64,000 nucleotides of DNA from Paenibacillus assamensis DSM 18201 (GTDB taxonomy: Bacteria > Bacillota > Bacilli > Paenibacillales > Paenibacillaceae): contig NZ_KE383837.1 of assembly GCF_000422445.1 (NCBI RefSeq), forward strand, positions 186,001-250,000, in the 5' to 3' direction. Positions 1 through 64,000 of this stretch are shown in pieces. Below the pieces are notes generated by a model. That model saw only the letters and a list, made by a program, of their open reading frames with translations. It ran no database searches and was not told the origin of the DNA. Numbering within the stretch: position 1 is the stretch's first letter; every line of letters begins with the position of its first letter. A program made the position numbers and the translations under genes.

Positions 1-585
1 CATCAGTTGAGCGAGCTCCACATACGATAATTGGGTGGCCAGCATAAAGCCGATTATAAATAGTACGATTATTAACAACTTCGTCCCTAACGCCCCAAAT
101 AATGCAAAAACGAGGCAATATAGTGCTGCCCCTATATACCCGCCGCTTATGTCTTTGTTCCACATGTCACTAGCCGTTCCTGTTTCGGCAGCCGTAATTA
201 GTTCTTCCTTCATCGTGTTATGTATTGCTTGAAATATACTTCCCGCGCTAATGTCGTCTGCTACTGGAAGCAGTCGCATTTCCACTGCACTCATCGTGCT
301 CATCATAGTGAATCCGATAAGGATAATTAACAATCCTGACTTTCTTGCGCTCCAACCAGCAGGCCATTGCCGTTTGATCATCACAGCTAAGCCTACATAA
401 ATAAGGACAAGCGGTATTACAAAATAAAACTTTCCAAGCAGTAATCCGAACAGCTTGGACAACGCTCGTCCGAAGGCTGCTCCGCCGGAAAGCGCAATGA
501 CAGAGCTCGTTATGAGCAATATACCGTATATTTCAAATTTCAAGCTCTTGCTTAAAGACTGCTTCTTACGTTTTCTTCGGGCCAA
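1..585 (-). CDS. spoIIIE: DNA translocase SpoIIIE/FtsK, N-terminal part (cut by window edge)
   Basis: This frame runs open from a TTG start at 585 to the window edge, giving 195 residues; the C-terminal motor lies outside. The start is set by a strong Shine-Dalgarno sequence, GGAGGTG at 593-599, eight bases upstream. The visible part begins with a very basic stretch (MARRKRKKQSLSK) and then four or five hydrophobic segments joined by short loops. This is the membrane anchor of the FtsK/SpoIIIE family, whose hexameric ATPase pumps chromosomal DNA through the division or sporulation septum. The family call rests on the anchor plus synteny: in B. subtilis spoIIIE follows dpaAB-asd-dapG-dapA-rnjB-tepA-ylzJ, as here. 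Whether it acts in sporulation, vegetative division or both cannot be told from this part. It has its own promoter with a LexA-like site. Confidence 0.85.
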   Translation of the reverse strand, partial: MARRKRKKQSLSKSLKFEIYGILLITSSVIALSGGAAFGRALSKLFGLLLGKFYFVIPLVLIYVGLAVMIKRQWPAGWSARKSGLLIILIGFTMMSTMSAVEMRLLPVADDISAGSIFQAIHNTMKEELITAAETGTASDMWNKDISGGYIGAALYCLVFALFGALGTKLLIIVLFIIGFMLATQLSYVELAQLM

Positions 586-606
586 TTGTTGTCACCTCCA
601 CATGCC

Positions 607-635
607 ATTATATCACAGAACAACCGTTCTTACTA
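607..635 (-). promoter_or_regulatory. Promoter of spoIIIE/ftsK, extended -10 type
   Basis: On the minus strand a perfect TATAAT (607-612) is preceded by TGA (613-615), giving an extended -10 element. The -35 position at 17-base spacing (630-635, TAGTAA) matches TTGACA weakly, which is usual for extended -10 promoters. The predicted transcription start is near 600, so the leader would be only about 15 bases, just enough to hold the ribosome binding site. Confidence 0.6.
617..630. promoter_or_regulatory. LexA/DinR (SOS) operator-like palindrome
   Basis: The 14-mer AGAACAACCGTTCT has intact GAAC-N4-GTTC half sites, the core of the Gram-positive SOS box (consensus CGAACRNRYGTTYG). It differs at the two outermost bases and one central base. 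It lies directly between the -35 and extended -10 elements of the spoIIIE/ftsK promoter, where a bound repressor would block polymerase. Site and position are seen; LexA binding is inferred. Confidence 0.5.
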
Positions 636-677
636 TGTTCGCCGTCATCTGCTTCATAATCATATGGTGACTGGTGA

Positions 678-749
678 CATTATAAATAGCGTAGTTATCA
701 TGAACAACCGAAGCTTAATCGTTCTTTTCAATCTACGCTATTTATAATG
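678..749. repeat. 17-bp perfect inverted repeat between ylzJ and spoIIIE
   Basis: Arms 678-694 and 733-749 (CATTATAAATAGCGTAG and its exact complement) enclose a 38-base loop. The hairpin lies just after the ylzJ stop codon and upstream of the spoIIIE promoter, so it may end or protect the ylzJ transcript. It has no T-run on either side, so it is not a standard intrinsic terminator. Confidence 0.6.
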
Positions 750-754
750 AAGTT

Positions 755-982
755 TTACATATTATTTATTTGTAGAACAGTCCCTGGTTGAAAAGCAGGA
801 TGTAAAAAGTCTTGTATCCCACATGGCTGCAAAATTCTTTCTACGCGAACATAATCATCATTAAGGCGTTGGACAAGCAGTAATCGCCCTTCCCACACCA
901 TTTCGTGGAATATTTGCTGTGCCTGCTCCTGAGACTCGTTTTTGAATATTTCTTCTTCAGGTATTACAGTATATAGAGTCAT
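755..982 (-). CDS. ylzJ: YlzJ-like small protein
   Basis: A 75-residue soluble protein starting MTLYTVIPEE, the typical opening of the YlzJ family, whose function is unknown. An in-frame ATG six bases further upstream (988) overlaps the G-rich ribosome binding site, so I take the ATG at 982, which has six-base spacing from GGGGGG. It follows tepA after an 11-base gap, and the tepA stop codon is part of its ribosome binding site. The tepA-ylzJ-spoIIIE order is the same as in B. subtilis, which supports the name. No catalytic motif or membrane segment is visible. Confidence 0.8.
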   Translation of the reverse strand: MTLYTVIPEEEIFKNESQEQAQQIFHEMVWEGRLLLVQRLNDDYVRVERILQPCGIQDFLHPAFQPGTVLQINNM

Positions 983-993
983 TAACATCCCCC

Positions 994-1893
994 CTATATA
1001 AATGTTGGAGGAACTGGCGGTGGCATCGTGTCATTTCCCAATGTCTGTACAGCTGTAGTTTGTTCACCTGAAGGAACCCTCCGCATTTCGATAAGTTCAT
1101 TCAACCGCTTAAGCGCTTGACCAAGCCCACCAATTTCATCGATAAGCCCATGCTTTACCGCTTCTGGTCCAATAATCGTTGTTCCAATATCGCGAGTCAG
1201 CTCTCCTGTTTTAAACATTAATTCTTTAAATGTTTGATCTGAAATGTTTGAGTGTGCAACGACAAATCGAACGACCCGCTCTTGCATTTTATCCAAATAT
1301 TCAAATGTTTGCGGCACGCCGATAACTAGTCCTGTCAGACGAATCGGATGTATAGTCATTGTCGCGGTTTCTGCGATAAAGGATGCCTGCCCTGACGTTG
1401 CAATCGGAACACCAATGCTGTGCCCACCGCCTAGGACAAGCGTAACCGTTGGTTTCGACAATGACGATATCATCTCTGCGATAGCTAACCCTGCCTCAAC
1501 ATCTCCTCCGACCGTATTCAGCATAATCAAAATACCTTCAATTTTAGGATTTTGTTCTGCTGCAACAAGCTGCGGAATAATATGTTCATACTTAGTCGTT
1601 TTGTTTTGAGGAGGAAGCACAATATGTCCTTCAATCTGACCAATAATGTTCAGACAATATATATTGGATTCGCCCGGATTCGGAATCGATGCGGTTCCGA
1701 GTTGCTGTATCGTTTGGATAGCAGGTGGAGCTTCTTTATTCAAAGGTGCTTCTGGTGGTGATCCTTGTGGCGGCTCATCCTGACGCAGCCATCCTTCTAA
1801 TGAATCCAAATTCCATCTATGCATAAATGGAAAATGTAAATTAGCTTGCATTTCATTTTCGCTATTATTTGAAAAATCTTGTGCTTTAGTCAA
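994..1893 (-). CDS. tepA: ClpP-family serine protease TepA
   Basis: A 299-residue protein of the ClpP/crotonase fold. The catalytic serine lies in [14 protein letters not shown], and a histidine follows in [11 protein letters not shown], matching the ClpP Ser and His motifs. The TepA family (B. subtilis YmfB) is linked to protein export and spore germination and carries an N-terminal extension not found in ClpP, as here (about 80 residues). The longer frame from 1920 would start at GTG without a ribosome binding site. GGAGGG at 1900-1905 sits six bases before the TTG at 1893, so TTG is chosen. The C-terminus is proline-rich (PPPVPPTFI). It is followed closely by ylzJ and preceded by the RNase J terminator. 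Confidence 0.88.
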
Positions 1894-2050
1894 GCTTCTC
1901 CCTCCAGTCTGGGAATACACGTTTAGCTTGCGTAGAGCACTTTATCGTTATACAGCATATTTATAATTGTTTTGTTGAAGTAATGTGCTAAAAGCATAAC
2001 AATTACCTAGGAAAAACGATAAAAGTAGAAATTATAAGCGAACAAAACTA

Positions 2051-2081
2051 AAAAAGTCCTTTGCCGGGTAGGCAAAGGACT
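2051..2081 (-). terminator. Intrinsic terminator of the RNase J gene
   Basis: Arms AGTCCTTTGCC (2055-2065) and its complement (2071-2081) form a perfect 11-bp stem with a 5-base loop. On the minus strand it is followed by TTTTTAGTTTTG. It lies 58 bases after the RNase J stop codon. The rest of the 245-base gap up to tepA is AT-rich; it presumably holds the tepA promoter, but I cannot assign boxes with confidence. Confidence 0.88.
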
Positions 2082-2138
2082 GGATTCAGTGACATGAGCG
2101 CGACCTAAGGTCACACGATATAATAGTTGTAGCAATTA

Positions 2139-3821
2139 TTATACTTCCATAATGATTGGAAGTATCATCGGACGACGCCGTGTTTGTTCGTATAAGAAAC
2201 GACCAAGAGCATCTTTCACATGCGTTTTAAGTGAAGCCCACTCATTGACGTTCTCATTCATAAGACGGTGCAGCGTGGATGTAACAATACGATTCGCTTC
2301 ATCGAGTAGACCCTCTGATTCACGAACATAAACAAATCCACGTGAAATAATATCTGGACCAGACATAATTGTACCATCCTGCTTGCTTAATGTAACGACG
2401 ACGACGAGAATACCGTCTTGTGACAACAGCTTGCGGTCGCGCAGAACAATATTACCCACATCTCCGACTCCAAGACCATCTATAAGTACATAGCCAGATG
2501 GTACTTTAGAGCCGCGACGAGCAACTCCATTCTGGATTTCAATTGTTTCACCAATATCTGTAATAAAGATGTTTTCTGGTTCAATGCCAACTGATTCTGC
2601 TAATTTAGCATGATGACGAAGCATGCGATATTCACCGTGAACTGGGATGAAGTACTTTGGTTTCATCAAATTGATCATTAGCTTTAGTTCTTCCTGGCTA
2701 CCGTGTCCAGAAACGTGAACACCAGACATGGATCCGCCATAAATTACATTTGCACCTAGTCGGAACAGCTCATCAACTGTACGACCAACATATTTCTCGT
2801 TACCTGGGATTGGCGTTGCTGCGATTACAACTGTGTCACCTGGAAGGATGTCTACTTTACGATGCGTAGAACGCGCCATACGCGTCAGTGCAGACATCGG
2901 CTCTCCTTGGCTTCCTGTCGACAAAATGGCTACACGATCAGCAGACATCTTGTTTACTTCTTCAGGTTCAATGAGCATTCCGTCAGGAATGTGCAAATAG
3001 CCTAGCTCTGAAGCAATGGAGACGACGTTCACCATACTTCTTCCTACTACCGTCAGCTTGCGGTTTGTTGCATATGCAGCATCAATAACTTGTTGAACAC
3101 GATGAATATTAGAAGCAAATGTAGCAACAACGACGCGCTGCTGAGCTTTGCTAAAGATATTTTCTAGTTCAACACCAACGCTGCTTTCTGAAGGCGTAAA
3201 GCCTGGACGTTCAGCATTTGTACTGTCTGACAATAGGGCTAGTACACCCTTTTTACCAATTTCAGCCATTCGGTGAAGATCAGCGTATTGCTCATTAACA
3301 GGTGTATGGTCAAATTTGAAGTCACCCGTATGTACAACAGCCCCTTCAGGAGTATCTAAACATACTCCAACTGAGTCTGGGATTGAGTGATTCGTTTTAA
3401 AGAAGCTCGCACGCATGCATCCTAACTGCACTTCAGAATCAGCTGTAATCAAGATGCGTTTGGTTTCTCCAAGAAGGTTAGCTTCTCTAAGCTTGCTCTC
3501 GATAAGACCAAGTGTTAGACGAGTACCATACACAGGAACGTTCAAGTGACGCAATACATATGGCAAGCCGCCAATATGGTCTTCGTGTCCGTGCGTAATC
3601 AATATTCCTCTTACTTTATCACGATTCTCTGTTAAATATGAAATGTCTGGAATAACAATATCAATTCCAAGCATATCTTCTTCAGGGAATTTCAACCCTG
3701 CGTCGATAACGACGATGTCATTGCCATATTGAACTGCGTACATGTTCTTACCGATTTCACCCACGCCGCCCAATGCAAAAATTAATAGTTTATCCGAGTT
3801 GTTCTTCTTCGACAATGTCAA
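2139..3821 (-). CDS. rnjA: Ribonuclease J
   Basis: A 560-residue metallo-beta-lactamase/beta-CASP ribonuclease. It carries the zinc motif HGHEDHIGG near residue 75, then HSIPDS, HTGDFKFD, and the beta-CASP signatures ATFASNIHR, STGSQGEP and SGHGSQEELK. The C-terminus RRPMILPIIMEV is typical of full-length RNase J, a 5'-3' exo- and endonuclease in mRNA decay and rRNA maturation. The TTG at 3821 is chosen because AGGAGG lies six bases upstream. It occupies the locus of B. subtilis rnjB (between dapA and tepA), but its zinc motif is the intact version that I associate with J1. The symbol is therefore given by motif rather than by position and could be rnjB in other schemes. Confidence 0.92.
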   Translation of the reverse strand: MTLSKKNNSDKLLIFALGGVGEIGKNMYAVQYGNDIVVIDAGLKFPEEDMLGIDIVIPDISYLTENRDKVRGILITHGHEDHIGGLPYVLRHLNVPVYGTRLTLGLIESKLREANLLGETKRILITADSEVQLGCMRASFFKTNHSIPDSVGVCLDTPEGAVVHTGDFKFDHTPVNEQYADLHRMAEIGKKGVLALLSDSTNAERPGFTPSESSVGVELENIFSKAQQRVVVATFASNIHRVQQVIDAAYATNRKLTVVGRSMVNVVSIASELGYLHIPDGMLIEPEEVNKMSADRVAILSTGSQGEPMSALTRMARSTHRKVDILPGDTVVIAATPIPGNEKYVGRTVDELFRLGANVIYGGSMSGVHVSGHGSQEELKLMINLMKPKYFIPVHGEYRMLRHHAKLAESVGIEPENIFITDIGETIEIQNGVARRGSKVPSGYVLIDGLGVGDVGNIVLRDRKLLSQDGILVVVVTLSKQDGTIMSGPDIISRGFVYVRESEGLLDEANRIVTSTLHRLMNENVNEWASLKTHVKDALGRFLYEQTRRRPMILPIIMEV

Positions 3822-3906
3822 TCTTAACCTCCTATATTCAGTTGGCCGTCGCACCAATGAACTTCTTTCTTTTGTAAAATATACCGCACCCAGTCACTTG
3901 TAACTC

Positions 3907-3936
3907 ATTATACATGAACGTGTGAGAAAAACACAA
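3907..3936 (-). promoter_or_regulatory. Probable sigma-A promoter of RNase J
   Basis: TATAAT (3907-3912, minus strand) with TTGTGT (3931-3936) at 18-base spacing. The -10 is perfect; the -35 shares only TTG. It lies about 85 bases upstream of the TTG start, after the dapA terminator, so RNase J is probably transcribed separately from the DAP genes. Confidence 0.5.
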
Positions 3937-4050
3937 GCAAGCGTTTTTATTGGCCTATAGAATCCCCTGAATCCTATCAAGTAATGCCCAGCTTCGCGTT
4001 CCTTATATCGATAATTGACGGCACAATTTTTATGTATACTGCTGTTGGAA

Positions 4051-4090
4051 AAAATAAAAAGAAAGCAGCCATGGCTGCTTTCTTTTATTA
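4051..4090. terminator. Terminator after dapA
   Basis: Arms 4058-4070 and 4073-4085 (AAAGAAAGCAGCC and complement) form a 13-bp stem with a minimal loop. On the minus strand it is followed by TTTTTATTTT. The sequence is nearly symmetrical, so it could act in both directions. It sits 12 bases after the dapA stop codon. The remaining ~165 bases to RNase J carry the promoter listed separately. Confidence 0.9.
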
Positions 4091-4097
4091 TATATAT

Positions 4098-4988
4098 TTA
4101 CGAGCGATTGGAATCCAGCAATTGCTTGATAAATTGTTGTTCCTGCTCCGTTGCTTGCACAAGCGGTAAACGCACGCCACCTACTGCTATACCTTGCAAA
4201 TTCAATGCGTATTTAACTGCAACTGGATTAGGAACTGGATGTGGACAGCTAAATAATCCTTTGAACACAGGAGTAAGCTTATTGTTCCGTTCGAGTGCTT
4301 CTTGATTACGACCTTGAATAAATGCTTCAATCATCTGATTCATTTCAGAACCGATGACATGGCTTGCTACACTTACAATACCGTAAATACCAATACTAAG
4401 TCCTGGTAATGTCGCAATATCATCACCACTGTACACCTTAAATTGCTCAGGTGCCTTAGCAGCAATTTCAGCCATTTGGTCAATAGATACACATTCTTTA
4501 GTAGCTACAATATTCGGGACATCATTAGCCAAACGCAATGTTGTATCTACGCTCATGCTAGCCACTGTACGTGAAGGTACATTATAAAGCATAACTGGGA
4601 GCTTTGTTGCGCCCGCAATGGCTTTGAAATGCTGATACATACCTTCTTGACTTGGTTTATTATAATAAGGCACGACAAGCAGAACTCCGTCTACTCCCGC
4701 TGCCTCTGCTTGCTGTGTCAGATGTATGGAATGCGCTGTATTGTTGGATCCAGTTCCTGCTATAATGCGTGCGCGTCCACGTGCATGCTTCACAGCAAAT
4801 TGGAATAATTGTACTTTTTCCTCATCGGTTAACGTTGGGGATTCACCTGTTGTGCCGCTTACCACTAGACTATCTGACTTCTGCTCCTCGATCAAATAGT
4901 CTATAAGCTTGCCTGTTTGTTCCCAATCAATTGTCAAATCATTATGGAATGGCGTTACCATAGCCGTAATTAATCTGCCAAAATCCAT
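4098..4988 (-). CDS. dapA: 4-hydroxy-tetrahydrodipicolinate synthase
   Basis: A 296-residue class I aldolase that condenses pyruvate with aspartate semialdehyde, the first committed step of the DAP/lysine branch. Visible motifs are GTTGESPTL near residue 45, the tyrosine in MLYNVPSRT near 135, and the Schiff-base lysine in IVATKECVS near 165. The ATG at 4988 has GGAGGT seven bases upstream; the GTG at 4997 overlaps that site and is rejected. It follows dapG after 76 bases. In a spore former its product also feeds the DpaA-DpaB dipicolinate synthase encoded upstream in the same cluster. Confidence 0.96.
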   Translation of the reverse strand: MDFGRLITAMVTPFHNDLTIDWEQTGKLIDYLIEEQKSDSLVVSGTTGESPTLTDEEKVQLFQFAVKHARGRARIIAGTGSNNTAHSIHLTQQAEAAGVDGVLLVVPYYNKPSQEGMYQHFKAIAGATKLPVMLYNVPSRTVASMSVDTTLRLANDVPNIVATKECVSIDQMAEIAAKAPEQFKVYSGDDIATLPGLSIGIYGIVSVASHVIGSEMNQMIEAFIQGRNQEALERNNKLTPVFKGLFSCPHPVPNPVAVKYALNLQGIAVGGVRLPLVQATEQEQQFIKQLLDSNRS

Positions 4989-5064
4989 AATGAACACCTC
5001 CTTATAAAAAAGCCTCAGCCTCTCATTTTCTATATATCTATGTCATCGCGCACATGAAATCTGC

Positions 5065-6282
5065 CTATCGATGAAGTTCAAACTTAGCATGCAATGCTCG
5101 TAAAGCACGAACCATATCCTCTTTCCGCACTAATACCCAAATCGTCGTATTCGAATCCGCAGATTGAAGAATTTGTATCTCTTGTTTCGTCAATGCTTCA
5201 ACGATATGAGCCATAATACCAGGCACACCATTTATTCCGCCGCCAATAACGGAAACCTTCGCACATCCAGACAAGGACTTTGGCGCATATCCCATTTCAT
5301 GCAGCACTTCAAGTGCTTTTGGTGCGTCTGTATCAAATACCGTATATACCGCCCCAGAAGGGGTAACATTAATAAAATCAACACTGATCTGATTGTGTGC
5401 CATCGCCTTAAATACATGAAGCTGAAGGTCAACCGCACCTTCTTGAGCCTCAACTGTAATTTGAGTAACGTTACTTACATATGCAATACCCGTTACATAA
5501 CGATCAACAATGCCATCCTGTACTTGATTAAAACATTCAGGGTGAGTAACAAGCGTACCTTCCTCATCGGAGAACGTACTGCGCACACGTACAGGAATAC
5601 GCGCTTGCATAGCAATTTCAACCGCACGCGGATGTATAACTTTGGCGCCATGATGAGCCATGTTGCATATTTCAGCATAACTAACTACAGATAATGGTTT
5701 CGCGTCTTCAACGACTCTTGGATCTGCAGTTAAAATTCCATTAACATCTGTATAAATATCAACCATTTCAGCACGTAATGCCGTTCCAAGCGCAGTAGCA
5801 GATGTATCACTACCTCCGCGGCCTAACGTTGTAAAATCACCGTTCTCGGTTTGTCCCTGGAATCCCGTAACGATAGCAACCTGATTGTTTTCCAACGCCT
5901 CACGAACCCGATCAGGTTTTACATCTAAAATACGAGCATTACCATGATGACCGTCAGTCTTGAAGCCCGCTTGAGCACCAGTAAATACAGTTGATGCAAT
6001 TCCTTCTGCCTGAAGTAAACTGCACAACGTAGTCGCTGAAATAATTTCACCACAGCACAACAATAAATCCTGCTCTCGTGATGGCAATGCGTTACCGTTG
6101 TTCGCAGTCCATTCAAGCAGGGTATCCGTTGCATATGGCTCACCACGACGCCCCATCGCAGACACGACAACTGCAAGGCGATAGCCTTGTTCCAGTTCTC
6201 GCCGTATATGATGAATAACGCGTTGTCTTGCCTCAGGGGTAGATAATGAGGTTCCCCCGAATTTTTGAACTAAAATACGCAT
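5065..6282 (-). CDS. dapG: Aspartate kinase (DapG type)
   Basis: A 405-residue aspartokinase that phosphorylates L-aspartate to start the aspartate family pathway. The kinase domain opens with VQKFGGTSLSTPEARQ and carries TTLGRGGSDTSA near residue 155. The C-terminal 140 residues hold two ACT regulatory domains. B. subtilis DapG at this locus is the isoform inhibited by meso-diaminopimelate; the same control is inferred here from synteny and length. The ATG at 6282 is set by GGAGGA seven bases upstream. It lies between asd and dapA, with a stem-loop and T-run in the asd-dapG gap that may reduce readthrough. No lysine riboswitch-like leader is present. Confidence 0.94.
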   Translation of the reverse strand: MRILVQKFGGTSLSTPEARQRVIHHIRRELEQGYRLAVVVSAMGRRGEPYATDTLLEWTANNGNALPSREQDLLLCCGEIISATTLCSLLQAEGIASTVFTGAQAGFKTDGHHGNARILDVKPDRVREALENNQVAIVTGFQGQTENGDFTTLGRGGSDTSATALGTALRAEMVDIYTDVNGILTADPRVVEDAKPLSVVSYAEICNMAHHGAKVIHPRAVEIAMQARIPVRVRSTFSDEEGTLVTHPECFNQVQDGIVDRYVTGIAYVSNVTQITVEAQEGAVDLQLHVFKAMAHNQISVDFINVTPSGAVYTVFDTDAPKALEVLHEMGYAPKSLSGCAKVSVIGGGINGVPGIMAHIVEALTKQEIQILQSADSNTTIWVLVRKEDMVRALRALHAKFELHR

Positions 6283-6324
6283 GTAACATTCCTCCAACTA
6301 GATGACTGACCGTATTAGAACACG

Positions 6325-6349
6325 CAAAAAAGGCAGGAGCAACCTGCCT
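6325..6349 (-). terminator. Stem-loop with T-run between asd and dapG
   Basis: AGGCAGG (6331-6337) pairs with CCTGCCT (6343-6349) around a 5-base loop, and the minus-strand transcript continues with TTTTTT. The stem overlaps the asd stop codon. It has the form of a short intrinsic terminator inside the operon, so it probably gives partial termination rather than an operon end. Confidence 0.6.
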
Positions 6350-7391
6350 ATTCCTGCCGCTCCGATGCCAAATGCTCTGCAATTTGAACCGCATTCCAAG
6401 CAGCGCCTTTGAGTAAGTTATCAGATACGATCCACATATTTAACGCTAATGGATGATACAAATCACGGCGTACACGGCCCACAAACACATCAAGCTTGCC
6501 AGCAGCATCTGTCGCAAGCGGGTACGTCTGCGTTCCGATATCATCTTGGAGGGTAACTCCAGGTGCATCACTTAACAGTTGCCGTACTTCGTTTATATCG
6601 AACTCTTGCTTCAGTTCCACATATACCGATTCCGAATGACCATAGACAACAGGAATGCGTACACATGTTGCTGTTACTTGGATATCGTCATCGCCCATAA
6701 TCTTTTTCGTTTCTTGAATCATCTTGATTTCTTCATACGTAAAGCCGTTATCTTGAAACTTATCAATTTGCGGTACTGCATTAAATGCTATTTGATGCTT
6801 AACAGGCAGTGAAGATACTGGCAAAATATCTGCCTCGACTTCACGTCCCTCCAATACTTCTTTCGTTTGACGTAGCATCTCATTAATCGCATGACTACCT
6901 GCGCCAGAAACAGCCTGATACGTAGATACGATAATGCGGGAAATACCATAACGATCATAGAGAGGTTTAAGTGCCGCTACCATTTGAATTGTCGAACAGT
7001 TTGGATTGGCAATAATTCCATTATGGTCTTTAATAACATCCGCGTTCACTTCTGGAACGACTAGCGGTGTATTTGGGTCCATACGATATGCGCTTGTATT
7101 GTCGATACACACTGCACCACGCTCAACAGCTGCCGGAGCCAACGCACGACTTACATCTCCTCCCGCACTGAACAAGGCAAAATCAACACCTTCAAAACTC
7201 TCAGGCTTTGCTTCCTCAATCGTGTGTTCTACTCCGTTAAATATAACGGTTTTGCCTGCTGAACGAGCCGAAGACAACAGCTTCAAGTTACGGATCGGGA
7301 ATTTGCGTTGTTCTAATAGCTTTAAGATCTGTTCCCCTACTGCTCCAGTAGCACCCACTACTGCAACGTTAAATTGCTTCTGATTCGACAT
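6348..7391 (-). CDS. asd: Aspartate-semialdehyde dehydrogenase
   Basis: A 347-residue NADPH-dependent enzyme that reduces aspartyl phosphate to aspartate semialdehyde, the branch point to DAP, lysine, threonine and methionine. The N-terminal nucleotide-binding motif is VVGATGAVGEQ, the catalytic cysteine lies in NPNCSTIQ near residue 130, and the active-site histidine lies in VVYGHSESV near 250. The ATG at 7391 is preceded by GAGGGGAG. It lies downstream of dpaB and upstream of dapG, the conserved order in spore-forming bacilli. A hairpin in the dpaB-asd gap suggests transcription separate from the sporulation genes. Confidence 0.96.
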   Translation of the reverse strand: MSNQKQFNVAVVGATGAVGEQILKLLEQRKFPIRNLKLLSSARSAGKTVIFNGVEHTIEEAKPESFEGVDFALFSAGGDVSRALAPAAVERGAVCIDNTSAYRMDPNTPLVVPEVNADVIKDHNGIIANPNCSTIQMVAALKPLYDRYGISRIIVSTYQAVSGAGSHAINEMLRQTKEVLEGREVEADILPVSSLPVKHQIAFNAVPQIDKFQDNGFTYEEIKMIQETKKIMGDDDIQVTATCVRIPVVYGHSESVYVELKQEFDINEVRQLLSDAPGVTLQDDIGTQTYPLATDAAGKLDVFVGRVRRDLYHPLALNMWIVSDNLLKGAAWNAVQIAEHLASERQE

Positions 7392-7428
7392 CTGTTGTTT
7401 CTCCCCTCTGTTCCGTATATGGAGCACA

Positions 7429-7462
7429 AAGGAGCGTGAGGACCGGGGTCTTCACGCTCCTT
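7429..7462 (-). terminator. Long hairpin between dpaB and asd
   Basis: A 16-base arm (7429-7444) pairs with 7447-7462 with one mismatch or wobble, forming a strong GC-containing stem with almost no loop. Only TTTG follows on the minus strand, so the T-run is poor. It is well placed to end the sporulation-specific dpaAB transcript or to protect the 5' end of an asd transcript. Confidence 0.55.
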
Positions 7463-7470
7463 GCGACTTA

Positions 7471-8073
7471 TCATGTATACTGAAAGCGCTCAATAATGAG
7501 CGGCTGCAGTTGCTTACCTTCCAGTGCTGCTGCACACGCCTCAGGAATCAATTCCATCCGCGCCACTAAAGAATTTGGCTTCTGAACAGGATTGTCTTGA
7601 CCATAAGGTACAAAATATATATGTTTGGCTACTAACAATTTCGCAATGTTCGCCGCATTCAAGCCCAAACCATCATTGGTCGATATCGCTAATACTAAAG
7701 GCCTCTGATTGCGCATTTGCGCCTTAGCCGCCATAAGGACAGGGCTGTCCGTGATAGCATTTGCCAATCGACTAGTCGTATTGCCCGTACATGGTGCGAT
7801 CACCAACACATCCAGCAGCTTGGATGGCCCAAGCGGTTCCGCTTCAACAATTGTAGTGATCATATCATTGCCAGTAATATCTTTCAACTGTTTCTGCCAA
7901 TGATTAGATGTACCAAATCGTGTATCTGTCGTTAATATAGTAGTCGAAACAATCGGAATAACTCGTGCGCCAAGATCAACGAATCGTTGAATTTGGGGCA
8001 TCACTTCATCAAAAGTACAATGTGAACCCGTCAAAGCATAGCCTACGGTAATTCCGGCAAAATCCAAACTCAT
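7471..8073 (-). CDS. dpaB: Dipicolinate synthase subunit B (SpoVFB)
   Basis: A 200-residue flavoprotein-like subunit with the pattern of the HFCD/Rossmann-like family: GYALTGSHCTFDEV at the N-terminus and VIAPCTGNTTSRLANAITD near residue 92. With DpaA it oxidises dihydrodipicolinate to dipicolinic acid, the calcium-chelating spore-core compound, and acts in the mother cell. Its ATG overlaps the dpaA stop codon (ATGA), so the two subunits are translationally coupled and made in fixed ratio. GGGGGA lies upstream as ribosome binding site. Confidence 0.93.
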   Translation of the reverse strand: MSLDFAGITVGYALTGSHCTFDEVMPQIQRFVDLGARVIPIVSTTILTTDTRFGTSNHWQKQLKDITGNDMITTIVEAEPLGPSKLLDVLVIAPCTGNTTSRLANAITDSPVLMAAKAQMRNQRPLVLAISTNDGLGLNAANIAKLLVAKHIYFVPYGQDNPVQKPNSLVARMELIPEACAAALEGKQLQPLIIERFQYT

Positions 8074-8969
8074 TGGCCATCCCCCCGACTTCGCGTCACT
8101 TCATTCAGCAATTCGCTGATACTGTTCGCCAAAATACGACCAGCTGTTTTGGGAGCAACGATACCGGGAAGTCCTGGAGCAAGCATTGCCTTAATGCCGC
8201 GCTTTTCCGCGAATCGGAAATCAATGCCGCCTGGCTTCGACGCCAAATCAATAAGTACAGCACGGTTTGGCATTTGAGATATGACCTGTGCTGTGACTAT
8301 CATAGTCGGTATCGTATTAAAAAGCAAGTCGATTTGAGACACATGCTGCGCAAGATTAGTCAAATAAAACGGCTCGCATCCCATCTCTACCCCTCTTGCG
8401 AAATGCTCTGGTCTGCGTACTCCTAATTTTACTCGTGCACCAAGTCCAAGCAGCGTACGTGCAAGTGTAAATCCTGTTCTACCCAATCCAAGCACGACTA
8501 TTTCTGCACCATGAATCGTAATGTCAGTATGCTGTATCGCCATCATGACAGCACCTTCAGCAGTCGGTATCGAGTTGTATATAGCGACATCATCGCGTTC
8601 GAATAATTCTAACAACGTAATGCGATATTTCGCACACAGTTTACTTAAATATGGCTTAGCCATGCCTGTAAATATAACTGCATGTTTAGGAAGCGCTGCG
8701 ATATCTTCTTCAGTTAATGTTAATTCTTCAGAAGTAAATATAGCGTGCACTCGGCCATCTTCATCCGTACCAACCGCAGGCAGCACCAATGCATCTGTAT
8801 CTCTCAACAACTCAAGAGATAGCGATTTGCGCTGAATGCCATGGTACGGATTTGACAGTTGGTCAAATCCTACTAGTGTCACACTTGCATCCAGCTCCGA
8901 CAGCTTCTGAAAGACTTCGATCTGTCTGGCATCGCCACCTAAGAACACGACATGAACGCCGGTCAACAT
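8070..8969 (-). CDS. dpaA: Dipicolinate synthase subunit A (SpoVFA)
   Basis: A 299-residue NAD(P)-binding subunit. The first Rossmann-like region begins VHVVFLGGDARQIE, and a second dinucleotide fold appears near residue 155 as EIVVLGLGRTGFTLART. The fold and length match DpaA/SpoVFA. Together with DpaB it makes dipicolinic acid during late sporulation. AAGGAG lies 12 bases before the ATG, a long spacing, so the start is likely but not certain. A candidate sigma-K promoter lies about 46-73 bases upstream and would fit mother-cell expression. The gene is first in a two-gene unit with dpaB. Confidence 0.93.
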   Translation of the reverse strand: MLTGVHVVFLGGDARQIEVFQKLSELDASVTLVGFDQLSNPYHGIQRKSLSLELLRDTDALVLPAVGTDEDGRVHAIFTSEELTLTEEDIAALPKHAVIFTGMAKPYLSKLCAKYRITLLELFERDDVAIYNSIPTAEGAVMMAIQHTDITIHGAEIVVLGLGRTGFTLARTLLGLGARVKLGVRRPEHFARGVEMGCEPFYLTNLAQHVSQIDLLFNTIPTMIVTAQVISQMPNRAVLIDLASKPGGIDFRFAEKRGIKAMLAPGLPGIVAPKTAGRILANSISELLNEVTRSRGDGQ

Positions 8970-9014
8970 GGTTGCGAATCACTCCTTTCTAACTTGCCGC
9001 TTGCACATCTAAAA

Positions 9015-9042
9015 CATCATATGCTAGCGCCCAGAAAGGGTG
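9015..9042 (-). promoter_or_regulatory. Candidate sigma-K promoter of dpaAB
   Basis: On the minus strand CACC (9039-9042) is followed after 15 bases by CATATGATG (9015-9023). This resembles the mother-cell sigma-K pattern (AC element, then CATA-N3-TA) with one mismatch in the final bases. B. subtilis spoVF is known to be sigma-K dependent, so position and context agree. The sequence match alone is modest. Confidence 0.4.
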
Positions 9043-9067
9043 CTTAGAATCAAACAACTCCAAAATG

Positions 9068-9099
9068 CAAAAAACGACTGCTTCACAAAGAAGCAGTCG
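9068..9099 (-). terminator. Intrinsic terminator after dut
   Basis: ACGACTGCTTC (9073-9083) pairs perfectly with 9089-9099 around a 5-base loop. The minus-strand transcript then reads TTTTTTGCATTTT. It lies 40 bases beyond the dut stop codon and separates dut from dpaAB. Confidence 0.92.
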
Positions 9100-9138
9100 T
9101 CTGATTCATGTTATAAAATATACGAGGGCATAGCCACA

Positions 9139-9597
9139 TTATTTCGTACCCGTATGACCAAAACCGCCTTCACCACGGATTGTATCGGACAATTCCTCTA
9201 CAGCCACAAGCTTTATGCGAGGTACTTCTTGAATAACCATTTGCGCAATACGTTCGTTTCGCTCAATCTTGAACGCTTGTTTACCATGATTTATAATGAG
9301 CACCTTTACTTCTCCGCGATAGTCCGCATCAATCGTACCAGGCGAATTCAGGCATGTAATTCCATTTTTATATGCTAATCCGCTGCGCGGACGAATTTGT
9401 GCTTCCAATTGCGGCGGAAGAGCCATCGCAAATCCTGTTGGTACAAGCATACGCTCACCCGGAGCTAATACAACTGATTCCTCTACTGCTGCATGCAGAT
9501 CAAAACCCGCTGCAAGCTCTGACATTTGCTGTGGAAGAGGAATATCCTCATTGCCTGGTAATTTTTTGATTTGAACTTCGTAACTGTTATTGGACAA
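9139..9597 (-). CDS. dut: dUTP diphosphatase (trimeric dUTPase)
   Basis: A 152-residue enzyme that hydrolyses dUTP to dUMP, keeping uracil out of DNA and supplying dTMP synthesis. All five trimeric dUTPase motifs are present in order: [37 protein letters not shown], and the C-terminal arm [10 protein letters not shown]. The TTG at 9597 is chosen because AGGAGGG lies just upstream; the frame further upstream (to 9633) lies inside pepR. It overlaps the end of pepR by 11 bases, so the two are co-translated. In B. subtilis this position holds ymxH, and its dUTPases are phage-derived. Here a complete chromosomal dut sits in a housekeeping operon. Confidence 0.95.
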
Positions 9598-10840
9598 GAC
9601 TATCCCTCCTGAATGCTGCAATCGCTGCGTCATTGTTACCTACCATAGACACTGCAAATGGCTGAGATGTCATGTTCTTAACAATCTCACGCACATCATC
9701 TTGTGTCACTGCCTCAATGCGAGCGATAATTTCATCTAATGTGTAATGTCTTCCTAGCATGAGTTCATTTTTGCCTAGACGTGTCATCCGGCTGCTCGTA
9801 CTTTCCAAACTTAAAATAAGACTGCCTTTTAACTGTTCTTTGCCCTTACGCAATTCTTCGTCCGATAAACCTTTAACCATAACATCTTGCAGTACTTCAA
9901 GCGTAAGTTCCAACACATCATTAGTCTGCTTCGGTGCTGTTCCCGCGTAAACCGTAAACAAACCACTGTCAATATGCGAAGAATGATAGGAATAAACCGA
10001 ATAAGCTAGACCGCGCTTCTCACGGATCTCTTGGAACAATCGTGAACTCATTCCCCCGCCGATAAAGTTATTCAGCAACACCATCGCGTACAAGTTAGGA
10101 TCATTCATCGAGCAACCTGGCAAGCTCATGCAAATATGATTTTGCTCCGTTTGCTTCTGGTGGAACAACAAATCACTCTTAAACGTTGGTGCTTCCACTG
10201 CTAACGGTTGACCCTCAACTTGGAAGTCACCAAAATGACGCTCAAGCAATTCAATAATCGAATCATCAATATTTCCCGCAACGGCTATAACCGTATTATC
10301 GATCGTATAGTGCTGATTCATATAGTGCTTCAGATCAGCAGAAGTCATTGCGTCTAATCGCTCTCTCGTACCTAATATCGGATAAGCCAATGAATGGGAA
10401 CCATACGCTGCACGAGTTAACAAATCATGAACAAGATCATCAGGCGTGTCTTCATACATCGATATTTCCTCTAGAATCACGTTTCTTTCTTTATGTAATT
10501 CCTCTTCAGCCATTTGTGACCGGAAAAACATATCGGAAAGAACATCTACAGCAATCGGCAAATGCTCATCAAGCACTTTCGTGTAGTAACAGGTATATTC
10601 TTTGGAAGTAAATGCATTTACATGTCCACCTATTCCATCGAATGCTTCAGCAATAGACTTTGCATCATATCGCTCTGTACCTTTAAATAACATATGTTCT
10701 ATAAAATGAGAAACACCGTTCGTCGTCTCATCCTCATTGCGCGATCCAGTCTTCACCCAGATGCCGAACGAAACTGAACGGCAGGTCGGAATTTTCTCTA
10801 AAACGACACGCAGGCCGTTTCGCAGCTGCACTTTTTCCAA
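9587..10840 (-). CDS. pepR: M16 family zinc peptidase (YmxG/MlpA-like)
   Basis: A 417-residue single-unit M16 (pitrilysin/processing-peptidase-like) protease. The inverted zinc motif HFIEH lies near residue 46 in [13 protein letters not shown], and the third ligand is expected in [11 protein letters not shown] about 76 residues later. The C-terminal half is the non-catalytic M16 repeat, with [19 protein letters not shown] near residue 275. B. subtilis MlpA at the same locus affects extracellular protease and spore functions. No signal peptide is visible, so it is probably cytoplasmic. The TTG start at 10840 has GGAGGA upstream. It overlaps dut. Confidence 0.92.
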
Positions 10841-10907
10841 CAGTAGCTCCTCCTTAACTCAATTCAATGCACTCCTTATCCTATCAAAAAAGTGCTATCT
10901 CCTCAAC

Positions 10908-11915
10908 TTATTCCCGATTTGCTTTTGAAATAACCCGCTTCTCAGACAGCACTTCACTGACGGTACCTGGCTCAAGCTTCTGTTCTCTTGCCATACGAAT
11001 AAATGTAGGCAGCGCTTGACTTGTCGCAGCTGTCGGATGCATCAACACGAGCACTCCAGGCTTCAACTTAGGCCTTACACGTTGAATAATTGTACTGGGT
11101 TCATTTGGGGTATTCCAGTCAATCGTATCCGCACTCCACAGCACCGTACGCATCTTCAATTGTTGTGCCGTCTTTACGGTAAGGCTGTTAAACGAGCCTG
11201 AAGGCGGTGCAAACCAATTGCTGCGCTTCCCGAGCTGCTTTTCTATTTCACGTTCTGTCTTTTCCATTTCAACATACTGCCGACCTTCACTAAGCTGTGC
11301 CATATTCGGATGTGTATAGGCATGATTGCCAATCTCATGTCCTTCTTCCGTTAGACGCTTCGCCAGTTCAGGGTTACGGCGAACCCATGAGCCATCTAAA
11401 AAGAAAGTTGTCTTCACTTTGTGCTCTTTCAATGTTTTCAAGATGGGCTCAATATGTTCATTCCCCCAAGCTACGTTAATCATAAACGCAACCATCGCTT
11501 TATTTTCATTACCTCTATAAATTGGCTCCACAGGTAAATCCGCCAAAGTTACTTCTGGTTTCATTTCTCGATATACAAGCTTTAATGGGGAACCTTTCGG
11601 TAGCTTCCTATTATGTTCGTAAGATGTCTCCACATCTACTTCAAGTCCGTTATAACCAGGTACAGCTTTCCATACGCGATCTACACGGGCATTTATAGGT
11701 GCTTCCCGCTGCTCCTCGGCCGCTTTTTTAATTCGTTGACGCAATTCGTCTACGTCTATTTCATCTAAATTACTGCTCATCTGAAACGCATCGCTATTAA
11801 CTAGACGAGCTTTATGCTCTGTCACATATTTACTTGCACCGGTGGAATCTACGATAATCCAAGCGATCATACAAGTAAAGCCGATAACAATCCACTTTTG
11901 TTTCGTTGCGTTCAA
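10908..11915 (-). CDS. ylxY: Polysaccharide deacetylase-like sporulation protein YlxY
   Basis: A 335-residue protein with one N-terminal membrane anchor (about residues 6-25), a spacer with a basic/acidic helix, and a C-terminal NodB-like domain from about residue 125. The HxxxH metal motif is intact as GNHAYTHPNM. Two catalytic elements are altered: the motif-1 aspartates are replaced (FMINVAWG), and the usual arginine of RPPxG is alanine (APPSG). This makes normal deacetylase activity doubtful; B. subtilis YlxY at the same locus is the likely ortholog. The TTG at 11915 follows AAAGGGGTG. It lies between pnp, with its own terminator, and pepR. The 140-base gap upstream is AT-rich, with no promoter I can assign. 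Confidence 0.85.
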   Translation of the reverse strand: MNATKQKWIVIGFTCMIAWIIVDSTGASKYVTEHKARLVNSDAFQMSSNLDEIDVDELRQRIKKAAEEQREAPINARVDRVWKAVPGYNGLEVDVETSYEHNRKLPKGSPLKLVYREMKPEVTLADLPVEPIYRGNENKAMVAFMINVAWGNEHIEPILKTLKEHKVKTTFFLDGSWVRRNPELAKRLTEEGHEIGNHAYTHPNMAQLSEGRQYVEMEKTEREIEKQLGKRSNWFAPPSGSFNSLTVKTAQQLKMRTVLWSADTIDWNTPNEPSTIIQRVRPKLKPGVLVLMHPTAATSQALPTFIRMAREQKLEPGTVSEVLSEKRVISKANRE

Positions 11916-12063
11916 CTCGGTCACCCCTTTGATGGTTGTCCATATGGATCCGTTCCATTCTATGCATCTTTGGAACGTTCTATTCGATATAGCAAAACAA
12001 CTATCCATATAGGGTGAACGAAATGTATAGTTTTTACTACCTTTCCTCCCTTAAACTTTACTG

Positions 12064-12096
12064 AAAACAAAAAAGAGCCAGATTCATCTGGCTCTT
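12064..12096 (-). terminator. Intrinsic terminator of pnp
   Basis: AAGAGCCAGAT (12073-12083) pairs with ATCTGGCTCTT (12086-12096). The minus-strand transcript continues TTTTTTGTTTT. It lies 32 bases after the pnp stop codon. Confidence 0.93.
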
Positions 12097-12127
12097 ACTA
12101 AGTAATTCATTTAACAGGCAAATGATA

Positions 12128-14353
12128 TTACGAACGATCTGAACGATTGTCGCCTTGGTTTGGACGTGGTCCACGAGGGCCTTGTCCATTCGGTCTACGA
12201 CCACCTTCAGGGCGTGGAGGTCGAGCAGCTGGGGAACTGGAGCTTGAAACAACTGCTGTTCCTGCTTCACTAGCTGGTTCCAACAACACTTTGCGGGACA
12301 AGTTAATGCGTCCTTGTTGATCGATTTCAACAACCTTAACTTCGATCTTGTCACCGATGTTCACAACATCTTCTACTTTTGCCACACGCTCAGTAGAAAG
12401 TTGGGAAATGTGAACAAGACCTTCTTTATTAGGAAGTACTTCAACAAAAGCACCGAACTTCTCAACACGTTTAACCGTACCTGTGTACACTTCGCCGATT
12501 TCAACTTCACGTACGATACCCTCAATAATATCACGAGCACGTTCGTTAGCTTCTTGGCTAGGAGACGCAATGAAAATACGGCCATCTTGTTCGATATCAA
12601 TCTTAACGCCAGTTTCTTCGATAATTTTGTTAACGACTTTACCGCCTGCGCCGATAACATCACGAATCTTATCTGGGTTAATTTGCATCGTCAAGATTTT
12701 AGGCGCATACGGAGACAATGATTCGCGCGGCTGCTGAATAGCTTCCAGCATTTTACTAAGGATATACATACGTCCTTCATTCGCTTGTGCAAGCGCTTGA
12801 GACAAGATATCGCGGTTGATACCGTCAATCTTAATATCCATTTGAATCGCTGTTACACCTTCAGCTGTACCTGCAACTTTGAAGTCCATATCGCCAAGGT
12901 GATCTTCCATACCTTGAATATCAGACAAGATAGAGAAATGATCTCCATCTTTAATTAGACCCATTGCAATACCTGCCACTGGAGCTTTGATCGGTACGCC
13001 AGCATCCATCATTGCCAATGTACTTGCGCAAATACTAGCCTGAGATGTGGAACCGTTGGACTCAAGGCACTCAGAAACGAGACGAATGGTGTATGGGAAA
13101 TCAACCTCGTTCGGGATCACTTTGCTCAATGCACGCTCACCCAACGCACCATGTCCAATTTCACGACGTCCTGGCGCGCGAAGCGGTCTTGCTTCACCAA
13201 CAGAGAACGGCGGGAAGTTATAGTGGTGCATGAAACGCTTCGATTCTTCCGTACCAACACCATCAAGAATTTGCACATCACCAAGCGCTCCAAGTGTACA
13301 AATGCTAAGTGCTTGTGTTTGACCACGTGTGAATAGACCTGATCCATGTGTACGTGGAAGCAAGCCTACTTGGCTTTCAATTGGACGGATCTCGTTCAAT
13401 TGACGACCATCTGGGCGTACTTTGTCATGAGTAATAAGACGGCGTACTTCTTCTTTAACGATATCGTACAATGTCTCTTTAACATCATCCACTTTTTCAG
13501 GTTGCTCTATATAGAGATGCTCAAAGTGCTCAGCTGCTTCTTGGTTAATAGCATCAATAGCATCTTGACGAGCATGCTTCTCTTGAATGCGAATAGCTTC
13601 AACTAGACGAGATTGAGCGAATGCACGTACTGCCGCGCTCACTTCCTCATCAACCGCATGAAGCTTCGCTTCGATCTTTTCTTTTCCTGAAATTGCTGCA
13701 AATTCTTCAATCTTAGCAACAATGTTCTTGATTTCATCGTGACCGAATAGAATAGCCTCAAGCATTACTTCTTCAGGTACTTCATTTGCTTCAGCTTCTA
13801 CCATCATGATAGCGTCTTTCGTACCCGCTACAACAACACGAAGATCAGTCTTCTCTTCTTGCTCAACCGTAGGATTGATGATGAATTGACCATCAATACG
13901 ACCAACGATAACGCCTCCGATTGGACCGTTAAACGGAACATCAGAAATCGCCAAGGAAGCAGAAGTACCGATCATTGCTGCGATCTCAGGCGGGCAGTCT
14001 TGATCCACACTCATCACAAGATCGACGATTTGAACATCGTTACGGAATCCTTCCGGGAACAATGGACGAATCGGGCGATCAATGAGGCGGCTTGCCAAAA
14101 TAGCTTTCTCACTTGGTCTTCCTTCACGCTTAATAAATCCGCCAGGAATTTTACCTACTGAATATAAACGTTCTTCATAGTTGACCGTTAGCGGGAAGAA
14201 ATCTAGGTCTTTCGGTTCTTTGGACGCTGTGACGGTACACAATACAACTGTGTCGCCATAACGAACAGTTACCGCCGCGTTAGCTTGCTTAGCCAACTGT
14301 CCTGTCTCCAGTACAAGCGGTCTTCCGCCGAGGTCCATCTCGATGCGATGCAT
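12128..14353 (-). CDS. pnp: Polyribonucleotide nucleotidyltransferase (PNPase)
   Basis: A 741-residue phosphorolytic 3'-5' exoribonuclease. Two RNase PH domains are visible (first from residue 1, second from about 310 with [16 protein letters not shown]), then a KH domain near 555 ([17 protein letters not shown]) and an S1 domain near 620 ([21 protein letters not shown]). The tail after about residue 695 is a serine stretch followed by an Arg/Gly/Pro-rich segment ([18 protein letters not shown]). The ATG at 14353 has AAGGAGG upstream; the longer frame to 14473 has no such support. It acts in RNA decay and tRNA/sRNA turnover. A terminator-like hairpin lies about 70 bases upstream, so expression may be attenuated. 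Confidence 0.97.
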
Positions 14354-14423
14354 GGAATCCCTCCTTAATGTATAACCATACTCCAATTCTGTACGTGTAA
14401 CATTATTTCCTGCTTTACGCTGC

Positions 14424-14447
14424 AAAAACCGTCTCTCATCCAGAGAC
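14424..14447 (-). terminator. Terminator-like hairpin in the pnp leader
   Basis: GTCTCT pairs with AGAGAC (arms 14442-14447 and 14431-14436) around 5 bases, followed on the minus strand by GGTTTTTGC. It lies between the rpsO terminator and the pnp ribosome binding site, so it would act on readthrough or on a pnp-specific transcript. The stem is only six base pairs, so strength is uncertain. Confidence 0.4.
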
Positions 14448-14524
14448 ACGATAAATCTCAGCTTGTCTAGCATTCATTCAGTCAGAACTAAAAATAGGTA
14501 TGTAAATAAATTTGACTATACGAT

Positions 14525-14577
14525 AAAAAGCAACCCAGTTGCATGCCGCTCACGGCGGCGATATACAACCAGGCTGC
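14525..14577 (-). terminator. Intrinsic terminator of rpsO
   Basis: The outer arms 14530-14541 and 14566-14577 form a 12-bp stem with three G-U pairs. An inner GC-rich hairpin (GCCGC/GCGGC) fills the loop. The minus-strand transcript then reads CTTTTTATCG. It lies 15 bases after the rpsO stop codon. Confidence 0.8.
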
Positions 14578-14591
14578 TTGGGTTAGAGCTA

Positions 14592-14861
14592 TTAACGACG
14601 CAAACCGAGTTTCTCGATCAATGCGCTGTAACGCTTAACATCTTTGTTTTTCAAGTAAGCCAACAACTTACGGCGTTGACCAACCATTTTCAACAAACCA
14701 CGACGGGAATGATGATCTTTCTTGTGCGTACGCAAGTGATCAGTCAAATTAACGATGTTTTGCGTAAGGATAGCGATCTGAACTTCCGGGGAACCCGTGT
14801 CAGAAGCGTGAGTCTTGTGCTCTTCGATAAGCTGTTGCTTACGTTCTTGAGACAATGCCAT
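14592..14861 (-). CDS. rpsO: 30S ribosomal protein S15
   Basis: An 89-residue protein of exactly the usual S15 length, with [33 protein letters not shown] and the basic [11 protein letters not shown]. It is a primary 16S rRNA binder (helices 20-22). The ATG at 14861 has GGAGGTG upstream. It has its own promoter, a structured leader and a strong terminator, so it is largely an independent unit between ribF and pnp. The rpsO-pnp arrangement is conserved in most bacteria. Confidence 0.98.
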
Positions 14862-14941
14862 CCTATTCACCTCCAATTTCATTATTCATAGTGTATTCCA
14901 ACAGCCTCGTTACCGATGGTGAGATCAAGCAACCAAGCAAT

Positions 14942-14964
14942 GGACAAGTGTTGTCCGTAGACAA
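14942..14964 (-). promoter_or_regulatory. Alternative hairpins in the rpsO leader
   Basis: In the minus-strand transcript TTGTC-TACG-GACAA and GGACAA-CAC-TTGTCC share the same central GACAA. Only one of the two hairpins can form at a time, or they form a pseudoknot-like fold. They begin 7 bases after the rpsO -10 box in a leader of about 100 bases. S15 autoregulation through structured rpsO leaders is known in several bacteria, so this is a good candidate operator. Structure and mechanism are inferred. Confidence 0.4.
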
Positions 14965-14971
14965 CGATATT

Positions 14972-15000
14972 AGTATAGCATCATTATAAGAGAAAGTAAA
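14972..15000 (-). promoter_or_regulatory. Promoter of rpsO
   Basis: On the minus strand TTTACT (14995-15000) and TATACT (14972-14977) are separated by 17 bases, and the -10 is preceded by TGC, an extended -10. It is well placed for rpsO transcription independent of ribF. Confidence 0.65.
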
Positions 15001-15045
15001 CTCAACAATTTCAGGACACTAATCAGAGCACCTGCTTCATGCCAA

Positions 15046-15984
15046 TTAGCCTCGCAGCACTGCACGTGCATCCTCAGCATCTCGTGTGATCTGCTCAATT
15101 AATTCCTGTATACCATTAAATTTCTTCTCTGAACGCAAATACGCAATCAGCGATACGGTCAACGTTTCATCATAAATATCCGCATCAAAGTCAAACAAAT
15201 GAGCTTCAATAATCGGAGCTAGTATATGACTGTGGAAAGTAGGCTTCAAGCCTATGCTAAGCACGCCATCATACATTTCGCCACGCACTTGAACACGTAC
15301 TGCATACACACCTAAACGCGGAATATAATACGGCTCTGCCGGATCTACGTTAGCGGTTGGAAATCCAATCGTGCGTCCCCGCTTTTCACCGTGCACCACC
15401 GTACCTGTAATCGAATATGGACGGCCAAGCAAGTGATTGGCTTGAACCATATCTCCATCATCTAGACATGCGCGAATACGGGTACTGCTCACCTTTTGTC
15501 CTTTATCATCAAACGGTTCAACGATATCGACAGAAAAACAATCTTTTCCTATTTCACGCAGCGATTCAGCTGTACCGACACCTTGGAAGCCAAAACGATA
15601 GTCAAATCCACATACGACATGCTGAGCCTTCAGCTTGCACAATGCTTCAACAAACTGTTGAGGCGAAATACGTGCGAACTCAAGATCGAAATTAACGACA
15701 TACATAAAATCGACTCCAAGCTTCACTAACTGACGCTCTTTCTCGGCAAGCGGAGTTAAATATCGTTCATAGCCTTGTCTTCCAAATACGTATTTGGGAT
15801 GAGGATGAAACGTCATAACTCCAAGTGGGATATTATGCTCTCGACTATATGCAAGGCCACGCTCTATTACATGAATATGCCCGGTATGAAGTCCATCGAA
15901 GTGCCCTAGCACAACAACTTGTGGCTGTGAATGCAGCTGCCAAGCCGAATCATTCAATATATGTTGTAAAGCTATCGTTTCCAT
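15046..15984 (-). CDS. ribF: Bifunctional riboflavin kinase/FAD synthetase
   Basis: A 312-residue two-domain enzyme (RibC in B. subtilis) that makes FMN from riboflavin and then FAD. The N-terminal adenylyltransferase domain has VVLGHFDGLHTGH near residue 25 and the later motif KVSSTRIRACLDDGD near 165. The C-terminal kinase domain (from about 185) has GEKRGRTIGFPTANV and GVYAVRV. The ATG at 15984 is preceded by AGGAG at 11 bases. It follows truB after a 151-base gap in which I see only a weak 5-bp hairpin (16041-16055). No FMN riboswitch-like sequence is seen in that gap. Confidence 0.95.
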   Translation of the reverse strand: METIALQHILNDSAWQLHSQPQVVVLGHFDGLHTGHIHVIERGLAYSREHNIPLGVMTFHPHPKYVFGRQGYERYLTPLAEKERQLVKLGVDFMYVVNFDLEFARISPQQFVEALCKLKAQHVVCGFDYRFGFQGVGTAESLREIGKDCFSVDIVEPFDDKGQKVSSTRIRACLDDGDMVQANHLLGRPYSITGTVVHGEKRGRTIGFPTANVDPAEPYYIPRLGVYAVRVQVRGEMYDGVLSIGLKPTFHSHILAPIIEAHLFDFDADIYDETLTVSLIAYLRSEKKFNGIQELIEQITRDAEDARAVLRG

Positions 15985-16135
15985 ATGTCATCGAGCTCCT
16001 ACATCCAGTTCTAGGGGTTGTTCCTCTATTCACAAGTTCAGCGTCATCAGGACGCATACGAGCAATTAAGGGCTATGTTACACATCAGCCAACCGTACTC
16101 ATTATACATCTGATGACTAGCAGACTACAACCCTA

Positions 16136-17056
16136 TTAGGATGGAAGAAATGCTTTTACTGCCCGTAATGCAAACTGACCTTCTGGAACTTGAAATAATC
16201 CGTAGAACGTTCCTTGTTCATCATGCAATCGATACAACTGCTGCGTCAAAGGTGTAAACGAACATGCGCGGAAAGGAATTCCCTTGCCTTGCGTCGCATA
16301 AGACGCATACTCATTTTGGATTTGGATCGAAGGGATAAAGGAGACAGCCTTTTCAATAGAAATCAAATGCTCTTCTAATGAACCGTCACTCACAGCATGT
16401 TGAATTTGTTCAATCGTCAAGCTGTCTTTCTCTTCAAGTCCTGCAGATAATGTACGTACAAGCTTCCCCATCGTAGAAGGTACTTGCAACGAGCGCCCAA
16501 TATCGACACACAACGTACGGATATACGTTCCTTTTGAACAAGTTACACGGAATCGAACAGTAGGTTCACTCGTTCCAACACCTAGACATTCAAGGATAGA
16601 AATATCATGTATCGTAGCTTTTCTCGACTTACGCTCAACGACCTTTCCTTCTCTAGCGAGCTCGTACAATCGCTTTCCATTCACCTTAACGGCAGAATAC
16701 ATAGGAGGCGTTTGCTCAATCTCACCTACAAAAGAAAGAATGGATTCACGGATTTGAGATTCTGTCAAATGAGAACAATCAGCAGTGTCCGTGATCTCAC
16801 CTGTGCTATCTTCCGTATCCGTTGCTTTACCAAAACAAATGACCGCTTCATATTGCTTTGGCTGTTCTTGCAAATATTCTACAATACGCGTTGCTCTGCC
16901 TAAACAAAGCGGAAGAACTCCTGTTACTTGCGGATCAAGCGTACCTGTATGCCCAATACGCTTCTCCTTTAAGATCCCTCGTACTTTTGCAACTACATCG
17001 TGCGAAGTCCATCCTTCTGGCTTCCACACCGACAACACGCCGTTCCATTGTGTCAT
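16136..17056 (-). CDS. truB: tRNA pseudouridine(55) synthase
   Basis: A 306-residue enzyme that converts U55 of the T-loop to pseudouridine. The catalytic aspartate lies in GHTGTLDPQVTGVLPL near residue 38, preceded by the substrate motif KPEGWTSHDVV. Further family sequences are TPPMYSAVKVNGKRLYELAR and CSKGTYIRTLCVDIG. The C-terminal extension is the usual PUA-like region. The ATG overlaps the nrnA stop codon (ATGA) with AGGTGA upstream, so it is coupled to nrnA. Confidence 0.96.
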   Translation of the reverse strand: MTQWNGVLSVWKPEGWTSHDVVAKVRGILKEKRIGHTGTLDPQVTGVLPLCLGRATRIVEYLQEQPKQYEAVICFGKATDTEDSTGEITDTADCSHLTESQIRESILSFVGEIEQTPPMYSAVKVNGKRLYELAREGKVVERKSRKATIHDISILECLGVGTSEPTVRFRVTCSKGTYIRTLCVDIGRSLQVPSTMGKLVRTLSAGLEEKDSLTIEQIQHAVSDGSLEEHLISIEKAVSFIPSIQIQNEYASYATQGKGIPFRACSFTPLTQQLYRLHDEQGTFYGLFQVPEGQFALRAVKAFLPS

Positions 17057-18135
17057 AACGTTTGTTTCACCTGCTCTACTACTGCTTGAATTGCTTCTTC
17101 CAACGGCAAATGCACAGTGCACCCCGCAGCCTTAACATGCCCGCCGCCATCGAATATTTGGGCAATCGCAGCTACATTTACCTCACCTGCTGAACGCATG
17201 CTCACTTTGACTCTTCCAGGCACGACTTCTTTAAACAGCAAGCCAACCTCTACTCCTTCAATATTTCGCGGATAGTTGACTAATCCTTCCAGGTCCTCGT
17301 TAGAAGCACCTGTTTGCTGCATATCTTCTGGAGTAATGTACAGCCAAGCAATTTGCTCATCGGCTGCATAGCTCAATCTGCTCAAACCACGTTGAATCAA
17401 ATCCATCTGCGGCTTCGAAATCGCTTCTAGCAAACGTTCAGCAATCACGTTCCCTTTCACACCGAAAGCAAGCAGCTTAGATGCAATTTCCATCACATGT
17501 GGTGTCGTATTGCTATAGCGGAAGCCTCCTGTATCGGTCAAAAGCCCCGTATACAAAATGGTTGCGATTTCAGTTGACAATGGAACTGAGCCCCGTACGA
17601 ACAAATCAAATAAAATTTCTGCTGTAGCTGCCGCGTCTTCTCGAATAAGCGCAACATCACCATAACGATCATTTGTAGGATGATGATCGATATTCAAAAT
17701 GTTAGCACTCGGCGCTACCCAATTCGATATGCTACCTATCCTTGCATAGTCAGCACAATCTACACAAATGACCGCCTGAAATGGTTCTGTTTGATCCAGA
17801 TGACCTTCCTCCGCTATTTGTATCTCATCTGCTCTAGTCAAGAACGTCAGCTTATTCGGCACTTCATTCGCGTTGACCATTGTATATGACTTATTCCATT
17901 GCGATAACAACCACCCAATTGCGACCGTAGAACTTATCGCATCTCCATCTGGATTTACATGTGCAACGACTAGAAATTGATCATGTTCCTGAATAAACGT
18001 TAGCGCACGATCAAGATCGTGCGCATAGGAAGACGGCAGAGCCCCATCTACCTGCGAATGGTTATTCGCAGAAGACAGAACTTTGCCGTTATTTTGTGAT
18101 TGTTCCTGAGTGAAATCAGCTTCCTTATTGCTCAT
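17053..18135 (-). CDS. nrnA: DHH/DHHA1 oligoribonuclease and 3',5'-bisphosphate phosphatase NrnA
   Basis: A 360-residue DHH-family phosphoesterase that degrades 2-5 nt RNAs and hydrolyses pAp. Motifs seen: AHVNPDGDAISS (near residue 65), ICVDCAD, LNIDHHPTNDRYGD, TGLLTDTGGFRYSNT, and the DHHA1 signature FDGGGHVKAAGC near the C-terminus. The first 40 residues (Gln/Asn/Ser-rich) are an extension before the domain. The ATG at 18135 lies inside the end of rbfA (11-base overlap) with TGGAGAT upstream; the longer frame to 18219 is rejected. In B. subtilis nrnA lies elsewhere. Here it stands between rbfA and truB with overlaps at both ends. Confidence 0.93.
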   Translation of the reverse strand: MSNKEADFTQEQSQNNGKVLSSANNHSQVDGALPSSYAHDLDRALTFIQEHDQFLVVAHVNPDGDAISSTVAIGWLLSQWNKSYTMVNANEVPNKLTFLTRADEIQIAEEGHLDQTEPFQAVICVDCADYARIGSISNWVAPSANILNIDHHPTNDRYGDVALIREDAAATAEILFDLFVRGSVPLSTEIATILYTGLLTDTGGFRYSNTTPHVMEIASKLLAFGVKGNVIAERLLEAISKPQMDLIQRGLSRLSYAADEQIAWLYITPEDMQQTGASNEDLEGLVNYPRNIEGVEVGLLFKEVVPGRVKVSMRSAGEVNVAAIAQIFDGGGHVKAAGCTVHLPLEEAIQAVVEQVKQTL

Positions 18136-18487
18136 CAGGCTTATCTCCATCTTTAATCTCCGATAAGAGACGCTCGATGTTGCTGCCGTATGCAATCGAA
18201 GAATCAAGCTTGAATACAAGCTCAGGCGTATGGCGGAAACGAATTCGCTTGCCTAGTTCAGTACGAAGGAATCCATTAGCCTTCTCCAATGCTTTAAGTG
18301 AGTTGTCACGTGCCTCATCATCACCAAGTACACTCAAATATACTTTAGCTAACGAGAGGTCACTCGTAACTTCAACACCTGTCACTGTTAGAAATCCAAT
18401 ACGCGGATCTTTCAACTCCGTTTGGATAAGCATGCTCAATTCTTTCTTGATCTGCTCTCCCGCACGACCAGTACGAACTTTTGCCAT
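18125..18487 (-). CDS. rbfA: 30S ribosome-binding factor RbfA
   Basis: A 120-residue KH-fold ribosome maturation factor that binds the 30S subunit near helix 1 of 16S rRNA and is needed for cold growth. Family sequences KKELSMLIQTELKDPRIG, VTSDLSLAKVYLSVLG and RIRFRHTPELVFKLD are seen. The ATG has GAGGTG upstream. It follows infB after 46 bases; the small gene ylxP that usually sits between them in Bacillus is absent. Confidence 0.96.
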   Translation of the reverse strand: MAKVRTGRAGEQIKKELSMLIQTELKDPRIGFLTVTGVEVTSDLSLAKVYLSVLGDDEARDNSLKALEKANGFLRTELGKRIRFRHTPELVFKLDSSIAYGSNIERLLSEIKDGDKPDEQ

Positions 18488-18533
18488 CTTACTTCACCTC
18501 TTTTTCTCTGTGAGGGCTTAATTAATTTAATAC

Positions 18534-21275
18534 CTACTTACGTTCAACTGCTTCCATTTGGAAGTTTTCGATAATGTCGCCTTCTTTGAGGTCATTGAAC
18601 TTATCGAACATAATACCACATTCGTAACCTTGTGCGACTTCTTTCGCGTCGTCTTTGAAACGTTTCAAAGAGTCCAACTTGCCTTCGAAGACAACAATAC
18701 CTTCACGAATGACGCGCACTTCTGCGTTACGAACCATCTTACCAGAAGTAACCATACAACCAGCAATTGTACCAACTTTACCAATCTTGAACATGTTGCG
18801 GACTTCAGCATGACCAAGTACAACTTCTTTGTACTCAGGATCCAACATACCTTTCATCGCTTGTTCAATTTCTTCAACGATCGTGTAGATAACGCGGTGC
18901 ATACGCACGTCAACTTTTTCTTGATCAGCAGTCAATTGAGCTTGAGCGTCAGGACGGACGTTAAATCCGATGACAATTGCATTAGATGCTGTCGCCAAGA
19001 TAATGTCAGATTCTGTAATCGCACCTGCGCCGGAGTGAATGATTTTAACGCGTACGCCTTCAACTTCAATCTTCTGCAAGGAACCACGAAGCGCCTCTAC
19101 AGAGCCTTGAACGTCAGCTTTAATAATCACGTTAAGTTCTTTCATTTCACCGTCTTTGATATGCTTGAACAAGTCATCCAACGTAACACGCGTGTTTGCA
19201 CCCAATTGGCTCTCACGAAGTGTAGTGGAACGCTTCTCTGCAATCGAACGAGCTTTACGCTCATCTTCGAATCCGATGAATACATCGCCAGCCTGTGGAA
19301 CTTCCGTCAAACCTGTAATTTCTACAGGCGTGGAAGGACCTGCTTCTTTGAGTCGACGACCACGGTCATTAACCATGGCACGAACGCGTCCGAAGCATGT
19401 GCCTGCAACGAATGCATCACCGACTTTAAGTGTACCGCTTTGTACAAGAATACGTGCTACAGAACCGCGACCTTTGTCAAGCTCTGCTTCGATAACTGTA
19501 CCGCGAGCCAATTTGTCTGGGTTAGCTTTGAAGTCATTTACTTCAGATACAAGAAGAATCATCTCAAGCAAATCTTCTAGGCCAGTACGTTGTTTAGCAG
19601 ATACATTAACGAAGATAGTATCTCCACCGTACTCTTCGGCTACAAGCTCGTATGCCATTAATTCTGTTTTGACGCGATCTACGTCAGCAGCTGGCTTATC
19701 AATTTTGTTAACCGCTACGATAATTGGAACGCCAGCAGCCTTCGCGTGGCTAATTGCCTCTACTGTCTGAGGCATTACACCGTCATCAGCTGCAACAACG
19801 ATAATCGTAATATCCGTAACTTGTGCACCACGTGCACGCATAAGCGTAAACGCTTCGTGACCTGGCGTATCAAGGAATGTAATTTTCTTATTGTTAATCT
19901 CTACTTGATAAGCACCGATATGCTGCGTAATACCGCCAGCCTCGCCGCCTGTTACATTTGTTTTGCGGATCGCATCAAGAAGCGTTGTTTTACCGTGGTC
20001 AACGTGACCCATGATTGTTACAACTGGTGGACGAGATTGAAGCTTCGCTTCCTCGTCTGCTTCTTCTTGCTCTTCAAACGGATCTTCCTGTACAGGAAGT
20101 TTCAATTCAACTTCAACTTTGAACTCTTCAGCGATAAGCTGGATTGTATCCAAATCAACCTCTTGGTTAATCGTCGCCATAACGCCCATAAGTAGTAGCT
20201 TCTTAATTACTTCAGAAGCATCCTTGTGAAGAAGTTTAGCTAGATCCCCAACCGTCATTGTGCCGCGCACAATAATTTTCTTAGGTGTGTTATCGATCTT
20301 CTCGCGAACTTCAACCTTTTTATCATTACGGCCTTTGCCTCTGCCTTTGCCTCTAGGACCGCGATTGCGATTATCATCAAAGCGATTAAATCCTTGAGTC
20401 TTCTTGCCAGCACCGCCACGACGATCATCTTGCTCGTTGAAACGATTGCCTTTGGGATTTTGGTTCATGCGAGCCGGTTGCGGCTTATCCACTGTTGCAC
20501 GAGCTGGAGCAGGTGCTGCTGGACCACGGTTACCGCCTGGTGCACCACCCGGACGACGATCTTGTTGGCCACCACGGAATCCGCCTTGACCACCTTGACC
20601 TCCACCTTGCGGACGACCTTGACCACCGCTGTTATATCCACCTTGGCCTTGCGGGCGTCCTTGACCTTGCGGACGACCTTGACCACCACTGTTATATCCA
20701 CCTTGGCCTTGCGGGCGTCCTTGACCTTGCGGACGGCCTTGACCACCACTGTTATATCCACCTTGGCCTTGCGGGCGTCCTTGACCTTGCGGACGGCCTT
20801 GACCACCGCTGTTATATCCACCTTGGCCTTGTGGACGGCCTTGACCTTGTGGACGGTCGCCACGAGGACGGTCGCCACCTTCACGATTGAACGGGCGTCC
20901 TCCTTGTTGACCATCACGCGCTGGACGTCCTTCATGAGAACGGGAACCTTCACTGCGCTGTCCGCCAGTGCGCTCGCGCTGTTGTTCGCCACCACGTGGC
21001 GCCTCAGAAGCCGCTCCAGCAGATTGGCTTACTTGTGCTTCACCTTGTGGCTTAGCCGGTGTTCCTTCGTTCTTAGCTTGTGCATTTGCCTTTACGTCTT
21101 TGAAATGTTGCTCTACTTTACCCACAGCATCAGTCTCCATTACACTCATATGATTGTTTACAGGATAATTAAGTCGTTTAAGAATCGTAATAATTTCTTT
21201 ACTACTCATGTTGATTGATTTTGCATATTCGTAAACTCTTAACTTTTCCTTATTGTCCTTCCCTTGTTTCACCAA
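18534..21275 (-). CDS. infB: Translation initiation factor IF-2
   Basis: A 913-residue GTPase that brings fMet-tRNA to the 30S subunit. An IF2 N-terminal helical module ([19 protein letters not shown]) comes first. Residues 60 to about 320 are a long Gly/Gln/Arg/Pro-rich linker with four exact 20-residue repeats (141-220). A second IF2-N module starts near 332. The GTPase domain has GHVDHGKT at 423-430, then DTPGHEAF and NKIDKP, followed by domains II-IV. The TTG at 21275 has GGAGGTGG upstream and lies 26 bases inside the end of ylxQ. The unusually long disordered linker separates the two IF2-N modules and is the odd feature. Confidence 0.96.
20616..20855. repeat. Four tandem 60-bp repeats inside infB
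   Basis: Four consecutive units of exactly 60 bases differ at only a few, mostly third-codon, positions. Each codes for the same 20 residues, [20 protein letters not shown]. The period is visible as near-identical consecutive 60-base rows at 20641, 20701, 20761 and 20821. The DNA similarity implies recent slippage or unequal crossing-over, so copy number is likely to differ between strains. Confidence 0.95.
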
Positions 21276-21594
21276 TATACTCCACCTCCGACATAGTTAT
21301 CAGCCCGTTATGCATCAAGCTCGCGAAGCCCTTGTCGGTTACCCCCAATATCACTCGGTCTAGTTTACCTATACTTTCTCCAAGCTCATCTCGGGTAAAT
21401 CCAATAACAAGTGGAACATTGTAGGTACTGCATTTATCTTTGAACTTTTTCTTTGTGTTCTCAGATGCATCACCTGCAACGAATACTAATCGAGCCTGAC
21501 TATTTCGTATTGCTTTAAACACAATGTCGTCTCCGGATACTAGCTTGCCAGCACGTTGCGCCAAGCCAAGTTGAGACAGGACTCTATTCTTCAT
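21250..21594 (-). CDS. ylxQ: L7Ae-family RNA-binding protein YlxQ
   Basis: A 114-residue protein of the L7Ae/L30e/S12e fold that binds kink-turn RNA. Seen: [17 protein letters not shown] at the N-terminus, [16 protein letters not shown], and [17 protein letters not shown] near the end. Two ATGs fit: 21600 (four bases from AAGGAG) and 21594 (ten bases). I take 21594 because it gives [10 protein letters not shown], the usual family start. It overlaps ylxR upstream and infB downstream, so nusA-ylxR-ylxQ-infB are tightly coupled. Confidence 0.88.
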
Positions 21595-21895
21595 TTTCAT
21601 CTCGCTCCTTGTTAGCGAGAAAATCATCTTCGACGCGGATGAAATCCTGCGCCAATTGTTGATATATATCAGCGTGCACCGCTTGCTTAAGCGCACGGTC
21701 AAGAGCTTTTGACTTATGTGCCAGCTTGAAGCAAGCTAGCTTTCCACATAAGTAAGCACCCCGCCCTGACTTCTTGCCTGTCAAGTCGATTTGAACCTCA
21801 TCTTGGGGAGTCTTGACAACGCGGATAAGCTCCTTTTTGGGCATCATTTGCTGACAAGCAACGCATTTGCGCAGCGGTACTTTTCTCGGTTTCAT
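21584..21895 (-). CDS. ylxR: YlxR family RNA-binding protein (RnpM)
   Basis: A 103-residue basic protein with the DUF448 pattern: RKCVACQQMMPKKELIRVV with paired cysteines, then GRGAYLCGKLACFKLA. The fold is an RNA-binding alpha/beta domain; members in B. subtilis have been reported to modulate RNase P. The ATG at 21895 has AAGGGGG upstream; the frame to 21925 has no site. It lies between nusA and ylxQ, its usual place. Confidence 0.93.
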   Translation of the reverse strand: MKPRKVPLRKCVACQQMMPKKELIRVVKTPQDEVQIDLTGKKSGRGAYLCGKLACFKLAHKSKALDRALKQAVHADIYQQLAQDFIRVEDDFLANKERDENEE

Positions 21896-21945
21896 GACTG
21901 AACCCCCTTGCCCTTCAGCGTACAATGAGAACTTGTTTACAAGAA

Positions 21946-23136
21946 TTACTCTTGTGTCTGCTGAGTTTCTGTAATCTCTTCATCGCTCTCATTTAGAGCT
22001 TCTTCTTGTTCAAACGACTCCGTTGGCTCGAAGCCTTGTTCAGCAGCCAAACGCTCTTGCTCATTCGCAAGATCTTCGGCTTCCAACTCAGCAGCAATAA
22101 CTTCGCCAATTTGGGACTCGCTCTTAATGTCGATCTTCCAGCCTGTTAGCTTAGCTGCAAGACGAGCATTTTGACCCTTGATGCCGATTGCAAGCGACAA
22201 TTGGTAATCAGGGACGATTACACGTGCCATCTTCTCAACTTCTCGTACATCAACTTCTACTACCTTAGAAGGGCTAAGCGAGTTCGCTACGTACTCCTCT
22301 ACATCCTCAGACCAGCGAACGATATCGATTTTTTCACCGCGAAGTTCGTTCACGATCGTTTGTACGCGTGTACCTTTAGGTCCAACACAGGAGCCTACAG
22401 GGTCTACTTCTGGATTACGGGAATAAACCGCAATCTTAGAACGTTGACCCGCTTCGCGCGCAACAGACTTAATCTCTACCACACCTTCGAAGATTTCAGG
22501 AACTTCTAACTCAAACAGACGCTTGAGCAATCCTGGATGCGTACGGGACAAAATAATTTGAGGACCTTTTGTAGTGTTCTCTACTTTCGTAATGTATGCT
22601 TTAACACGATCACCGTGTTTGAACTTCTCGTTCGGCATCATTTCGTTCAGAGGAAGAACAGCTTCCACCTTGCCCAAATCAATAAATACGTTGCGCGTAT
22701 CTTGACGCTGCACGATACCTGTTACGATATCTTCAGCACGATCAACGAACGCATGATAAATGAGTCCGCGTTCTGCTTCACGAATACGCTGTGTTACAAC
22801 TTGCTTAGCCGTCTGTGCTGCAATACGACCGAACTCGCGTGGGGTCACTTCAATCTCACAGACGTCATCAATCTGGTAGTTCGGATTCACTTCACGGGAT
22901 GCATGCAGCGAAATTTCGTGTCGAGGGTCCATAACCTCATCTACGACCGTCTTACGGGCATATACTTTGATTACACCCGTTGTACGATTAATATCCACAC
23001 GAACATTTTGTGCTGCATTAAAATTGCGCTTGTAGCTGGAGATCAAAGCAGCTTCAATCGCATCAATCAATATTTCTTTGGCAATTCCTTTTTCGTGCTC
23101 AATCTCTGCCAACGCTTCAATAAAATCAATACTCAT
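21946..23136 (-). CDS. nusA: Transcription termination/antitermination factor NusA
   Basis: A 396-residue RNA polymerase-binding factor controlling pausing, termination and antitermination. Domains in order: N-terminal polymerase-binding domain (1 to about 125), S1 domain near 135-200 (TGIVQRQDTRNVFIDLG), and two KH domains (GSCVGPKGTRVQTIVNELRG near 250, and AIGIKGQNARLAAKLTGWK near 320). The last 50 residues are Glu-rich and probably disordered; the C-terminal repeats of proteobacterial NusA are absent, as in other Firmicutes. AGGGGGAG lies upstream of the ATG. It is second in the rimP-nusA-infB operon. Confidence 0.97.
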   Translation of the reverse strand: MSIDFIEALAEIEHEKGIAKEILIDAIEAALISSYKRNFNAAQNVRVDINRTTGVIKVYARKTVVDEVMDPRHEISLHASREVNPNYQIDDVCEIEVTPREFGRIAAQTAKQVVTQRIREAERGLIYHAFVDRAEDIVTGIVQRQDTRNVFIDLGKVEAVLPLNEMMPNEKFKHGDRVKAYITKVENTTKGPQIILSRTHPGLLKRLFELEVPEIFEGVVEIKSVAREAGQRSKIAVYSRNPEVDPVGSCVGPKGTRVQTIVNELRGEKIDIVRWSEDVEEYVANSLSPSKVVEVDVREVEKMARVIVPDYQLSLAIGIKGQNARLAAKLTGWKIDIKSESQIGEVIAAELEAEDLANEQERLAAEQGFEPTESFEQEEALNESDEEITETQQTQE

Positions 23137-23212
23137 GCGGTAAGCTCCCCCTTTCAGCCGCGAAACGGCTTCATCATGTACTCATGTACGTAAAGAAAAT
23201 TACATATTAATC

Positions 23213-23674
23213 TTAGAACACAATAGCCAAACGAGCGCTGGCTACTTTGGATGTAGACAATTCATATTCTTTCTTGCCAACTCGTACGACGACTGTTTCT
23301 CCATCATAGGATACAAGCGTACCTTCAAACTCTTTAAGGCCTTGAACAGGCTCATATGTAGTCACGAAGACATGCTTGCCAATCGACTTCTCATAGTCCT
23401 TCGGCTTCTTCAACGGACGTTCTGCGCCAGGAGAAGATACTTCTAGGAAGTAAGCATCTGTAATTGGGTCATTATCATCCAATTGCAGACTCAAATATTC
23501 ACTAATGCGACCGCAGTCCTCAATATCGATCCCGCCATCCTTGTCCACAAACACTCGCAGGAACCAACTGCTTCCTTCTTTGACATATTCAATGTCAACT
23601 AACTCGAACTGATGCTCATCCAAATAAGGTTGCAACATGTTTTCTACTACCGATTTGATGTTCGGTGTGCTCAA
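23213..23674 (-). CDS. rimP: Ribosome maturation factor RimP
   Basis: A 153-residue 30S assembly factor that helps S12 and S19 incorporation. Seen: FELVDIEYVKEGSSWFLRVF, DKDGGIDIEDCGRISEYLS, and YFLEVSSPGAERPLKKPKDY, the strongest family signature. The start is TTG at 23674 with GGAGGTAC upstream. It is the first gene of the rimP-nusA-ylxR-ylxQ-infB-rbfA-nrnA-truB group. The 220-base gap to polC upstream presumably holds its promoter, but several AT-rich candidates compete and none is clear. Confidence 0.95.
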   Translation of the reverse strand: MSTPNIKSVVENMLQPYLDEHQFELVDIEYVKEGSSWFLRVFVDKDGGIDIEDCGRISEYLSLQLDDNDPITDAYFLEVSSPGAERPLKKPKDYEKSIGKHVFVTTYEPVQGLKEFEGTLVSYDGETVVVRVGKKEYELSTSKVASARLAIVF

Positions 23675-23808
23675 GCTTTGTACCTCCGTTACACTAGGTA
23701 TGTCTTTTTCAAATATATGGTTAACTCCGTTTCATTCACATCACAATACCTATCCAATTGTTAACACAAATTGGCATATCATCAAAAAAAGACCGGATGT
23801 AAATATGA

Positions 23809-23830
23809 AAGAGTGGGTTTCCCCACTCTT
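23809..23830. terminator. Hairpin downstream of polC
   Basis: AAGAGTGGG (23809-23817) pairs with CCCACTCTT (23822-23830) around a 4-base loop, 68 bases after the polC stop codon. The minus-strand flank is TCATATTT, a weak T-run, so termination may be partial. Confidence 0.65.
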
Positions 23831-23897
23831 CTCAACGGCTGTATCCACATGATTACCAAAAGAATTATAGCATAAACAATCACGAAAAAGCAATGTG

Positions 23898-26800
23898 TCA
23901 GAACAGCGACAGCTGGTTCGTCTCAGGCAATCCGCGGAAGCAGCCCATCTGTGTTAACAGCTCAATAATCGTTTTTGACGCTTTCGACCGCTGTTGAAAA
24001 TCTTCGATGGACAAGAACTCATCACCTTCACGCGCAGCCGCAATGTTGCGTGCCGCGTTCTCACCGATACCCTGCATCGCAGAGAATGGTGGAATTAGCG
24101 AATCCCCATCCACTAAGAACATCGTTGCATCTGATCGATAAAGATCAAGGGACTTAAAGCTCAAACCACGAGCCGTCATCTCCAAAGCCATTTCCAAAAC
24201 AGGAAGCATGTTCTTCTCTTTCGGAAGTGCTTGGAAGCCTTTCGCTTCGATTTCATCAATTTTACGGTTGATGGCCTCATAGCCTTGGCAAAGCAGCTCA
24301 ATATCAAAGTCTTCCGCACGAACCGTGAAATACGTGGCGTAGAACTCGATCGGATGATACAGCTTGTAGTAGGCACAGCGCACTGCTGAAATAACATAGG
24401 CAGCCGCGTGGGCTTTCGGGAACATGTACTGGATTTTTAAACAAGAATCAATATACCACTGTGGTACATTGCAGCGCTTCATCTCGTTAATCCAATCTTC
24501 CGAAAGTCCCTTACCTTTACGTACATTCTCCGTAATCTTAAAGGCTAGACTTGCATCCATGCCCGCTTTGTAGATAAGGAACAGCATAATCTCATCACGA
24601 CAACCGATCACGGTCTTGATCGTACATATACCGCTTTTAATAAGTTCCTGAGCATTTCCTAGCCATACCCCTGTACCATGGGATAAACCTGATATTTGCA
24701 GCAAATCGGCAAAAGAACTCGGTTGACATTCGACAAGCATTTGGCGAACGAATCGCGTTCCCATCTCAGGTATACCATATGTCGCAACCGGTGTACGTAT
24801 TTGATCAGGCTCAACACCAAGCGCTTTCGTTGAGTTGAACAGGCTCATTACTTTCGGGTCATTCATCGGGATTTTGGTCGGATCAAATCCAGTCAAATCT
24901 TGCAGCATCCGCATCATGGTCGGATCATCGTGACCAAGAATATCAAGTTTCAGCAAGTTGGCATCGAAAGCGTGATAATCGAAATGCGTAGTCTTCCATT
25001 CCGCATTTTGATCATCTGCAGGAAATTGAACAGGTGTAATATCTTCAACTTCCATATAGTCTGGCACAACAACGATACCGCCCGGATGCTGACCTGTACT
25101 ACGTTTTACACCCGTACAACCCGATGCAAGCCGAGCTACTTCTGCACCGCGCCATTTTTTATGGTAATCCTCTTCGTATTTTTTCGCGAAACCAAATGCC
25201 GTTTTCTCTGCGACCGTACCGATCGTACCTGCTCGGAATACACTTTTCTCACCAAACAGCTCTTTCGTGTAATTATGAGCAATTGGTTGGTATTCACCAG
25301 AGAAGTTCAAATCGATATCGGGAACTTTATCTCCCTTAAATCCAAGGAACGTTTCGAACGGAATATCCTGTCCTTCACCTTTCATACGACTGCTGCAGTT
25401 CGGACATTCCTTATCAGGCAAATCAAAGCCACTTGGCACGCTGCCATCTGTAATCCATTCGCTATGCTTGCATTCGGCATTAGGGCATACATAATGTGGT
25501 GGCAGTGGGTTAACTTCAGAGATACCCAGGAATGTCGCAACGACTGATGAACCTACGGAACCACGGGAACCAACCAAGTAACCATCTGCATTTGATTTTT
25601 TTACAAGTCGCTCCGAGATCAAATAGTTCGCGGAGAAACCAAATTTAATAATCGGTTCAAGTTCCTTCTCAAGTCGTGCTACGACAATTTCCGGTACAGG
25701 CTCACCATATATACTTTTTGCTGTCTCATAGCAAGTATTGCGCATTTCTTCATCTGCACCATCAATAATTGGCGTAAACAACTCATCAGGGAACAGCTTC
25801 AATGCTTCAAATCGATCTGCCAATTCATTCGGATTCGTTATTACAACTCGCTTTGCCACATCAGCACCGAGGAACTCAAATTCCTTCAGCATTTCTGTCG
25901 TCGTACGGAAGTGTGCGTCCGGTTTCTTTTGGTCTTTGAGCGGACTAAAGCCAGTAATACCATGGATCGTAATATCACGGAACATTTTGTCCCGTGGATT
26001 CAAATAATGAACGTTACCAGTCGCTATAACTGGCTTACCGAACTTATCTCCAATATCACATACTTTACGTATCGCCTGCTCAATATCAGAAGGCGCACCT
26101 ACAAGCCCCTTATCTACAAGATGCATGTACATTGTGAGTGGTTGAATTTCCAGCACATCGTAAAATTGCGCAATTTCTTCAGCTTCTTCTCGGGACTTGT
26201 TCAGCACAGCCTCAAAGAACTCGCCTTTCTCGCAGCCAGAAATTATAAGCAGCCCTTCACGATGTTCAATAAGTTTACGCTTTGGAATACATGCTACACG
26301 ATGGAAGTACTCCGTATGTGATGACGAAACAAGCTTGTACAAATTTTTTCTACCCACGTCGTTCAATGCATAAATGCTGCAATGGAATGGACGTGTATTT
26401 TTTAAATTTTGACCAACATAATCATTCAGACGATCCAACATCTCAATTCCGCGAATCGAATGCGCATCATGCAGTAATCCGACTAATACACCTGACAATG
26501 CAATCGTATCATCGATCGCACGATGATGATTTTCAAGCGATACTTTATACTTGTCTGCCAACGTATTGAGACGATGATTTTTGAGTGTTGGGTGAATCAA
26601 TCTTGCTAACTCAAGTGTATCCAATACAGGATTAGACAGTTCAGCCATCCCTAGCTGTTTCAAATTATGCTGTACAAAGCCCATATCAAATCGAGCATTA
26701 TGAGCGACAAGGATGTCGTCCTCCACAAACGCCACGAATTGCTTCAGGACTTCATCCACTTCAGGAGCGTCCTGCACCATATCATCCGTAATATTCGTCA

Positions 26801-28211
26801 ATTGCTGGATGTTGTATGGAATACGTTCATGCGGATTAACGAAGGAAGCATAGCGATCGATTTCTTTACCGTCCTGCATTTTTACTGCCGCGATCTCGAT
26901 TATTTTGTTATTCGATACCGAAAGACCCGTTGTCTCAATATCAAACACTACATAGGTTGCATCTTTTAAGCTGCGAGGCTCTGCATTCATTACGACTTCC
27001 GTGTTATCATTGACCACATTTGCTTCCAAACCGTAGATCACTTTGACACCATGCTTTTTCGCAGCCTTAGCGGCTTCAGGATAACATTGAACATTGCCAT
27101 GATCCGTTACAGCAATTGCTTTGTGTCCCCACTTAGCAGCTTGCTTCACATAGCTATCTATCGAAGTAACAGCATCCATCGTACTCATCGTTGTGTGCAA
27201 ATGGAATTCTACCCGCTTCTCCTCTGCGTTATCTTGACGTTCTGGAGGAGCAGTTACTTCTTGCAAATCAGACGCCAGCATAACAAGCTCTGGTGTCATC
27301 ATAAAACGGTCATACTCGACGCGACCACGAACTTTAACCCATTTTCCGTTAGATAAAAGACTGAGCTTAAGTACATCTTCTTTTGACTTAGCAAACATCT
27401 TGATGAGCATGGAATCTGAAAAGTCAGTTACATTGTAGGTAAATAACGTATTACCATTCCGCAGTTCCTTCGTTTCCAAACCGAATACCATACCTTGAAG
27501 GGTGACACGCTTCTCTTCATCTTGTACGTCCATGATGGGCATTGGTTGATCTTTCACTTCATAGCCGAATTGCAGACGATCAGGCACAACCCCTGGTTCA
27601 GCTGCTTGATCGACAGACTCCAATGCAGCTTCTTCCATCATACGCTGAACAGCTTTCCGTTCTTCTTCAACCAGCTTCGCTTGGAATTCTTGGACCACTT
27701 CTTTATCCTGCTGTCCAATCTGAAGCTGTACACGCAATTGGCGTGAGAAATACGTATCGTAGAAGCGCTTGACGTATTCATCAATTTGCTTCTTCTTAGC
27801 CAATTCCAATGAAGTTTCTTCGGCTAATAATATCCGAAGAAGATCAGACTCAACTTCGATATGCGCCCTGTGCAGCCATCCGTTCACAGAAGCAACCTCA
27901 CGCTTCACCCACTCCATGAATAGCTGCCAATAGGATTCAACCACTTCTTGATAAGAAACCACTTCTTCATAGTGAAAAATGATTCTTATCTTCGCGATAT
28001 GAGACATTTTATCTTGGATTTTCAAACAAAATGTTCGGTACGCTTCTGGTGGTACGACCGTTGACTTTTCGATGTGGATCGTCCATTCCCGATTCGAACG
28101 GCTAGTTTCTACACGATCTATATGTCCATCTTGAAAAAAGGTTTGGATAAGTTCGGGCGGCAGTTCGGCTTGCTTCATTAGCAGCTCAAAACGTTGTCTA
28201 CGATCCGTCAT
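23898..28211 (-). CDS. polC: DNA polymerase III alpha subunit, PolC type
   Basis: The 1437-residue replicative polymerase of low-GC Gram-positives, in which the proofreading exonuclease is inside the chain. Order: N-terminal domain, OB fold (about 235-310), PHP domain beginning VEFHLHTTMSTMD near 337, DnaQ-like exonuclease from about 420 (VVFDIETTGLS, AHNARFDMGF, HRAIDDT) inserted in the PHP domain, and the polymerase core (VGSRGSVGSSVVATFLG, a zinc-finger-like pair CPNAEC and CPNC, and catalytic KVPDIDLNFSGEYQ). The C-terminus QLSLF is the beta-clamp peptide. The ATG at 28211 has GGAGG at eight bases. It follows proS. Confidence 0.97.
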   Translation of the reverse strand: MTDRRQRFELLMKQAELPPELIQTFFQDGHIDRVETSRSNREWTIHIEKSTVVPPEAYRTFCLKIQDKMSHIAKIRIIFHYEEVVSYQEVVESYWQLFMEWVKREVASVNGWLHRAHIEVESDLLRILLAEETSLELAKKKQIDEYVKRFYDTYFSRQLRVQLQIGQQDKEVVQEFQAKLVEEERKAVQRMMEEAALESVDQAAEPGVVPDRLQFGYEVKDQPMPIMDVQDEEKRVTLQGMVFGLETKELRNGNTLFTYNVTDFSDSMLIKMFAKSKEDVLKLSLLSNGKWVKVRGRVEYDRFMMTPELVMLASDLQEVTAPPERQDNAEEKRVEFHLHTTMSTMDAVTSIDSYVKQAAKWGHKAIAVTDHGNVQCYPEAAKAAKKHGVKVIYGLEANVVNDNTEVVMNAEPRSLKDATYVVFDIETTGLSVSNNKIIEIAAVKMQDGKEIDRYASFVNPHERIPYNIQQLTNITDDMVQDAPEVDEVLKQFVAFVEDDILVAHNARFDMGFVQHNLKQLGMAELSNPVLDTLELARLIHPTLKNHRLNTLADKYKVSLENHHRAIDDTIALSGVLVGLLHDAHSIRGIEMLDRLNDYVGQNLKNTRPFHCSIYALNDVGRKNLYKLVSSSHTEYFHRVACIPKRKLIEHREGLLIISGCEKGEFFEAVLNKSREEAEEIAQFYDVLEIQPLTMYMHLVDKGLVGAPSDIEQAIRKVCDIGDKFGKPVIATGNVHYLNPRDKMFRDITIHGITGFSPLKDQKKPDAHFRTTTEMLKEFEFLGADVAKRVVITNPNELADRFEALKLFPDELFTPIIDGADEEMRNTCYETAKSIYGEPVPEIVVARLEKELEPIIKFGFSANYLISERLVKKSNADGYLVGSRGSVGSSVVATFLGISEVNPLPPHYVCPNAECKHSEWITDGSVPSGFDLPDKECPNCSSRMKGEGQDIPFETFLGFKGDKVPDIDLNFSGEYQPIAHNYTKELFGEKSVFRAGTIGTVAEKTAFGFAKKYEEDYHKKWRGAEVARLASGCTGVKRSTGQHPGGIVVVPDYMEVEDITPVQFPADDQNAEWKTTHFDYHAFDANLLKLDILGHDDPTMMRMLQDLTGFDPTKIPMNDPKVMSLFNSTKALGVEPDQIRTPVATYGIPEMGTRFVRQMLVECQPSSFADLLQISGLSHGTGVWLGNAQELIKSGICTIKTVIGCRDEIMLFLIYKAGMDASLAFKITENVRKGKGLSEDWINEMKRCNVPQWYIDSCLKIQYMFPKAHAAAYVISAVRCAYYKLYHPIEFYATYFTVRAEDFDIELLCQGYEAINRKIDEIEAKGFQALPKEKNMLPVLEMALEMTARGLSFKSLDLYRSDATMFLVDGDSLIPPFSAMQGIGENAARNIAAAREGDEFLSIEDFQQRSKASKTIIELLTQMGCFRGLPETNQLSLF

Positions 28212-28242
28212 GAAGTCCACCTCCTGTCTAATCTATAGAACA

Positions 28243-28309
28243 GAAATGGCTTTCGCTAGGAGTCATCATTCGGATTGCCGAGGGATGCTCCCGCATCGAA
28301 AGCCATTTC
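28243..28309. repeat. 13-bp perfect inverted repeat between proS and polC
   Basis: GAAATGGCTTTCG (28243-28255) and its exact complement (28297-28309) enclose 41 bases that contain a further GGGA/TCCC pairing. The hairpin lies in the 124-base proS-polC gap, 21 bases upstream of the polC ribosome binding site. It has no clear T-run. It may be a processing or stabilising element, or a weak terminator. Confidence 0.55.
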
Positions 28310-28335
28310 ATCTTTATCAACTATTAGTATTGTAA

Positions 28336-29784
28336 TTAATATGCGCGTGCAAATACAACGGTATGTTTAGCCTTCTCTCCACAAACTAGACAGGAAGACT
28401 TATGCTCATCTACTGTAAATGGAATGTTACGGCTAGTAGCACCTGTTTCTTCCTTGACTTGATTCTCACAAGCGTCAGAACCACACCATCCAGCCAATGT
28501 GAAGCCACGTTTCTCTTCCATGGAAGCTTTCATTTCATCAATTGTATTCACAGAATAGAAGTTCTCTTGACGGAACTCTAGTGCACGATTGAACATTTCA
28601 CCATGAACGTCATTCAACATCTTCTGCACTTCTTCCGTCAGCTTCGATTGCTCAACGATTCGCTTCTCACCTGTAACACGGGAAACGAGTACACATACAC
28701 CATTTTCCATATCACGAGGGCCAATTTCAAGACGAACCGGAACACCACGCATTTCGTATTCATTGAACTTCCAACCAGGTGACACGTCGGAACGATCGTC
28801 CATACGAACACGAACCCCTGCTGACTTCAACTCAGCAAACAACTCATCTGCACGACTTACTACTTGATCACGCAACTTCGCTGGACCGATTGGAATAATA
28901 ACCACTTGTGTTGGTGCAACCTTAGGAGGCAATACCAATCCACGATCATCACCATGCACCATAATCATAGAGCCAATAAGTCGTGTACTTACGCCCCAAG
29001 ATGTAGTGTGCACGTATTCCATCGTATTTTCACGGCCAAGGTATTGAATATCAAATGCGACAGCAAAGTTTGTTCCCAAGTAATGAGAAGTACCTGCTTG
29101 TACAGCACGTCCGTCCTTCATCATCGCTTCAATCGAATACGTATCTACTGCACCCGCGAATTTCTCAGAAGGTGTTTTCTGACCAACGATTACGGGAATC
29201 GCCAAGTAGTCTTCAACAAATTCTTTATAAATTTGAAGCATTTGCATCGTCTCATGACGCGCTTCTTCTTCCGTTTCATGTGCCGTATGGCCTTCTTGCC
29301 ACAAAAATTCACTTGTACGAAGGAACGGCAATGTGCGCTTCTCCCAACGAACAACATTCGCCCATTGGTTAATAAGTACTGGTAGATCACGATAAGATTG
29401 AATCCACTTGGAGTACATATGACCAATCATCGTTTCAGATGTAGGACGAATGGCAAGACGCTCTTCAAGCTTCTCTCCGCCTGCTTCCGTAACCCATGGC
29501 AGCTCTGGATTAAACCCTTCTACGTGCTCCTTCTCTTTTTGGAAGAAGCTCTCAGGAATGAACATCGGGAAGTAAGCGTTGCGGTGACCTGTCTCCTTAA
29601 AACGACGATCCAATTCCTCACGAATATGTTCCCAAATCTCGAATCCATCTGGACGAAATACGATACAACCGCGAACTGGGGAGTAGTCCATCAGCTCTGC
29701 TTTTTTAATAACATCAATATACCAGCGAGAGAAATCTTCTTGCTGTGGTGTAATTTCCGATACGAACTGCTTCTCCTTAGACAT
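28336..29784 (-). CDS. proS: Proline-tRNA ligase, archaeal/eukaryotic (short) type
   Basis: A 482-residue class II synthetase charging tRNA-Pro. Class II motif 2 appears as RWEKRTLPFLRTSEFLWQEG and motif 3 as STRLIGSMIMVHGDDRG. The insertion editing domain of the ~565-residue bacterial form is absent. Instead there is a C-terminal zinc-binding domain (GWCGSDAC and SSCLVCG) ending in a terminal tyrosine, the hallmark of the archaeal/eukaryotic type. It sits exactly where Bacillus has the bacterial-type gene, between rasP and polC. AGGAGG lies 12 bases before the ATG. No T-box leader is seen in the 114-base gap upstream, which holds a 13-base palindrome (29822-29834). Confidence 0.95.
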   Translation of the reverse strand: MSKEKQFVSEITPQQEDFSRWYIDVIKKAELMDYSPVRGCIVFRPDGFEIWEHIREELDRRFKETGHRNAYFPMFIPESFFQKEKEHVEGFNPELPWVTEAGGEKLEERLAIRPTSETMIGHMYSKWIQSYRDLPVLINQWANVVRWEKRTLPFLRTSEFLWQEGHTAHETEEEARHETMQMLQIYKEFVEDYLAIPVIVGQKTPSEKFAGAVDTYSIEAMMKDGRAVQAGTSHYLGTNFAVAFDIQYLGRENTMEYVHTTSWGVSTRLIGSMIMVHGDDRGLVLPPKVAPTQVVIIPIGPAKLRDQVVSRADELFAELKSAGVRVRMDDRSDVSPGWKFNEYEMRGVPVRLEIGPRDMENGVCVLVSRVTGEKRIVEQSKLTEEVQKMLNDVHGEMFNRALEFRQENFYSVNTIDEMKASMEEKRGFTLAGWCGSDACENQVKEETGATSRNIPFTVDEHKSSCLVCGEKAKHTVVFARAY

Positions 29785-29898
29785 AACGGATAAGTTCCTC
29801 CTGAATCTGTGCATTAGCGAGGTACATCATGTACTATGATCGGAAAATAAATAATGATTTAGTAAACCGATGTAGTCCCGCCAATGACGTCACAAATA

Positions 29899-31173
29899 TT
29901 AGCTTTTAAATAGTCGTAATATATCATTATAAGTAACAACCAGTATAAGCATCATAAGCATCGCAAAGCCGACAAAGTGAACCATACTTTCACGGTTCGG
30001 ATCAATTGGCTTGCCTCTCAATGCCTCAACTCCAATAAACACGAGACGACTTCCGTCCAATGCAGGAATTGGAAGAAGATTGAATATACCCAAGTACAAA
30101 CTTAGTATGGCTGTCCATAATGTAAGTTGTTCAATTCCTTGTTTGGCAACTTGACCTGTTATTTCGAATGTTCTTACAGGTCCACCTAAGTCATCGAGCT
30201 TGAATTGCCCGAATATTAACTGTTTGAAACCATCGAATATTAACTTCGTCATATTAACCATGGAAGTCCCAGCATGCTGGAACGTCTCTGTAAACGAAGG
30301 CGAACGAGTTGGAAGAATAGGTGAAATACCGACTTTTCCACCCTCATGCCCCTCTAATTTTACAGGAGTCAATGTCACTTCAAAACGCTCAGTTCCTCGT
30401 AATACGCTCCACGTCATCGGCTTACCTTCTGATTCAGCTGTCATTTTCACAAGCTTCTCAGCATTTCCACCAATTGCGACGCCATTAATCTTCTCAATGA
30501 TATCGCCTTCTTGGATATTTGCTTTAGCAGCAGGCATATCTTCTTTGATATTACCTACTTTGACGTAAGTCGGATTTTCCAATGGGATGCCTACCATCAA
30601 AATATGGGCAGCAAACAAGAAAAACGCAAGAATGAAGTTCATTAATGGTCCGCCAAAAATGGCTAACGCACGCTGACCTACGGTCTTGCCGCCAAACTGG
30701 CGATTGCGGGGAGCAATTTGAGTGTCCTGATTACGTGCTACGATAAGTGCTTGCGGATGTACCTGATACGTATGCTGTTCGCCATCAACCGCTAGCGTAA
30801 GATTTAGGTTATGCTCTAAATCAATGCTAACAATCTCACCTCGAATAACATTTTTCCTCATATCGAGTTGATCAGCATACAGCTTCTTTACCTGTCCATC
30901 ACTGATGCGAATCGCAATCGTTTGTCCTGGCTGAATTTCTACAACTTCGGGATCTTCGCCAGCCATTCGGACATAACCTCCAATTGGAAGCAGTCTTAGC
31001 GTATAGCGAGTTTCACCCTTCTTGTATGCAAAAATTTTGGGTCCAAAACCAATTGCAAACTCCCGCACAAGAATACCAGCACGCTTCGCAAATATGAAAT
31101 GACCCCACTCATGTATCGTTACGATGATGAAAAAAACGAGTACTGAAGACAGTACTATCTGCACCATTTGCAA
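29899..31173 (-). CDS. rasP: Site-2 protease RasP (RseP-like)
   Basis: A 424-residue intramembrane zinc metalloprotease that cleaves anti-sigma factors and signal-peptide remnants. The zinc motif HEWGH lies in the first membrane helix near residue 20, and the second element NLLPIPALDGSRLVF lies near 375. A PDZ domain lies in the middle (AKANIQEGDIIEKINGVAI). There are about four membrane segments. An insertion of some 80 residues between the first helix and PDZ (EIQPGQTIAIRISDGQV and on) is longer than in many members. The TTG at 31173 has AAAGGAGG at nine bases; the ATG at 31182 overlaps that site. Confidence 0.94.
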   Translation of the reverse strand: MQMVQIVLSSVLVFFIIVTIHEWGHFIFAKRAGILVREFAIGFGPKIFAYKKGETRYTLRLLPIGGYVRMAGEDPEVVEIQPGQTIAIRISDGQVKKLYADQLDMRKNVIRGEIVSIDLEHNLNLTLAVDGEQHTYQVHPQALIVARNQDTQIAPRNRQFGGKTVGQRALAIFGGPLMNFILAFFLFAAHILMVGIPLENPTYVKVGNIKEDMPAAKANIQEGDIIEKINGVAIGGNAEKLVKMTAESEGKPMTWSVLRGTERFEVTLTPVKLEGHEGGKVGISPILPTRSPSFTETFQHAGTSMVNMTKLIFDGFKQLIFGQFKLDDLGGPVRTFEITGQVAKQGIEQLTLWTAILSLYLGIFNLLPIPALDGSRLVFIGVEALRGKPIDPNRESMVHFVGFAMLMMLILVVTYNDILRLFKS

Positions 31174-31277
31174 GCGTAACATCCTCCTTTAGCGTTGCGG
31201 GACGCGTATAACCTATACATTATCATTATTCTCCATCATCGCACAAGAGAATCCATTGTCCTAGAATGGTATGCAAG

Positions 31278-32429
31278 TTATTCGACTGGAGGCAAGCTAG
31301 CCGCAATAGCTCTTGCTCTTCCATCAGCATCTTCAATTTCAGCTAAGGAAGGCTCGGCATGGACTTGATGATTGGACAGTACTTTCTCTACAATGCGTTC
31401 AATATCCAGAAAACCAATCTCCCCTTTGAGGAAGCGACTTACCGCAACCTCATTAGCAGCATTAAACACGGTCGTTGCCGTACCGCCTGCTTGTCCACTC
31501 TCATACGCATAACGAACCATCGGATAACGCCCCATGTCCATTTCACGGAAATGAAGCTTTCCAATCTCAGCCAAGCTTAGTGACGGACCCTTCAGCTCAA
31601 GCCGTTCGGGATATGTCAATGCATATTGGATAGGTACGCGCATGTCAGGCAGCCCAAGCTGCGCAATAACGGAACCGTCGACATATTCAACGAAAGAATG
31701 AATAATGCTTTCTGGATGAATGAGTACTTGAATTTGCTCATAAGGAATGTCGAATAACCAGTGTGCCTCAATGACTTCTAGACCTTTATTCGCCATTGTA
31801 GCAGAATCTATTGTAATTTTAGCACCCATAGACCAGTTAGGATGGTTCAATGCTTGCTCTACGGTTACATCTTTAAGTTCTTCTCTTCCTTTATCTCGGA
31901 AGCTACCTCCCGATGCTGTCAACGTAATCGAGCGCAAATGACGCATGGATTCTCCGTTTAGGCATTGGAATATAGCTGAATGTTCACTGTCAATCGGTAA
32001 CAAAGCTACATTATGCTTGCGAGCCGCCGCTGTGACAAGATGTCCAGCTGTGACAAGTGTTTCCTTGTTAGCCAAACCGATCTGTTTGCCTTGTTCAATA
32101 GCAGCTAACGTAGACTTCAATCCGATGCTTCCTACCACTGCGGTAACAACCGTGTCCGCTTCAGCAACAGAAGCTACCTCGATTAGACCTTCATCACCAT
32201 ATGTCAGTGCCGTTCCTTCTGGCAGATGAATCCGAATCGCATCAGCAGTTGCCTTGTCCTGTACCGATACTAGCTTTGGACGAAATTGCTTCACTTGCTG
32301 CAATAGCAAATCAATGTTCCGCCCAGCAGCCATTGCTTCGATTTGAAATTGCTCAGGGTGCTGCGCTACCACATCTAACGTTTGAGTTCCAACCGAACCT
32401 GTGGAACCTAGTAGAGCGATCCGTTTCAT
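31278..32429 (-). CDS. dxr: 1-deoxy-D-xylulose-5-phosphate reductoisomerase
   Basis: A 383-residue enzyme of the MEP isoprenoid pathway making MEP from DXP with NADPH. Seen: the nucleotide motif [16 protein letters not shown] at the N-terminus, the metal site [13 protein letters not shown] near 150, the flexible-loop region [12 protein letters not shown], and [24 protein letters not shown] lies upstream of the ATG. Its product feeds UppS, encoded two genes upstream. It lies between cdsA and rasP, the standard order in Firmicutes. Confidence 0.97.
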
Positions 32430-32472
32430 GAAACACCTCTATTCATTATGTTGCCGCGTTATAAATGATGTT

Positions 32473-32496
32473 GTGTTGTTTATTAATAAACAACAC
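32473..32496. repeat. 24-bp perfect palindrome across the cdsA stop codon
   Basis: Bases 32473-32496 (half site GTGTTGTTTATT followed directly by its complement) form a perfect 24-bp palindrome. It contains the last codons and TAA stop of cdsA. No T-run follows. It could be a protein-binding site or an RNA stem at the end of cdsA. Confidence 0.75.
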
Positions 32497-33277
32497 CTAT
32501 GAAGTACGCAAATGGGAATACGATTAACCAACTGTCACAACGATCAAGTACACCACCATGTCCTGGAAGTAAATTCCCAGAATCTTTAACCCCTTGTACT
32601 CGCTTGTATGCCGACTGGATCAAATCACCCATTTGGCCCGCAAGAGAAACGGTCAAGCCAACCATTACTGCTTGCGTAATCGACATCATGTCTGGGTTCA
32701 CGAAAGCACCAATCAAGCATACAATTATAGATACAAGCACGCCTCCAAGAGCACCTTCAATTGTTTTGTTAGGGCTAATAGCCGGCCATAATTTATGCTT
32801 GCCTATCGCTTTACCTACAAAATAAGCACCAATATCGGAAGCCCAAACTGCAGCAAATAGCAGTATCGTCCAAAACAATCCGTGCTCTATTTCATTTCGA
32901 ATCACGATCATATATTTAAATCCAAAACCAACATAAAATGCTCCGAACCATACGACAGCAGCATTTTGGATCGTAATGCGATTTTTACTAATGACCGTGA
33001 TAGATAATGCGATAAACATAAACAGCCACAAAATCATATCCGGTGACCAGGTAAGTTCGATCCCCCAGCGAGACCATGGGACGGTTAGCAATAAAACTAA
33101 ACCATATCCTAAGAGTGATATCAAATCAAACGGCTGCTTATGAAGCATTCGAGCATATTCGTAAAATCCAATTAACGCCAGGGCGATAAGCAATCCTTCA
33201 TAAGGTAAGCTACCAATGTAAACCAGCACTGCAAAGAACGATCCGGCGATTACTCCCGTCATGATGCGCTGTTTCAT
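32483..33277 (-). CDS. cdsA: Phosphatidate cytidylyltransferase
   Basis: A 264-residue integral membrane enzyme that makes CDP-diacylglycerol from CTP and phosphatidic acid, the precursor of phosphatidylglycerol and cardiolipin. About seven or eight hydrophobic segments are visible. The CdsA signature near the C-terminus is complete: SAYKRVQGVKDSGNLLPGHG, followed by GVLDRCDS. GGAGGA lies upstream of the ATG. It lies between uppS and dxr; a palindrome spans its stop codon. Confidence 0.96.
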   Translation of the reverse strand: MKQRIMTGVIAGSFFAVLVYIGSLPYEGLLIALALIGFYEYARMLHKQPFDLISLLGYGLVLLLTVPWSRWGIELTWSPDMILWLFMFIALSITVISKNRITIQNAAVVWFGAFYVGFGFKYMIVIRNEIEHGLFWTILLFAAVWASDIGAYFVGKAIGKHKLWPAISPNKTIEGALGGVLVSIIVCLIGAFVNPDMMSITQAVMVGLTVSLAGQMGDLIQSAYKRVQGVKDSGNLLPGHGGVLDRCDSWLIVFPFAYFIGVVY

Positions 33278-33295
33278 ATAGACTCGTCCTCCAAC

Positions 33296-34066
33296 TTATT
33301 GTAGTCCGCCATACCGCCTATGACGATTTTGGTATTCGGCTACCGCTTCCTTCAAGTGTTCCCCAGTAAAGTCTGGCCATAGCACATCAGTAAACCAAAA
33401 TTCACTATATGCCAACTGCCACAACATAAAGTTACTCAGACGCATTTCTCCGCTCGTCCTAATAAGCAAATCAGGATTAGGCAAATTATTGGTTAAAAGA
33501 TGCGCAGAAATCATCTGCTCATCGATCTGGTCCACTTGTACTCGCCCTGCTAATACATCAGCTGCGATTTCACGAACACCTTCAACCAATTCACGCTGTC
33601 CGCCATAATTTAAAGCGAAATTAAGAATAAGGCCAGTGTTGTGCTTCGTCCGTTCAATTGCTTCTTCTAAGGGTTTGCGTGTATGTTCAGGCAACTGTTC
33701 CCGATGTCCCATCATCCGAACTTGAACGTTTTCTTTGATTAACTCATCTAGTTCAACGGCCAAAAATTCTTGAGGCAGTTTCATTAGAAACTCAACTTCA
33801 TCCTTCGGCCTTTTCCAATTCTCTGTTGAAAATGCATACATCGTAAGTACTTTGATACCCAACTCATTTGCAGCTATCGTAACATGTTTGACAGCCTTCA
33901 TGCCGGTATGATGGCCAGCAACGCGAGGCAATCCACGGCGCTTCGCCCAGCGTCCATTGCCATCCATAATAATGGCTACATGTTCTGGGACATTGTCTTT
34001 AGAAACGTGCAAAGGCTTATGGCTAGTTTCGCGTCGCTTCAACCACGCTTGGAATCGCTTAATCAT
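33296..34066 (-). CDS. uppS: Isoprenyl transferase (undecaprenyl diphosphate synthase)
   Basis: A 256-residue cis-prenyltransferase that makes the C55 lipid carrier for peptidoglycan. The catalytic aspartate lies in HVAIIMDGNGRWAKRRGLPR near residue 35. Other family blocks are YAFSTENWKRPKDEV, LNFALNYGGQRELV and DLLIRTSGEMRLSNF. The ATG at 34066 has GGAGGAGA upstream; the longer frame to 34141 runs through the frr terminator and is rejected. It is co-directional with cdsA, 18 bases downstream. Confidence 0.96.
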   Translation of the reverse strand: MIKRFQAWLKRRETSHKPLHVSKDNVPEHVAIIMDGNGRWAKRRGLPRVAGHHTGMKAVKHVTIAANELGIKVLTMYAFSTENWKRPKDEVEFLMKLPQEFLAVELDELIKENVQVRMMGHREQLPEHTRKPLEEAIERTKHNTGLILNFALNYGGQRELVEGVREIAADVLAGRVQVDQIDEQMISAHLLTNNLPNPDLLIRTSGEMRLSNFMLWQLAYSEFWFTDVLWPDFTGEHLKEAVAEYQNRHRRYGGLQ

Positions 34067-34129
34067 TCCGTCTCCTCCAACCCGGTGATAACATACTGAC
34101 GTCGAAGCCCTTATGACTGTCGGGTTCGA

Positions 34130-34164
34130 ATAAAAAGACAATAAACCCCACCGTGTGGAGGGGT
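34130..34164 (-). terminator. Terminator-like hairpin after frr
   Basis: ACCCCACC and GGAGGGGT (34145-34152 and 34157-34164) pair with one A-A mismatch around GTGT. The minus strand continues TTTATTGTCTTTTTATT. It lies about 25 bases after the frr stop codon and 60 upstream of the uppS ribosome binding site. Partial termination within the operon is likely. Confidence 0.6.
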
Positions 34165-34188
34165 ATCAAGTCACTGTTGTCTAGAACG

Positions 34189-34742
34189 TTACACTTCCAG
34201 AATTTCTTTTTCTTTTGCAGCAAGTACTTTGTCAACTTCGACTATGTACTTGTCTGTAAGCTTTTGAACATCATCTTGATGGCGACGAGACTCATCTTCA
34301 GAAATATCTGTCTTCTCCATCTTCTTGATATCATCGTTCGCATCACGACGAATATTGCGAACAGCTACTTTAGCTTCTTCACCATATTTCTTCGTTTGCT
34401 TTACAAGCTCCAAACGGCGCTCTTCTGTTAGAGCAGGAATTGTAATACGAATCATTTGTCCATCATTCGCTGGAGTTAATCCAAGATCGGACTTCAAAAT
34501 TGCTTTCTCAATCGCACCAATAGAAGATTTATCCCATGGCTGAATCATCAACGTACGAGCATCTGGTGTATTGAGGTTAGCAAGCTGATTAACAGGCGTC
34601 ATTGCACCGTAATATTCAACTTGAATACGATCAAGCAAAGCTGGAGTTGCGCGACCTGCACGAAGTGATGACAGTTCACGTTTGAGTGCACCAATCGCTT
34701 TTTCCATACGCTCTTCTGCATTTTTCTTAACTGCTTGCGGCA

Positions 34743-34743
<1 letters not shown>
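34189..34743 (-). CDS. frr: Ribosome recycling factor
   Basis: A 184-residue tRNA-mimic that, with EF-G, splits post-termination ribosomes. Seen: [36 protein letters not shown] and [20 protein letters not shown], with the long helical hairpin at both ends. The ATG overlaps the pyrH stop codon by one base (TAATG) with AAGGGAG upstream. Its length is the family standard. Confidence 0.98.
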
Positions 34744-35534
<791 letters not shown>

Positions 35535-35590
35535 TCAGCGTGCCTGTTGATAGCCTTAAGGCTTGCTTGCCATGTATTTTCGAACGAAAA

Positions 35591-36241
35591 TTACATATTA
35601 GCTTGTGCCATAACCTCTTCAACAAAGTTATCTTGTTTTTTCTCCAAACCTTCACCAAGTTCGTAACGAACGAAGCGACGGATAGAAATGTTTTCGCCGA
35701 TTGTAGCGATTTTTTCTTTAAGAAGATCTTCGATTGTTTTGTCTGGATCTTTAATGAAGGATTGCTCCATCAAGCAGAACTCTTCGTAGTACTTGCTGAT
35801 GCGGCCTTCAACCATTTTCTCAACGATTTTTTCAGGCTTGCCTTCGTTAAGTGCTTGAGCTTTCAAGATTTCTCTTTCTTTCTCAATCTCATCAGCAGAT
35901 ACTTCTTCACGACGAACGAACTTCGGAGCAGAAGCTGCGATATGCATTGCGATGTCTTTTGCGAAAGCTTGGAACTGATCTGTCATTGCAACGAAATCAG
36001 TTTCACAGTTGATTTCAACCAATACGCCGATACGACCGTTAGCATGGATGTAAGATTGTACTACACCCTCTGTAGCGATACGATCGCCTTTTTTAGCTGC
36101 AGCAGCCAATCCTTTTTCACGAAGGATTTCGCTTGCTCTTGCGATATCACCATTAGCTTCTTCCAACGCTTTTTTGCAATCAAGCATACCAGCGCCTGTT
36201 TTCTCACGTAGTTCTTTTACTGCACTCGCATTTACTGCCAT
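35591..36241 (-). CDS. tsf: Translation elongation factor Ts
   Basis: A 216-residue guanine-exchange factor for EF-Tu. Seen: [19 protein letters not shown] at the N-terminus, the TDFV motif ([14 protein letters not shown]) near residue 80, and a C-terminal coiled region with [17 protein letters not shown]. It is shorter than EF-Ts of B. subtilis or E. coli (about 285-293), because the core carries one rather than two subdomains. The ATG at 36241 has GGAGGTAA upstream. It follows rpsB with a terminator-like hairpin between them. Confidence 0.97.
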
Positions 36242-36306
36242 GTTAGTTACCTCCAACACAATATTAGCTTCGTTATGTAACGAAGACCTAGAGTTCGATT
36301 CCCTTT

Positions 36307-36350
36307 AAAAAAAGGGCGGCGAGAGGTGAATCACCTTTCAACCACCCTTT
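36307..36350 (-). terminator. Terminator between rpsB and tsf
   Basis: Outer arms 36311-36319 and 36342-36350 (AAAGGGTGG with CCGCCCTTT on the minus strand, one G-U) hold an inner AGGTG/CACCT hairpin. A T-run of seven follows. It resembles the attenuating hairpin that commonly separates rpsB from tsf, giving less EF-Ts than S2. Confidence 0.82.
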
Positions 36351-36369
36351 GTTCATCCAATTCTTATGC

Positions 36370-37068
36370 TTAAGCTGTTGTTTCTTCGCCTTGGTTAGCT
36401 TCGATAATTGCATCAGCCATTTTAGCAGTCAACAATTTAACAGCACGGATTGCATCGTCGTTACCAGGGATAACGTAGTCGATTTCATCCGGATCGCAGT
36501 TAGTATCAACGATACCTACGATTGGGATACCCAATTTGCGAGCTTCTGCAACAGCAATACGCTCTTTACGTGGGTCGATTACGAACAATGCGCTAGGCAA
36601 TTGTTTCATGTGCTTGATACCGCCCAAGAATTTCTCAAGACGATCTTTCTCCTTGCGGAGCAAGATAACTTCTTTCTTAGGAAGTACTGCGAAAGTACCG
36701 TCCTCTTCCATAGCCTCAAGCTTCTTCAAACGATCAACACGTTTTTGAATAGTTTGGAAGTTAGTCAATGTACCACCCAACCAACGTTGGTTGATGAAGT
36801 ATTGACCAGCACGAGCCGCTTCTTCTTTAACGGAATCTTGTGCTTGTTTCTTAGTACCAACGAACAACACTGTGCCGCCGTCAGCTGCAAGGGATTTTAC
36901 AAAGTTGTAAGCTTCCTCGACTTTTTTCACTGTCTTTTGCAAGTCAATGATATAAATACCGTTACGTTCTGTGAAGATATATCTGTCCATCTTTGGGTTC
37001 CAGCGACGAGTCTGGTGACCGAAATGTACGCCAGCTTCCAAAAGCTGTTTCATGGAGATAACTGCCAT
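36370..37068 (-). CDS. rpsB: 30S ribosomal protein S2
   Basis: A 232-residue protein, with [57 protein letters not shown] and [11 protein letters not shown] covering the S2 family. I choose the ATG at 37068 (MAVISMKQ) with AGGAGGTG upstream; a GTG at 37074 is possible. It is the first gene of the rpsB-tsf-pyrH-frr-uppS-cdsA-dxr-rasP group. It has its own promoter, although the flagellar operon lies directly upstream. Confidence 0.98.
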
Positions 37069-37200
37069 CTTCACTACACCTCCTAATTGGTTCGTTTTCC
37101 TCCGCCAATGTCATCTTCTGACAAGACTTCCCGCACAGTTTCCCACGACAGAAAGCACCCTTGCCAAAATTAATCGGCGTGTGTTTTAACACCGTCAATT

Positions 37201-37229
37201 AATATATCATATTGTGTATAACGTTGCAA
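37201..37229 (-). promoter_or_regulatory. Sigma-A promoter of rpsB
   Basis: TTGCAA (37224-37229) and TATATT (37201-37206) on the minus strand are spaced by 17 bases. The expected transcript has a leader of about 125 bases before the rpsB start. It contains a GTGTT/AACAC hairpin near its 5' end and other short pairings, a possible S2 control region. Confidence 0.75.
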
Positions 37230-37262
37230 CCATTTTCACTTTACATCTATCATCTATTTAAA

Positions 37263-37787
37263 CTAACCATTCGGAGCTTTCAATAATGTTTTCAATACTT
37301 CTTGCTCTGTCATAGGAAGTATAAATTGAAACTTGCCAGTACGCAAACTTCGAGCCTTTTTCTCCTGCTGCAAAAATTGTTGAAAAGCAGTAGCATCTTT
37401 AACGACCCCAGCTGTCTCCAACAATTTGGAAATATCATCGGAAGTAGACTTTGCTGGTATGAACACACTTATCGTATTACCCTCTGCTTTGTTTTTGTCA
37501 GCATTAGAACCAGACTTGACTTGATTGGAGTTCGTGGACTCTCCTTGGTTCTTACTGGTTAATTTGTTAGCAGCTTCGCCTTTATCAGAATGATTGGCAT
37601 TTTTTTCAGAAGGAAGCACTGGACCTTTAGGCACAAGGTCATATCCTTGGCGATCCGCTTCTCGTACAAGCTGCTGCTCTGTCAATTCTGTACTCACGGT
37701 TTGCCCAACCAACATAATCTGTAGCAATAGTGCACCAATGATGACACCTGCTCCTAAACCGATTAAAAAGGTACGATCCTTAAACAC
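37263..37787 (-). CDS. Membrane-anchored protein with an MltG/YceG-like N-terminal domain
   Basis: A 174-residue protein: one N-terminal membrane helix (about residues 5-27), then a Ser/Asn/Lys-rich spacer (about 60-100). A C-terminal domain of about 65 residues follows, TISVFIPAKSTSDDISKLLE and GKFQFILPMTEQEVLKTLL. This resembles the LysM-like subdomain that precedes the catalytic part of the lytic transglycosylase MltG. The catalytic domain itself is absent, so enzymatic activity is unlikely. The GTG at 37787 has GGAG at ten bases and lies inside the end of swrB. It is the last gene before the rpsB promoter. Its function is not known to me. Confidence 0.7.
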   Translation of the reverse strand: MFKDRTFLIGLGAGVIIGALLLQIMLVGQTVSTELTEQQLVREADRQGYDLVPKGPVLPSEKNANHSDKGEAANKLTSKNQGESTNSNQVKSGSNADKNKAEGNTISVFIPAKSTSDDISKLLETAGVVKDATAFQQFLQQEKKARSLRTGKFQFILPMTEQEVLKTLLKAPNG

Positions 37788-38379
37788 GCCGCTCACTCTC
37801 CTGTTGACTCAGCTGGCGGATAAGCTCGACTTCACCGCGATTCATTTGTAACTCATCAGCAATCTGTTGATTGGACTTCCCCTCATCTACAAGTGCAAAC
37901 AATTGTTCATAGCGGCTGCGAATCGAGTGATGTGCTGTTTGGAGTTGATTCGCTTCACGTTCACTTGCCATATCGTGTTCTGGTGCCAAAACTACCTGTT
38001 CACTATCAATAGCTGCATTTGTAGTATAAGACAAATTTTCAGTTGTACTCACAGGTGGCAGCGATGTTTGTTCACGACGAAATTGAGCAAGTGTTTGCTC
38101 CGCATGCCATGCACGCTCTTCAGCCTGAGACAATGAAGCTTCTAGTGCATCCATACGGTGACGAACAGCGTTAAATCGCAAATCATTTTCTTTCTTCAAC
38201 TGTTCAACTACAGCAAGCACTTTTTCATTCTCTTCACCAACTTCGTGAATGAAATGTTCCAATGTTGCTTCCACATTTTTGGAGAACTGTGCTTCATCGC
38301 TGCTGCGAGCAGGTTTTTTCCAGCCAACGAGCATAATAACTGCCCCTAATAGTACGAGATAAATCCATGGCTGTTCCAT
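37780..38379 (-). CDS. swrB: SwrB-like membrane protein (YlxL)
   Basis: A 199-residue protein with one N-terminal membrane helix (residues 4-20) and a heptad-rich coiled coil (about 30-105). A C-terminal helix-turn-helix-like module follows (EGKSNQQIADELQMNRGEVE). This layout and the position between sigD and rpsB match B. subtilis SwrB, which promotes flagellar basal-body maturation at FliP and swarming. The spacer (105-145) is low complexity. GAGGAGG lies upstream of the ATG. It overlaps the downstream MltG-like gene by 8 bases. Confidence 0.75.
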   Translation of the reverse strand: MEQPWIYLVLLGAVIMLVGWKKPARSSDEAQFSKNVEATLEHFIHEVGEENEKVLAVVEQLKKENDLRFNAVRHRMDALEASLSQAEERAWHAEQTLAQFRREQTSLPPVSTTENLSYTTNAAIDSEQVVLAPEHDMASEREANQLQTAHHSIRSRYEQLFALVDEGKSNQQIADELQMNRGEVELIRQLSQQESERRV

Positions 38380-38425
38380 TAGTGTCCTCCTCTAAATCCG
38401 CCGAAAATACCTTTATTATAACTAT

Positions 38426-38458
38426 AACGCCGCAAACTCATCATAGAGCAGCGGCGTT
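38426..38458. terminator. GC-rich hairpin before swrB
   Basis: AACGCCGC (38426-38433) pairs with GCGGCGTT (38451-38458) around 17 bases, and the minus strand continues ATAGTTATAATAAAGG. It starts five bases after the stop codon of the preceding unnamed gene. The T-run is weak. The downstream TATAAT could also be read as a -10 box, but no -35 is convincing. Confidence 0.45.
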
Positions 38459-38462
38459 GTGT

Positions 38463-38789
38463 TCAAACCGAAAAATCAATATGTTTCCCTTTGTAAGGGT
38501 GCTCAGCTGCAATCGTTTCAGCCTGATTCTCGCTTTGGCTGGCAGAACGCTGCTGCCTAGACTTATCGTCCCCTTTATGTGCTCCATTTTGTCCATCATC
38601 ACGAATACGACCATCCGCCGTTGCATCCACTTCTTCCCCTCGCTGGCGAGATATTTCAATCTGCTTAGCAGCATGATGATTGAGCATAGATTGCTCAGTA
38701 CCAGGACGATGCTGCATCTGGTTCTGAATCGTTGACACTTCTTGTGTACGCGGTATTGCCACCTGCAATTCAACGGGTTTTAGATTCAT
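38463..38789 (-). CDS. Uncharacterised hydrophilic protein in the flagellar operon
   Basis: A 108-residue protein without membrane segments or cysteines, rich in Gln, Arg, His and Asp and predicted largely disordered in the middle. The N-terminus reads MNLKPVELQVAIPRTQEVST and the C-terminus AEHPYKGKHIDFSV. GAGGTGAGG precedes the ATG, and the frame fits neatly between fapA (24 bases upstream) and swrB. An overlapping frame (38441-38773) has no ribosome binding site and is rejected. I do not recognise the family. The ordered ends with a disordered middle suggest a peptide-binding adaptor, but this is speculation. Confidence 0.7.
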   Translation of the reverse strand: MNLKPVELQVAIPRTQEVSTIQNQMQHRPGTEQSMLNHHAAKQIEISRQRGEEVDATADGRIRDDGQNGAHKGDDKSRQQRSASQSENQAETIAAEHPYKGKHIDFSV

Positions 38790-38813
38790 AACCTCACCTC
38801 AATTGTTTGCTGC

Positions 38814-40217
38814 TTACATGGAGGACATGCCAACTTCCCCATCTACAATTTGGAATGTAGCGCGCTTACAAGCATCTTTAACGTATCGTGTATAACGTCC
38901 TATAACGATTTTGGATCCCCCATATATCGTTTGTGTGACATGTACGAGAGACACATTTGTTTCCTCAAGCTTTCTTTCAATTTCAAGTATTCGGTCCCGA
39001 ATATTTAATTTTTCTTGTGTAGCTTGCTTCCTTGTTGCATTAAGCTTAATGCGCATAACAAGCTTTTCATCTGTTAGCTGTCCGACTGATGCAAGCTGAT
39101 CAAGTATACGCAATGCTTTCTCTGTTTTCTCAAGATTGTCTGAGCATACTTTCAGATTCGCACGCAACTGGTTCAGCTCGTTTCGCAAATCAGGCAGTAC
39201 TCCAACTTCGATCGTCGTTACTGTAGACATCGTATTGCCTATCGTGCGAGCTTCCACCCGTTCACCAGCTTGAATCAGTCCGCCAACGATAAGACCTTTC
39301 ATCCCTTTGCAGAAGACACCACGCCCCGCTCTAACTTGAGCATGCATAATGCTTTGAGATACTATTACGTCCAATCCAGCAGTTACGTTCGCTTCCTGAA
39401 TAAAAGAGCATTTAATCGTGTGATTCGCATTAACACTCCCCTTATTTCCTGCAATAATACCGCCTGATACCTCAACAGATCCTTGCGACTCCAGCACAGC
39501 ACCTTCCACGCCACCATAGACACGAATATCACCTGCTGCTTTAACTTTGAAACCAGTCAACACGTTCCCACGAATGACAACGGTTCCGATAAAGTCAATG
39601 TTTCCTGTCCGATAATCAACGTCTCCATTGACCTCAAATACAGGAAACACATTCATCTTGTCGCCATCTGTCTTGCTTATGAGACCGTCAATTGCGGCAT
39701 ACATAGCACAATCCTCTTCAACGACAACAACGTTTTTACCAATCTTGAAACGAGCCTCTTTACCCATTTTCCCATCTACAACTTCACCTGTAACATCCAT
39801 TCCTGGAATCCCGGCAAGAGGTGGGACCAACTCGGCTATTCTTTGACCTTTCGCTACATTTTGCAGCTGTTTGAGTTCTTTAAGATTTACTGAACCGTCT
39901 TCTTGCTCCAGGGGACGTGAGTCCCCTTCCTCAACATTAATTAGAACTCTGATGCTGCCGTCTTTTCCTGGAACCGGCAATTTTCCGCTCGCAACCAACG
40001 TTGACGTTTTTGCATACAGTTCAGGCTGGGAAACGATCTCGCGAAGCACTTCCATATTGATGCCGTATTTCACCTGATGACTCCGGAGATAAATAATTAC
40101 ATCATCTACCGTACATTCAAGAGGGTCATCCTGCTTCAAAACATGCACATATGCGCTCATTTTATCTTCAGACAAAGTCACGTCCATATATTGCGCCAAC
40201 ATATCCACGGTGCTCAT
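38814..40217 (-). CDS. fapA: FapA/DUF342 family protein
   Basis: A 467-residue protein. The N-terminal 150 residues include LPVPGKDGSIRVLINVEEGD. The centre (about 150-340) is the glycine-rich beta-helix region of DUF342, with repeated units such as IRVYGGVEGAVLESQGSVEV and VSGGIIAGNKGSV. The C-terminal 110 residues form a coiled coil. FapA-type proteins have been tied to polar flagellar function in Vibrio; their role in Gram-positives is not settled. The ATG at 40217 has AAAGGGGAA upstream. It lies directly after sigD, a position with no counterpart in B. subtilis that I recall. Confidence 0.85.
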   Translation of the reverse strand: MSTVDMLAQYMDVTLSEDKMSAYVHVLKQDDPLECTVDDVIIYLRSHQVKYGINMEVLREIVSQPELYAKTSTLVASGKLPVPGKDGSIRVLINVEEGDSRPLEQEDGSVNLKELKQLQNVAKGQRIAELVPPLAGIPGMDVTGEVVDGKMGKEARFKIGKNVVVVEEDCAMYAAIDGLISKTDGDKMNVFPVFEVNGDVDYRTGNIDFIGTVVIRGNVLTGFKVKAAGDIRVYGGVEGAVLESQGSVEVSGGIIAGNKGSVNANHTIKCSFIQEANVTAGLDVIVSQSIMHAQVRAGRGVFCKGMKGLIVGGLIQAGERVEARTIGNTMSTVTTIEVGVLPDLRNELNQLRANLKVCSDNLEKTEKALRILDQLASVGQLTDEKLVMRIKLNATRKQATQEKLNIRDRILEIERKLEETNVSLVHVTQTIYGGSKIVIGRYTRYVKDACKRATFQIVDGEVGMSSM

Positions 40218-40303
40218 AGTCGTTCCCCTTTCCATATATTTAGCGAACTAATTGTATCCTATGTAAACTTATCTATACATATATTCCAAATGACATACGT
40301 ACG

Positions 40304-41095
40304 CTACGATTCTAGCAGCATAGTCTTATGCTTATCAAGTACCGAACGCAATCGCATGATAGCTTTCGAGTGTAATTGTGAAATCCGCGAAGGTGATAGG
40401 CTCATAACCTCTGCAATTTCACTTAGAGATAAGTCTTCATAATAAAAGAGAGACACAACCGTACGCTCTTTTTCTGTCAATCTATCAATTCCTTCAACAA
40501 GGCATTGATGCAAATAATGTTCATTCACTTTAAACTCAGGATTTTTAGCCTTTTCATCAACCAACAAAGAGATTCGCATTTCAGAATCTTCCTCGCGGAT
40601 CGGGTCTTCCAATGAACAAAGAGACATGACAGAAACATCCTGAAGCATCGTATGAAAATCCTGTCCAGATATATTTAAATAATCGCTCACTTCTTCTTCT
40701 GTTACCGTACGTAAATATTTTTGTTCAAGGTGTTGATAAGCTTCCTCAATCTTTTTAGCCTTTTCTCTAACAGAGCGGGGAACCCAATCTCCTGAGCGTA
40801 GGCCATCCAAGATTGCTCCACGTACCCTCCAAGATGCATATGTTTCAAACTGAAGCCCGCGGCTGTAATCAAACTTCTCAATAGCATCTATTAAGCCCAT
40901 TACCCCATTGCTGGCAAGATCGTCTTTAGATACACTTCGCGGCAATCCTGCAGCCATTCGATTAGATACAAAATCCACAATAGGCAAATACAACTCTATG
41001 AGCTGTTTTTTTGCATCTACATTATCGCGCTCTTTCCACGCTTGCCATAACTCATAATGCGAACATTGGGTTATTTTTTGCACGCTCACCGACAT
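40304..41095 (-). CDS. sigD: Flagellar RNA polymerase sigma factor SigD (FliA family)
   Basis: A 263-residue sigma-28 factor directing late flagellar, motility and autolysin genes. Region 2 reads FVSNRMAAGLPRSVSKDDLA and FDYSRGLQFETYASWRVRGA, region 3 PRSVREKAKKIEEAYQHLE, and region 4 LTEKERTVVSLFYYEDLSLS with ISQLHSKAIMRLR. AAGGAGG precedes the ATG by five bases. It follows a small membrane-protein gene after 9 bases and lies near the end of the fla/che operon, as in B. subtilis, where distance from the promoter makes SigD levels variable between cells. Confidence 0.96.
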   Translation of the reverse strand: MSVSVQKITQCSHYELWQAWKERDNVDAKKQLIELYLPIVDFVSNRMAAGLPRSVSKDDLASNGVMGLIDAIEKFDYSRGLQFETYASWRVRGAILDGLRSGDWVPRSVREKAKKIEEAYQHLEQKYLRTVTEEEVSDYLNISGQDFHTMLQDVSVMSLCSLEDPIREEDSEMRISLLVDEKAKNPEFKVNEHYLHQCLVEGIDRLTEKERTVVSLFYYEDLSLSEIAEVMSLSPSRISQLHSKAIMRLRSVLDKHKTMLLES

Positions 41096-41104
41096 TCAGC
41101 CTCC

Positions 41105-41545
41105 TTACTTTTGTGTCAGGTGACGAACGGCTTGAGCCAATTGTTCGTCATTAAGCGGCGGCTTAGTGACTAGCTTAGGTGGGTTCATCGGTGTAAACTC
41201 CACAGCTTGGTCTGAATGTGCCGTCGAAGAACTGCTTTCAACTGGTGAAGATGTTAAAATTGCATGAATGTTTTGCTCATCTGGTGTTGTGTAATCGATA
41301 TTTTGTCCACGTGCCGTATCTGATGAACGTTCCATCGCCTGAACATTATGATCGCCTTGATCACTTCCCCGCAGCAGCATTTGTGCAATCCAACGAAACC
41401 CGAAGACTAGTCCAAACCATATTACACCACCGATTACCCCACGAACGATGCTCGTTGACAAAGGATTTGTCATCGAAGCAGCAAAGGTTGTTATAAGGAA
41501 GCCTATTATTCCGCCAACAATATTCCAACGTAATGATCCAGCCAT
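41105..41545 (-). CDS. Uncharacterised two-helix membrane protein between cheD and sigD
   Basis: A 146-residue protein with two predicted membrane segments near the N-terminus (WNIVGGIIGFLITTFAASM and GVIGGVIWFGLVFGFRWIA). A hydrophilic tail follows, with a Ser-rich stretch and a short helical end (LNDEQLAQAVRHLTQK). The ATG at 41545 immediately follows the cheD stop codon (TAACATG) with AAGGAA upstream, so it is translationally linked to cheD. I recognise no family; the B. subtilis operon has nothing between cheD and sigD. Its place suggests a motility-related membrane role. Confidence 0.75.
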   Translation of the reverse strand: MAGSLRWNIVGGIIGFLITTFAASMTNPLSTSIVRGVIGGVIWFGLVFGFRWIAQMLLRGSDQGDHNVQAMERSSDTARGQNIDYTTPDEQNIHAILTSSPVESSSSTAHSDQAVEFTPMNPPKLVTKPPLNDEQLAQAVRHLTQK

Positions 41546-41546
41546 G

Positions 41547-42041
41547 TTAAATTTCCTTCGTTCCTTTTTGTACACTGCGAATATTCAAAATACCATCCTC
41601 ACAGCGAATTTCAATGGTACGGCCATAATTGCCGCCTGTATCCTCACCAATGATGGGAATAGAGAAATGATCGAGAACTTGCTTGCAGGATTCCACATTT
41701 CTCGGACCAATCCGCATCATATCGTTATTGGAAGAAAAAGCAAACATTTGAGCCCCACCAGCCATTTTAGCTTTTAATCTATTGACGATCGCACCTTGCT
41801 CCTGCATAAGGCGAATTAATTCTGGAATCGCTGTATCTGCATATTTGGCCATATTCAGCTTGCCTTCTCTAGCAATTTCAGATGAAGGCAGCATAACATG
41901 GGCCATTCCGGTTACTTTGCTAATGGAATCGTACAAGGTCAATCCGACACATGAGCCAAGTCCCGTGGTGCGCAAAGAACCTTCTCGGCAAACATTAAGA
42001 TCAGCCATTCCGACTTTTACTACGGTGGACTCTTCTATCAT
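41547..42041 (-). CDS. cheD: Chemoreceptor glutamine deamidase CheD
   Basis: A 164-residue enzyme that deamidates receptor glutamines and partners with CheC. The catalytic cysteine lies in TTGLGSCVGLTLYD near residue 30 and the histidine in GMAHVMLPSSE near 48, with MAGGAQMF as a further block. It overlaps the cheC stop codon (ATGA), so the interacting pair is co-translated. The length is normal. Confidence 0.95.
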   Translation of the reverse strand: MIEESTVVKVGMADLNVCREGSLRTTGLGSCVGLTLYDSISKVTGMAHVMLPSSEIAREGKLNMAKYADTAIPELIRLMQEQGAIVNRLKAKMAGGAQMFAFSSNNDMMRIGPRNVESCKQVLDHFSIPIIGEDTGGNYGRTIEIRCEDGILNIRSVQKGTKEI

Positions 42042-42658
42042 TCGATCGGCACTCCCAATGCTGTAAATATTTTAGAAAAGGAGTCTGGATCTGGGATCAG
42101 GAAGAACGTTCCTTGTATCTCTTCGCAACCTTCAAGAAACTTTGTATCGATCAGCAATGCGCTATCTCCCATTTCACCATATTGAATCAGTCCATAGTTA
42201 AGAACAGCACCTGCCATGTCAATCGCCAGCTGAGGAACTGTCGGACTCATGGCTAGTTTCGTAAAGTCAGCTAAAGATGATAGATACGACCCGGCTAAAA
42301 TGTTTCCGATTTCGGAAAGAGCTGAGATCTCCATATCACAGAAGTCCAAATCCTTGTTGTCGTTCATATTCACTAGATAAGAAAGCAATCTTTTTGCAGG
42401 CTCTTGCTCAAAAATAAAGAAGAGATGTCCAGGAACCTCTCCCTCGACGCGAAAATAAATGGCAATTACGACTTGCTCAGGACCGCCTACTTCATCTGCA
42501 ATGCATTCAAAAGGCAGCACTCTTACTTTTGGAACTTGCATATCTACTGGACGATTCAGAAGTCGGGAAAGGGCCGTGGCGGCGTTCCCGGCACCAATAT
42601 TCCCGATTTCTTTCAATACATCCAGCTTAAATTCGCCTAGGCTCTCGTAAAGTTGCAC
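42038..42658 (-). CDS. cheC: CheY-P phosphatase CheC
   Basis: A 206-residue CheC/CheX/FliY-family protein that dephosphorylates CheY-P and binds CheD. Both active-site helices are present: DVLKEIGNIGAGNAATALS near residue 13 and SALSEIGNILAGSYLSSLA near 113, each with the E-x2-N pair. The GTG at 42658 has a weak AGAGG upstream, only four bases after cheW. The second phosphatase of the operon, FliY, carries the same fold. Confidence 0.95.
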   Translation of the reverse strand: MQLYESLGEFKLDVLKEIGNIGAGNAATALSRLLNRPVDMQVPKVRVLPFECIADEVGGPEQVVIAIYFRVEGEVPGHLFFIFEQEPAKRLLSYLVNMNDNKDLDFCDMEISALSEIGNILAGSYLSSLADFTKLAMSPTVPQLAIDMAGAVLNYGLIQYGEMGDSALLIDTKFLEGCEEIQGTFFLIPDPDSFSKIFTALGVPIE

Positions 42659-42662
42659 GTAA

Positions 42663-43127
42663 TTAAGCCTCTAGCTCTTCTAACTTAATAATTTCATCTC
42701 GATTCAACACTTCAGCCAAATTCAGCATGATGAGCAAACGTTGATCGTTAATTTTGGCTACGCCGCGCAAATATTTCGCTTTTACCCCGCCAACTACTTC
42801 TGGTGGAGCCTCAATCTGCTCTGCATTCATATCGATGACATCACTTGCACCGTCTACAATAAATCCGACTTCCATTTCATGTGAGTTCACAATAATGATA
42901 CGAGTCTGATCATCGTAATCTGCTTCGGGAAGACCAAAGCGACCACGCAAATCCATAACTGGGACAACTACGCCTCGCAAGTTAACAACACCCTTGATAA
43001 AGGTGAATGTTTTCGGAACACGTGTAATCGGCATCATCCGCTCAATTGTTTTTACTTTCTCTACCTCTATACCATACTCTTCGTGTGCTAGCTTAAAGAC
43101 GACTACTTTTATCTCTTCTGCCATCAT
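42663..43127 (-). CDS. cheW: Chemotaxis coupling protein CheW
   Basis: A 154-residue SH3-like adaptor linking receptors to CheA. Seen: FKLAHEEYGIEVEKVKTIER, PKTFTFIKGVVNLRGVVVPV and the RFGLPE loop. Two adjacent ATGs (43127 and 43124) follow AAGGAGG; the first is used. It lies 13 bases after cheA and 4 before cheC. Confidence 0.96.
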   Translation of the reverse strand: MMAEEIKVVVFKLAHEEYGIEVEKVKTIERMMPITRVPKTFTFIKGVVNLRGVVVPVMDLRGRFGLPEADYDDQTRIIIVNSHEMEVGFIVDGASDVIDMNAEQIEAPPEVVGGVKAKYLRGVAKINDQRLLIMLNLAEVLNRDEIIKLEELEA

Positions 43128-43140
43128 GATTCCTCCTTGC

Positions 43141-45234
43141 TTATTTGAGTAGTGCGTTAGGATCTACGATAAGTGCGACTTGGCCATCTCCTAATATCGT
43201 TGCACCAGAAATGCCCTGTACAGATTTTAAATAGTTTCCAAGTGGTTTAAGTACAATCTCACTTTGTCCAATAAAGTCATCCACAGCAAGAGCTGCCACA
43301 CTATCACCTTTACGGATAATAATAATTTCCACTTCATCTTCCTCAAAGTCAGAATACCCAGAACAACCAAACATAGAGCTCAAAGACAATAAAGGAATGA
43401 CACCTTGACGATAATCAATCATGCGCATCCCGCCATGCACGCGTCTTATCTCTTCTTTACGAACTAATCCTGTCTCAACAATAGAAGTTAATGGAATCGC
43501 ATACTTCTCATCACCTAGACGGAACAGCATTGCCGACAAGATAGACAGCGTCAATGGAAGCTGAACAATAAACGTTGTTCCTTGACCCGGCTTGGACTGC
43601 ACAACAACATGTCCACCGAGTGAAGTAATTTTAGTTTTTACAACATCTAGTCCTACACCACGTCCTGAAATATCTGAAACTTGCTCTGCTGTACTAAACC
43701 CAGAGGCAAACAGAAGCTGGTACACCTGTTCATCTGTCATGTTCGCTGCTTTATCTGCATCAATTAACCCGTTATTGATTGCTTTCTTCAGAACGGCTTC
43801 ACGGTTTATACCTTTACCATCTTCTTGAATCTCAATAAACACGTGATTTCCGCTATGATAGGCACGTAAATTCAAAGTTCCTGTTTCTGGCTTTCCAGCT
43901 GCCACACGATCTTGAATGGATTCGATACCATGGTCGATAGCATTACGAAGCAAGTGAACAAGCGGATCTCCAATCTCATCAATCACTGTACGATCCAGCT
44001 CTGTATCCGCTCCTGTAATGACAAAGTCTACCTTTTTGTTCAATGAGCGTGCTAAGTCACGAATCATACGTGGGAAGCGGTTAAATACAACATCAATCGG
44101 AACCATACGCAGCTTCAATACGATACTTTGCAAGTCAGTGCTTATGCGAGCAAGATGCTCGACCGTCTCTGTTAGATCCGTACGTTTAATGTCTACTGCA
44201 AGATCCTCCAAGCGCGCACGATCGATAAGCATTTCACTGAGCAAGTTCATCAACACATCTAAACGCTCAATATCTACACGAATGGTACGATTTTGTACAG
44301 CTTTATTCCCACTGCTACCCGACTGAGTCGAACGATTAGCCTTCTGTTCATCTGTGGACTTATCAGCAGGGCTTTCTGCTACGGCACTGTTTGCCGCAAC
44401 TTCAGCCGACGCTGCAGCTACTTCTTGCTTCGCTTGCGACTCAGCATCTTTCATGTCATTCCAGTTCTTCACATCTTCAATCGTGAGCAACTGGATTTCA
44501 ACTGATTCTACCTCGGAAATAGAAGCAATATCTTTCTTTACTTGCTCGACACCAGAGCCTGACACAAAGAAAATAGAGAAGCCGGTGTCGAAATTTTCCT
44601 GTTCAATCTCATGAGCAGGAGGTGTGGTCTTCACAACTTCACCATGGCTACCCAGCGCTTGGAAAATCATATACGCACGAGCAGCTTTCAGCACACAAGT
44701 TTGTTGCAGTGTAACTTTTATGTATAAAACGTGCATACCCGCTTCTATTGACTGCTCTAAAATAGAACGTTGGAACTCATCAATTTGATCTTCGGCATGC
44801 TTGTCTTCATTCTCACTAGCTTCAACAGCTGCGCCTGATTGCTCTTTTTTATAGTCTCCGCTTACAATCGACTTGAGCGAAGCTACAATAGAAGTAACAT
44901 CAGATTTACCTGTTCCTCCATTTGCAATATCGGCAACCATCGTCTCTAACGCATCTAAACTTTTGAATAAAGTATCAAAAATCATTTCGTCCATCTTAAG
45001 CTGATGGTTTCGAACGAGATCTAATACATTCTCCATCTCATGCGTTAGTGATGCTAAGTCTTCGTATCCCATCGTAGCGGACATACCTTTAAGTGTATGA
45101 GCCGAACGGAAAATAACTTGTACAATCCCTACATCATCTGGAGAGTTTTCAAGCTCCAGCATATGTTCGTTAAGTGCTTGCAAATGGTCGTTCGCTTCAT
45201 CCAAAAACATGGATAAATATTGATTCAAATCCAT
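43141..45234 (-). CDS. cheA: Chemotaxis histidine kinase CheA
   Basis: A 697-residue kinase. HPt domain P1 with the phosphorylated histidine in FRSAHTLKGMSATMG near residue 46; P2 CheY-docking domain about 150-260; an Ala/Ser-rich linker; P3 dimer helix; P4 ATPase with the N box HLLRNAIDHGIES, G1 EDGKGIN and G2 ISGRGVGLDVVKTKI; and P5 CheW-like domain from about 560. It transfers phosphate to CheY and CheB. The ATG at 45234 has AAAGGGGTG upstream; the frame to 45339 overlaps cheB and is rejected. Confidence 0.97.
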   Translation of the reverse strand: MDLNQYLSMFLDEANDHLQALNEHMLELENSPDDVGIVQVIFRSAHTLKGMSATMGYEDLASLTHEMENVLDLVRNHQLKMDEMIFDTLFKSLDALETMVADIANGGTGKSDVTSIVASLKSIVSGDYKKEQSGAAVEASENEDKHAEDQIDEFQRSILEQSIEAGMHVLYIKVTLQQTCVLKAARAYMIFQALGSHGEVVKTTPPAHEIEQENFDTGFSIFFVSGSGVEQVKKDIASISEVESVEIQLLTIEDVKNWNDMKDAESQAKQEVAAASAEVAANSAVAESPADKSTDEQKANRSTQSGSSGNKAVQNRTIRVDIERLDVLMNLLSEMLIDRARLEDLAVDIKRTDLTETVEHLARISTDLQSIVLKLRMVPIDVVFNRFPRMIRDLARSLNKKVDFVITGADTELDRTVIDEIGDPLVHLLRNAIDHGIESIQDRVAAGKPETGTLNLRAYHSGNHVFIEIQEDGKGINREAVLKKAINNGLIDADKAANMTDEQVYQLLFASGFSTAEQVSDISGRGVGLDVVKTKITSLGGHVVVQSKPGQGTTFIVQLPLTLSILSAMLFRLGDEKYAIPLTSIVETGLVRKEEIRRVHGGMRMIDYRQGVIPLLSLSSMFGCSGYSDFEEDEVEIIIIRKGDSVAALAVDDFIGQSEIVLKPLGNYLKSVQGISGATILGDGQVALIVDPNALLK

Positions 45235-45275
45235 GTTGAAACACCCCTTTCCTCGTCTCCATAGCAAATTAATCG

Positions 45276-46676
45276 CTATTTCATCGCTTTTACGAGTTGT
45301 CTTGCCATATCTTGTATAGGAACCACATGAGTCACACAATTCAACTCAATTGCAGAACGCGGCATTCCGTAAACAATACAACTTTGCTCACTTTCAGCAA
45401 ACGTCGATGTTACACCATTCTGGTATAACGTATTCATCGACCTGGCGCCGTCATTCCCCATTCCTGTAAGCAGGATGATATGACGTTCATATCCATCGAA
45501 TGGAAGCAAAGATTCGAACAACACATCAACGGAAGGACGATGCCCTGAACGAGGCGCCGTTACGCTTAATTCAATTACATGAGTACCATCCGGTCGAGCA
45601 ACAACGGTCATATGTTGTCCACCTGGTGCCAAATACGCCCAACCCGACTGCAGAACATCTCCTTGTTCAGCTTCTTTCACATGCAATTCAGAGTAAGTAT
45701 TAAGTCGCTGAGCCAAAGAATGCGTAAAGTTAGGCGGCATATGTTGGACAATCAATACAGGAGCTGGCAAGTCCCCTGGCAGATTTGACAACAATTCCTT
45801 AAGAGCTCTTGGTCCCCCGGTTGATGTCCCCACGGCAACAAGTTGACTATAATTCGTGTTGTTAGACATCCGCTTAGACATGTTGAAGCGGGAACTTTGA
45901 TGTTCAGAAGGTGCTCGGTGCTGATCCACCGCATAGCGCTTCTTATCAGGCAATTTTCGAATAGAAACCGTTTCATCCAATGGTTTGCTAATAGACGATG
46001 TTTGCTTTCTTAAAATTGAAGTATCATCCTTAGAAGTGGATTGTACTTCTTTCTTCTGCTTATCGACTAGTTCACTAGAAGTATGCGGGCGCAATCGTTT
46101 GCTATCTAGACGCTCAGATACGTTGTTCCCAATGCTAGCTTCGCTTCTTGTCGTCTTTAACAGACGAGCATCTTGTCCAATGGATGGCGGAGTACTTGGC
46201 TTTTCTGAACGCTGTTGCTCGGAAATGCGTCTCTCTTCAGCCATGCTGTTTAATTGCTTGCGTCTAACATCTGATACGATAGCTGCATGAAGCTTTTCAC
46301 GTAGCATCATACCTACTTTATGAATATCTTGCAGTCCTCCTGATGGGCTTGGCTTACATACGAAGTCAAAAGCACCATACTCTAGGGCTGCCAACGTTTC
46401 TTGACGCCCTTCCTCCGTTAAGCCAGACAGCATAATCGTCGGGGTCGGACATTCAGACATGATCTGCCTTAGTGCATCAATTCCATTACGAATTGGCATT
46501 TCAACATCCATCGTCACAGCATCAGGATTCAGCTGCTTCACCTGCTCTACAGCCTCGACACCGTTGCTGGCTGTTCCAACTACTACAAAAGCGGGATCTT
46601 CTAAGATAAGATCGGAAATGATTGTTCGCATAAAGGGCGAATCGTCCACGACAAGAATTTTCTTCGTTGCCATCAT
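45276..46676 (-). CDS. cheB: Protein-glutamate methylesterase CheB with long linker
   Basis: A 466-residue response regulator-methylesterase. The receiver domain (1 to about 120) has ILVVDDSPFMRTIISD and the phosphoacceptor aspartate in AVTMDVEMPIRNG, with lysine in CKPSPSG. The catalytic domain (from about 280) has VAVGTSTGGPRALKELL, VQHMPPNF and TGMGNDGARSMN, the Ser-His-Asp triad. The linker of about 150 residues between them is much longer than usual and rich in Ser, Arg, Lys and Gln. GGAGG lies nine bases before the ATG at 46676. It acts on receptor methyl groups in adaptation. Confidence 0.95.
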   Translation of the reverse strand: MMATKKILVVDDSPFMRTIISDLILEDPAFVVVGTASNGVEAVEQVKQLNPDAVTMDVEMPIRNGIDALRQIMSECPTPTIMLSGLTEEGRQETLAALEYGAFDFVCKPSPSGGLQDIHKVGMMLREKLHAAIVSDVRRKQLNSMAEERRISEQQRSEKPSTPPSIGQDARLLKTTRSEASIGNNVSERLDSKRLRPHTSSELVDKQKKEVQSTSKDDTSILRKQTSSISKPLDETVSIRKLPDKKRYAVDQHRAPSEHQSSRFNMSKRMSNNTNYSQLVAVGTSTGGPRALKELLSNLPGDLPAPVLIVQHMPPNFTHSLAQRLNTYSELHVKEAEQGDVLQSGWAYLAPGGQHMTVVARPDGTHVIELSVTAPRSGHRPSVDVLFESLLPFDGYERHIILLTGMGNDGARSMNTLYQNGVTSTFAESEQSCIVYGMPRSAIELNCVTHVVPIQDMARQLVKAMK

Positions 46677-46766
46677 TCCCACTCTCCTCCGTCATGGTAT
46701 GATTGAGCGAACTAATTAAATCAAGTTCGTTCTATCATTATCTTAATATGTTTCGAGCCATTTCGA

Positions 46767-47672
46767 CTACTTAAAACTTGTAAATCTCTTTAACCAACTG
46801 CTTACTTTTTGTTTCACAACACTGCCCTGCTGCTGTTGACTATTATTCATATAAGCCTTTGCAAGCTGCCTAATCTGTTGTGATGCTAAACTATCTTGAA
46901 ATAGCACACTGTAAGGTATTTGCTTCTTTACTGCTTTCATGACATGAATATCATCGAAAATATAACCAAGAATCGCGATATCTAACGACAAAAATCGACG
47001 AGCAACCGTTAAAATACGATCTGCTGTTTGTCTTCCTTCAGCCCAGTCCGTCGCTCGGTTTACTATAAGTCGGAATGAGGTGTGCTCAGCCATACGATGT
47101 ACCACTTTGATAAGCGCGTAAGCATCCGCAATCGCAGTAGGCTCTGGTGTTGTTACAACAAACGTTTCATCCGCAGCTGCAATGAATCTCAAACTCTCTT
47201 TGCTTAATCCTGCACCCGTATCAAACAAAATAACATCATAGCGCTCATTCCAGCTTTCCAATTCAGCCAAGAACGACTCTAGACTGTTATCAGGCAAGTT
47301 AAACAATTCATGCAGGCCAGAACCACCAGAAATGTAATGCATCCCTTTCGGACCAATCTGTACGATGTCTTCTAAGCTTTTTGTACCGTTAATGACATGA
47401 AATAAATTGGCAGAAGCAGGATTACCTATAAGTACATCGATATTGGCCATACCGATATCTGCATCGAATAGCAATGTTCGGTAGCCAGCTTCTTGCAAAG
47501 CTATTGAAAAATTTAACGAAAAGTTAGATTTCCCAACCCCACCTTTTCCACTTGTAACGGCAATTACTCTTGCTTGTCGATGTGATACAACTGCTCGCTC
47601 TTCTCGCTCAGCAGATAGTTGAGAGGCACGAGCCACTAGATGCCGAAGAGCTTGCGCTTGATCTTTCATCAT
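46767..47672 (-). CDS. flhG: MinD-like ATPase FlhG (YlxH)
   Basis: A 301-residue ParA/MinD-family ATPase that controls flagellar number and placement with FlhF. The N-terminus carries the activator helix DQAQALRHLV, which stimulates the FlhF GTPase. The deviant Walker A is VTSGKGGVGKSNFSLN near residue 40, followed by LLFDADIGMANID and ILFDTGAG. The C-terminal basic amphipathic helix (VSSWLKRFTSFK) fits membrane binding. Its ATG overlaps the flhF stop codon by one base. Confidence 0.95.
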   Translation of the reverse strand: MMKDQAQALRHLVARASQLSAEREERAVVSHRQARVIAVTSGKGGVGKSNFSLNFSIALQEAGYRTLLFDADIGMANIDVLIGNPASANLFHVINGTKSLEDIVQIGPKGMHYISGGSGLHELFNLPDNSLESFLAELESWNERYDVILFDTGAGLSKESLRFIAAADETFVVTTPEPTAIADAYALIKVVHRMAEHTSFRLIVNRATDWAEGRQTADRILTVARRFLSLDIAILGYIFDDIHVMKAVKKQIPYSVLFQDSLASQQIRQLAKAYMNNSQQQQGSVVKQKVSSWLKRFTSFK

Positions 47673-48979
47673 TAGAACTCCCCTAACAATTGTTCTGCTG
47701 CTTCACTAGGCGAGAAGGCACGAATATCATCAGGTACATTTTGTCCATATGTGATATAGCTAAATGGTACTTTTGTACGCATCGCTACATTAACATAAGC
47801 ACCGTAAGTAACGGTTTCGTCCGCCTTTGTAAAGATGATGCGATCTAGTTTGTTAGCCTGGAACTGTTTCACGATAGCCATCATGTCATCCGATTTCGAT
47901 GTGAGGCTTAGAACAAGCACAGACTCGGAACCTTCCAAGGGCTTCAATAACGAACGCATCTCATTAACAAACATGTCGTTACGATAATTGCGTCCAGCCG
48001 TATCCATCAATATTAAATTGCAATCTTCTAGCGCAAGTATTGCACGCTGCAAATCGTTTGGAGAGGTAACAACCTCTAATGGAGAATTTAGAATGGATGC
48101 ATATGTTCTTAATTGCTCGACTGCTGCAATTCGATACGTATCCGATGTAACAAATCCAACCTTACGATTATGATGGAACATTTGATCCGCAGCTAACTTC
48201 GCAATCGTCGTTGTCTTGCCTACCCCAGTAGGACCCACAAAATAAATGACCCTGGTGTTGGCTGCAATTCCTTCTTTAACATTTCGCATAAACAGTTCCG
48301 ACAGTACAGAACTCGCTTCACGCTTCAGCATTTCCACATCCGGTTCGTTGATTCCAAGCTGGATGCAGCGATCCATCGACTGCTTCGCCAAGTCATAAGC
48401 GTATTCTGAGAAAACGCCTTGTTCGAGCAAATACTTCTCTAATTGCCTTACCGTATCAGGCCAACGTTCGTGCTCTGTGTGACGAAGCATAGACTTGACC
48501 ATAGCTTTCATTTCCTGCAGCTCGTGCTGTAGTGAAGCTTCTGAAGCTTCATTCACAACAGCAGAAACGGAAGGTTTTGAACTAGTAGAAGAAGCTGCTA
48601 CCTCCTGTTGACCTATACGATCCGAAGGTGTGAAAGAAGTGCTCTGCACTTCTTTCACTGGAAGTTCATCTTGTCGAGCAGGTTTCTGTTGGACACGTTC
48701 TGATGGATAAGAAGTCGCCTGATTCCGACCCACATAGGCATTGCGAGCTACCGAAGATGGTACAGAAGGCCTTGCTGACGCCATCTCCCTTGCAGGCACC
48801 GATGCAGGCTGCTCATCAACAGCTGCTGTTACCTCAATTTTTTGTTTAGCAAAGAATCCAAGGAATCCTCCGCTCTTTATTTCTTTCGTGCTGACGATGA
48901 CTGCGTCCTTCCCCAATTCTTGACGAATTTGGCTCATTGCCTCGGGCATCGTTTCGACGATATACTTCTTTACCCTCAT
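47672..48979 (-). CDS. flhF: Flagellar SRP-like GTPase FlhF
   Basis: A 435-residue SRP-family GTPase. The B domain at the N-terminus (MRVKKYIVETMPEAMSQIRQ) is followed by a Ser/Pro/Gln-rich linker (60-150). The NG domain has VIYFVGPTGVGKTTTIAKLA near 250, SDTYRIAAVEQLRTYA, LILMDTAGRN and IIFTKADE. It dimerises with GTP and is switched by FlhG. The ATG overlaps the flhA stop (ATGA), with GGAG ten bases upstream. Confidence 0.95.
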   Translation of the reverse strand: MRVKKYIVETMPEAMSQIRQELGKDAVIVSTKEIKSGGFLGFFAKQKIEVTAAVDEQPASVPAREMASARPSVPSSVARNAYVGRNQATSYPSERVQQKPARQDELPVKEVQSTSFTPSDRIGQQEVAASSTSSKPSVSAVVNEASEASLQHELQEMKAMVKSMLRHTEHERWPDTVRQLEKYLLEQGVFSEYAYDLAKQSMDRCIQLGINEPDVEMLKREASSVLSELFMRNVKEGIAANTRVIYFVGPTGVGKTTTIAKLAADQMFHHNRKVGFVTSDTYRIAAVEQLRTYASILNSPLEVVTSPNDLQRAILALEDCNLILMDTAGRNYRNDMFVNEMRSLLKPLEGSESVLVLSLTSKSDDMMAIVKQFQANKLDRIIFTKADETVTYGAYVNVAMRTKVPFSYITYGQNVPDDIRAFSPSEAAEQLLGEF

Positions 48980-51009
48980 ACGTTAACCACTCCGACACTT
49001 TGAATTTCGATGCTTGGCTCCAACTCGTTATACGACAACACTGGAATGTCCTGCATCGTTCTCTCCATGAGCTGTCTGAGATACATACGAATAGATGGAG
49101 AAGCCAGTACAATTGGCTGATGACCAGATTGCACAAGTCGGCCAACTTGCTCATTGAAACGCTGGTACAATTGTTGTGTTGTTCCAGGATCCATTGCAAG
49201 ATAAGTGCCATTTTCGTTCTGCTGCACACTCTCAGCTATTTTACGTTCAAGTGCTGGCCCAACCGTTATAACATGGAGAGTCTCTCCTGGGATTGAATAC
49301 TGCTGTGTAATTTGCCGAGCTAGTGCCTGTCTTACATATTCAGTCAAAACATCAGCATCTTTTGTGTAGGTACCATAGTCAGCCAACGTTTCAAAAATAG
49401 TGACGAGGTCACGTATGGATATTTTTTCACGCAGCAATTTAGCAAGCACCTTTTGAATGTCTCCAACACCAAGCACGTTCGGGATAAGCTCATCCACAAT
49501 TGCAGGATATTGTTCTTTAACCGTTTCGATCAATGACTTCGTTTCTTGACGTCCTAGCAATTCATGTGCATGCTTCTTAACCATCTCGGTCAAATGCGTC
49601 GCTACAACTGACGGTGGATCAACAACTGTGTACCCTGACATTTCTGCTCGTTCCTTCATCGTTTCATCCACCCACAATGCCGGAAGTCCAAACGCAGGCT
49701 CCACCGTGTCAATACCAGTAATTGTCTCATCATCATATCCTGGGCTCATTGCCAAATAATGATTTAACAACAACTCACCACGAGCAACAACATTACCTTT
49801 GATTTTAATGACATACTCATTCGGCTTAAGTTGAATATTGTCTCGAATACGAATTACAGGTACTACAAGTCCTAGTTCCAAGGCACACTGTCTACGTATC
49901 ATAATGATACGATCCAGCAAATCTCCCCCTTGTTGTGTATCAGCTAGCGGGATCAAGCCATATCCAAACTCGAATTCAATTGGATCGACTTGTAATAGAT
50001 TAATAACACTTTCCGGGCTGCGCACCTCTTCGATCTCCTGCTCTTCTTCGAGCTGTTCATCCGCAATTGCTTTTTGATCAAGCATCTGCTGCATTCGATA
50101 CCCTGCATATGCTAACAAAATAGCAAACGGCCATGTCGACATGATCGGAATCGGTGTGAACGCTCCGAGCATAGCAATTGTACCTGCAACAATGTATAAC
50201 AACTTCGGATAGGCGAACATTTGAGTACTTAGTTCATCTGCCAAGTTTCCTTTGGATGCAGATCTTGTAACGATAAGACCTGCTGCTGTTGAAATAAGAA
50301 GTGCAGGGATTTGGCTGACTAAGCCGTCACCGATAGATAACGTAGAAAATTTCTCGGCTGCTTCAGAGAAACTCATACCCATTGAAGCCATACCGATAAT
50401 AAATCCGCCTACGAGATTAATAATGAGTATGACGATACCTGCGATCGCATCCCCTTTTACGAATTTACTGGCACCATCCATAGCACCATAAAAATCCGCT
50501 TCGCGTTCAATTTTCTGACGCCGCTCTTTCGCCTGCTGCTCGTTAATCAGTCCTGCATTGAGATCGGCATCAATAGCCATCTGCTTACCAGGCATCGCAT
50601 CGAGGGTGAAGCGTGCAGCAACCTCAGCCACGCGCTCAGAACCTTTTGTGATAACGATGAACTGAACTACGACCAGAATGAGGAACACAATAAGTCCAAC
50701 AGCTACTTGACCTTGTGTAATCCACTGACCAAATGTTTGTACGACTTCACCGGCATGTCCCGTGCCAAGGATTTGCTTGGTAGTGGAAATGTTCAATGCT
50801 AGGCGAAACAACGTCGTAATCAAGAGCAACGCTGGGAATATAGAAAATTCTAATGCTTCCTTCGTATTCATAGCTATGAGCAGAATCATGAGCGCTATCG
50901 CTATGTTAATGACAAGTAAAATGTCCAATAATAGCGTTGGTATAGGGAGAACCATCATCAGCACGATGCCAATAACACCAAGTAAGACGGTTAAGTCTCT
51001 CGCTTTCAC
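48976..51009 (-). CDS. flhA: Flagellar export gate protein FlhA
   Basis: A 677-residue protein with about eight membrane segments in the first 320 residues, then a cytosolic ring domain. The conserved FHIPEP-type region reads TLFRLALNISTTKQIL, followed by ERVAEVAARFTLDAMPGKQM and QIPALLISTAAGLIVTR. It forms the nonameric gate that couples proton flow to substrate entry. GTG at 51009 with GGAGGTAA upstream. It follows flhB after 26 bases. Confidence 0.96.
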   Translation of the reverse strand: MKARDLTVLLGVIGIVLMMVLPIPTLLLDILLVINIAIALMILLIAMNTKEALEFSIFPALLLITTLFRLALNISTTKQILGTGHAGEVVQTFGQWITQGQVAVGLIVFLILVVVQFIVITKGSERVAEVAARFTLDAMPGKQMAIDADLNAGLINEQQAKERRQKIEREADFYGAMDGASKFVKGDAIAGIVILIINLVGGFIIGMASMGMSFSEAAEKFSTLSIGDGLVSQIPALLISTAAGLIVTRSASKGNLADELSTQMFAYPKLLYIVAGTIAMLGAFTPIPIMSTWPFAILLAYAGYRMQQMLDQKAIADEQLEEEQEIEEVRSPESVINLLQVDPIEFEFGYGLIPLADTQQGGDLLDRIIMIRRQCALELGLVVPVIRIRDNIQLKPNEYVIKIKGNVVARGELLLNHYLAMSPGYDDETITGIDTVEPAFGLPALWVDETMKERAEMSGYTVVDPPSVVATHLTEMVKKHAHELLGRQETKSLIETVKEQYPAIVDELIPNVLGVGDIQKVLAKLLREKISIRDLVTIFETLADYGTYTKDADVLTEYVRQALARQITQQYSIPGETLHVITVGPALERKIAESVQQNENGTYLAMDPGTTQQLYQRFNEQVGRLVQSGHQPIVLASPSIRMYLRQLMERTMQDIPVLSYNELEPSIEIQSVGVVNV

Positions 51010-51035
51010 GAATTGTTACCTCCATCCATGCCTGC

Positions 51036-52139
51036 TCATTTAGATGTACCTTTGAGCTTATATACATAGGCTAATACTTCTGCGACCGCTTGGAACAAGT
51101 CTGCTGGAACGGCATCACCAATTTCAGTTCGTTCATGTAATGCACGTGCCAATGGTCTGTTCTCGATCATGGCAACACCATGTTCTTTAGCAATATCTTT
51201 TATGCGCAGAGCGACATAATCTTGACCCTTTGCGATAACTTGAGGAGCTTCCATGGAACCTCCCTCATACTTAAGCGCAATTGCAAAGTGCGTAGGGTTC
51301 GTGATCACGACATCTGCATTCGGCACTTCCTGCATCATCCGCATAAGTGCCATTCGACGCTGGCGCTCTTTGATCTTGCCTTTAATTTGTGGGTCGCCTT
51401 CCATCTTTTTAAACTCATCCTTGATATCCTGCTTGGACATTCGGATGCTTTTCTCGAATTCATATCGCTGATACATATAATCGAAAATAGATAGTATAGA
51501 AAGTGCTATTCCTATCTGTATGCCTAAATCAACTGTCAATTGTGCTGCATATGTCAGCATATTCTCTACAGGCATATGGTTGAGCTCTAAAATACGATCT
51601 CGCTCTCCCCATAAAGACAAGTAAACAATAACTCCGATAACAACCAATTTAATAATAGATTTAAGAAACTCAACTAATGCTCGTATCGCGAAAATATTTT
51701 TGAATCCTTTTATAGGATCAATCTTACTGAATTGCATTTTAAGAGGCTCACCTGTTAATAAGAAGCCAATCTGCATGTAATTGATTAACAATCCCATTAC
51801 AACAACGACTAAAAATATGGGAGCCATTACGATAAGGAATTGAATAAATAAATTATTGAAATAATCTACTACATTCGCAACGCTTAACTCCATATTCAAT
51901 CGATGTTGAAACGTGTCCCCAAATAGAGCGATAATACGTTCCTGCATAAACCCGCCCAACATCATTAGGCAGAAAAAGGTCGCCAATAATATGACGGAAC
52001 CGGACAAATCCATACTTTTAGCTACTTGTCCTTTATCACGTGATTCTTGACGTTTCTTCGGTGTTGCCTTCTCCGTTTTCTCTTGCGAGAATAGCTGGAG
52101 GTCCAGCTTGAGTGAATAACGATGTGGTATCGTGTCCAC
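51036..52139 (-). CDS. flhB: Flagellar export protein FlhB
   Basis: A 367-residue protein with a short basic cytoplasmic start (EKTEKATPKKRQESRDKGQV), four membrane segments and a C-terminal domain with the self-cleavage site NPTH (VVITNPTHFAIAL near residue 270). Cleavage between N and P switches export from hook to filament substrates. GTG start overlaps the fliR stop codon by one base, with AAGGGGGGAG upstream. Confidence 0.96.
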   Translation of the reverse strand: MDTIPHRYSLKLDLQLFSQEKTEKATPKKRQESRDKGQVAKSMDLSGSVILLATFFCLMMLGGFMQERIIALFGDTFQHRLNMELSVANVVDYFNNLFIQFLIVMAPIFLVVVVMGLLINYMQIGFLLTGEPLKMQFSKIDPIKGFKNIFAIRALVEFLKSIIKLVVIGVIVYLSLWGERDRILELNHMPVENMLTYAAQLTVDLGIQIGIALSILSIFDYMYQRYEFEKSIRMSKQDIKDEFKKMEGDPQIKGKIKERQRRMALMRMMQEVPNADVVITNPTHFAIALKYEGGSMEAPQVIAKGQDYVALRIKDIAKEHGVAMIENRPLARALHERTEIGDAVPADLFQAVAEVLAYVYKLKGTSK

Positions 52140-52933
52140 TACGAAGCTCCCCCCTTAGCAAATAATCGTAGTAACTCGTCCAATGCCTGAAACATTTTAC
52201 TGAATAAATGCTCCATCACGTATACCATGCTTGGCATCGTGAGCAGCAGTACGACAAGACCTAAAATAATTTTTAAAGGTATGCCGATGACGAAAATATT
52301 AAACTGCGGCGCTGTTTTCGCAAGAAAGCCGAGGGCTACATCCGCGAGAAACATGGAAACAATCAATGGTGCTGCAATTTGTAACGCGATAATAAACGCC
52401 TGAACAAATGTAATAACTACGAAATTCATAATGTTCCCATTTTGAATTTGGCCAAAAAAAGAGTTGCTATCGATAGGAAGCCACTGATAACTTTTCATAA
52501 TGGCATCTATCAAATAATGATGACCATTCATTCCTAAGAACAACAAAATCATAAATATGTATTTGAAGTTACCAGTGATAGGGGAACTCATCCCCGTAAG
52601 TGGGTCAACGACGTTCGCGATACCGAATCCAATTTGCATATCCACGAAGGAACCAGTAATTTGAACGATTGTAAAAAACAACTGCGCAACGAATCCAATC
52701 AGCAAACCTATCATAATCTCACGAATGATGTAGGTCACATATACTCCGTCCATCGGCACTGATATTCCTAACCCAAATAGTAGATAGGCAATTAGGCTTA
52801 TACTAACAGCGAGCCCGACTTTAAAATGATTCGGCACACCTCGGGAAGAAAAGACAGGCGCAGCGACAAAGAAAGCTGTAATTCGACACAGTATGAGCAA
52901 AAAAACAGGGAACGCCTGAGCTAACATGTCCAT
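52139..52933 (-). CDS. fliR: Flagellar export protein FliR
   Basis: A 264-residue membrane protein with about six to seven hydrophobic segments, part of the FliP5-Q4-R1 export channel. Seen: FSSRGVPNHFKVGLAVSISL, IGFGIANVVDPLTGMSSPI and FLAKTAPQFNIFVIGIPLK. The ATG has no strong ribosome binding site, and the fliQ stop lies 11 bases upstream, so translation probably depends on fliQ. Confidence 0.95.
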   Translation of the reverse strand: MDMLAQAFPVFLLILCRITAFFVAAPVFSSRGVPNHFKVGLAVSISLIAYLLFGLGISVPMDGVYVTYIIREIMIGLLIGFVAQLFFTIVQITGSFVDMQIGFGIANVVDPLTGMSSPITGNFKYIFMILLFLGMNGHHYLIDAIMKSYQWLPIDSNSFFGQIQNGNIMNFVVITFVQAFIIALQIAAPLIVSMFLADVALGFLAKTAPQFNIFVIGIPLKIILGLVVLLLTMPSMVYVMEHLFSKMFQALDELLRLFAKGGAS

Positions 52934-52944
52934 GGTTCCACAGC

Positions 52945-53214
52945 CTAACCAATATATTGATGCAAATTATTTAAAATAGAATACGTAAAATCAACCATTG
53001 TCGTTAATAGCCACGGTCCAAAAATGAGGATAACAATAAATACAGCAACAATCTTTGGCACAAATGCAAGCGTCTGTTCTTGAATTTGAGTTGTCGCTTG
53101 AAAAATACTAATGATTAATCCTACAACGAGAGCTACGATGAGCATCGGAGCGCTGACCTGTAGTACAGCCAGCACCGATTGCCCCGCTAGACCGATTATA
53201 AATTCTGCACTCAT
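52945..53214 (-). CDS. fliQ: Flagellar export protein FliQ
   Basis: An 89-residue protein with two membrane helices, matching FliQ in length and in the central sequence GLIISIFQATTQIQEQTLAF. AGGGAGAG lies upstream of the ATG. It follows fliP after 72 bases and precedes fliR. Confidence 0.97.
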   Translation of the reverse strand: MSAEFIIGLAGQSVLAVLQVSAPMLIVALVVGLIISIFQATTQIQEQTLAFVPKIVAVFIVILIFGPWLLTTMVDFTYSILNNLHQYIG

Positions 53215-53286
53215 GATACTCTCCCTTTCATTTTCTTATTCCCATACGTTCGTCCTATACCCTGCTCTAGAATAGGTGACAAATTG

Positions 53287-54042
53287 TCACGTATTGAAGC
53301 TAATAAGTAACGACTTCACAACTAAGTGCCAGCCATCAACAAGTATGAACAATAGTATTTTGAAAGGCAAAGATATCATTACTGGCGGCAACATCATCAT
53401 TCCCATCGCCATCAACGTACTAGCCACAATCATGTCAATGACGAGAAACGGAATAAATATCATGAAACCCATTTGAAATGCGGTCTTTAATTCACTTATT
53501 GCATAAGCAGGTACGAGTACGGAGAGCGGAATGTCTTGATACGTCTTCGGCTTCTCGGTTTTCGTATATTTCATAAATAAAAGCAAGTCCTTCTCACGCG
53601 TTTGCTTGAACATAAATTTCTTCATCGGTTCAGCCGCTTTGGTCAAGGCTTGATTCTGATTCAGCTCACCCTTCAAGTATGGCTGAAGAGCAGCTTGGTT
53701 GATTTCACCAAGTGTGGGAGACATCACAAACAAAGTCATAAATAGAGCCAGTCCGATCAACACTTGGTTCGGAGGCATCTGTTGGGTTCCAAGAGACGTT
53801 CTCACGAATCCTAGCACGATGACAATTCGAGTAAACGAAGTCATCAGAATCAAAATGGCAGGAGCCAAGCTTAATATCGTAATCAGCAGAACGAGGGACA
53901 ATGAGGTTACACCTGGTTGTCCTTCTCCGCCTCCAACCTTGATATCAATATCCGGCAATATAGGAGCCGCGGAGCCCACGGAAGCTGATAGAGCGAATAA
54001 TGCTGCTGCTGCCATCAAAGCCAACATGTATTTCTTTTTCAT
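53287..54042 (-). CDS. fliP: Flagellar export protein FliP
   Basis: A 251-residue protein with a cleavable signal peptide (MKKKYMLALMAAAALFALSA, then a likely AxA site near GSAAP) and four membrane segments. Seen: SFTRIVIVLGFVRTSLGTQQ, MPPNQVLIGLALF and PFLVIDMIVASTLMAMG. It forms the core of the export channel. Its ATG overlaps the fliO stop codon (ATGA) with only a weak ribosome binding site, so it is coupled to fliO. Confidence 0.97.
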   Translation of the reverse strand: MKKKYMLALMAAAALFALSASVGSAAPILPDIDIKVGGGEGQPGVTSLSLVLLITILSLAPAILILMTSFTRIVIVLGFVRTSLGTQQMPPNQVLIGLALFMTLFVMSPTLGEINQAALQPYLKGELNQNQALTKAAEPMKKFMFKQTREKDLLLFMKYTKTEKPKTYQDIPLSVLVPAYAISELKTAFQMGFMIFIPFLVIDMIVASTLMAMGMMMLPPVMISLPFKILLFILVDGWHLVVKSLLISFNT

Positions 54043-54590
54043 GGGTCCATCTGCCGATCTTCATTGGTATCGTCTTGCAACAATCGTTTCATACGAGCAT
54101 CACGGTCAGGAAGCTGCTCCAGTTTCGATTGAAACATCTCATGAAAAGTGGTGGTCGACTCATTTTCCATGTTCAATGCATTTGAATGAGATGCCGATGT
54201 GTTACCACGTCGTTTATTCCACCACTCCACGAGGGTAGGAGGCAAGCTTACTCCTGACGGTGCTTGTTGTTGTTGGAAGGAAGCAAGCCAAACTGCTACT
54301 TGCTCCTCATCGCTGATCTTGTCAATAACGGTGATGTCATCCCCAACGCCAAGCACATAAATGACGCCTCCAACTTCTACGATTTGCAACGATTTGTTCT
54401 GTCCCAAACCCGTTCCGCCTAGTGTGCGAATGTTCTGATTCATTTGCCACATTCGGCTTTTTCGACTAAGTATTTTGATAAATAGAACGATAAGTACAAT
54501 GATCAATCCTAATGACATCAGTACGGTCAATACACTAGACGTATGAGTTCCAAAATCGGGTGTAACAGGTGGTTGCGCTTGTAGAAACAT
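54039..54590 (-). CDS. fliO: Flagellar protein FliO (FliZ/YlxZ)
   Basis: A 183-residue single-pass membrane protein (helix about residues 22-42) with a cytoplasmic domain containing LGGTGLGQNKSLQIVEVGGV, the FliO signature, and a polar tail. FliO assists FliP assembly. No Shine-Dalgarno sequence precedes the ATG, which lies four bases after the cheY stop codon, so translation is probably by re-initiation after cheY. Confidence 0.88.
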   Translation of the reverse strand: MFLQAQPPVTPDFGTHTSSVLTVLMSLGLIIVLIVLFIKILSRKSRMWQMNQNIRTLGGTGLGQNKSLQIVEVGGVIYVLGVGDDITVIDKISDEEQVAVWLASFQQQQAPSGVSLPPTLVEWWNKRRGNTSASHSNALNMENESTTTFHEMFQSKLEQLPDRDARMKRLLQDDTNEDRQMDP

Positions 54591-54594
54591 AGGT

Positions 54595-54957
54595 TTAGCT
54601 TAACGTTTTCTTAATAGCTTCAATTACACGGTCTGCTTGGAACGGTTTCACGATGAAATCTTTAGCTCCAGCTTGAATTGCATCGATAACCATTGCTTGT
54701 TGTCCCATAGCAGAACACATAATAACTTTTGCACTTGGATCCATTTTGCGGATTTCTTTTAGTGCTGTAATACCGTCCATCTCTGGCATCGTAATGTCCA
54801 TAGTGATGAGATCTGGCTTATGCTCTTTATATTTTTCAATCGCTTGAGCACCGTCCGCGGCTTCTCCTACGACATCATAACCATTCTTGGTTAAAATATC
54901 TCGAATCATCATTCTCATAAAAGCAGCGTCGTCCACGATTAAAATACGGTTAGCCAT
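54595..54957 (-). CDS. cheY: Chemotaxis response regulator CheY
   Basis: A 120-residue single receiver domain. Acidic pair in ILIVDDAAFMRMMI, phosphoacceptor aspartate in LITMDITMPEMDG near 54, threonine/serine position CSAMGQQ near 83, and lysine in IVKPFQADR near 104. CheY-P binds FliM/FliY to set motor direction. The gene lies between fliY and fliO with AGGAGG upstream. Confidence 0.97.
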   Translation of the reverse strand: MANRILIVDDAAFMRMMIRDILTKNGYDVVGEAADGAQAIEKYKEHKPDLITMDITMPEMDGITALKEIRKMDPSAKVIMCSAMGQQAMVIDAIQAGAKDFIVKPFQADRVIEAIKKTLS

Positions 54958-54986
54958 CGTTGGGTTTCCTCCCTAACTTATCTTTA

Positions 54987-56261
54987 TTATTGAAGTTTCT
55001 GAATGCGGTCCCATTGATTAATAATATCTGTTACCCGCACACCAAAGTTCTCGTCGATTACTACGACTTCCCCTTTGGCAATTAATTTGTTGTTGACCAA
55101 AATGTCAACAGGCTCCCCTGCCAATTTGTCCAGTTCAATAATCGAACCTTGAGAGAGCTCTAAAATATCTTTGATTTGTTTGTGTGTCCTACCTAATTCT
55201 ACTGTGACTCGCAAGGGGATGTCCAACAATAAATTCAAGTTGGAATCATCACCCATTTGATAGGGTGCTGCTTGCAGATTCGCGAATTGCACAGGCTGTA
55301 CATTTACTTGACGATTCGGAGCCATTCCAAACGACCCAGGTGCTCCGTATGGGTTACCTTGTGGGGCTTGTCCCATAGGCATATTCATTGGCTGCTGCAT
55401 ATGCATGTGTTGATTTGGATCAGTTGGATAAGGCATTTGATTCATTGCATATCCTCCTCCATCCGGCTGCATTGGCGGCGTAACCGCAGAACCCATACCA
55501 AAATCTGCCGAAGGTGCAGACGTTGAATGGTTCTGTGCTTGTGGAGCCGGTTGCTCCTCCACCTGTGGTACATCCATCTCAGATGTATTCAATAAGCGTG
55601 CTACCATTTCTTTAGCAAACGGAATTGTCAATATTTGCATAATGGTAGAGTCAATTAAGTCACCGATCATAAGTCGGAATGACACTTTAATCAACGTGTT
55701 CTCAGGTGGCAAAATGTCAATGCCCTCTCCACTCTCAGCATTCAAAATGCCTATTCCTGGAGGAGAAATATTAACTAGTCGATTAAAGATAGTTGACATC
55801 GATGTAGCGGAAGAACCCATCATTTGATTCATCGCTTCTTGTACCGCACTAATATGAATTTCATTCAATTCATCAGCAACATTTTTGCCGTCACCACCAA
55901 GCATGAGATCAGCAATTACCTGCGCATCGGACGTCTTAATGACGAGTGAATTGATGCCTTCGAAGCCATCCACATAGTGTACATGTACAGCTACGTGCGG
56001 CCTTGGAAATTCTTGTTCCAAATTCTCTTTCTCTATCAGCTTCAAGCGAGGAGTTGTAATATCAACTTTACGACCAAGCAAGGTTGATAGGGCAGTGGCA
56101 GCACTGCCGAACGTGATGTTTCCAATTTCACCTAGTGCGTCAATTTCCAATTCTGTTAAATATTGATTAACTAAAGAATCCGGATTCGACGACGACTGGT
56201 CATCACTCTTGTTCAATAGAGCGTCGATTTCTTCCTGTGACAAATATTCTTTACTCGTCAT
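54987..56261 (-). CDS. fliY: Flagellar motor switch phosphatase FliY
   Basis: A 424-residue fusion: an N-terminal FliM-like peptide (MTSKEYLSQEEIDALLNK) binding CheY-P, a CheC-like phosphatase domain (about 35-225) with both active helices (EIDALGEIGNITFGSAATAL and VQEAMNQMMGSSATSM), and a C-terminal SPOA/FliN domain (about 335-424) with VTVELGRTHKQIKDILELS. The linker (about 230-335) is rich in Met, Pro, Gln and Asn (for example HMHMQQPMNMPMGQAPQG). It removes phosphate from CheY-P at the switch. The ATG lies 11 bases inside the end of fliM. Confidence 0.96.
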   Translation of the reverse strand: MTSKEYLSQEEIDALLNKSDDQSSSNPDSLVNQYLTELEIDALGEIGNITFGSAATALSTLLGRKVDITTPRLKLIEKENLEQEFPRPHVAVHVHYVDGFEGINSLVIKTSDAQVIADLMLGGDGKNVADELNEIHISAVQEAMNQMMGSSATSMSTIFNRLVNISPPGIGILNAESGEGIDILPPENTLIKVSFRLMIGDLIDSTIMQILTIPFAKEMVARLLNTSEMDVPQVEEQPAPQAQNHSTSAPSADFGMGSAVTPPMQPDGGGYAMNQMPYPTDPNQHMHMQQPMNMPMGQAPQGNPYGAPGSFGMAPNRQVNVQPVQFANLQAAPYQMGDDSNLNLLLDIPLRVTVELGRTHKQIKDILELSQGSIIELDKLAGEPVDILVNNKLIAKGEVVVIDENFGVRVTDIINQWDRIQKLQ

Positions 56262-57249
56262 CCTCTTCCACTTCCCCCTCTATTACATCAACGATTTGAA
56301 CCGCCAAACGATCCTTTACGTTGCCTGGTGTAGCGATATATTTCAGGCGCTCCCCAACGAACACTCCCAGCCCTTCATTGACTTTTTTCTGAAGTGGCAG
56401 GACATCACCTATAGTCAGCTGCATCAGCTCATTAACCGTAATATGAGATTGCCCTAGTTCAGTAACAATTGGCAGCTCTGCTTTGGTAACACGCTGACGA
56501 AGCTTCTCAACTTCGATGGGTTCGCTCATCTTTTTCTCAGATACGAACCAGTGATGGACAGATAGTTTAGGCATAATTGGTTCAATGACCACATGTGGAA
56601 TACATAGATTGATCATACCTGTCGTATCACCGATTTTGGTGCTTAAAGATATCAATGCGATCGTTTCATTTGGCGAAACAATCTGCATAAACTGCGGATT
56701 TGTCTCCAAGCTTTCCAAACGCGGACGAATATCCAATACGGTCTTCCATGCCTCATGAAGACTATCAAAAGCTCGACTGAACACCCGCTCCAAAACTGTA
56801 GTCTCGATCTCAGTCAAACCTTGGATTTTACTTGGAGCAATACCAGCGCCGCCTAATAGGCGATCCAACATCGCCAAAGCGACATTCGGGTTCACTTCAA
56901 GCACCATTCTTCCTTTGAGAGGCTCAGCCTCAAAGATGTTCAAAATTGTCATTTTCGGTATGGAGCGGATAAACTCATCATAAGGAAGCTGCTCAACCTG
57001 CACGACATTGATTTGAACAAATGTACGCAGCTGTGCTGAGAAATACGTTGTCAAATACCTTGCAAAATTTTCGTGAATACGTGTTAACGTCCTTATGTGA
57101 TCTTTTGAAAAACGAACGGCCCGCTTGAAATCGTAAGAACGGATCTTGCGTTGCGTTTCTTCTTTTTTAAGTTCTTCCGCATCCATTTCGCCGGAAGATA
57201 GTGCCGCTAGAAGAGCGTCGATCTCATTCTGCGATAAAACGTCAACCAA
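56251..57249 (-). CDS. fliM: Flagellar motor switch protein FliM
   Basis: A 332-residue C-ring protein. The N-terminal CheY-P-binding peptide LSQNEIDALLAALSSGE is intact. The central CheC-like domain contains FKRAVRFSKDHIRTLTRIHE and LDRLLGGAG, and the C-terminal SPOA domain contains VTELGQSHITVNELMQLTIG. The TTG at 57249 is chosen because GGGGG lies eight bases upstream and gives MVDVLSQNEID. It overlaps fliY by 11 bases. Confidence 0.96.
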   Translation of the reverse strand: MVDVLSQNEIDALLAALSSGEMDAEELKKEETQRKIRSYDFKRAVRFSKDHIRTLTRIHENFARYLTTYFSAQLRTFVQINVVQVEQLPYDEFIRSIPKMTILNIFEAEPLKGRMVLEVNPNVALAMLDRLLGGAGIAPSKIQGLTEIETTVLERVFSRAFDSLHEAWKTVLDIRPRLESLETNPQFMQIVSPNETIALISLSTKIGDTTGMINLCIPHVVIEPIMPKLSVHHWFVSEKKMSEPIEVEKLRQRVTKAELPIVTELGQSHITVNELMQLTIGDVLPLQKKVNEGLGVFVGERLKYIATPGNVKDRLAVQIVDVIEGEVEEDDE

Positions 57250-57310
57250 TCGTTTCACCCCCTTACAGGAATCAGCCGCATCAATCTATCATTGATGCTT
57301 GATGCTAGTA

Positions 57311-57766
57311 CTAAATACGTTGCATGATGAAATTCGTAATGTCTACTTGAATTACTTTTCCTTCAGGAATCTTTTTGTTGATTAAATCCAGCAATTTAGC
57401 AGATAATTGGTCTTTACCCTTTGTACCTTCTAAGTCCTCTGGCTTCGTATCAGCTAATGTTTTCAATACTTCTGGCTTAATAATAAGCTCTTTAATTTTC
57501 TCAAACTCTTCTTTTGTCTTCTTAGAATCCAGCTGGAAAGCAAAGTCTATCGCAACAATCGTATCGCGACCAGCTAAGTTTGTCTTAATGTCTTTAAGTT
57601 CAGATGTCATCTCAACAATTTCATCTGCTGACAACCGCACTACCGCTGATGACTCACCATTTCCTTCAGAATTCCCGTTCATAGAGTTCATGACCATTAT
57701 TATTACCAGAGCTACCAACGTAATTGCTAGCAGCATGGTAATCATCCATGGCAACATTCGTTTCAT
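57311..57766 (-). CDS. fliL: Flagellar basal body protein FliL
   Basis: A 151-residue single-pass membrane protein (helix about residues 5-27) with a periplasm-facing (outer) stomatin-like domain and the typical end GKVIQVDITNFIMQRI. FliL supports the stator and torque. The ATG overlaps the swrD stop codon (ATGA) with GGAGGGA upstream. Confidence 0.94.
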   Translation of the reverse strand: MKRMLPWMITMLLAITLVALVIIMVMNSMNGNSEGNGESSAVVRLSADEIVEMTSELKDIKTNLAGRDTIVAIDFAFQLDSKKTKEEFEKIKELIIKPEVLKTLADTKPEDLEGTKGKDQLSAKLLDLINKKIPEGKVIQVDITNFIMQRI

Positions 57767-57987
57767 GACTGTCCCTCCGTTGACTGCAGCTTGATCGTGG
57801 CGGAAATAGCGCCTACTGTTTGAACATACTCAGTGATAAGACGAATGACTTCAGGAGCTTTTTCTAAGACAATAATTTTCTTGCCGTTAAAAAGGGTTAT
57901 GTACGTATCCGGTGTTTCTTCAACTGATTCGATATGTACCGCATTAATCCATACCGTTGAACCGTTTAGCTTGGTTACTTTAATCAT
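57763..57987 (-). CDS. swrD: FlbD family protein SwrD (YlzI)
   Basis: A 74-residue small protein starting MIKVTKLNGSTVWINAVHIE, the FlbD family pattern, followed by ETPDTYITLFNGKKIIV. In B. subtilis SwrD is needed for high motor power and swarming. The ATG at 57987 has AAGGAGGG upstream; the longer frame to 58026 is not supported. It overlaps fliL. Confidence 0.93.
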   Translation of the reverse strand: MIKVTKLNGSTVWINAVHIESVEETPDTYITLFNGKKIIVLEKAPEVIRLITEYVQTVGAISATIKLQSTEGQS

Positions 57988-58077
57988 GTCCGAATCCCTC
58001 CTTTTCGCCTCTGTTGGCTCGGTCACCCATAATGGGCGACCGAGATAAAGCTTACATCATTACTAAACAATCAATAA

Positions 58078-58896
58078 TTAACGTTTGAGGTTAACTACTT
58101 CTTGAAGAACTTCATCAGAAGTTGTAATGATACGAGAGTTTGCTTGGAAACCACGCTGAGCAACGATCATTTCTGTAAACTCTTCTGTTAGATCAACGTT
58201 TGACATTTCCAATTGACCGGAAATAATAGCGCCTGTTCCGGCAACAGGATCACCAGCAGCTACGATTTCAAGTTCACCATCAGGCGCAGCATTCGGTGTT
58301 GTACGATACAAGTTACCGCCGAGCTTCTCTAATCCTTCTGGGTTAACTACTTTAACCATACCGATTTGCACATCAAGCGCCTCTGTAGTACCATCTGACA
58401 TCTTCGCTATAATTTGACCTGTTTGTGAAATCGTGAATTGTGTAACCTCTTCATCCAGCACAATCGGCCCACCATCCAAACTGGATACGAGTAGTCCGTC
58501 AGCTGTAACCAATTGACGGTCCGCATCCATATGGAAATCTCCAGCACGTGTCAAAAATGGAACTTCTTGCTCTTCATTCAATTTAACTGCAAAGAATCCA
58601 TCACCATCAATACGAAGATCTAAGGGGCGGTTCGTTGTTTGTGCACTACCACCAGTGTGAACTGTATCAATAGCAGAGATTGAAACACCAAGACCTACCT
58701 GCATCGCGTTTACGCCGCCTCGGCCGTCACCTGGAGCAGTAACACCTGACATCGTCTGACTCATAATATCTTTAAACATAACGCGACCTTTTTTGAAGCC
58801 AGCTGTATTTACATTGGAAATATTGTTACCAATGACATCAAGTTTCGTTTGGAAGCCTCGCATACCCGAAACACCTGAATACATAGAACGAATCAT
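58078..58896 (-). CDS. flgE: Flagellar hook protein (FlgE/FlgG family)
   Basis: A 272-residue rod/hook family protein. The N-terminal D0 motif is YSGVSGMRGFQTKLDVIGNN, then SNVNTAGFKKGRVMFKD. The hook core has RIDGDGFFAV and the C-terminal D0 helix ends MIVAQRGFQANSRIITTSDE. The short length resembles FlgG, but the gene at this locus in B. subtilis is the hook gene flgE, so the symbol follows synteny; FlgG remains possible. The ATG at 58896 has AAGGAGG upstream. Confidence 0.88.
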   Translation of the reverse strand: MIRSMYSGVSGMRGFQTKLDVIGNNISNVNTAGFKKGRVMFKDIMSQTMSGVTAPGDGRGGVNAMQVGLGVSISAIDTVHTGGSAQTTNRPLDLRIDGDGFFAVKLNEEQEVPFLTRAGDFHMDADRQLVTADGLLVSSLDGGPIVLDEEVTQFTISQTGQIIAKMSDGTTEALDVQIGMVKVVNPEGLEKLGGNLYRTTPNAAPDGELEIVAAGDPVAGTGAIISGQLEMSNVDLTEEFTEMIVAQRGFQANSRIITTSDEVLQEVVNLKR

Positions 58897-58930
58897 CGTT
58901 GTATCCTCCTTAATTAAACTTGCATTTGTG

Positions 58931-58978
58931 TCCACTTCAGTCGGTCAGTGGATAAAAGGCCCCCAAATGGTCCGGCCT
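58931..58978 (-). repeat. Two hairpins in the gap upstream of the hook gene
   Basis: On the minus strand AGGCC/GGCCT (58974-58978 with 58957-58961) is followed by TTTTAT, and a second hairpin TCCACT/AGTGGA (58947-58952 with 58931-58936) follows directly. They lie in the 94-base gap before the hook gene. The first has a terminator-like form and may partly uncouple hook expression from the genes before it. Confidence 0.5.
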
Positions 58979-58990
58979 AACATCATGTAA

Positions 58991-59383
58991 TTAAATAAAT
59001 ACAGTACTATCTATCGCAGTAAATACATGACCTTGTTTGTGAGGATCCGCTAAAGCTGTAATTACCGTTCGAGAAGGTACATTAACAATATAAGCCGCGT
59101 TATCAGCAAGGAGCAGAGATTGTCTTGAACCTTTCGCCTCTACTTCAACAATGGCCTTGTTCAGCTTGTCCATCAACTCAGGCGTCAATTTCAATCCACG
59201 CTCTTTCATGCGCTGCTCTGCATGATGACTAAAACGAAGCTCACCCGCACGTGAAATTTCCCGGTCCAGCATCTGTTGAAAGGTTGCATTCCCCTGTACG
59301 GATGCTGCCTTTGTCGACGTTTTAGCTGTTTGATGTATGGGAGGTGATTGTCCAATCACCCCAATTGGAATATTCATTCTCAT
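58991..59383 (-). CDS. Flagellar operon protein, TIGR02530 family
   Basis: A 130-residue protein with a disordered N-terminus and a domain from about residue 40 containing LRFSHHAEQRMKERGLKLTP, VEAKGSRQSLLL and ADNAAYIVNVPSRTVITALA. This is the pattern of the small flagellar family TIGR02530 found between flgD and flgE in many Firmicutes and clostridia. Molecular role is unknown; the position suggests hook assembly. Its ATG overlaps the flgD stop codon. Confidence 0.85.
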   Translation of the reverse strand: MRMNIPIGVIGQSPPIHQTAKTSTKAASVQGNATFQQMLDREISRAGELRFSHHAEQRMKERGLKLTPELMDKLNKAIVEVEAKGSRQSLLLADNAAYIVNVPSRTVITALADPHKQGHVFTAIDSTVFI

Positions 59384-59901
59384 GCGCTCACATCCGTTTC
59401 CTTCTCGGCATTGGATGTTGACGGATTACTAGCACTTCCATCATTCGCATTTCGAATCTCCGTAATAAGCGTCATATCAACTTCTACGTCTCCAACCTTC
59501 GCATAAGTCAAGCCATTGCGAACAATGATAGAATCAACAACTCCGGATTTCAGCGTCGTTTCACCTGGGTTACCATCTGTGCCCATTTCTCCACCAGATG
59601 TCCAAGTAATTTGCTTGCCGATAAGATTCGAAGACATGCCGAACGCTTGCTGCAACGTACTCAATTGTTGATTGATCGATGTTAACTGCTCTACCGACGT
59701 GAATTGCGCCATTTGTGCGATAAACTCTTTATCTTGCAGCGGCTGCGTTGGATCTTGATTCTGCAATTGCGTCATCAAAATTTTCAAGAAGTCATCTTTA
59801 CCCAATTGATTGCCATCATAGGGCTTAACCAGCTTCAGATTATCTTGATGGTAGTTAGGCCACATTAAATGATTGTTTACACCTGCATTGACACTCGCCA
59901 T
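59380..59901 (-). CDS. flgD: Hook assembly scaffold FlgD
   Basis: A 173-residue hook-capping protein. The conserved N-terminal block reads LGKDDFLKILMTQLQNQDPT and then EFIAQMAQFTSVEQLTSI. A short C-terminal domain and a Ser/Asn-rich tail follow. It caps the growing hook and is exported. AAGGAGGTG precedes the ATG. It lies between fliK and the TIGR02530 gene. Confidence 0.95.
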   Translation of the reverse strand: MASVNAGVNNHLMWPNYHQDNLKLVKPYDGNQLGKDDFLKILMTQLQNQDPTQPLQDKEFIAQMAQFTSVEQLTSINQQLSTLQQAFGMSSNLIGKQITWTSGGEMGTDGNPGETTLKSGVVDSIIVRNGLTYAKVGDVEVDMTLITEIRNANDGSASNPSTSNAEKETDVSA

Positions 59902-59942
59902 TTGTACACCTCCTTACCGCTTGTAGTCCCTGAAAGCCGTAC

Positions 59943-61268
59943 TTATGCACTAGCATCAAAGGAAGAACCAGTTAAGCTAGAAGATGCACGATTCACCTGT
60001 TCTTCCGAATCCAATCCTTCGATCTCATTCCCATCCAACTCTACAGTATCCACCTTAGATGAAGAGCGGTTAGAAGATGAATGCTGCTCTTTACTCGAAT
60101 GGGATTGGCGATCTCCTTGGAACATCGAAGATGCCATTGCAGAAGCTTCAGCAGTTGAATGCTGGCTTACCTCTAGCTTGTCTACTTGGATACCTGAAGC
60201 TTGCAGTGCACCACGTAAAGAAGCAAGTTGTTGGTCAATCATCTCTTTCGCCCCAGCATGTTCGGTAAAGAATTGAGCTATTAATTGACCATTCTGCATC
60301 GTAATCTTGATATCTACTTGTCCCAAATGCTCCGGATAGAGTCGAATTTTCGCCTCTGAAGTACCGTTAAAATGACGGATAGACATTTGTTTGATCAACA
60401 TTTCGCCCATGTTATGTGCAAATTGCTGAATTGGCACTTGCGGTATCGGTTTGGCTGATGCCATCCCTTCTGCTCTAAGAGCAAACTGACTGACTGTCAT
60501 TTGTTGAGTCGGGACTTCTGACCCATCACCACTCATTGCTGTCGCCATCATTTCACCGCTCTTGCCAACGCCCTGCTCTTGGTGAGCTGTAGCAGAAATT
60601 GATTGGCGCAATGTTTCTGCCGCCACCGTGTTCATATCCGTTACTTGAGCCAGTACATTCGCAAGTGCTGTCTGATTCGGATTCGCTTGCTGATGTTTCA
60701 TTAGCACTTCACCGAGTTGTTTTAGATGCTGCAGCATATCGTCTACCTTTATAGCAGCTGTATCAGCAGTTGTCTGATTCGTCGCCACACGCGCGTACTG
60801 GGCGAATTGATCGAACTGATCAAGTGCAACAATACTAACGGTTTGCGGTTGGTTCATTAATGCTTGAATTGCTGCTTGCTGTTCAGCAGATAAGGACTGC
60901 CCTTCTTGTTGAGTTAGTAAGCTTTGAGCTTGTACGATCCACTGCTGTAATGCATCAAACAACCCTGGATCCTGTTCGATCTGTTGTTCCGCTTCTTTAA
61001 GAGCAGTTTCTAGTTGAACGAGCAATTGCTCGATAAGAGCTAGTTGCTCGTTACCTTCTACTAGAGAAGCATCCGCCAGTAATGGCAGAGGATATGCAAG
61101 CCCTGTTTGAGAAGCTGCTGTCGAAGAACCATTCATCAATTGTGCTAGCGAGCTGCTAAACGCCGCTCCATCAACTGGTGACACACCACTCGTAGTAGCA
61201 GCGCTATTTCCAGCTACTGAGGAAGCTGCACTTGTTGCAGAAACACTTGATACGTTCATTGTCATCAT
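59943..61268 (-). CDS. fliK: Hook-length control protein FliK
   Basis: A 441-residue protein with a long Ser/Ala/Gln-rich N-terminal ruler part and a C-terminal hook-length domain (about 290-380) reading MSIRHFNGTSEAKIRLYPEH and LGQVDIKITMQNGQL. FliK is exported during hook growth and triggers the FlhB switch. The last 60 residues are Ser-rich. AGGAGGTGA precedes the ATG at 61268. It lies between motE and flgD, as expected. Confidence 0.93.
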   Translation of the reverse strand: MMTMNVSSVSATSAASSVAGNSAATTSGVSPVDGAAFSSSLAQLMNGSSTAASQTGLAYPLPLLADASLVEGNEQLALIEQLLVQLETALKEAEQQIEQDPGLFDALQQWIVQAQSLLTQQEGQSLSAEQQAAIQALMNQPQTVSIVALDQFDQFAQYARVATNQTTADTAAIKVDDMLQHLKQLGEVLMKHQQANPNQTALANVLAQVTDMNTVAAETLRQSISATAHQEQGVGKSGEMMATAMSGDGSEVPTQQMTVSQFALRAEGMASAKPIPQVPIQQFAHNMGEMLIKQMSIRHFNGTSEAKIRLYPEHLGQVDIKITMQNGQLIAQFFTEHAGAKEMIDQQLASLRGALQASGIQVDKLEVSQHSTAEASAMASSMFQGDRQSHSSKEQHSSSNRSSSKVDTVELDGNEIEGLDSEEQVNRASSSLTGSSFDASA

Positions 61269-61340
61269 TGTTCACCTCCTTTCTTAAATTATTATCTAGC
61301 TCATCATACCGTTTACTATTTGCGCACTATCAATTTACTT

Positions 61341-62264
61341 CTACTGATTAGGAAGAAGCTTAGCAACAAGCTTAGCAGTCGCTTCTTTATCAATCTTTGT
61401 CATCGCATCCAACAGTTTAGAGCGTACGTTATTATCCACTGTATTCAATACTGCCAATGCCTTCGTTGGACTCACCTTCGCCGTTTCTAACAGCACTTCA
61501 GCACCACTCTGTGGCGTCATGCTAGCAAATGTCTTAGATAACTCTGTTTTATCCAAACCTGTGTGAGACTTTTCTTGCACTTGCTGCTTCTTCAACCTTG
61601 CTTGTAAAGCTGCAATTTGTTGATTTTCAGAGGACTTGCTGTCTTTAAGTATCATGCTCACATCAGCAGCTACTTTTGGATTCATTTTCTCCAAAATTTT
61701 AACGCGCTGTTCTTCTTTCATCTCACTCATAATGAGACTCACTTCTTCAGGCGCCCAATTTTCCATAATCGGCGCTGCTTTGCTAGGCATCATTTTGCCA
61801 TACATAGAGGCAAGCTCTTTAATTTGTTTTGTATAACTGTCTTTGTCCGAGTTCTCATTCTGTTGTTTGAACTCATTAACTTGTTTCTTTAAATCCTTAA
61901 CTTCTGATTCAAGAGCTTGGCGCTTGTCAGCCAAAACTCGCAAATCCTTATCCTTAGAAGCGAGCAACTCCTTCAAATCAGCTATTTGCTCTTCTGCTGA
62001 GGGATCTGATGGAGAAGAATCTTTGTCTTCATCCTTCTTACTGTCTGCTTCTCCAGCTGATTCCTTCTTGTCTGATTCAGGCAAAAGCTTATTGATAACA
62101 GGTATGTCCTCTGCCCAGTTTAAAATATTGTTGCGCCAATCTACATTGAACAGTGTCAACAATACACCTAATAGAATAACCGTGAATACGATCGGTGTAA
62201 TGATAAACAAAAAGCGTTCAAATCCTGAATAAGACGTTTTTTCTTCGTACATCTCTTGCGCCAT
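61341..62264 (-). CDS. ylxF: MotE/YlxF-like flagellar protein (MgtE N-terminal domain)
   Basis: A 307-residue protein with one membrane helix near residues 18-43, a charged Ser/Asp/Lys spacer, a coiled coil (about 90-140), and two helical repeats of the MgtE N-terminal type (WAPEEVSLIMSEMKEEQRVK and ILEKMNPKVAADVSMILKD, then a repeat near residue 240). In related species such proteins act as chaperone-like factors between basal body and stator. It lies between fliJ and fliK, the place of ylxF in B. subtilis. Confidence 0.85.
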   Translation of the reverse strand: MAQEMYEEKTSYSGFERFLFIITPIVFTVILLGVLLTLFNVDWRNNILNWAEDIPVINKLLPESDKKESAGEADSKKDEDKDSSPSDPSAEEQIADLKELLASKDKDLRVLADKRQALESEVKDLKKQVNEFKQQNENSDKDSYTKQIKELASMYGKMMPSKAAPIMENWAPEEVSLIMSEMKEEQRVKILEKMNPKVAADVSMILKDSKSSENQQIAALQARLKKQQVQEKSHTGLDKTELSKTFASMTPQSGAEVLLETAKVSPTKALAVLNTVDNNVRSKLLDAMTKIDKEATAKLVAKLLPNQ

Positions 62265-62315
62265 TGTTATCCCTCCTGCTTGTGCGGCGGGTATAGATGT
62301 TAGATAATCTTTACA

Positions 62316-62762
62316 TTAACGAGAAGCCATAAAATATCGCACAGTAGCCATCTCGTCGAGTTCATTCTGCTCCATCAATGAAACCTGAAGCTTAAATTGC
62401 TGTTCTGCTTTTTCACGAGCTTTAACCCAAAGTTTCTCATCGGACATGCACTGGTGCAGGGCACTTTGTTTCGTCGATACGACACCTTCCGCCTGCTTGA
62501 CACGTTGATAGTGAACGATTAGCTTCTCATCCAAATGTAAGATGTGATGCTGCCACATTTGAAGCTCATGAACAGGTGCACACGCGTTTACCAGCTCCTG
62601 CAAAGTAATAGTCGCGTCATGACGTTCTTTCTTAACACGAGACAATGAATCTTCTTCTGCTTGAAGTTCACCAATTGCTTGCGACAACATCCATTCTGCC
62701 TGCTTCTTCGTGTTTGTCTTTAGATCGAGTACCTTTTGAAAAGGATACTGGAAACCCTTCAC
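62316..62762 (-). CDS. fliJ: Flagellar export chaperone FliJ
   Basis: A 148-residue, almost entirely helical coiled-coil protein starting MKGFQYPFQKVLDLKTNTKK, the FliJ pattern. FliJ is the stalk of the export ATPase complex and escorts chaperones to the gate. GTG at 62762 has AAGGAG upstream that overlaps the fliI stop region; only three bases separate the genes. Confidence 0.93.
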   Translation of the reverse strand: MKGFQYPFQKVLDLKTNTKKQAEWMLSQAIGELQAEEDSLSRVKKERHDATITLQELVNACAPVHELQMWQHHILHLDEKLIVHYQRVKQAEGVVSTKQSALHQCMSDEKLWVKAREKAEQQFKLQVSLMEQNELDEMATVRYFMASR

Positions 62763-62765
62763 CTA

Positions 62766-64000
62766 TTACTCACTCCTTGTGAATTGCATCTTCAATCGTT
62801 CAATCGTTTCCTGATAATCAGGGTGCTCGTGTATACGCTGCTTAGTAAAATCATTAATCGCTTCAATAGAAGCAATGGCTTCATCAATAGCTGGATTCGA
62901 ACCATGTTGATAAGCCCCTATATTAATCAAATCTTCTGATTCGCGATATACGGCCAACAGACGCTTAAGCTGTTCTGCTGCCAGTTGATGTTCTTCACTC
63001 ACGATATCCTTCATGACTCGACTTACGCTGGCAAGCACATCAATAGCCGGGAAATGTCCTTTATGGGCAATACTTCGATTCAGTACAATATGCCCATCTA
63101 ATATGCCTCGTACAGCATCGGCAATTGGTTCGTTCATATCATCACCATCGACGAGAACGGTATAAAAGGCAGTAATGGAACCATGTGTTCCTGTACCACT
63201 TCGTTCCAATAGCTTCGGCAAATTGGCAAACACAGATGGTGTATAGCCTCGTGTTGCTGGTGGCTCACCAATTGCAAGTCCAACTTCACGCATGGCCATC
63301 GCATATCGAGTTACAGAATCCATCATCAGCATGACATTCATGCCTCTATCTCGGAAATACTCCGCGATTGTCGTAGCAATGACCGCTCCTTTAATCCGTA
63401 CCAATGCTGGTTGATCTGAAGTAGCAACAATAACAACGGAACGCGCGAGCCCCTCAGGTCCTAGGTCACGTTCAATGAATTCCAGTACTTCTCGACCACG
63501 CTCACCAATTAAGGCAATAACGTTCACATCCGCTGCTGTATTACGAGCAATCATCCCTAAAAGCGTACTTTTCCCAACACCTGATCCGGCAAATATCCCT
63601 ACACGCTGACCGTTGCCTATTGTGAGCAAGCCATCAATCGCTCTTACGCCTACACCAATAGGTTCTTCTACACGCAATCGTTTCAATGGATTAGCTGGGC
63701 TGTTAGAAGTAGAATAGGGCTTCATTCTCGTTGGTAAGTAGGAGCCATCCAAAGGCTCTCCTAATCCATTGAGCACTTTTCCAAGTAACTCAGAGCCTAC
63801 TTGCACCGTAAGCGGCTTCCCCGTACCTACAACGTCACAACCTGGACCAATATCGTCCAATTCTCCTAATGGCATTAAGAGAACTTTATTGTCACGAAAC
63901 CCAACAACTTCAGCCTTTAAAGGAGTTCGACCTTTGCTCGGATAGATATAACATACCTCTCCGATGCTTGCATCTGGCCCCTCCGATTCAACGGTCAAAC
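62766..64000 (-). CDS. fliI: Flagellum-specific ATP synthase FliI, 3' part (cut by window edge)
   Basis: At least 411 codons of the export ATPase; the start lies beyond 64000, and about 25-30 residues are missing by comparison with the usual 435-440. Walker A is VGIFAGSGVGKSTLLGMIA, with LIGERGREVLEFIE, LMMDSVTRYAMAMRE and the catalytic region PPATRGYTPSVFANLPKLLE. It is the F1-beta-like hexamer that helps substrate unfolding. Its stop codon is followed directly by fliJ. Confidence 0.97.
   Translation of the reverse strand, partial: LTVESEGPDASIGEVCYIYPSKGRTPLKAEVVGFRDNKVLLMPLGELDDIGPGCDVVGTGKPLTVQVGSELLGKVLNGLGEPLDGSYLPTRMKPYSTSNSPANPLKRLRVEEPIGVGVRAIDGLLTIGNGQRVGIFAGSGVGKSTLLGMIARNTAADVNVIALIGERGREVLEFIERDLGPEGLARSVVIVATSDQPALVRIKGAVIATTIAEYFRDRGMNVMLMMDSVTRYAMAMREVGLAIGEPPATRGYTPSVFANLPKLLERSGTGTHGSITAFYTVLVDGDDMNEPIADAVRGILDGHIVLNRSIAHKGHFPAIDVLASVSRVMKDIVSEEHQLAAEQLKRLLAVYRESEDLINIGAYQHGSNPAIDEAIASIEAINDFTKQRIHEHPDYQETIERLKMQFTRSE

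Follow-up and report, generated by a model that had tools for sequence, protein, structure and literature searches.

A predicted LexA operator in the ftsK/spoIIIE promoter of Paenibacillus assamensis and its genus

SOS control and chromosome translocase genes

The operator of Bacillus subtilis-type LexA (DinR) is given as GAAC-N4-GTTC in the accessible text of a study of LexA in C. difficile, whose main text mentions neither ftsK nor spoIIIE (PMC4234289). In E. coli, ftsK is identical to dinH and is controlled by the SOS response, according to the part consulted of PMC4080785. A regulator has also been predicted for this gene in a spore former, C. thermocellum, where the accessible text assigns ftsK/spoIIIE to Xre_0026 and does not include it among the named LexA targets (PMC8457756). 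SOS control of spoIIIE/ftsK in any spore former was not found in the accessible parts of the literature searched (including PMC8457756, PMC4080785, PMC9380542, PMC3989709, PMC12795462, PMC4234289, and PMC3584850), a search in which subscription literature was thinly covered and which does not prove absence.

The locus described here lies in a stretch of 64,000 nucleotides from Paenibacillus assamensis DSM 18201, positions 186,001 to 250,000 of contig NZ_KE383837.1 (hereafter, the window). It resembles the B. subtilis LexA regulon in the operator core, in a lexA gene divergent from a yneA-like gene, in the presence of a recA operator, and in the overlap between operator and promoter, but differs from it, in comparison with the C. 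difficile study, in having ftsK/spoIIIE as a predicted target. With E. coli ftsK it shares a chromosome translocase gene with an SOS promoter, which is predicted in our case, whereas the operator is GAACN4GTTC instead of CTGTN8ACAG, the lineage is a different one, and the gene is located beside ylzJ and a ClpP-like gene. An exact E. coli-type SOS box at ftsK was discarded, since the single exact match to CTGTN8ACAG in the window is found at position 52876, far from ftsK. Given the different operator and lineage, describing the predicted control as convergent with that of E. coli appears reasonable.

The ftsK/spoIIIE promoter block and its conservation in the genus

The 919-aa protein exceeded the cut-offs for PF17854 (FtsK_alpha), PF01580 (FtsK_SpoIIIE motor), and PF09397 (FtsK_gamma), and its N-terminal region with four transmembrane segments matched PF13491 at 23.0 bits (cut-off 23.1). 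The gene runs off the low end of the window, downstream of ylzJ and of the ClpP-like gene, which we take to be of the TepA type. One FtsK-family match was found in the source genome by protein search, and matches were obtained in 118 of 118 genomes, 19 of them belonging to the same genus; upstream regions were compared for 62 of the 118, and the named relatives of the protein were headed by Paenibacillus and Cohnella. Approximately 80 nt after ftsK there is a likely cell-wall hydrolase gene with a peptidoglycan-binding part (L025:490-1248), presumably SleB-like as judged by eye, which may share its transcript. The features of the promoter region are listed in Table 1.

Table 1. Features of the ftsK/spoIIIE promoter region, in window coordinates.
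Feature	Position	Strand	Basis or remark
ftsK/spoIIIE, 5' part, TTG start at 585	1..585	-	whole protein 919 aa, L025:1327-4086
ftsK ribosome binding site, GGAGGTG	593..599	-	sequence reading
-10 TATAAT; extended -10 with TG at 615-614	607..612	-	sequence reading; TATAAT served as alignment anchor
Putative LexA-type operator AGAACGGTTGTTCT (palindrome, core 618-629)	617..630	-	conserved in 19/19 genus genomes; 16.0 bits with the lexA/recA matrix
Weak -35-like TAGTAA, 17 nt from the -10	630..635	-	3/6 matches to TTGACA
Strong hairpin between ylzJ and the ftsK promoter	678..749	-	-27.9 kcal/mol, z -6.2; no U-run after it
ylzJ, upstream gene	755..988	-	Pfam YlzJ

Positions 617-630 of the plus strand read AGAACAACCGTTCT, and the palindrome core at 618-629 matches GAAC-N4-GTTC with 0 mismatches. 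In coding-strand order, the region consists of TAGTAA (635-630), GAACGGTTGTTC (629-618), TGTGA (617-613), TATAAT (612-607), GGAGGTG (599-593), and TTG (585). The claim of the earlier note that the palindrome sits exactly between the two promoter elements of ftsK/spoIIIE, the weak -35 and the extended -10, was borne out by this reading of the minus strand: the operator starts directly after the -35, occupies the -35/-10 spacer, and leaves 5 nt before TATAAT, an arrangement shared with lexA. The promoter was absent from the list produced by a simple sigma-70 promoter scan, presumably because its -35 is weak. No Rfam match was obtained in the window at gathering scores, and the ftsK promoter region gave no match in the plasmid collection.

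GAACN4GTTC occurs once in the 64 kb, with 0.96 occurrences per window expected from shuffles, and GAACN4GTTC-N5-TATAAT had a single window match at up to 2 mismatches (it has 0), with 0.56 in shuffles at the same tolerance. Throughout the genome, 69 sites were counted in 5.03 Mb vs 117 for the mirrored pattern, so that GAACN4GTTC shows no bulk enrichment. Out of the 15 sites whose loci were examined among these 69, 10 fall inside open frames longer than 120 aa; the remaining five are the ftsK site, two sites beside genes of 134 and 125 aa, one beside a gene that we take to be RarA-like, and one without a gene nearby. At the locus of the 125-aa gene (L017), a Y-family polymerase gene (NCBIfam) lies behind. 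A perfect AGAACAAGCGTTCT beside a presumably RarA-like gene and a small gene on the opposite strand (L023, G000:C1:844340) is possibly another LexA target.

A chance origin of the ftsK site is thus possible from the window alone, given the 0.96 expected, and was rejected on conservation: the site is set above chance by its retention in every one of the 19 genus genomes. Indeed, the promoter has the form GAACGG[T/C]TGTTC-TRTGN-TATAATG in all 19, with the operator exactly 5 nt from TATAAT (GAACGGYTGTTC) and the centre of the 12-mer being GGTT in 11 genomes and GGCT in 8. The T and the G of the extended -10 are each present in 19/19, and ATAGKAA precedes the operator in 18/19 (G004 deviates), its positions, except the variable K, being kept in 18 or 19 genomes. 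Over the 19 genomes, mean pairwise identity reached 0.957 in the operator 12-mer; in the 66 nt upstream it was 0.283 with the anchored sequences and 0.411 once these were aligned. Conservation in close relatives had been set beforehand, in the earlier note, as a refutation test, and the proposal was not refuted, every genus member retaining the perfect palindrome with its distance from the -10 unchanged while the DNA upstream diverges.

Such a pattern could also arise if the block were a conserved promoter spacer or -35 region, palindromic by accident and without operator function. The ATAGKAA and TRTGN flanks are nearly invariant too, and the palindrome is often matched by chance, as this explanation would have it. 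Nevertheless, both half-sites are invariant in the 19 genomes although promoter spacer sequence is usually free, there is no invariant column among the 135 aligned positions of the 66 nt upstream, and a similar block is found at lexA, all of which make an accidental palindrome highly improbable.

The operator-promoter block is the sole conserved block within 90 nt upstream of TATAAT in the genus alignment, and the operator-bearing promoter is therefore probably the main ftsK promoter. This same observation weighs against the alternative that LexA binds with a small regulatory effect, most ftsK transcript coming from a second promoter or from read-through of ylzJ. The hairpins between ylzJ and ftsK point in both directions: terminator-like hairpins with T-runs just upstream are clear, by eye, in 7/19 genus members, against read-through, whereas they are weak or doubtful in 6 and absent by script in another 6, and the hairpin of the source genome has no T-run, in favor of it. 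On balance, we consider that a transcript arising mostly from elsewhere is unlikely. The hairpin at 678-749 is long and A+T-rich, its tip again holds GAAC...GTTC, and it is possibly a transcription barrier.

Likeness to the lexA control block

LexA was identified in the source genome by TIGR00498 (258 bits, cut-off 111). Its gene is divergent from that of a YneA-like LysM protein (NF010723, 49.8 bits, below the cut-off of 60), and five LexA-type sites lie between the two genes. A set of five was likewise recovered from the lexA region in 18 of the 19 genus genomes, and a set of four in G017 (260 nt examined). The recA site of the source genome, CGAATGTATGTTCG, has one mismatch to GAACN4GTTC, and the recA operator is kept in 19/19. 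The nearest operator of lexA in the source genome, GAACGGTAGTTCTATGGTATAAT, shows the same 5-nt spacing as that of ftsK, GAACGGTTGTTCTGTGATATAAT, and this ftsK-like spacing is found at lexA in 17/19 genus genomes. Furthermore, the exact 12-mer GAACGGTTGTTC also constitutes one lexA-region site in another genus (L224).

A matrix was built from 256 lexA-region and 19 recA sites, leaving ftsK out; it is partly circular, as its training sites were chosen at one mismatch or fewer to GAACN4GTTC. With it, the ftsK sites of the genus scored 14.7-16.0 bits, the training sites themselves having a median of 15.6 and the background being 1.2-2.3e-5 per position. The LexA-like character attributed to the palindrome in the earlier note was upheld by these scores, obtained from lexA and recA sites only, and by the spacing shared with the nearest operator of lexA.

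The combination of operator and -10 proved to be specific. Across the genus, GAACN4GTTCN{3,12}TATAAT matched 89 times in 19 genomes (mirrored control, 11), with 19 of these matches at ftsK and 17 at lexA (assigned by place) and 18 associated with an ArpU-like gene block (assigned by sequence). Among six further loci examined, Y-family polymerase genes lie downstream of two, a 130-aa gene downstream of one, and no convincing gene at three; at L274 the Y-family polymerase gene is behind a 125-aa gene (family tested), and the L267 site is directly ahead of such a polymerase gene. The stricter GAACN4GTTCTRTGNTATAAT matched in 360 of 394 family genomes, with zero matches in the control (table by eye). 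A count by eye gave two matches in 16 genus genomes and one in the other three, 35 in all, and no more than one in any of the 375 others; in the 7 other genomes comparable by place (G035, G036, G041, G056, G063, G066, and G069) the single match was at lexA in every case. As these matches are specific, 35 in the genus and at most one per genome elsewhere, the ftsK promoter of the genus carries, judged by its sequence, a control block of the lexA type.

The ArpU-like block (G000:C2:527042-527071) has a conserved LexA-type operator and TATAAT in 18/19 genus genomes (L250, L252). Its gene encodes approximately 160 aa and was checked in 2 of these 18 genomes; the one protein tested scored 33.8 bits (family cut-off 43.1), and a domesticated phage gene under SOS control is possible.

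Taken as a whole, the palindrome is very probably an operator of the SOS repressor LexA, by which ftsK/spoIIIE would be repressed and, upon damage, induced together with lexA, yneA, and recA. From the site, its position in the promoter, its conservation in the genus, and its likeness to lexA, all of them read in the DNA, we infer LexA binding, repression, induction, and a benefit to the cell; for ftsK, repression by LexA and induction by damage are likely. LexA bound between the -35 and the -10 is predicted to block RNA polymerase at the ftsK/spoIIIE promoter. DNA damage, acting through RecA and self-cleavage of LexA, would derepress ftsK along with lexA, yneA, and recA, and chromosomes still spanning a septum once recombinational repair is over might then be cleared or resolved by the extra translocase. 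In Staphylococcus aureus, SpoIIIE foci became more frequent on RecU depletion (44 per cent of cells, up from 10 per cent), and chromosome dimer resolution is said to require SpoIIIE or SftA, according to the accessible part of PMC3584850. More chromosome pump during the SOS response would therefore be physiologically sensible.

ftsK promoters in other genera

Outside the genus, many ftsK promoters carry elements of the GAACATATGTAC and GAACATTTGTCC types; in several genera the degenerate GAACATTTGTCC lies 8 nt from the -10, and in genera g6 and g13 GAACATATGTRC and GAACATAGGTRC lie approximately 17 nt from it. The pattern GAACN4GTNCN{5,20}TATAATN{4,14}RGRGGTG was detected in 226 of 394 genomes (control, 2). 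Counted by eye, it is present in 18/19 genomes of the window's genus (g1), where G004 misses it owing to a longer gap before the ribosome site, and in 73/75 of g6, 100/100 of g13, 6/6 of g4, 3/3 of g3, 1/1 of g11, 4/7 of g9, 15/51 of g17, and 4/22 of g2; no match to this pattern was found in g5, g7, g8, g10, g14, g15, g16, and g19, and g12 and g18 have a single match each, away from ftsK. Out of 30 loci tested, 28 encode ftsK and two (G140 and G170) do not, the others being judged by sequence likeness.

The half-site in these genera raises the question of which factor reads it. In g6 every match has GTAC or GTGC and never GTTC, the same holds for g13 among the matches listed, and GTCC is found in several other genera. 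An element so well kept (73/75 and 100/100) that lacks GTTC in this manner would suit a different regulator with a LexA-like site, either a paralogous S24 repressor or an ftsK-specific factor, for which GAACATANGTRC of other genera would be the same factor's site. Direct 11-bp repeats containing ATARGAACA in G062, G055, G025, and G042 would also suit such a factor. Against it, the site of the window's genus matches the lexA operator in both motif and spacing, and the GTGC/GTAC variant also occurs at one lexA-promoter site, in g4 (4/4), g11 (1/1), and g17 (1/4, with GTTT in two others), this same site being GTTT in g2 (3/3) and g3 (2/2). Moreover, the GTRC variant AGAACATANGTRC was rejected as a multi-gene motif, having been found in 1-3 places per genome, one of them ftsK, with a total of 9 vs 9 for the control in four genomes. 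Control of the genus promoter by such a regulator thus seems improbable, and LexA is the preferred reading there; the GTRC element of other genera may be either a weak LexA site or the site of another factor.

The 11-bp repeats, RATARGAACAN, are present in two to four direct copies immediately ahead of the ftsK -10, in place of the palindrome (L083 in G062, L045 in G055, L063 in G025, and L064 in G042). These repeats, from genera g5 and g8, resemble boxes for a factor that binds at intervals of one helical turn; LexA does not explain them.

When each of 17 other genera (two of them outside the family) was represented by a single genome, the one with the lowest handle, the matrix had a match at window p < 0.05 in 8 of them, vs 1 in the reversed control. 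Among named relatives, 67 of 80 loci were used, 13 being dropped for a contig-end position or a match that stopped short of the N-terminus, and were scanned from 250 nt before the gene to 20 nt inside it. A match of at least 11 bits was found near ftsK in 9/67, six of them in Paenibacillus or Gordonibacillus, two in Laceyella, and one in Listeria, the best being AGAACAAATGTTCC in P. contaminans (L110). Reversed windows gave 0/67 (best 11.0, just under the line), as did windows 1.5 kb further up. No promoter block of the g1 type was seen by eye in the 105 nt inspected for each of the 67.

Since the other genera examined mostly have either a degenerate GAACN4GTNC at other spacings or no element, the control block is specific to the genus, and LexA control across the whole family is uncertain; if ancestral, LexA control is predicted to be weak or lost in the other genera. 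The reversed and upstream controls at 0/67 argue for family-wide control and the missing GTTC argues against it, which leaves it, in our estimation, somewhat short of an even chance. Only tentatively, then, can SOS control of ftsK/spoIIIE be proposed as a trait of the Paenibacillaceae as a whole, independent of E. coli dinH, in which the affinity for LexA would be adjusted lineage by lineage (the genus with its full GTTC palindrome, the others with weak GTRC/GTCC half-sites at other spacings) and chromosome segregation, perhaps including filling of the forespore, would be gated by DNA damage. The series of lineages with a full, a half-degenerate, or an absent palindrome offers a natural experiment on operator strength. 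If the prediction holds, the sole FtsK-family translocase found in the source genome would be an SOS gene, as in E. coli, despite the different operator, lineage, and gene neighborhood, and would represent a convergent solution providing more pump when repair crossovers form and septa may close on DNA.
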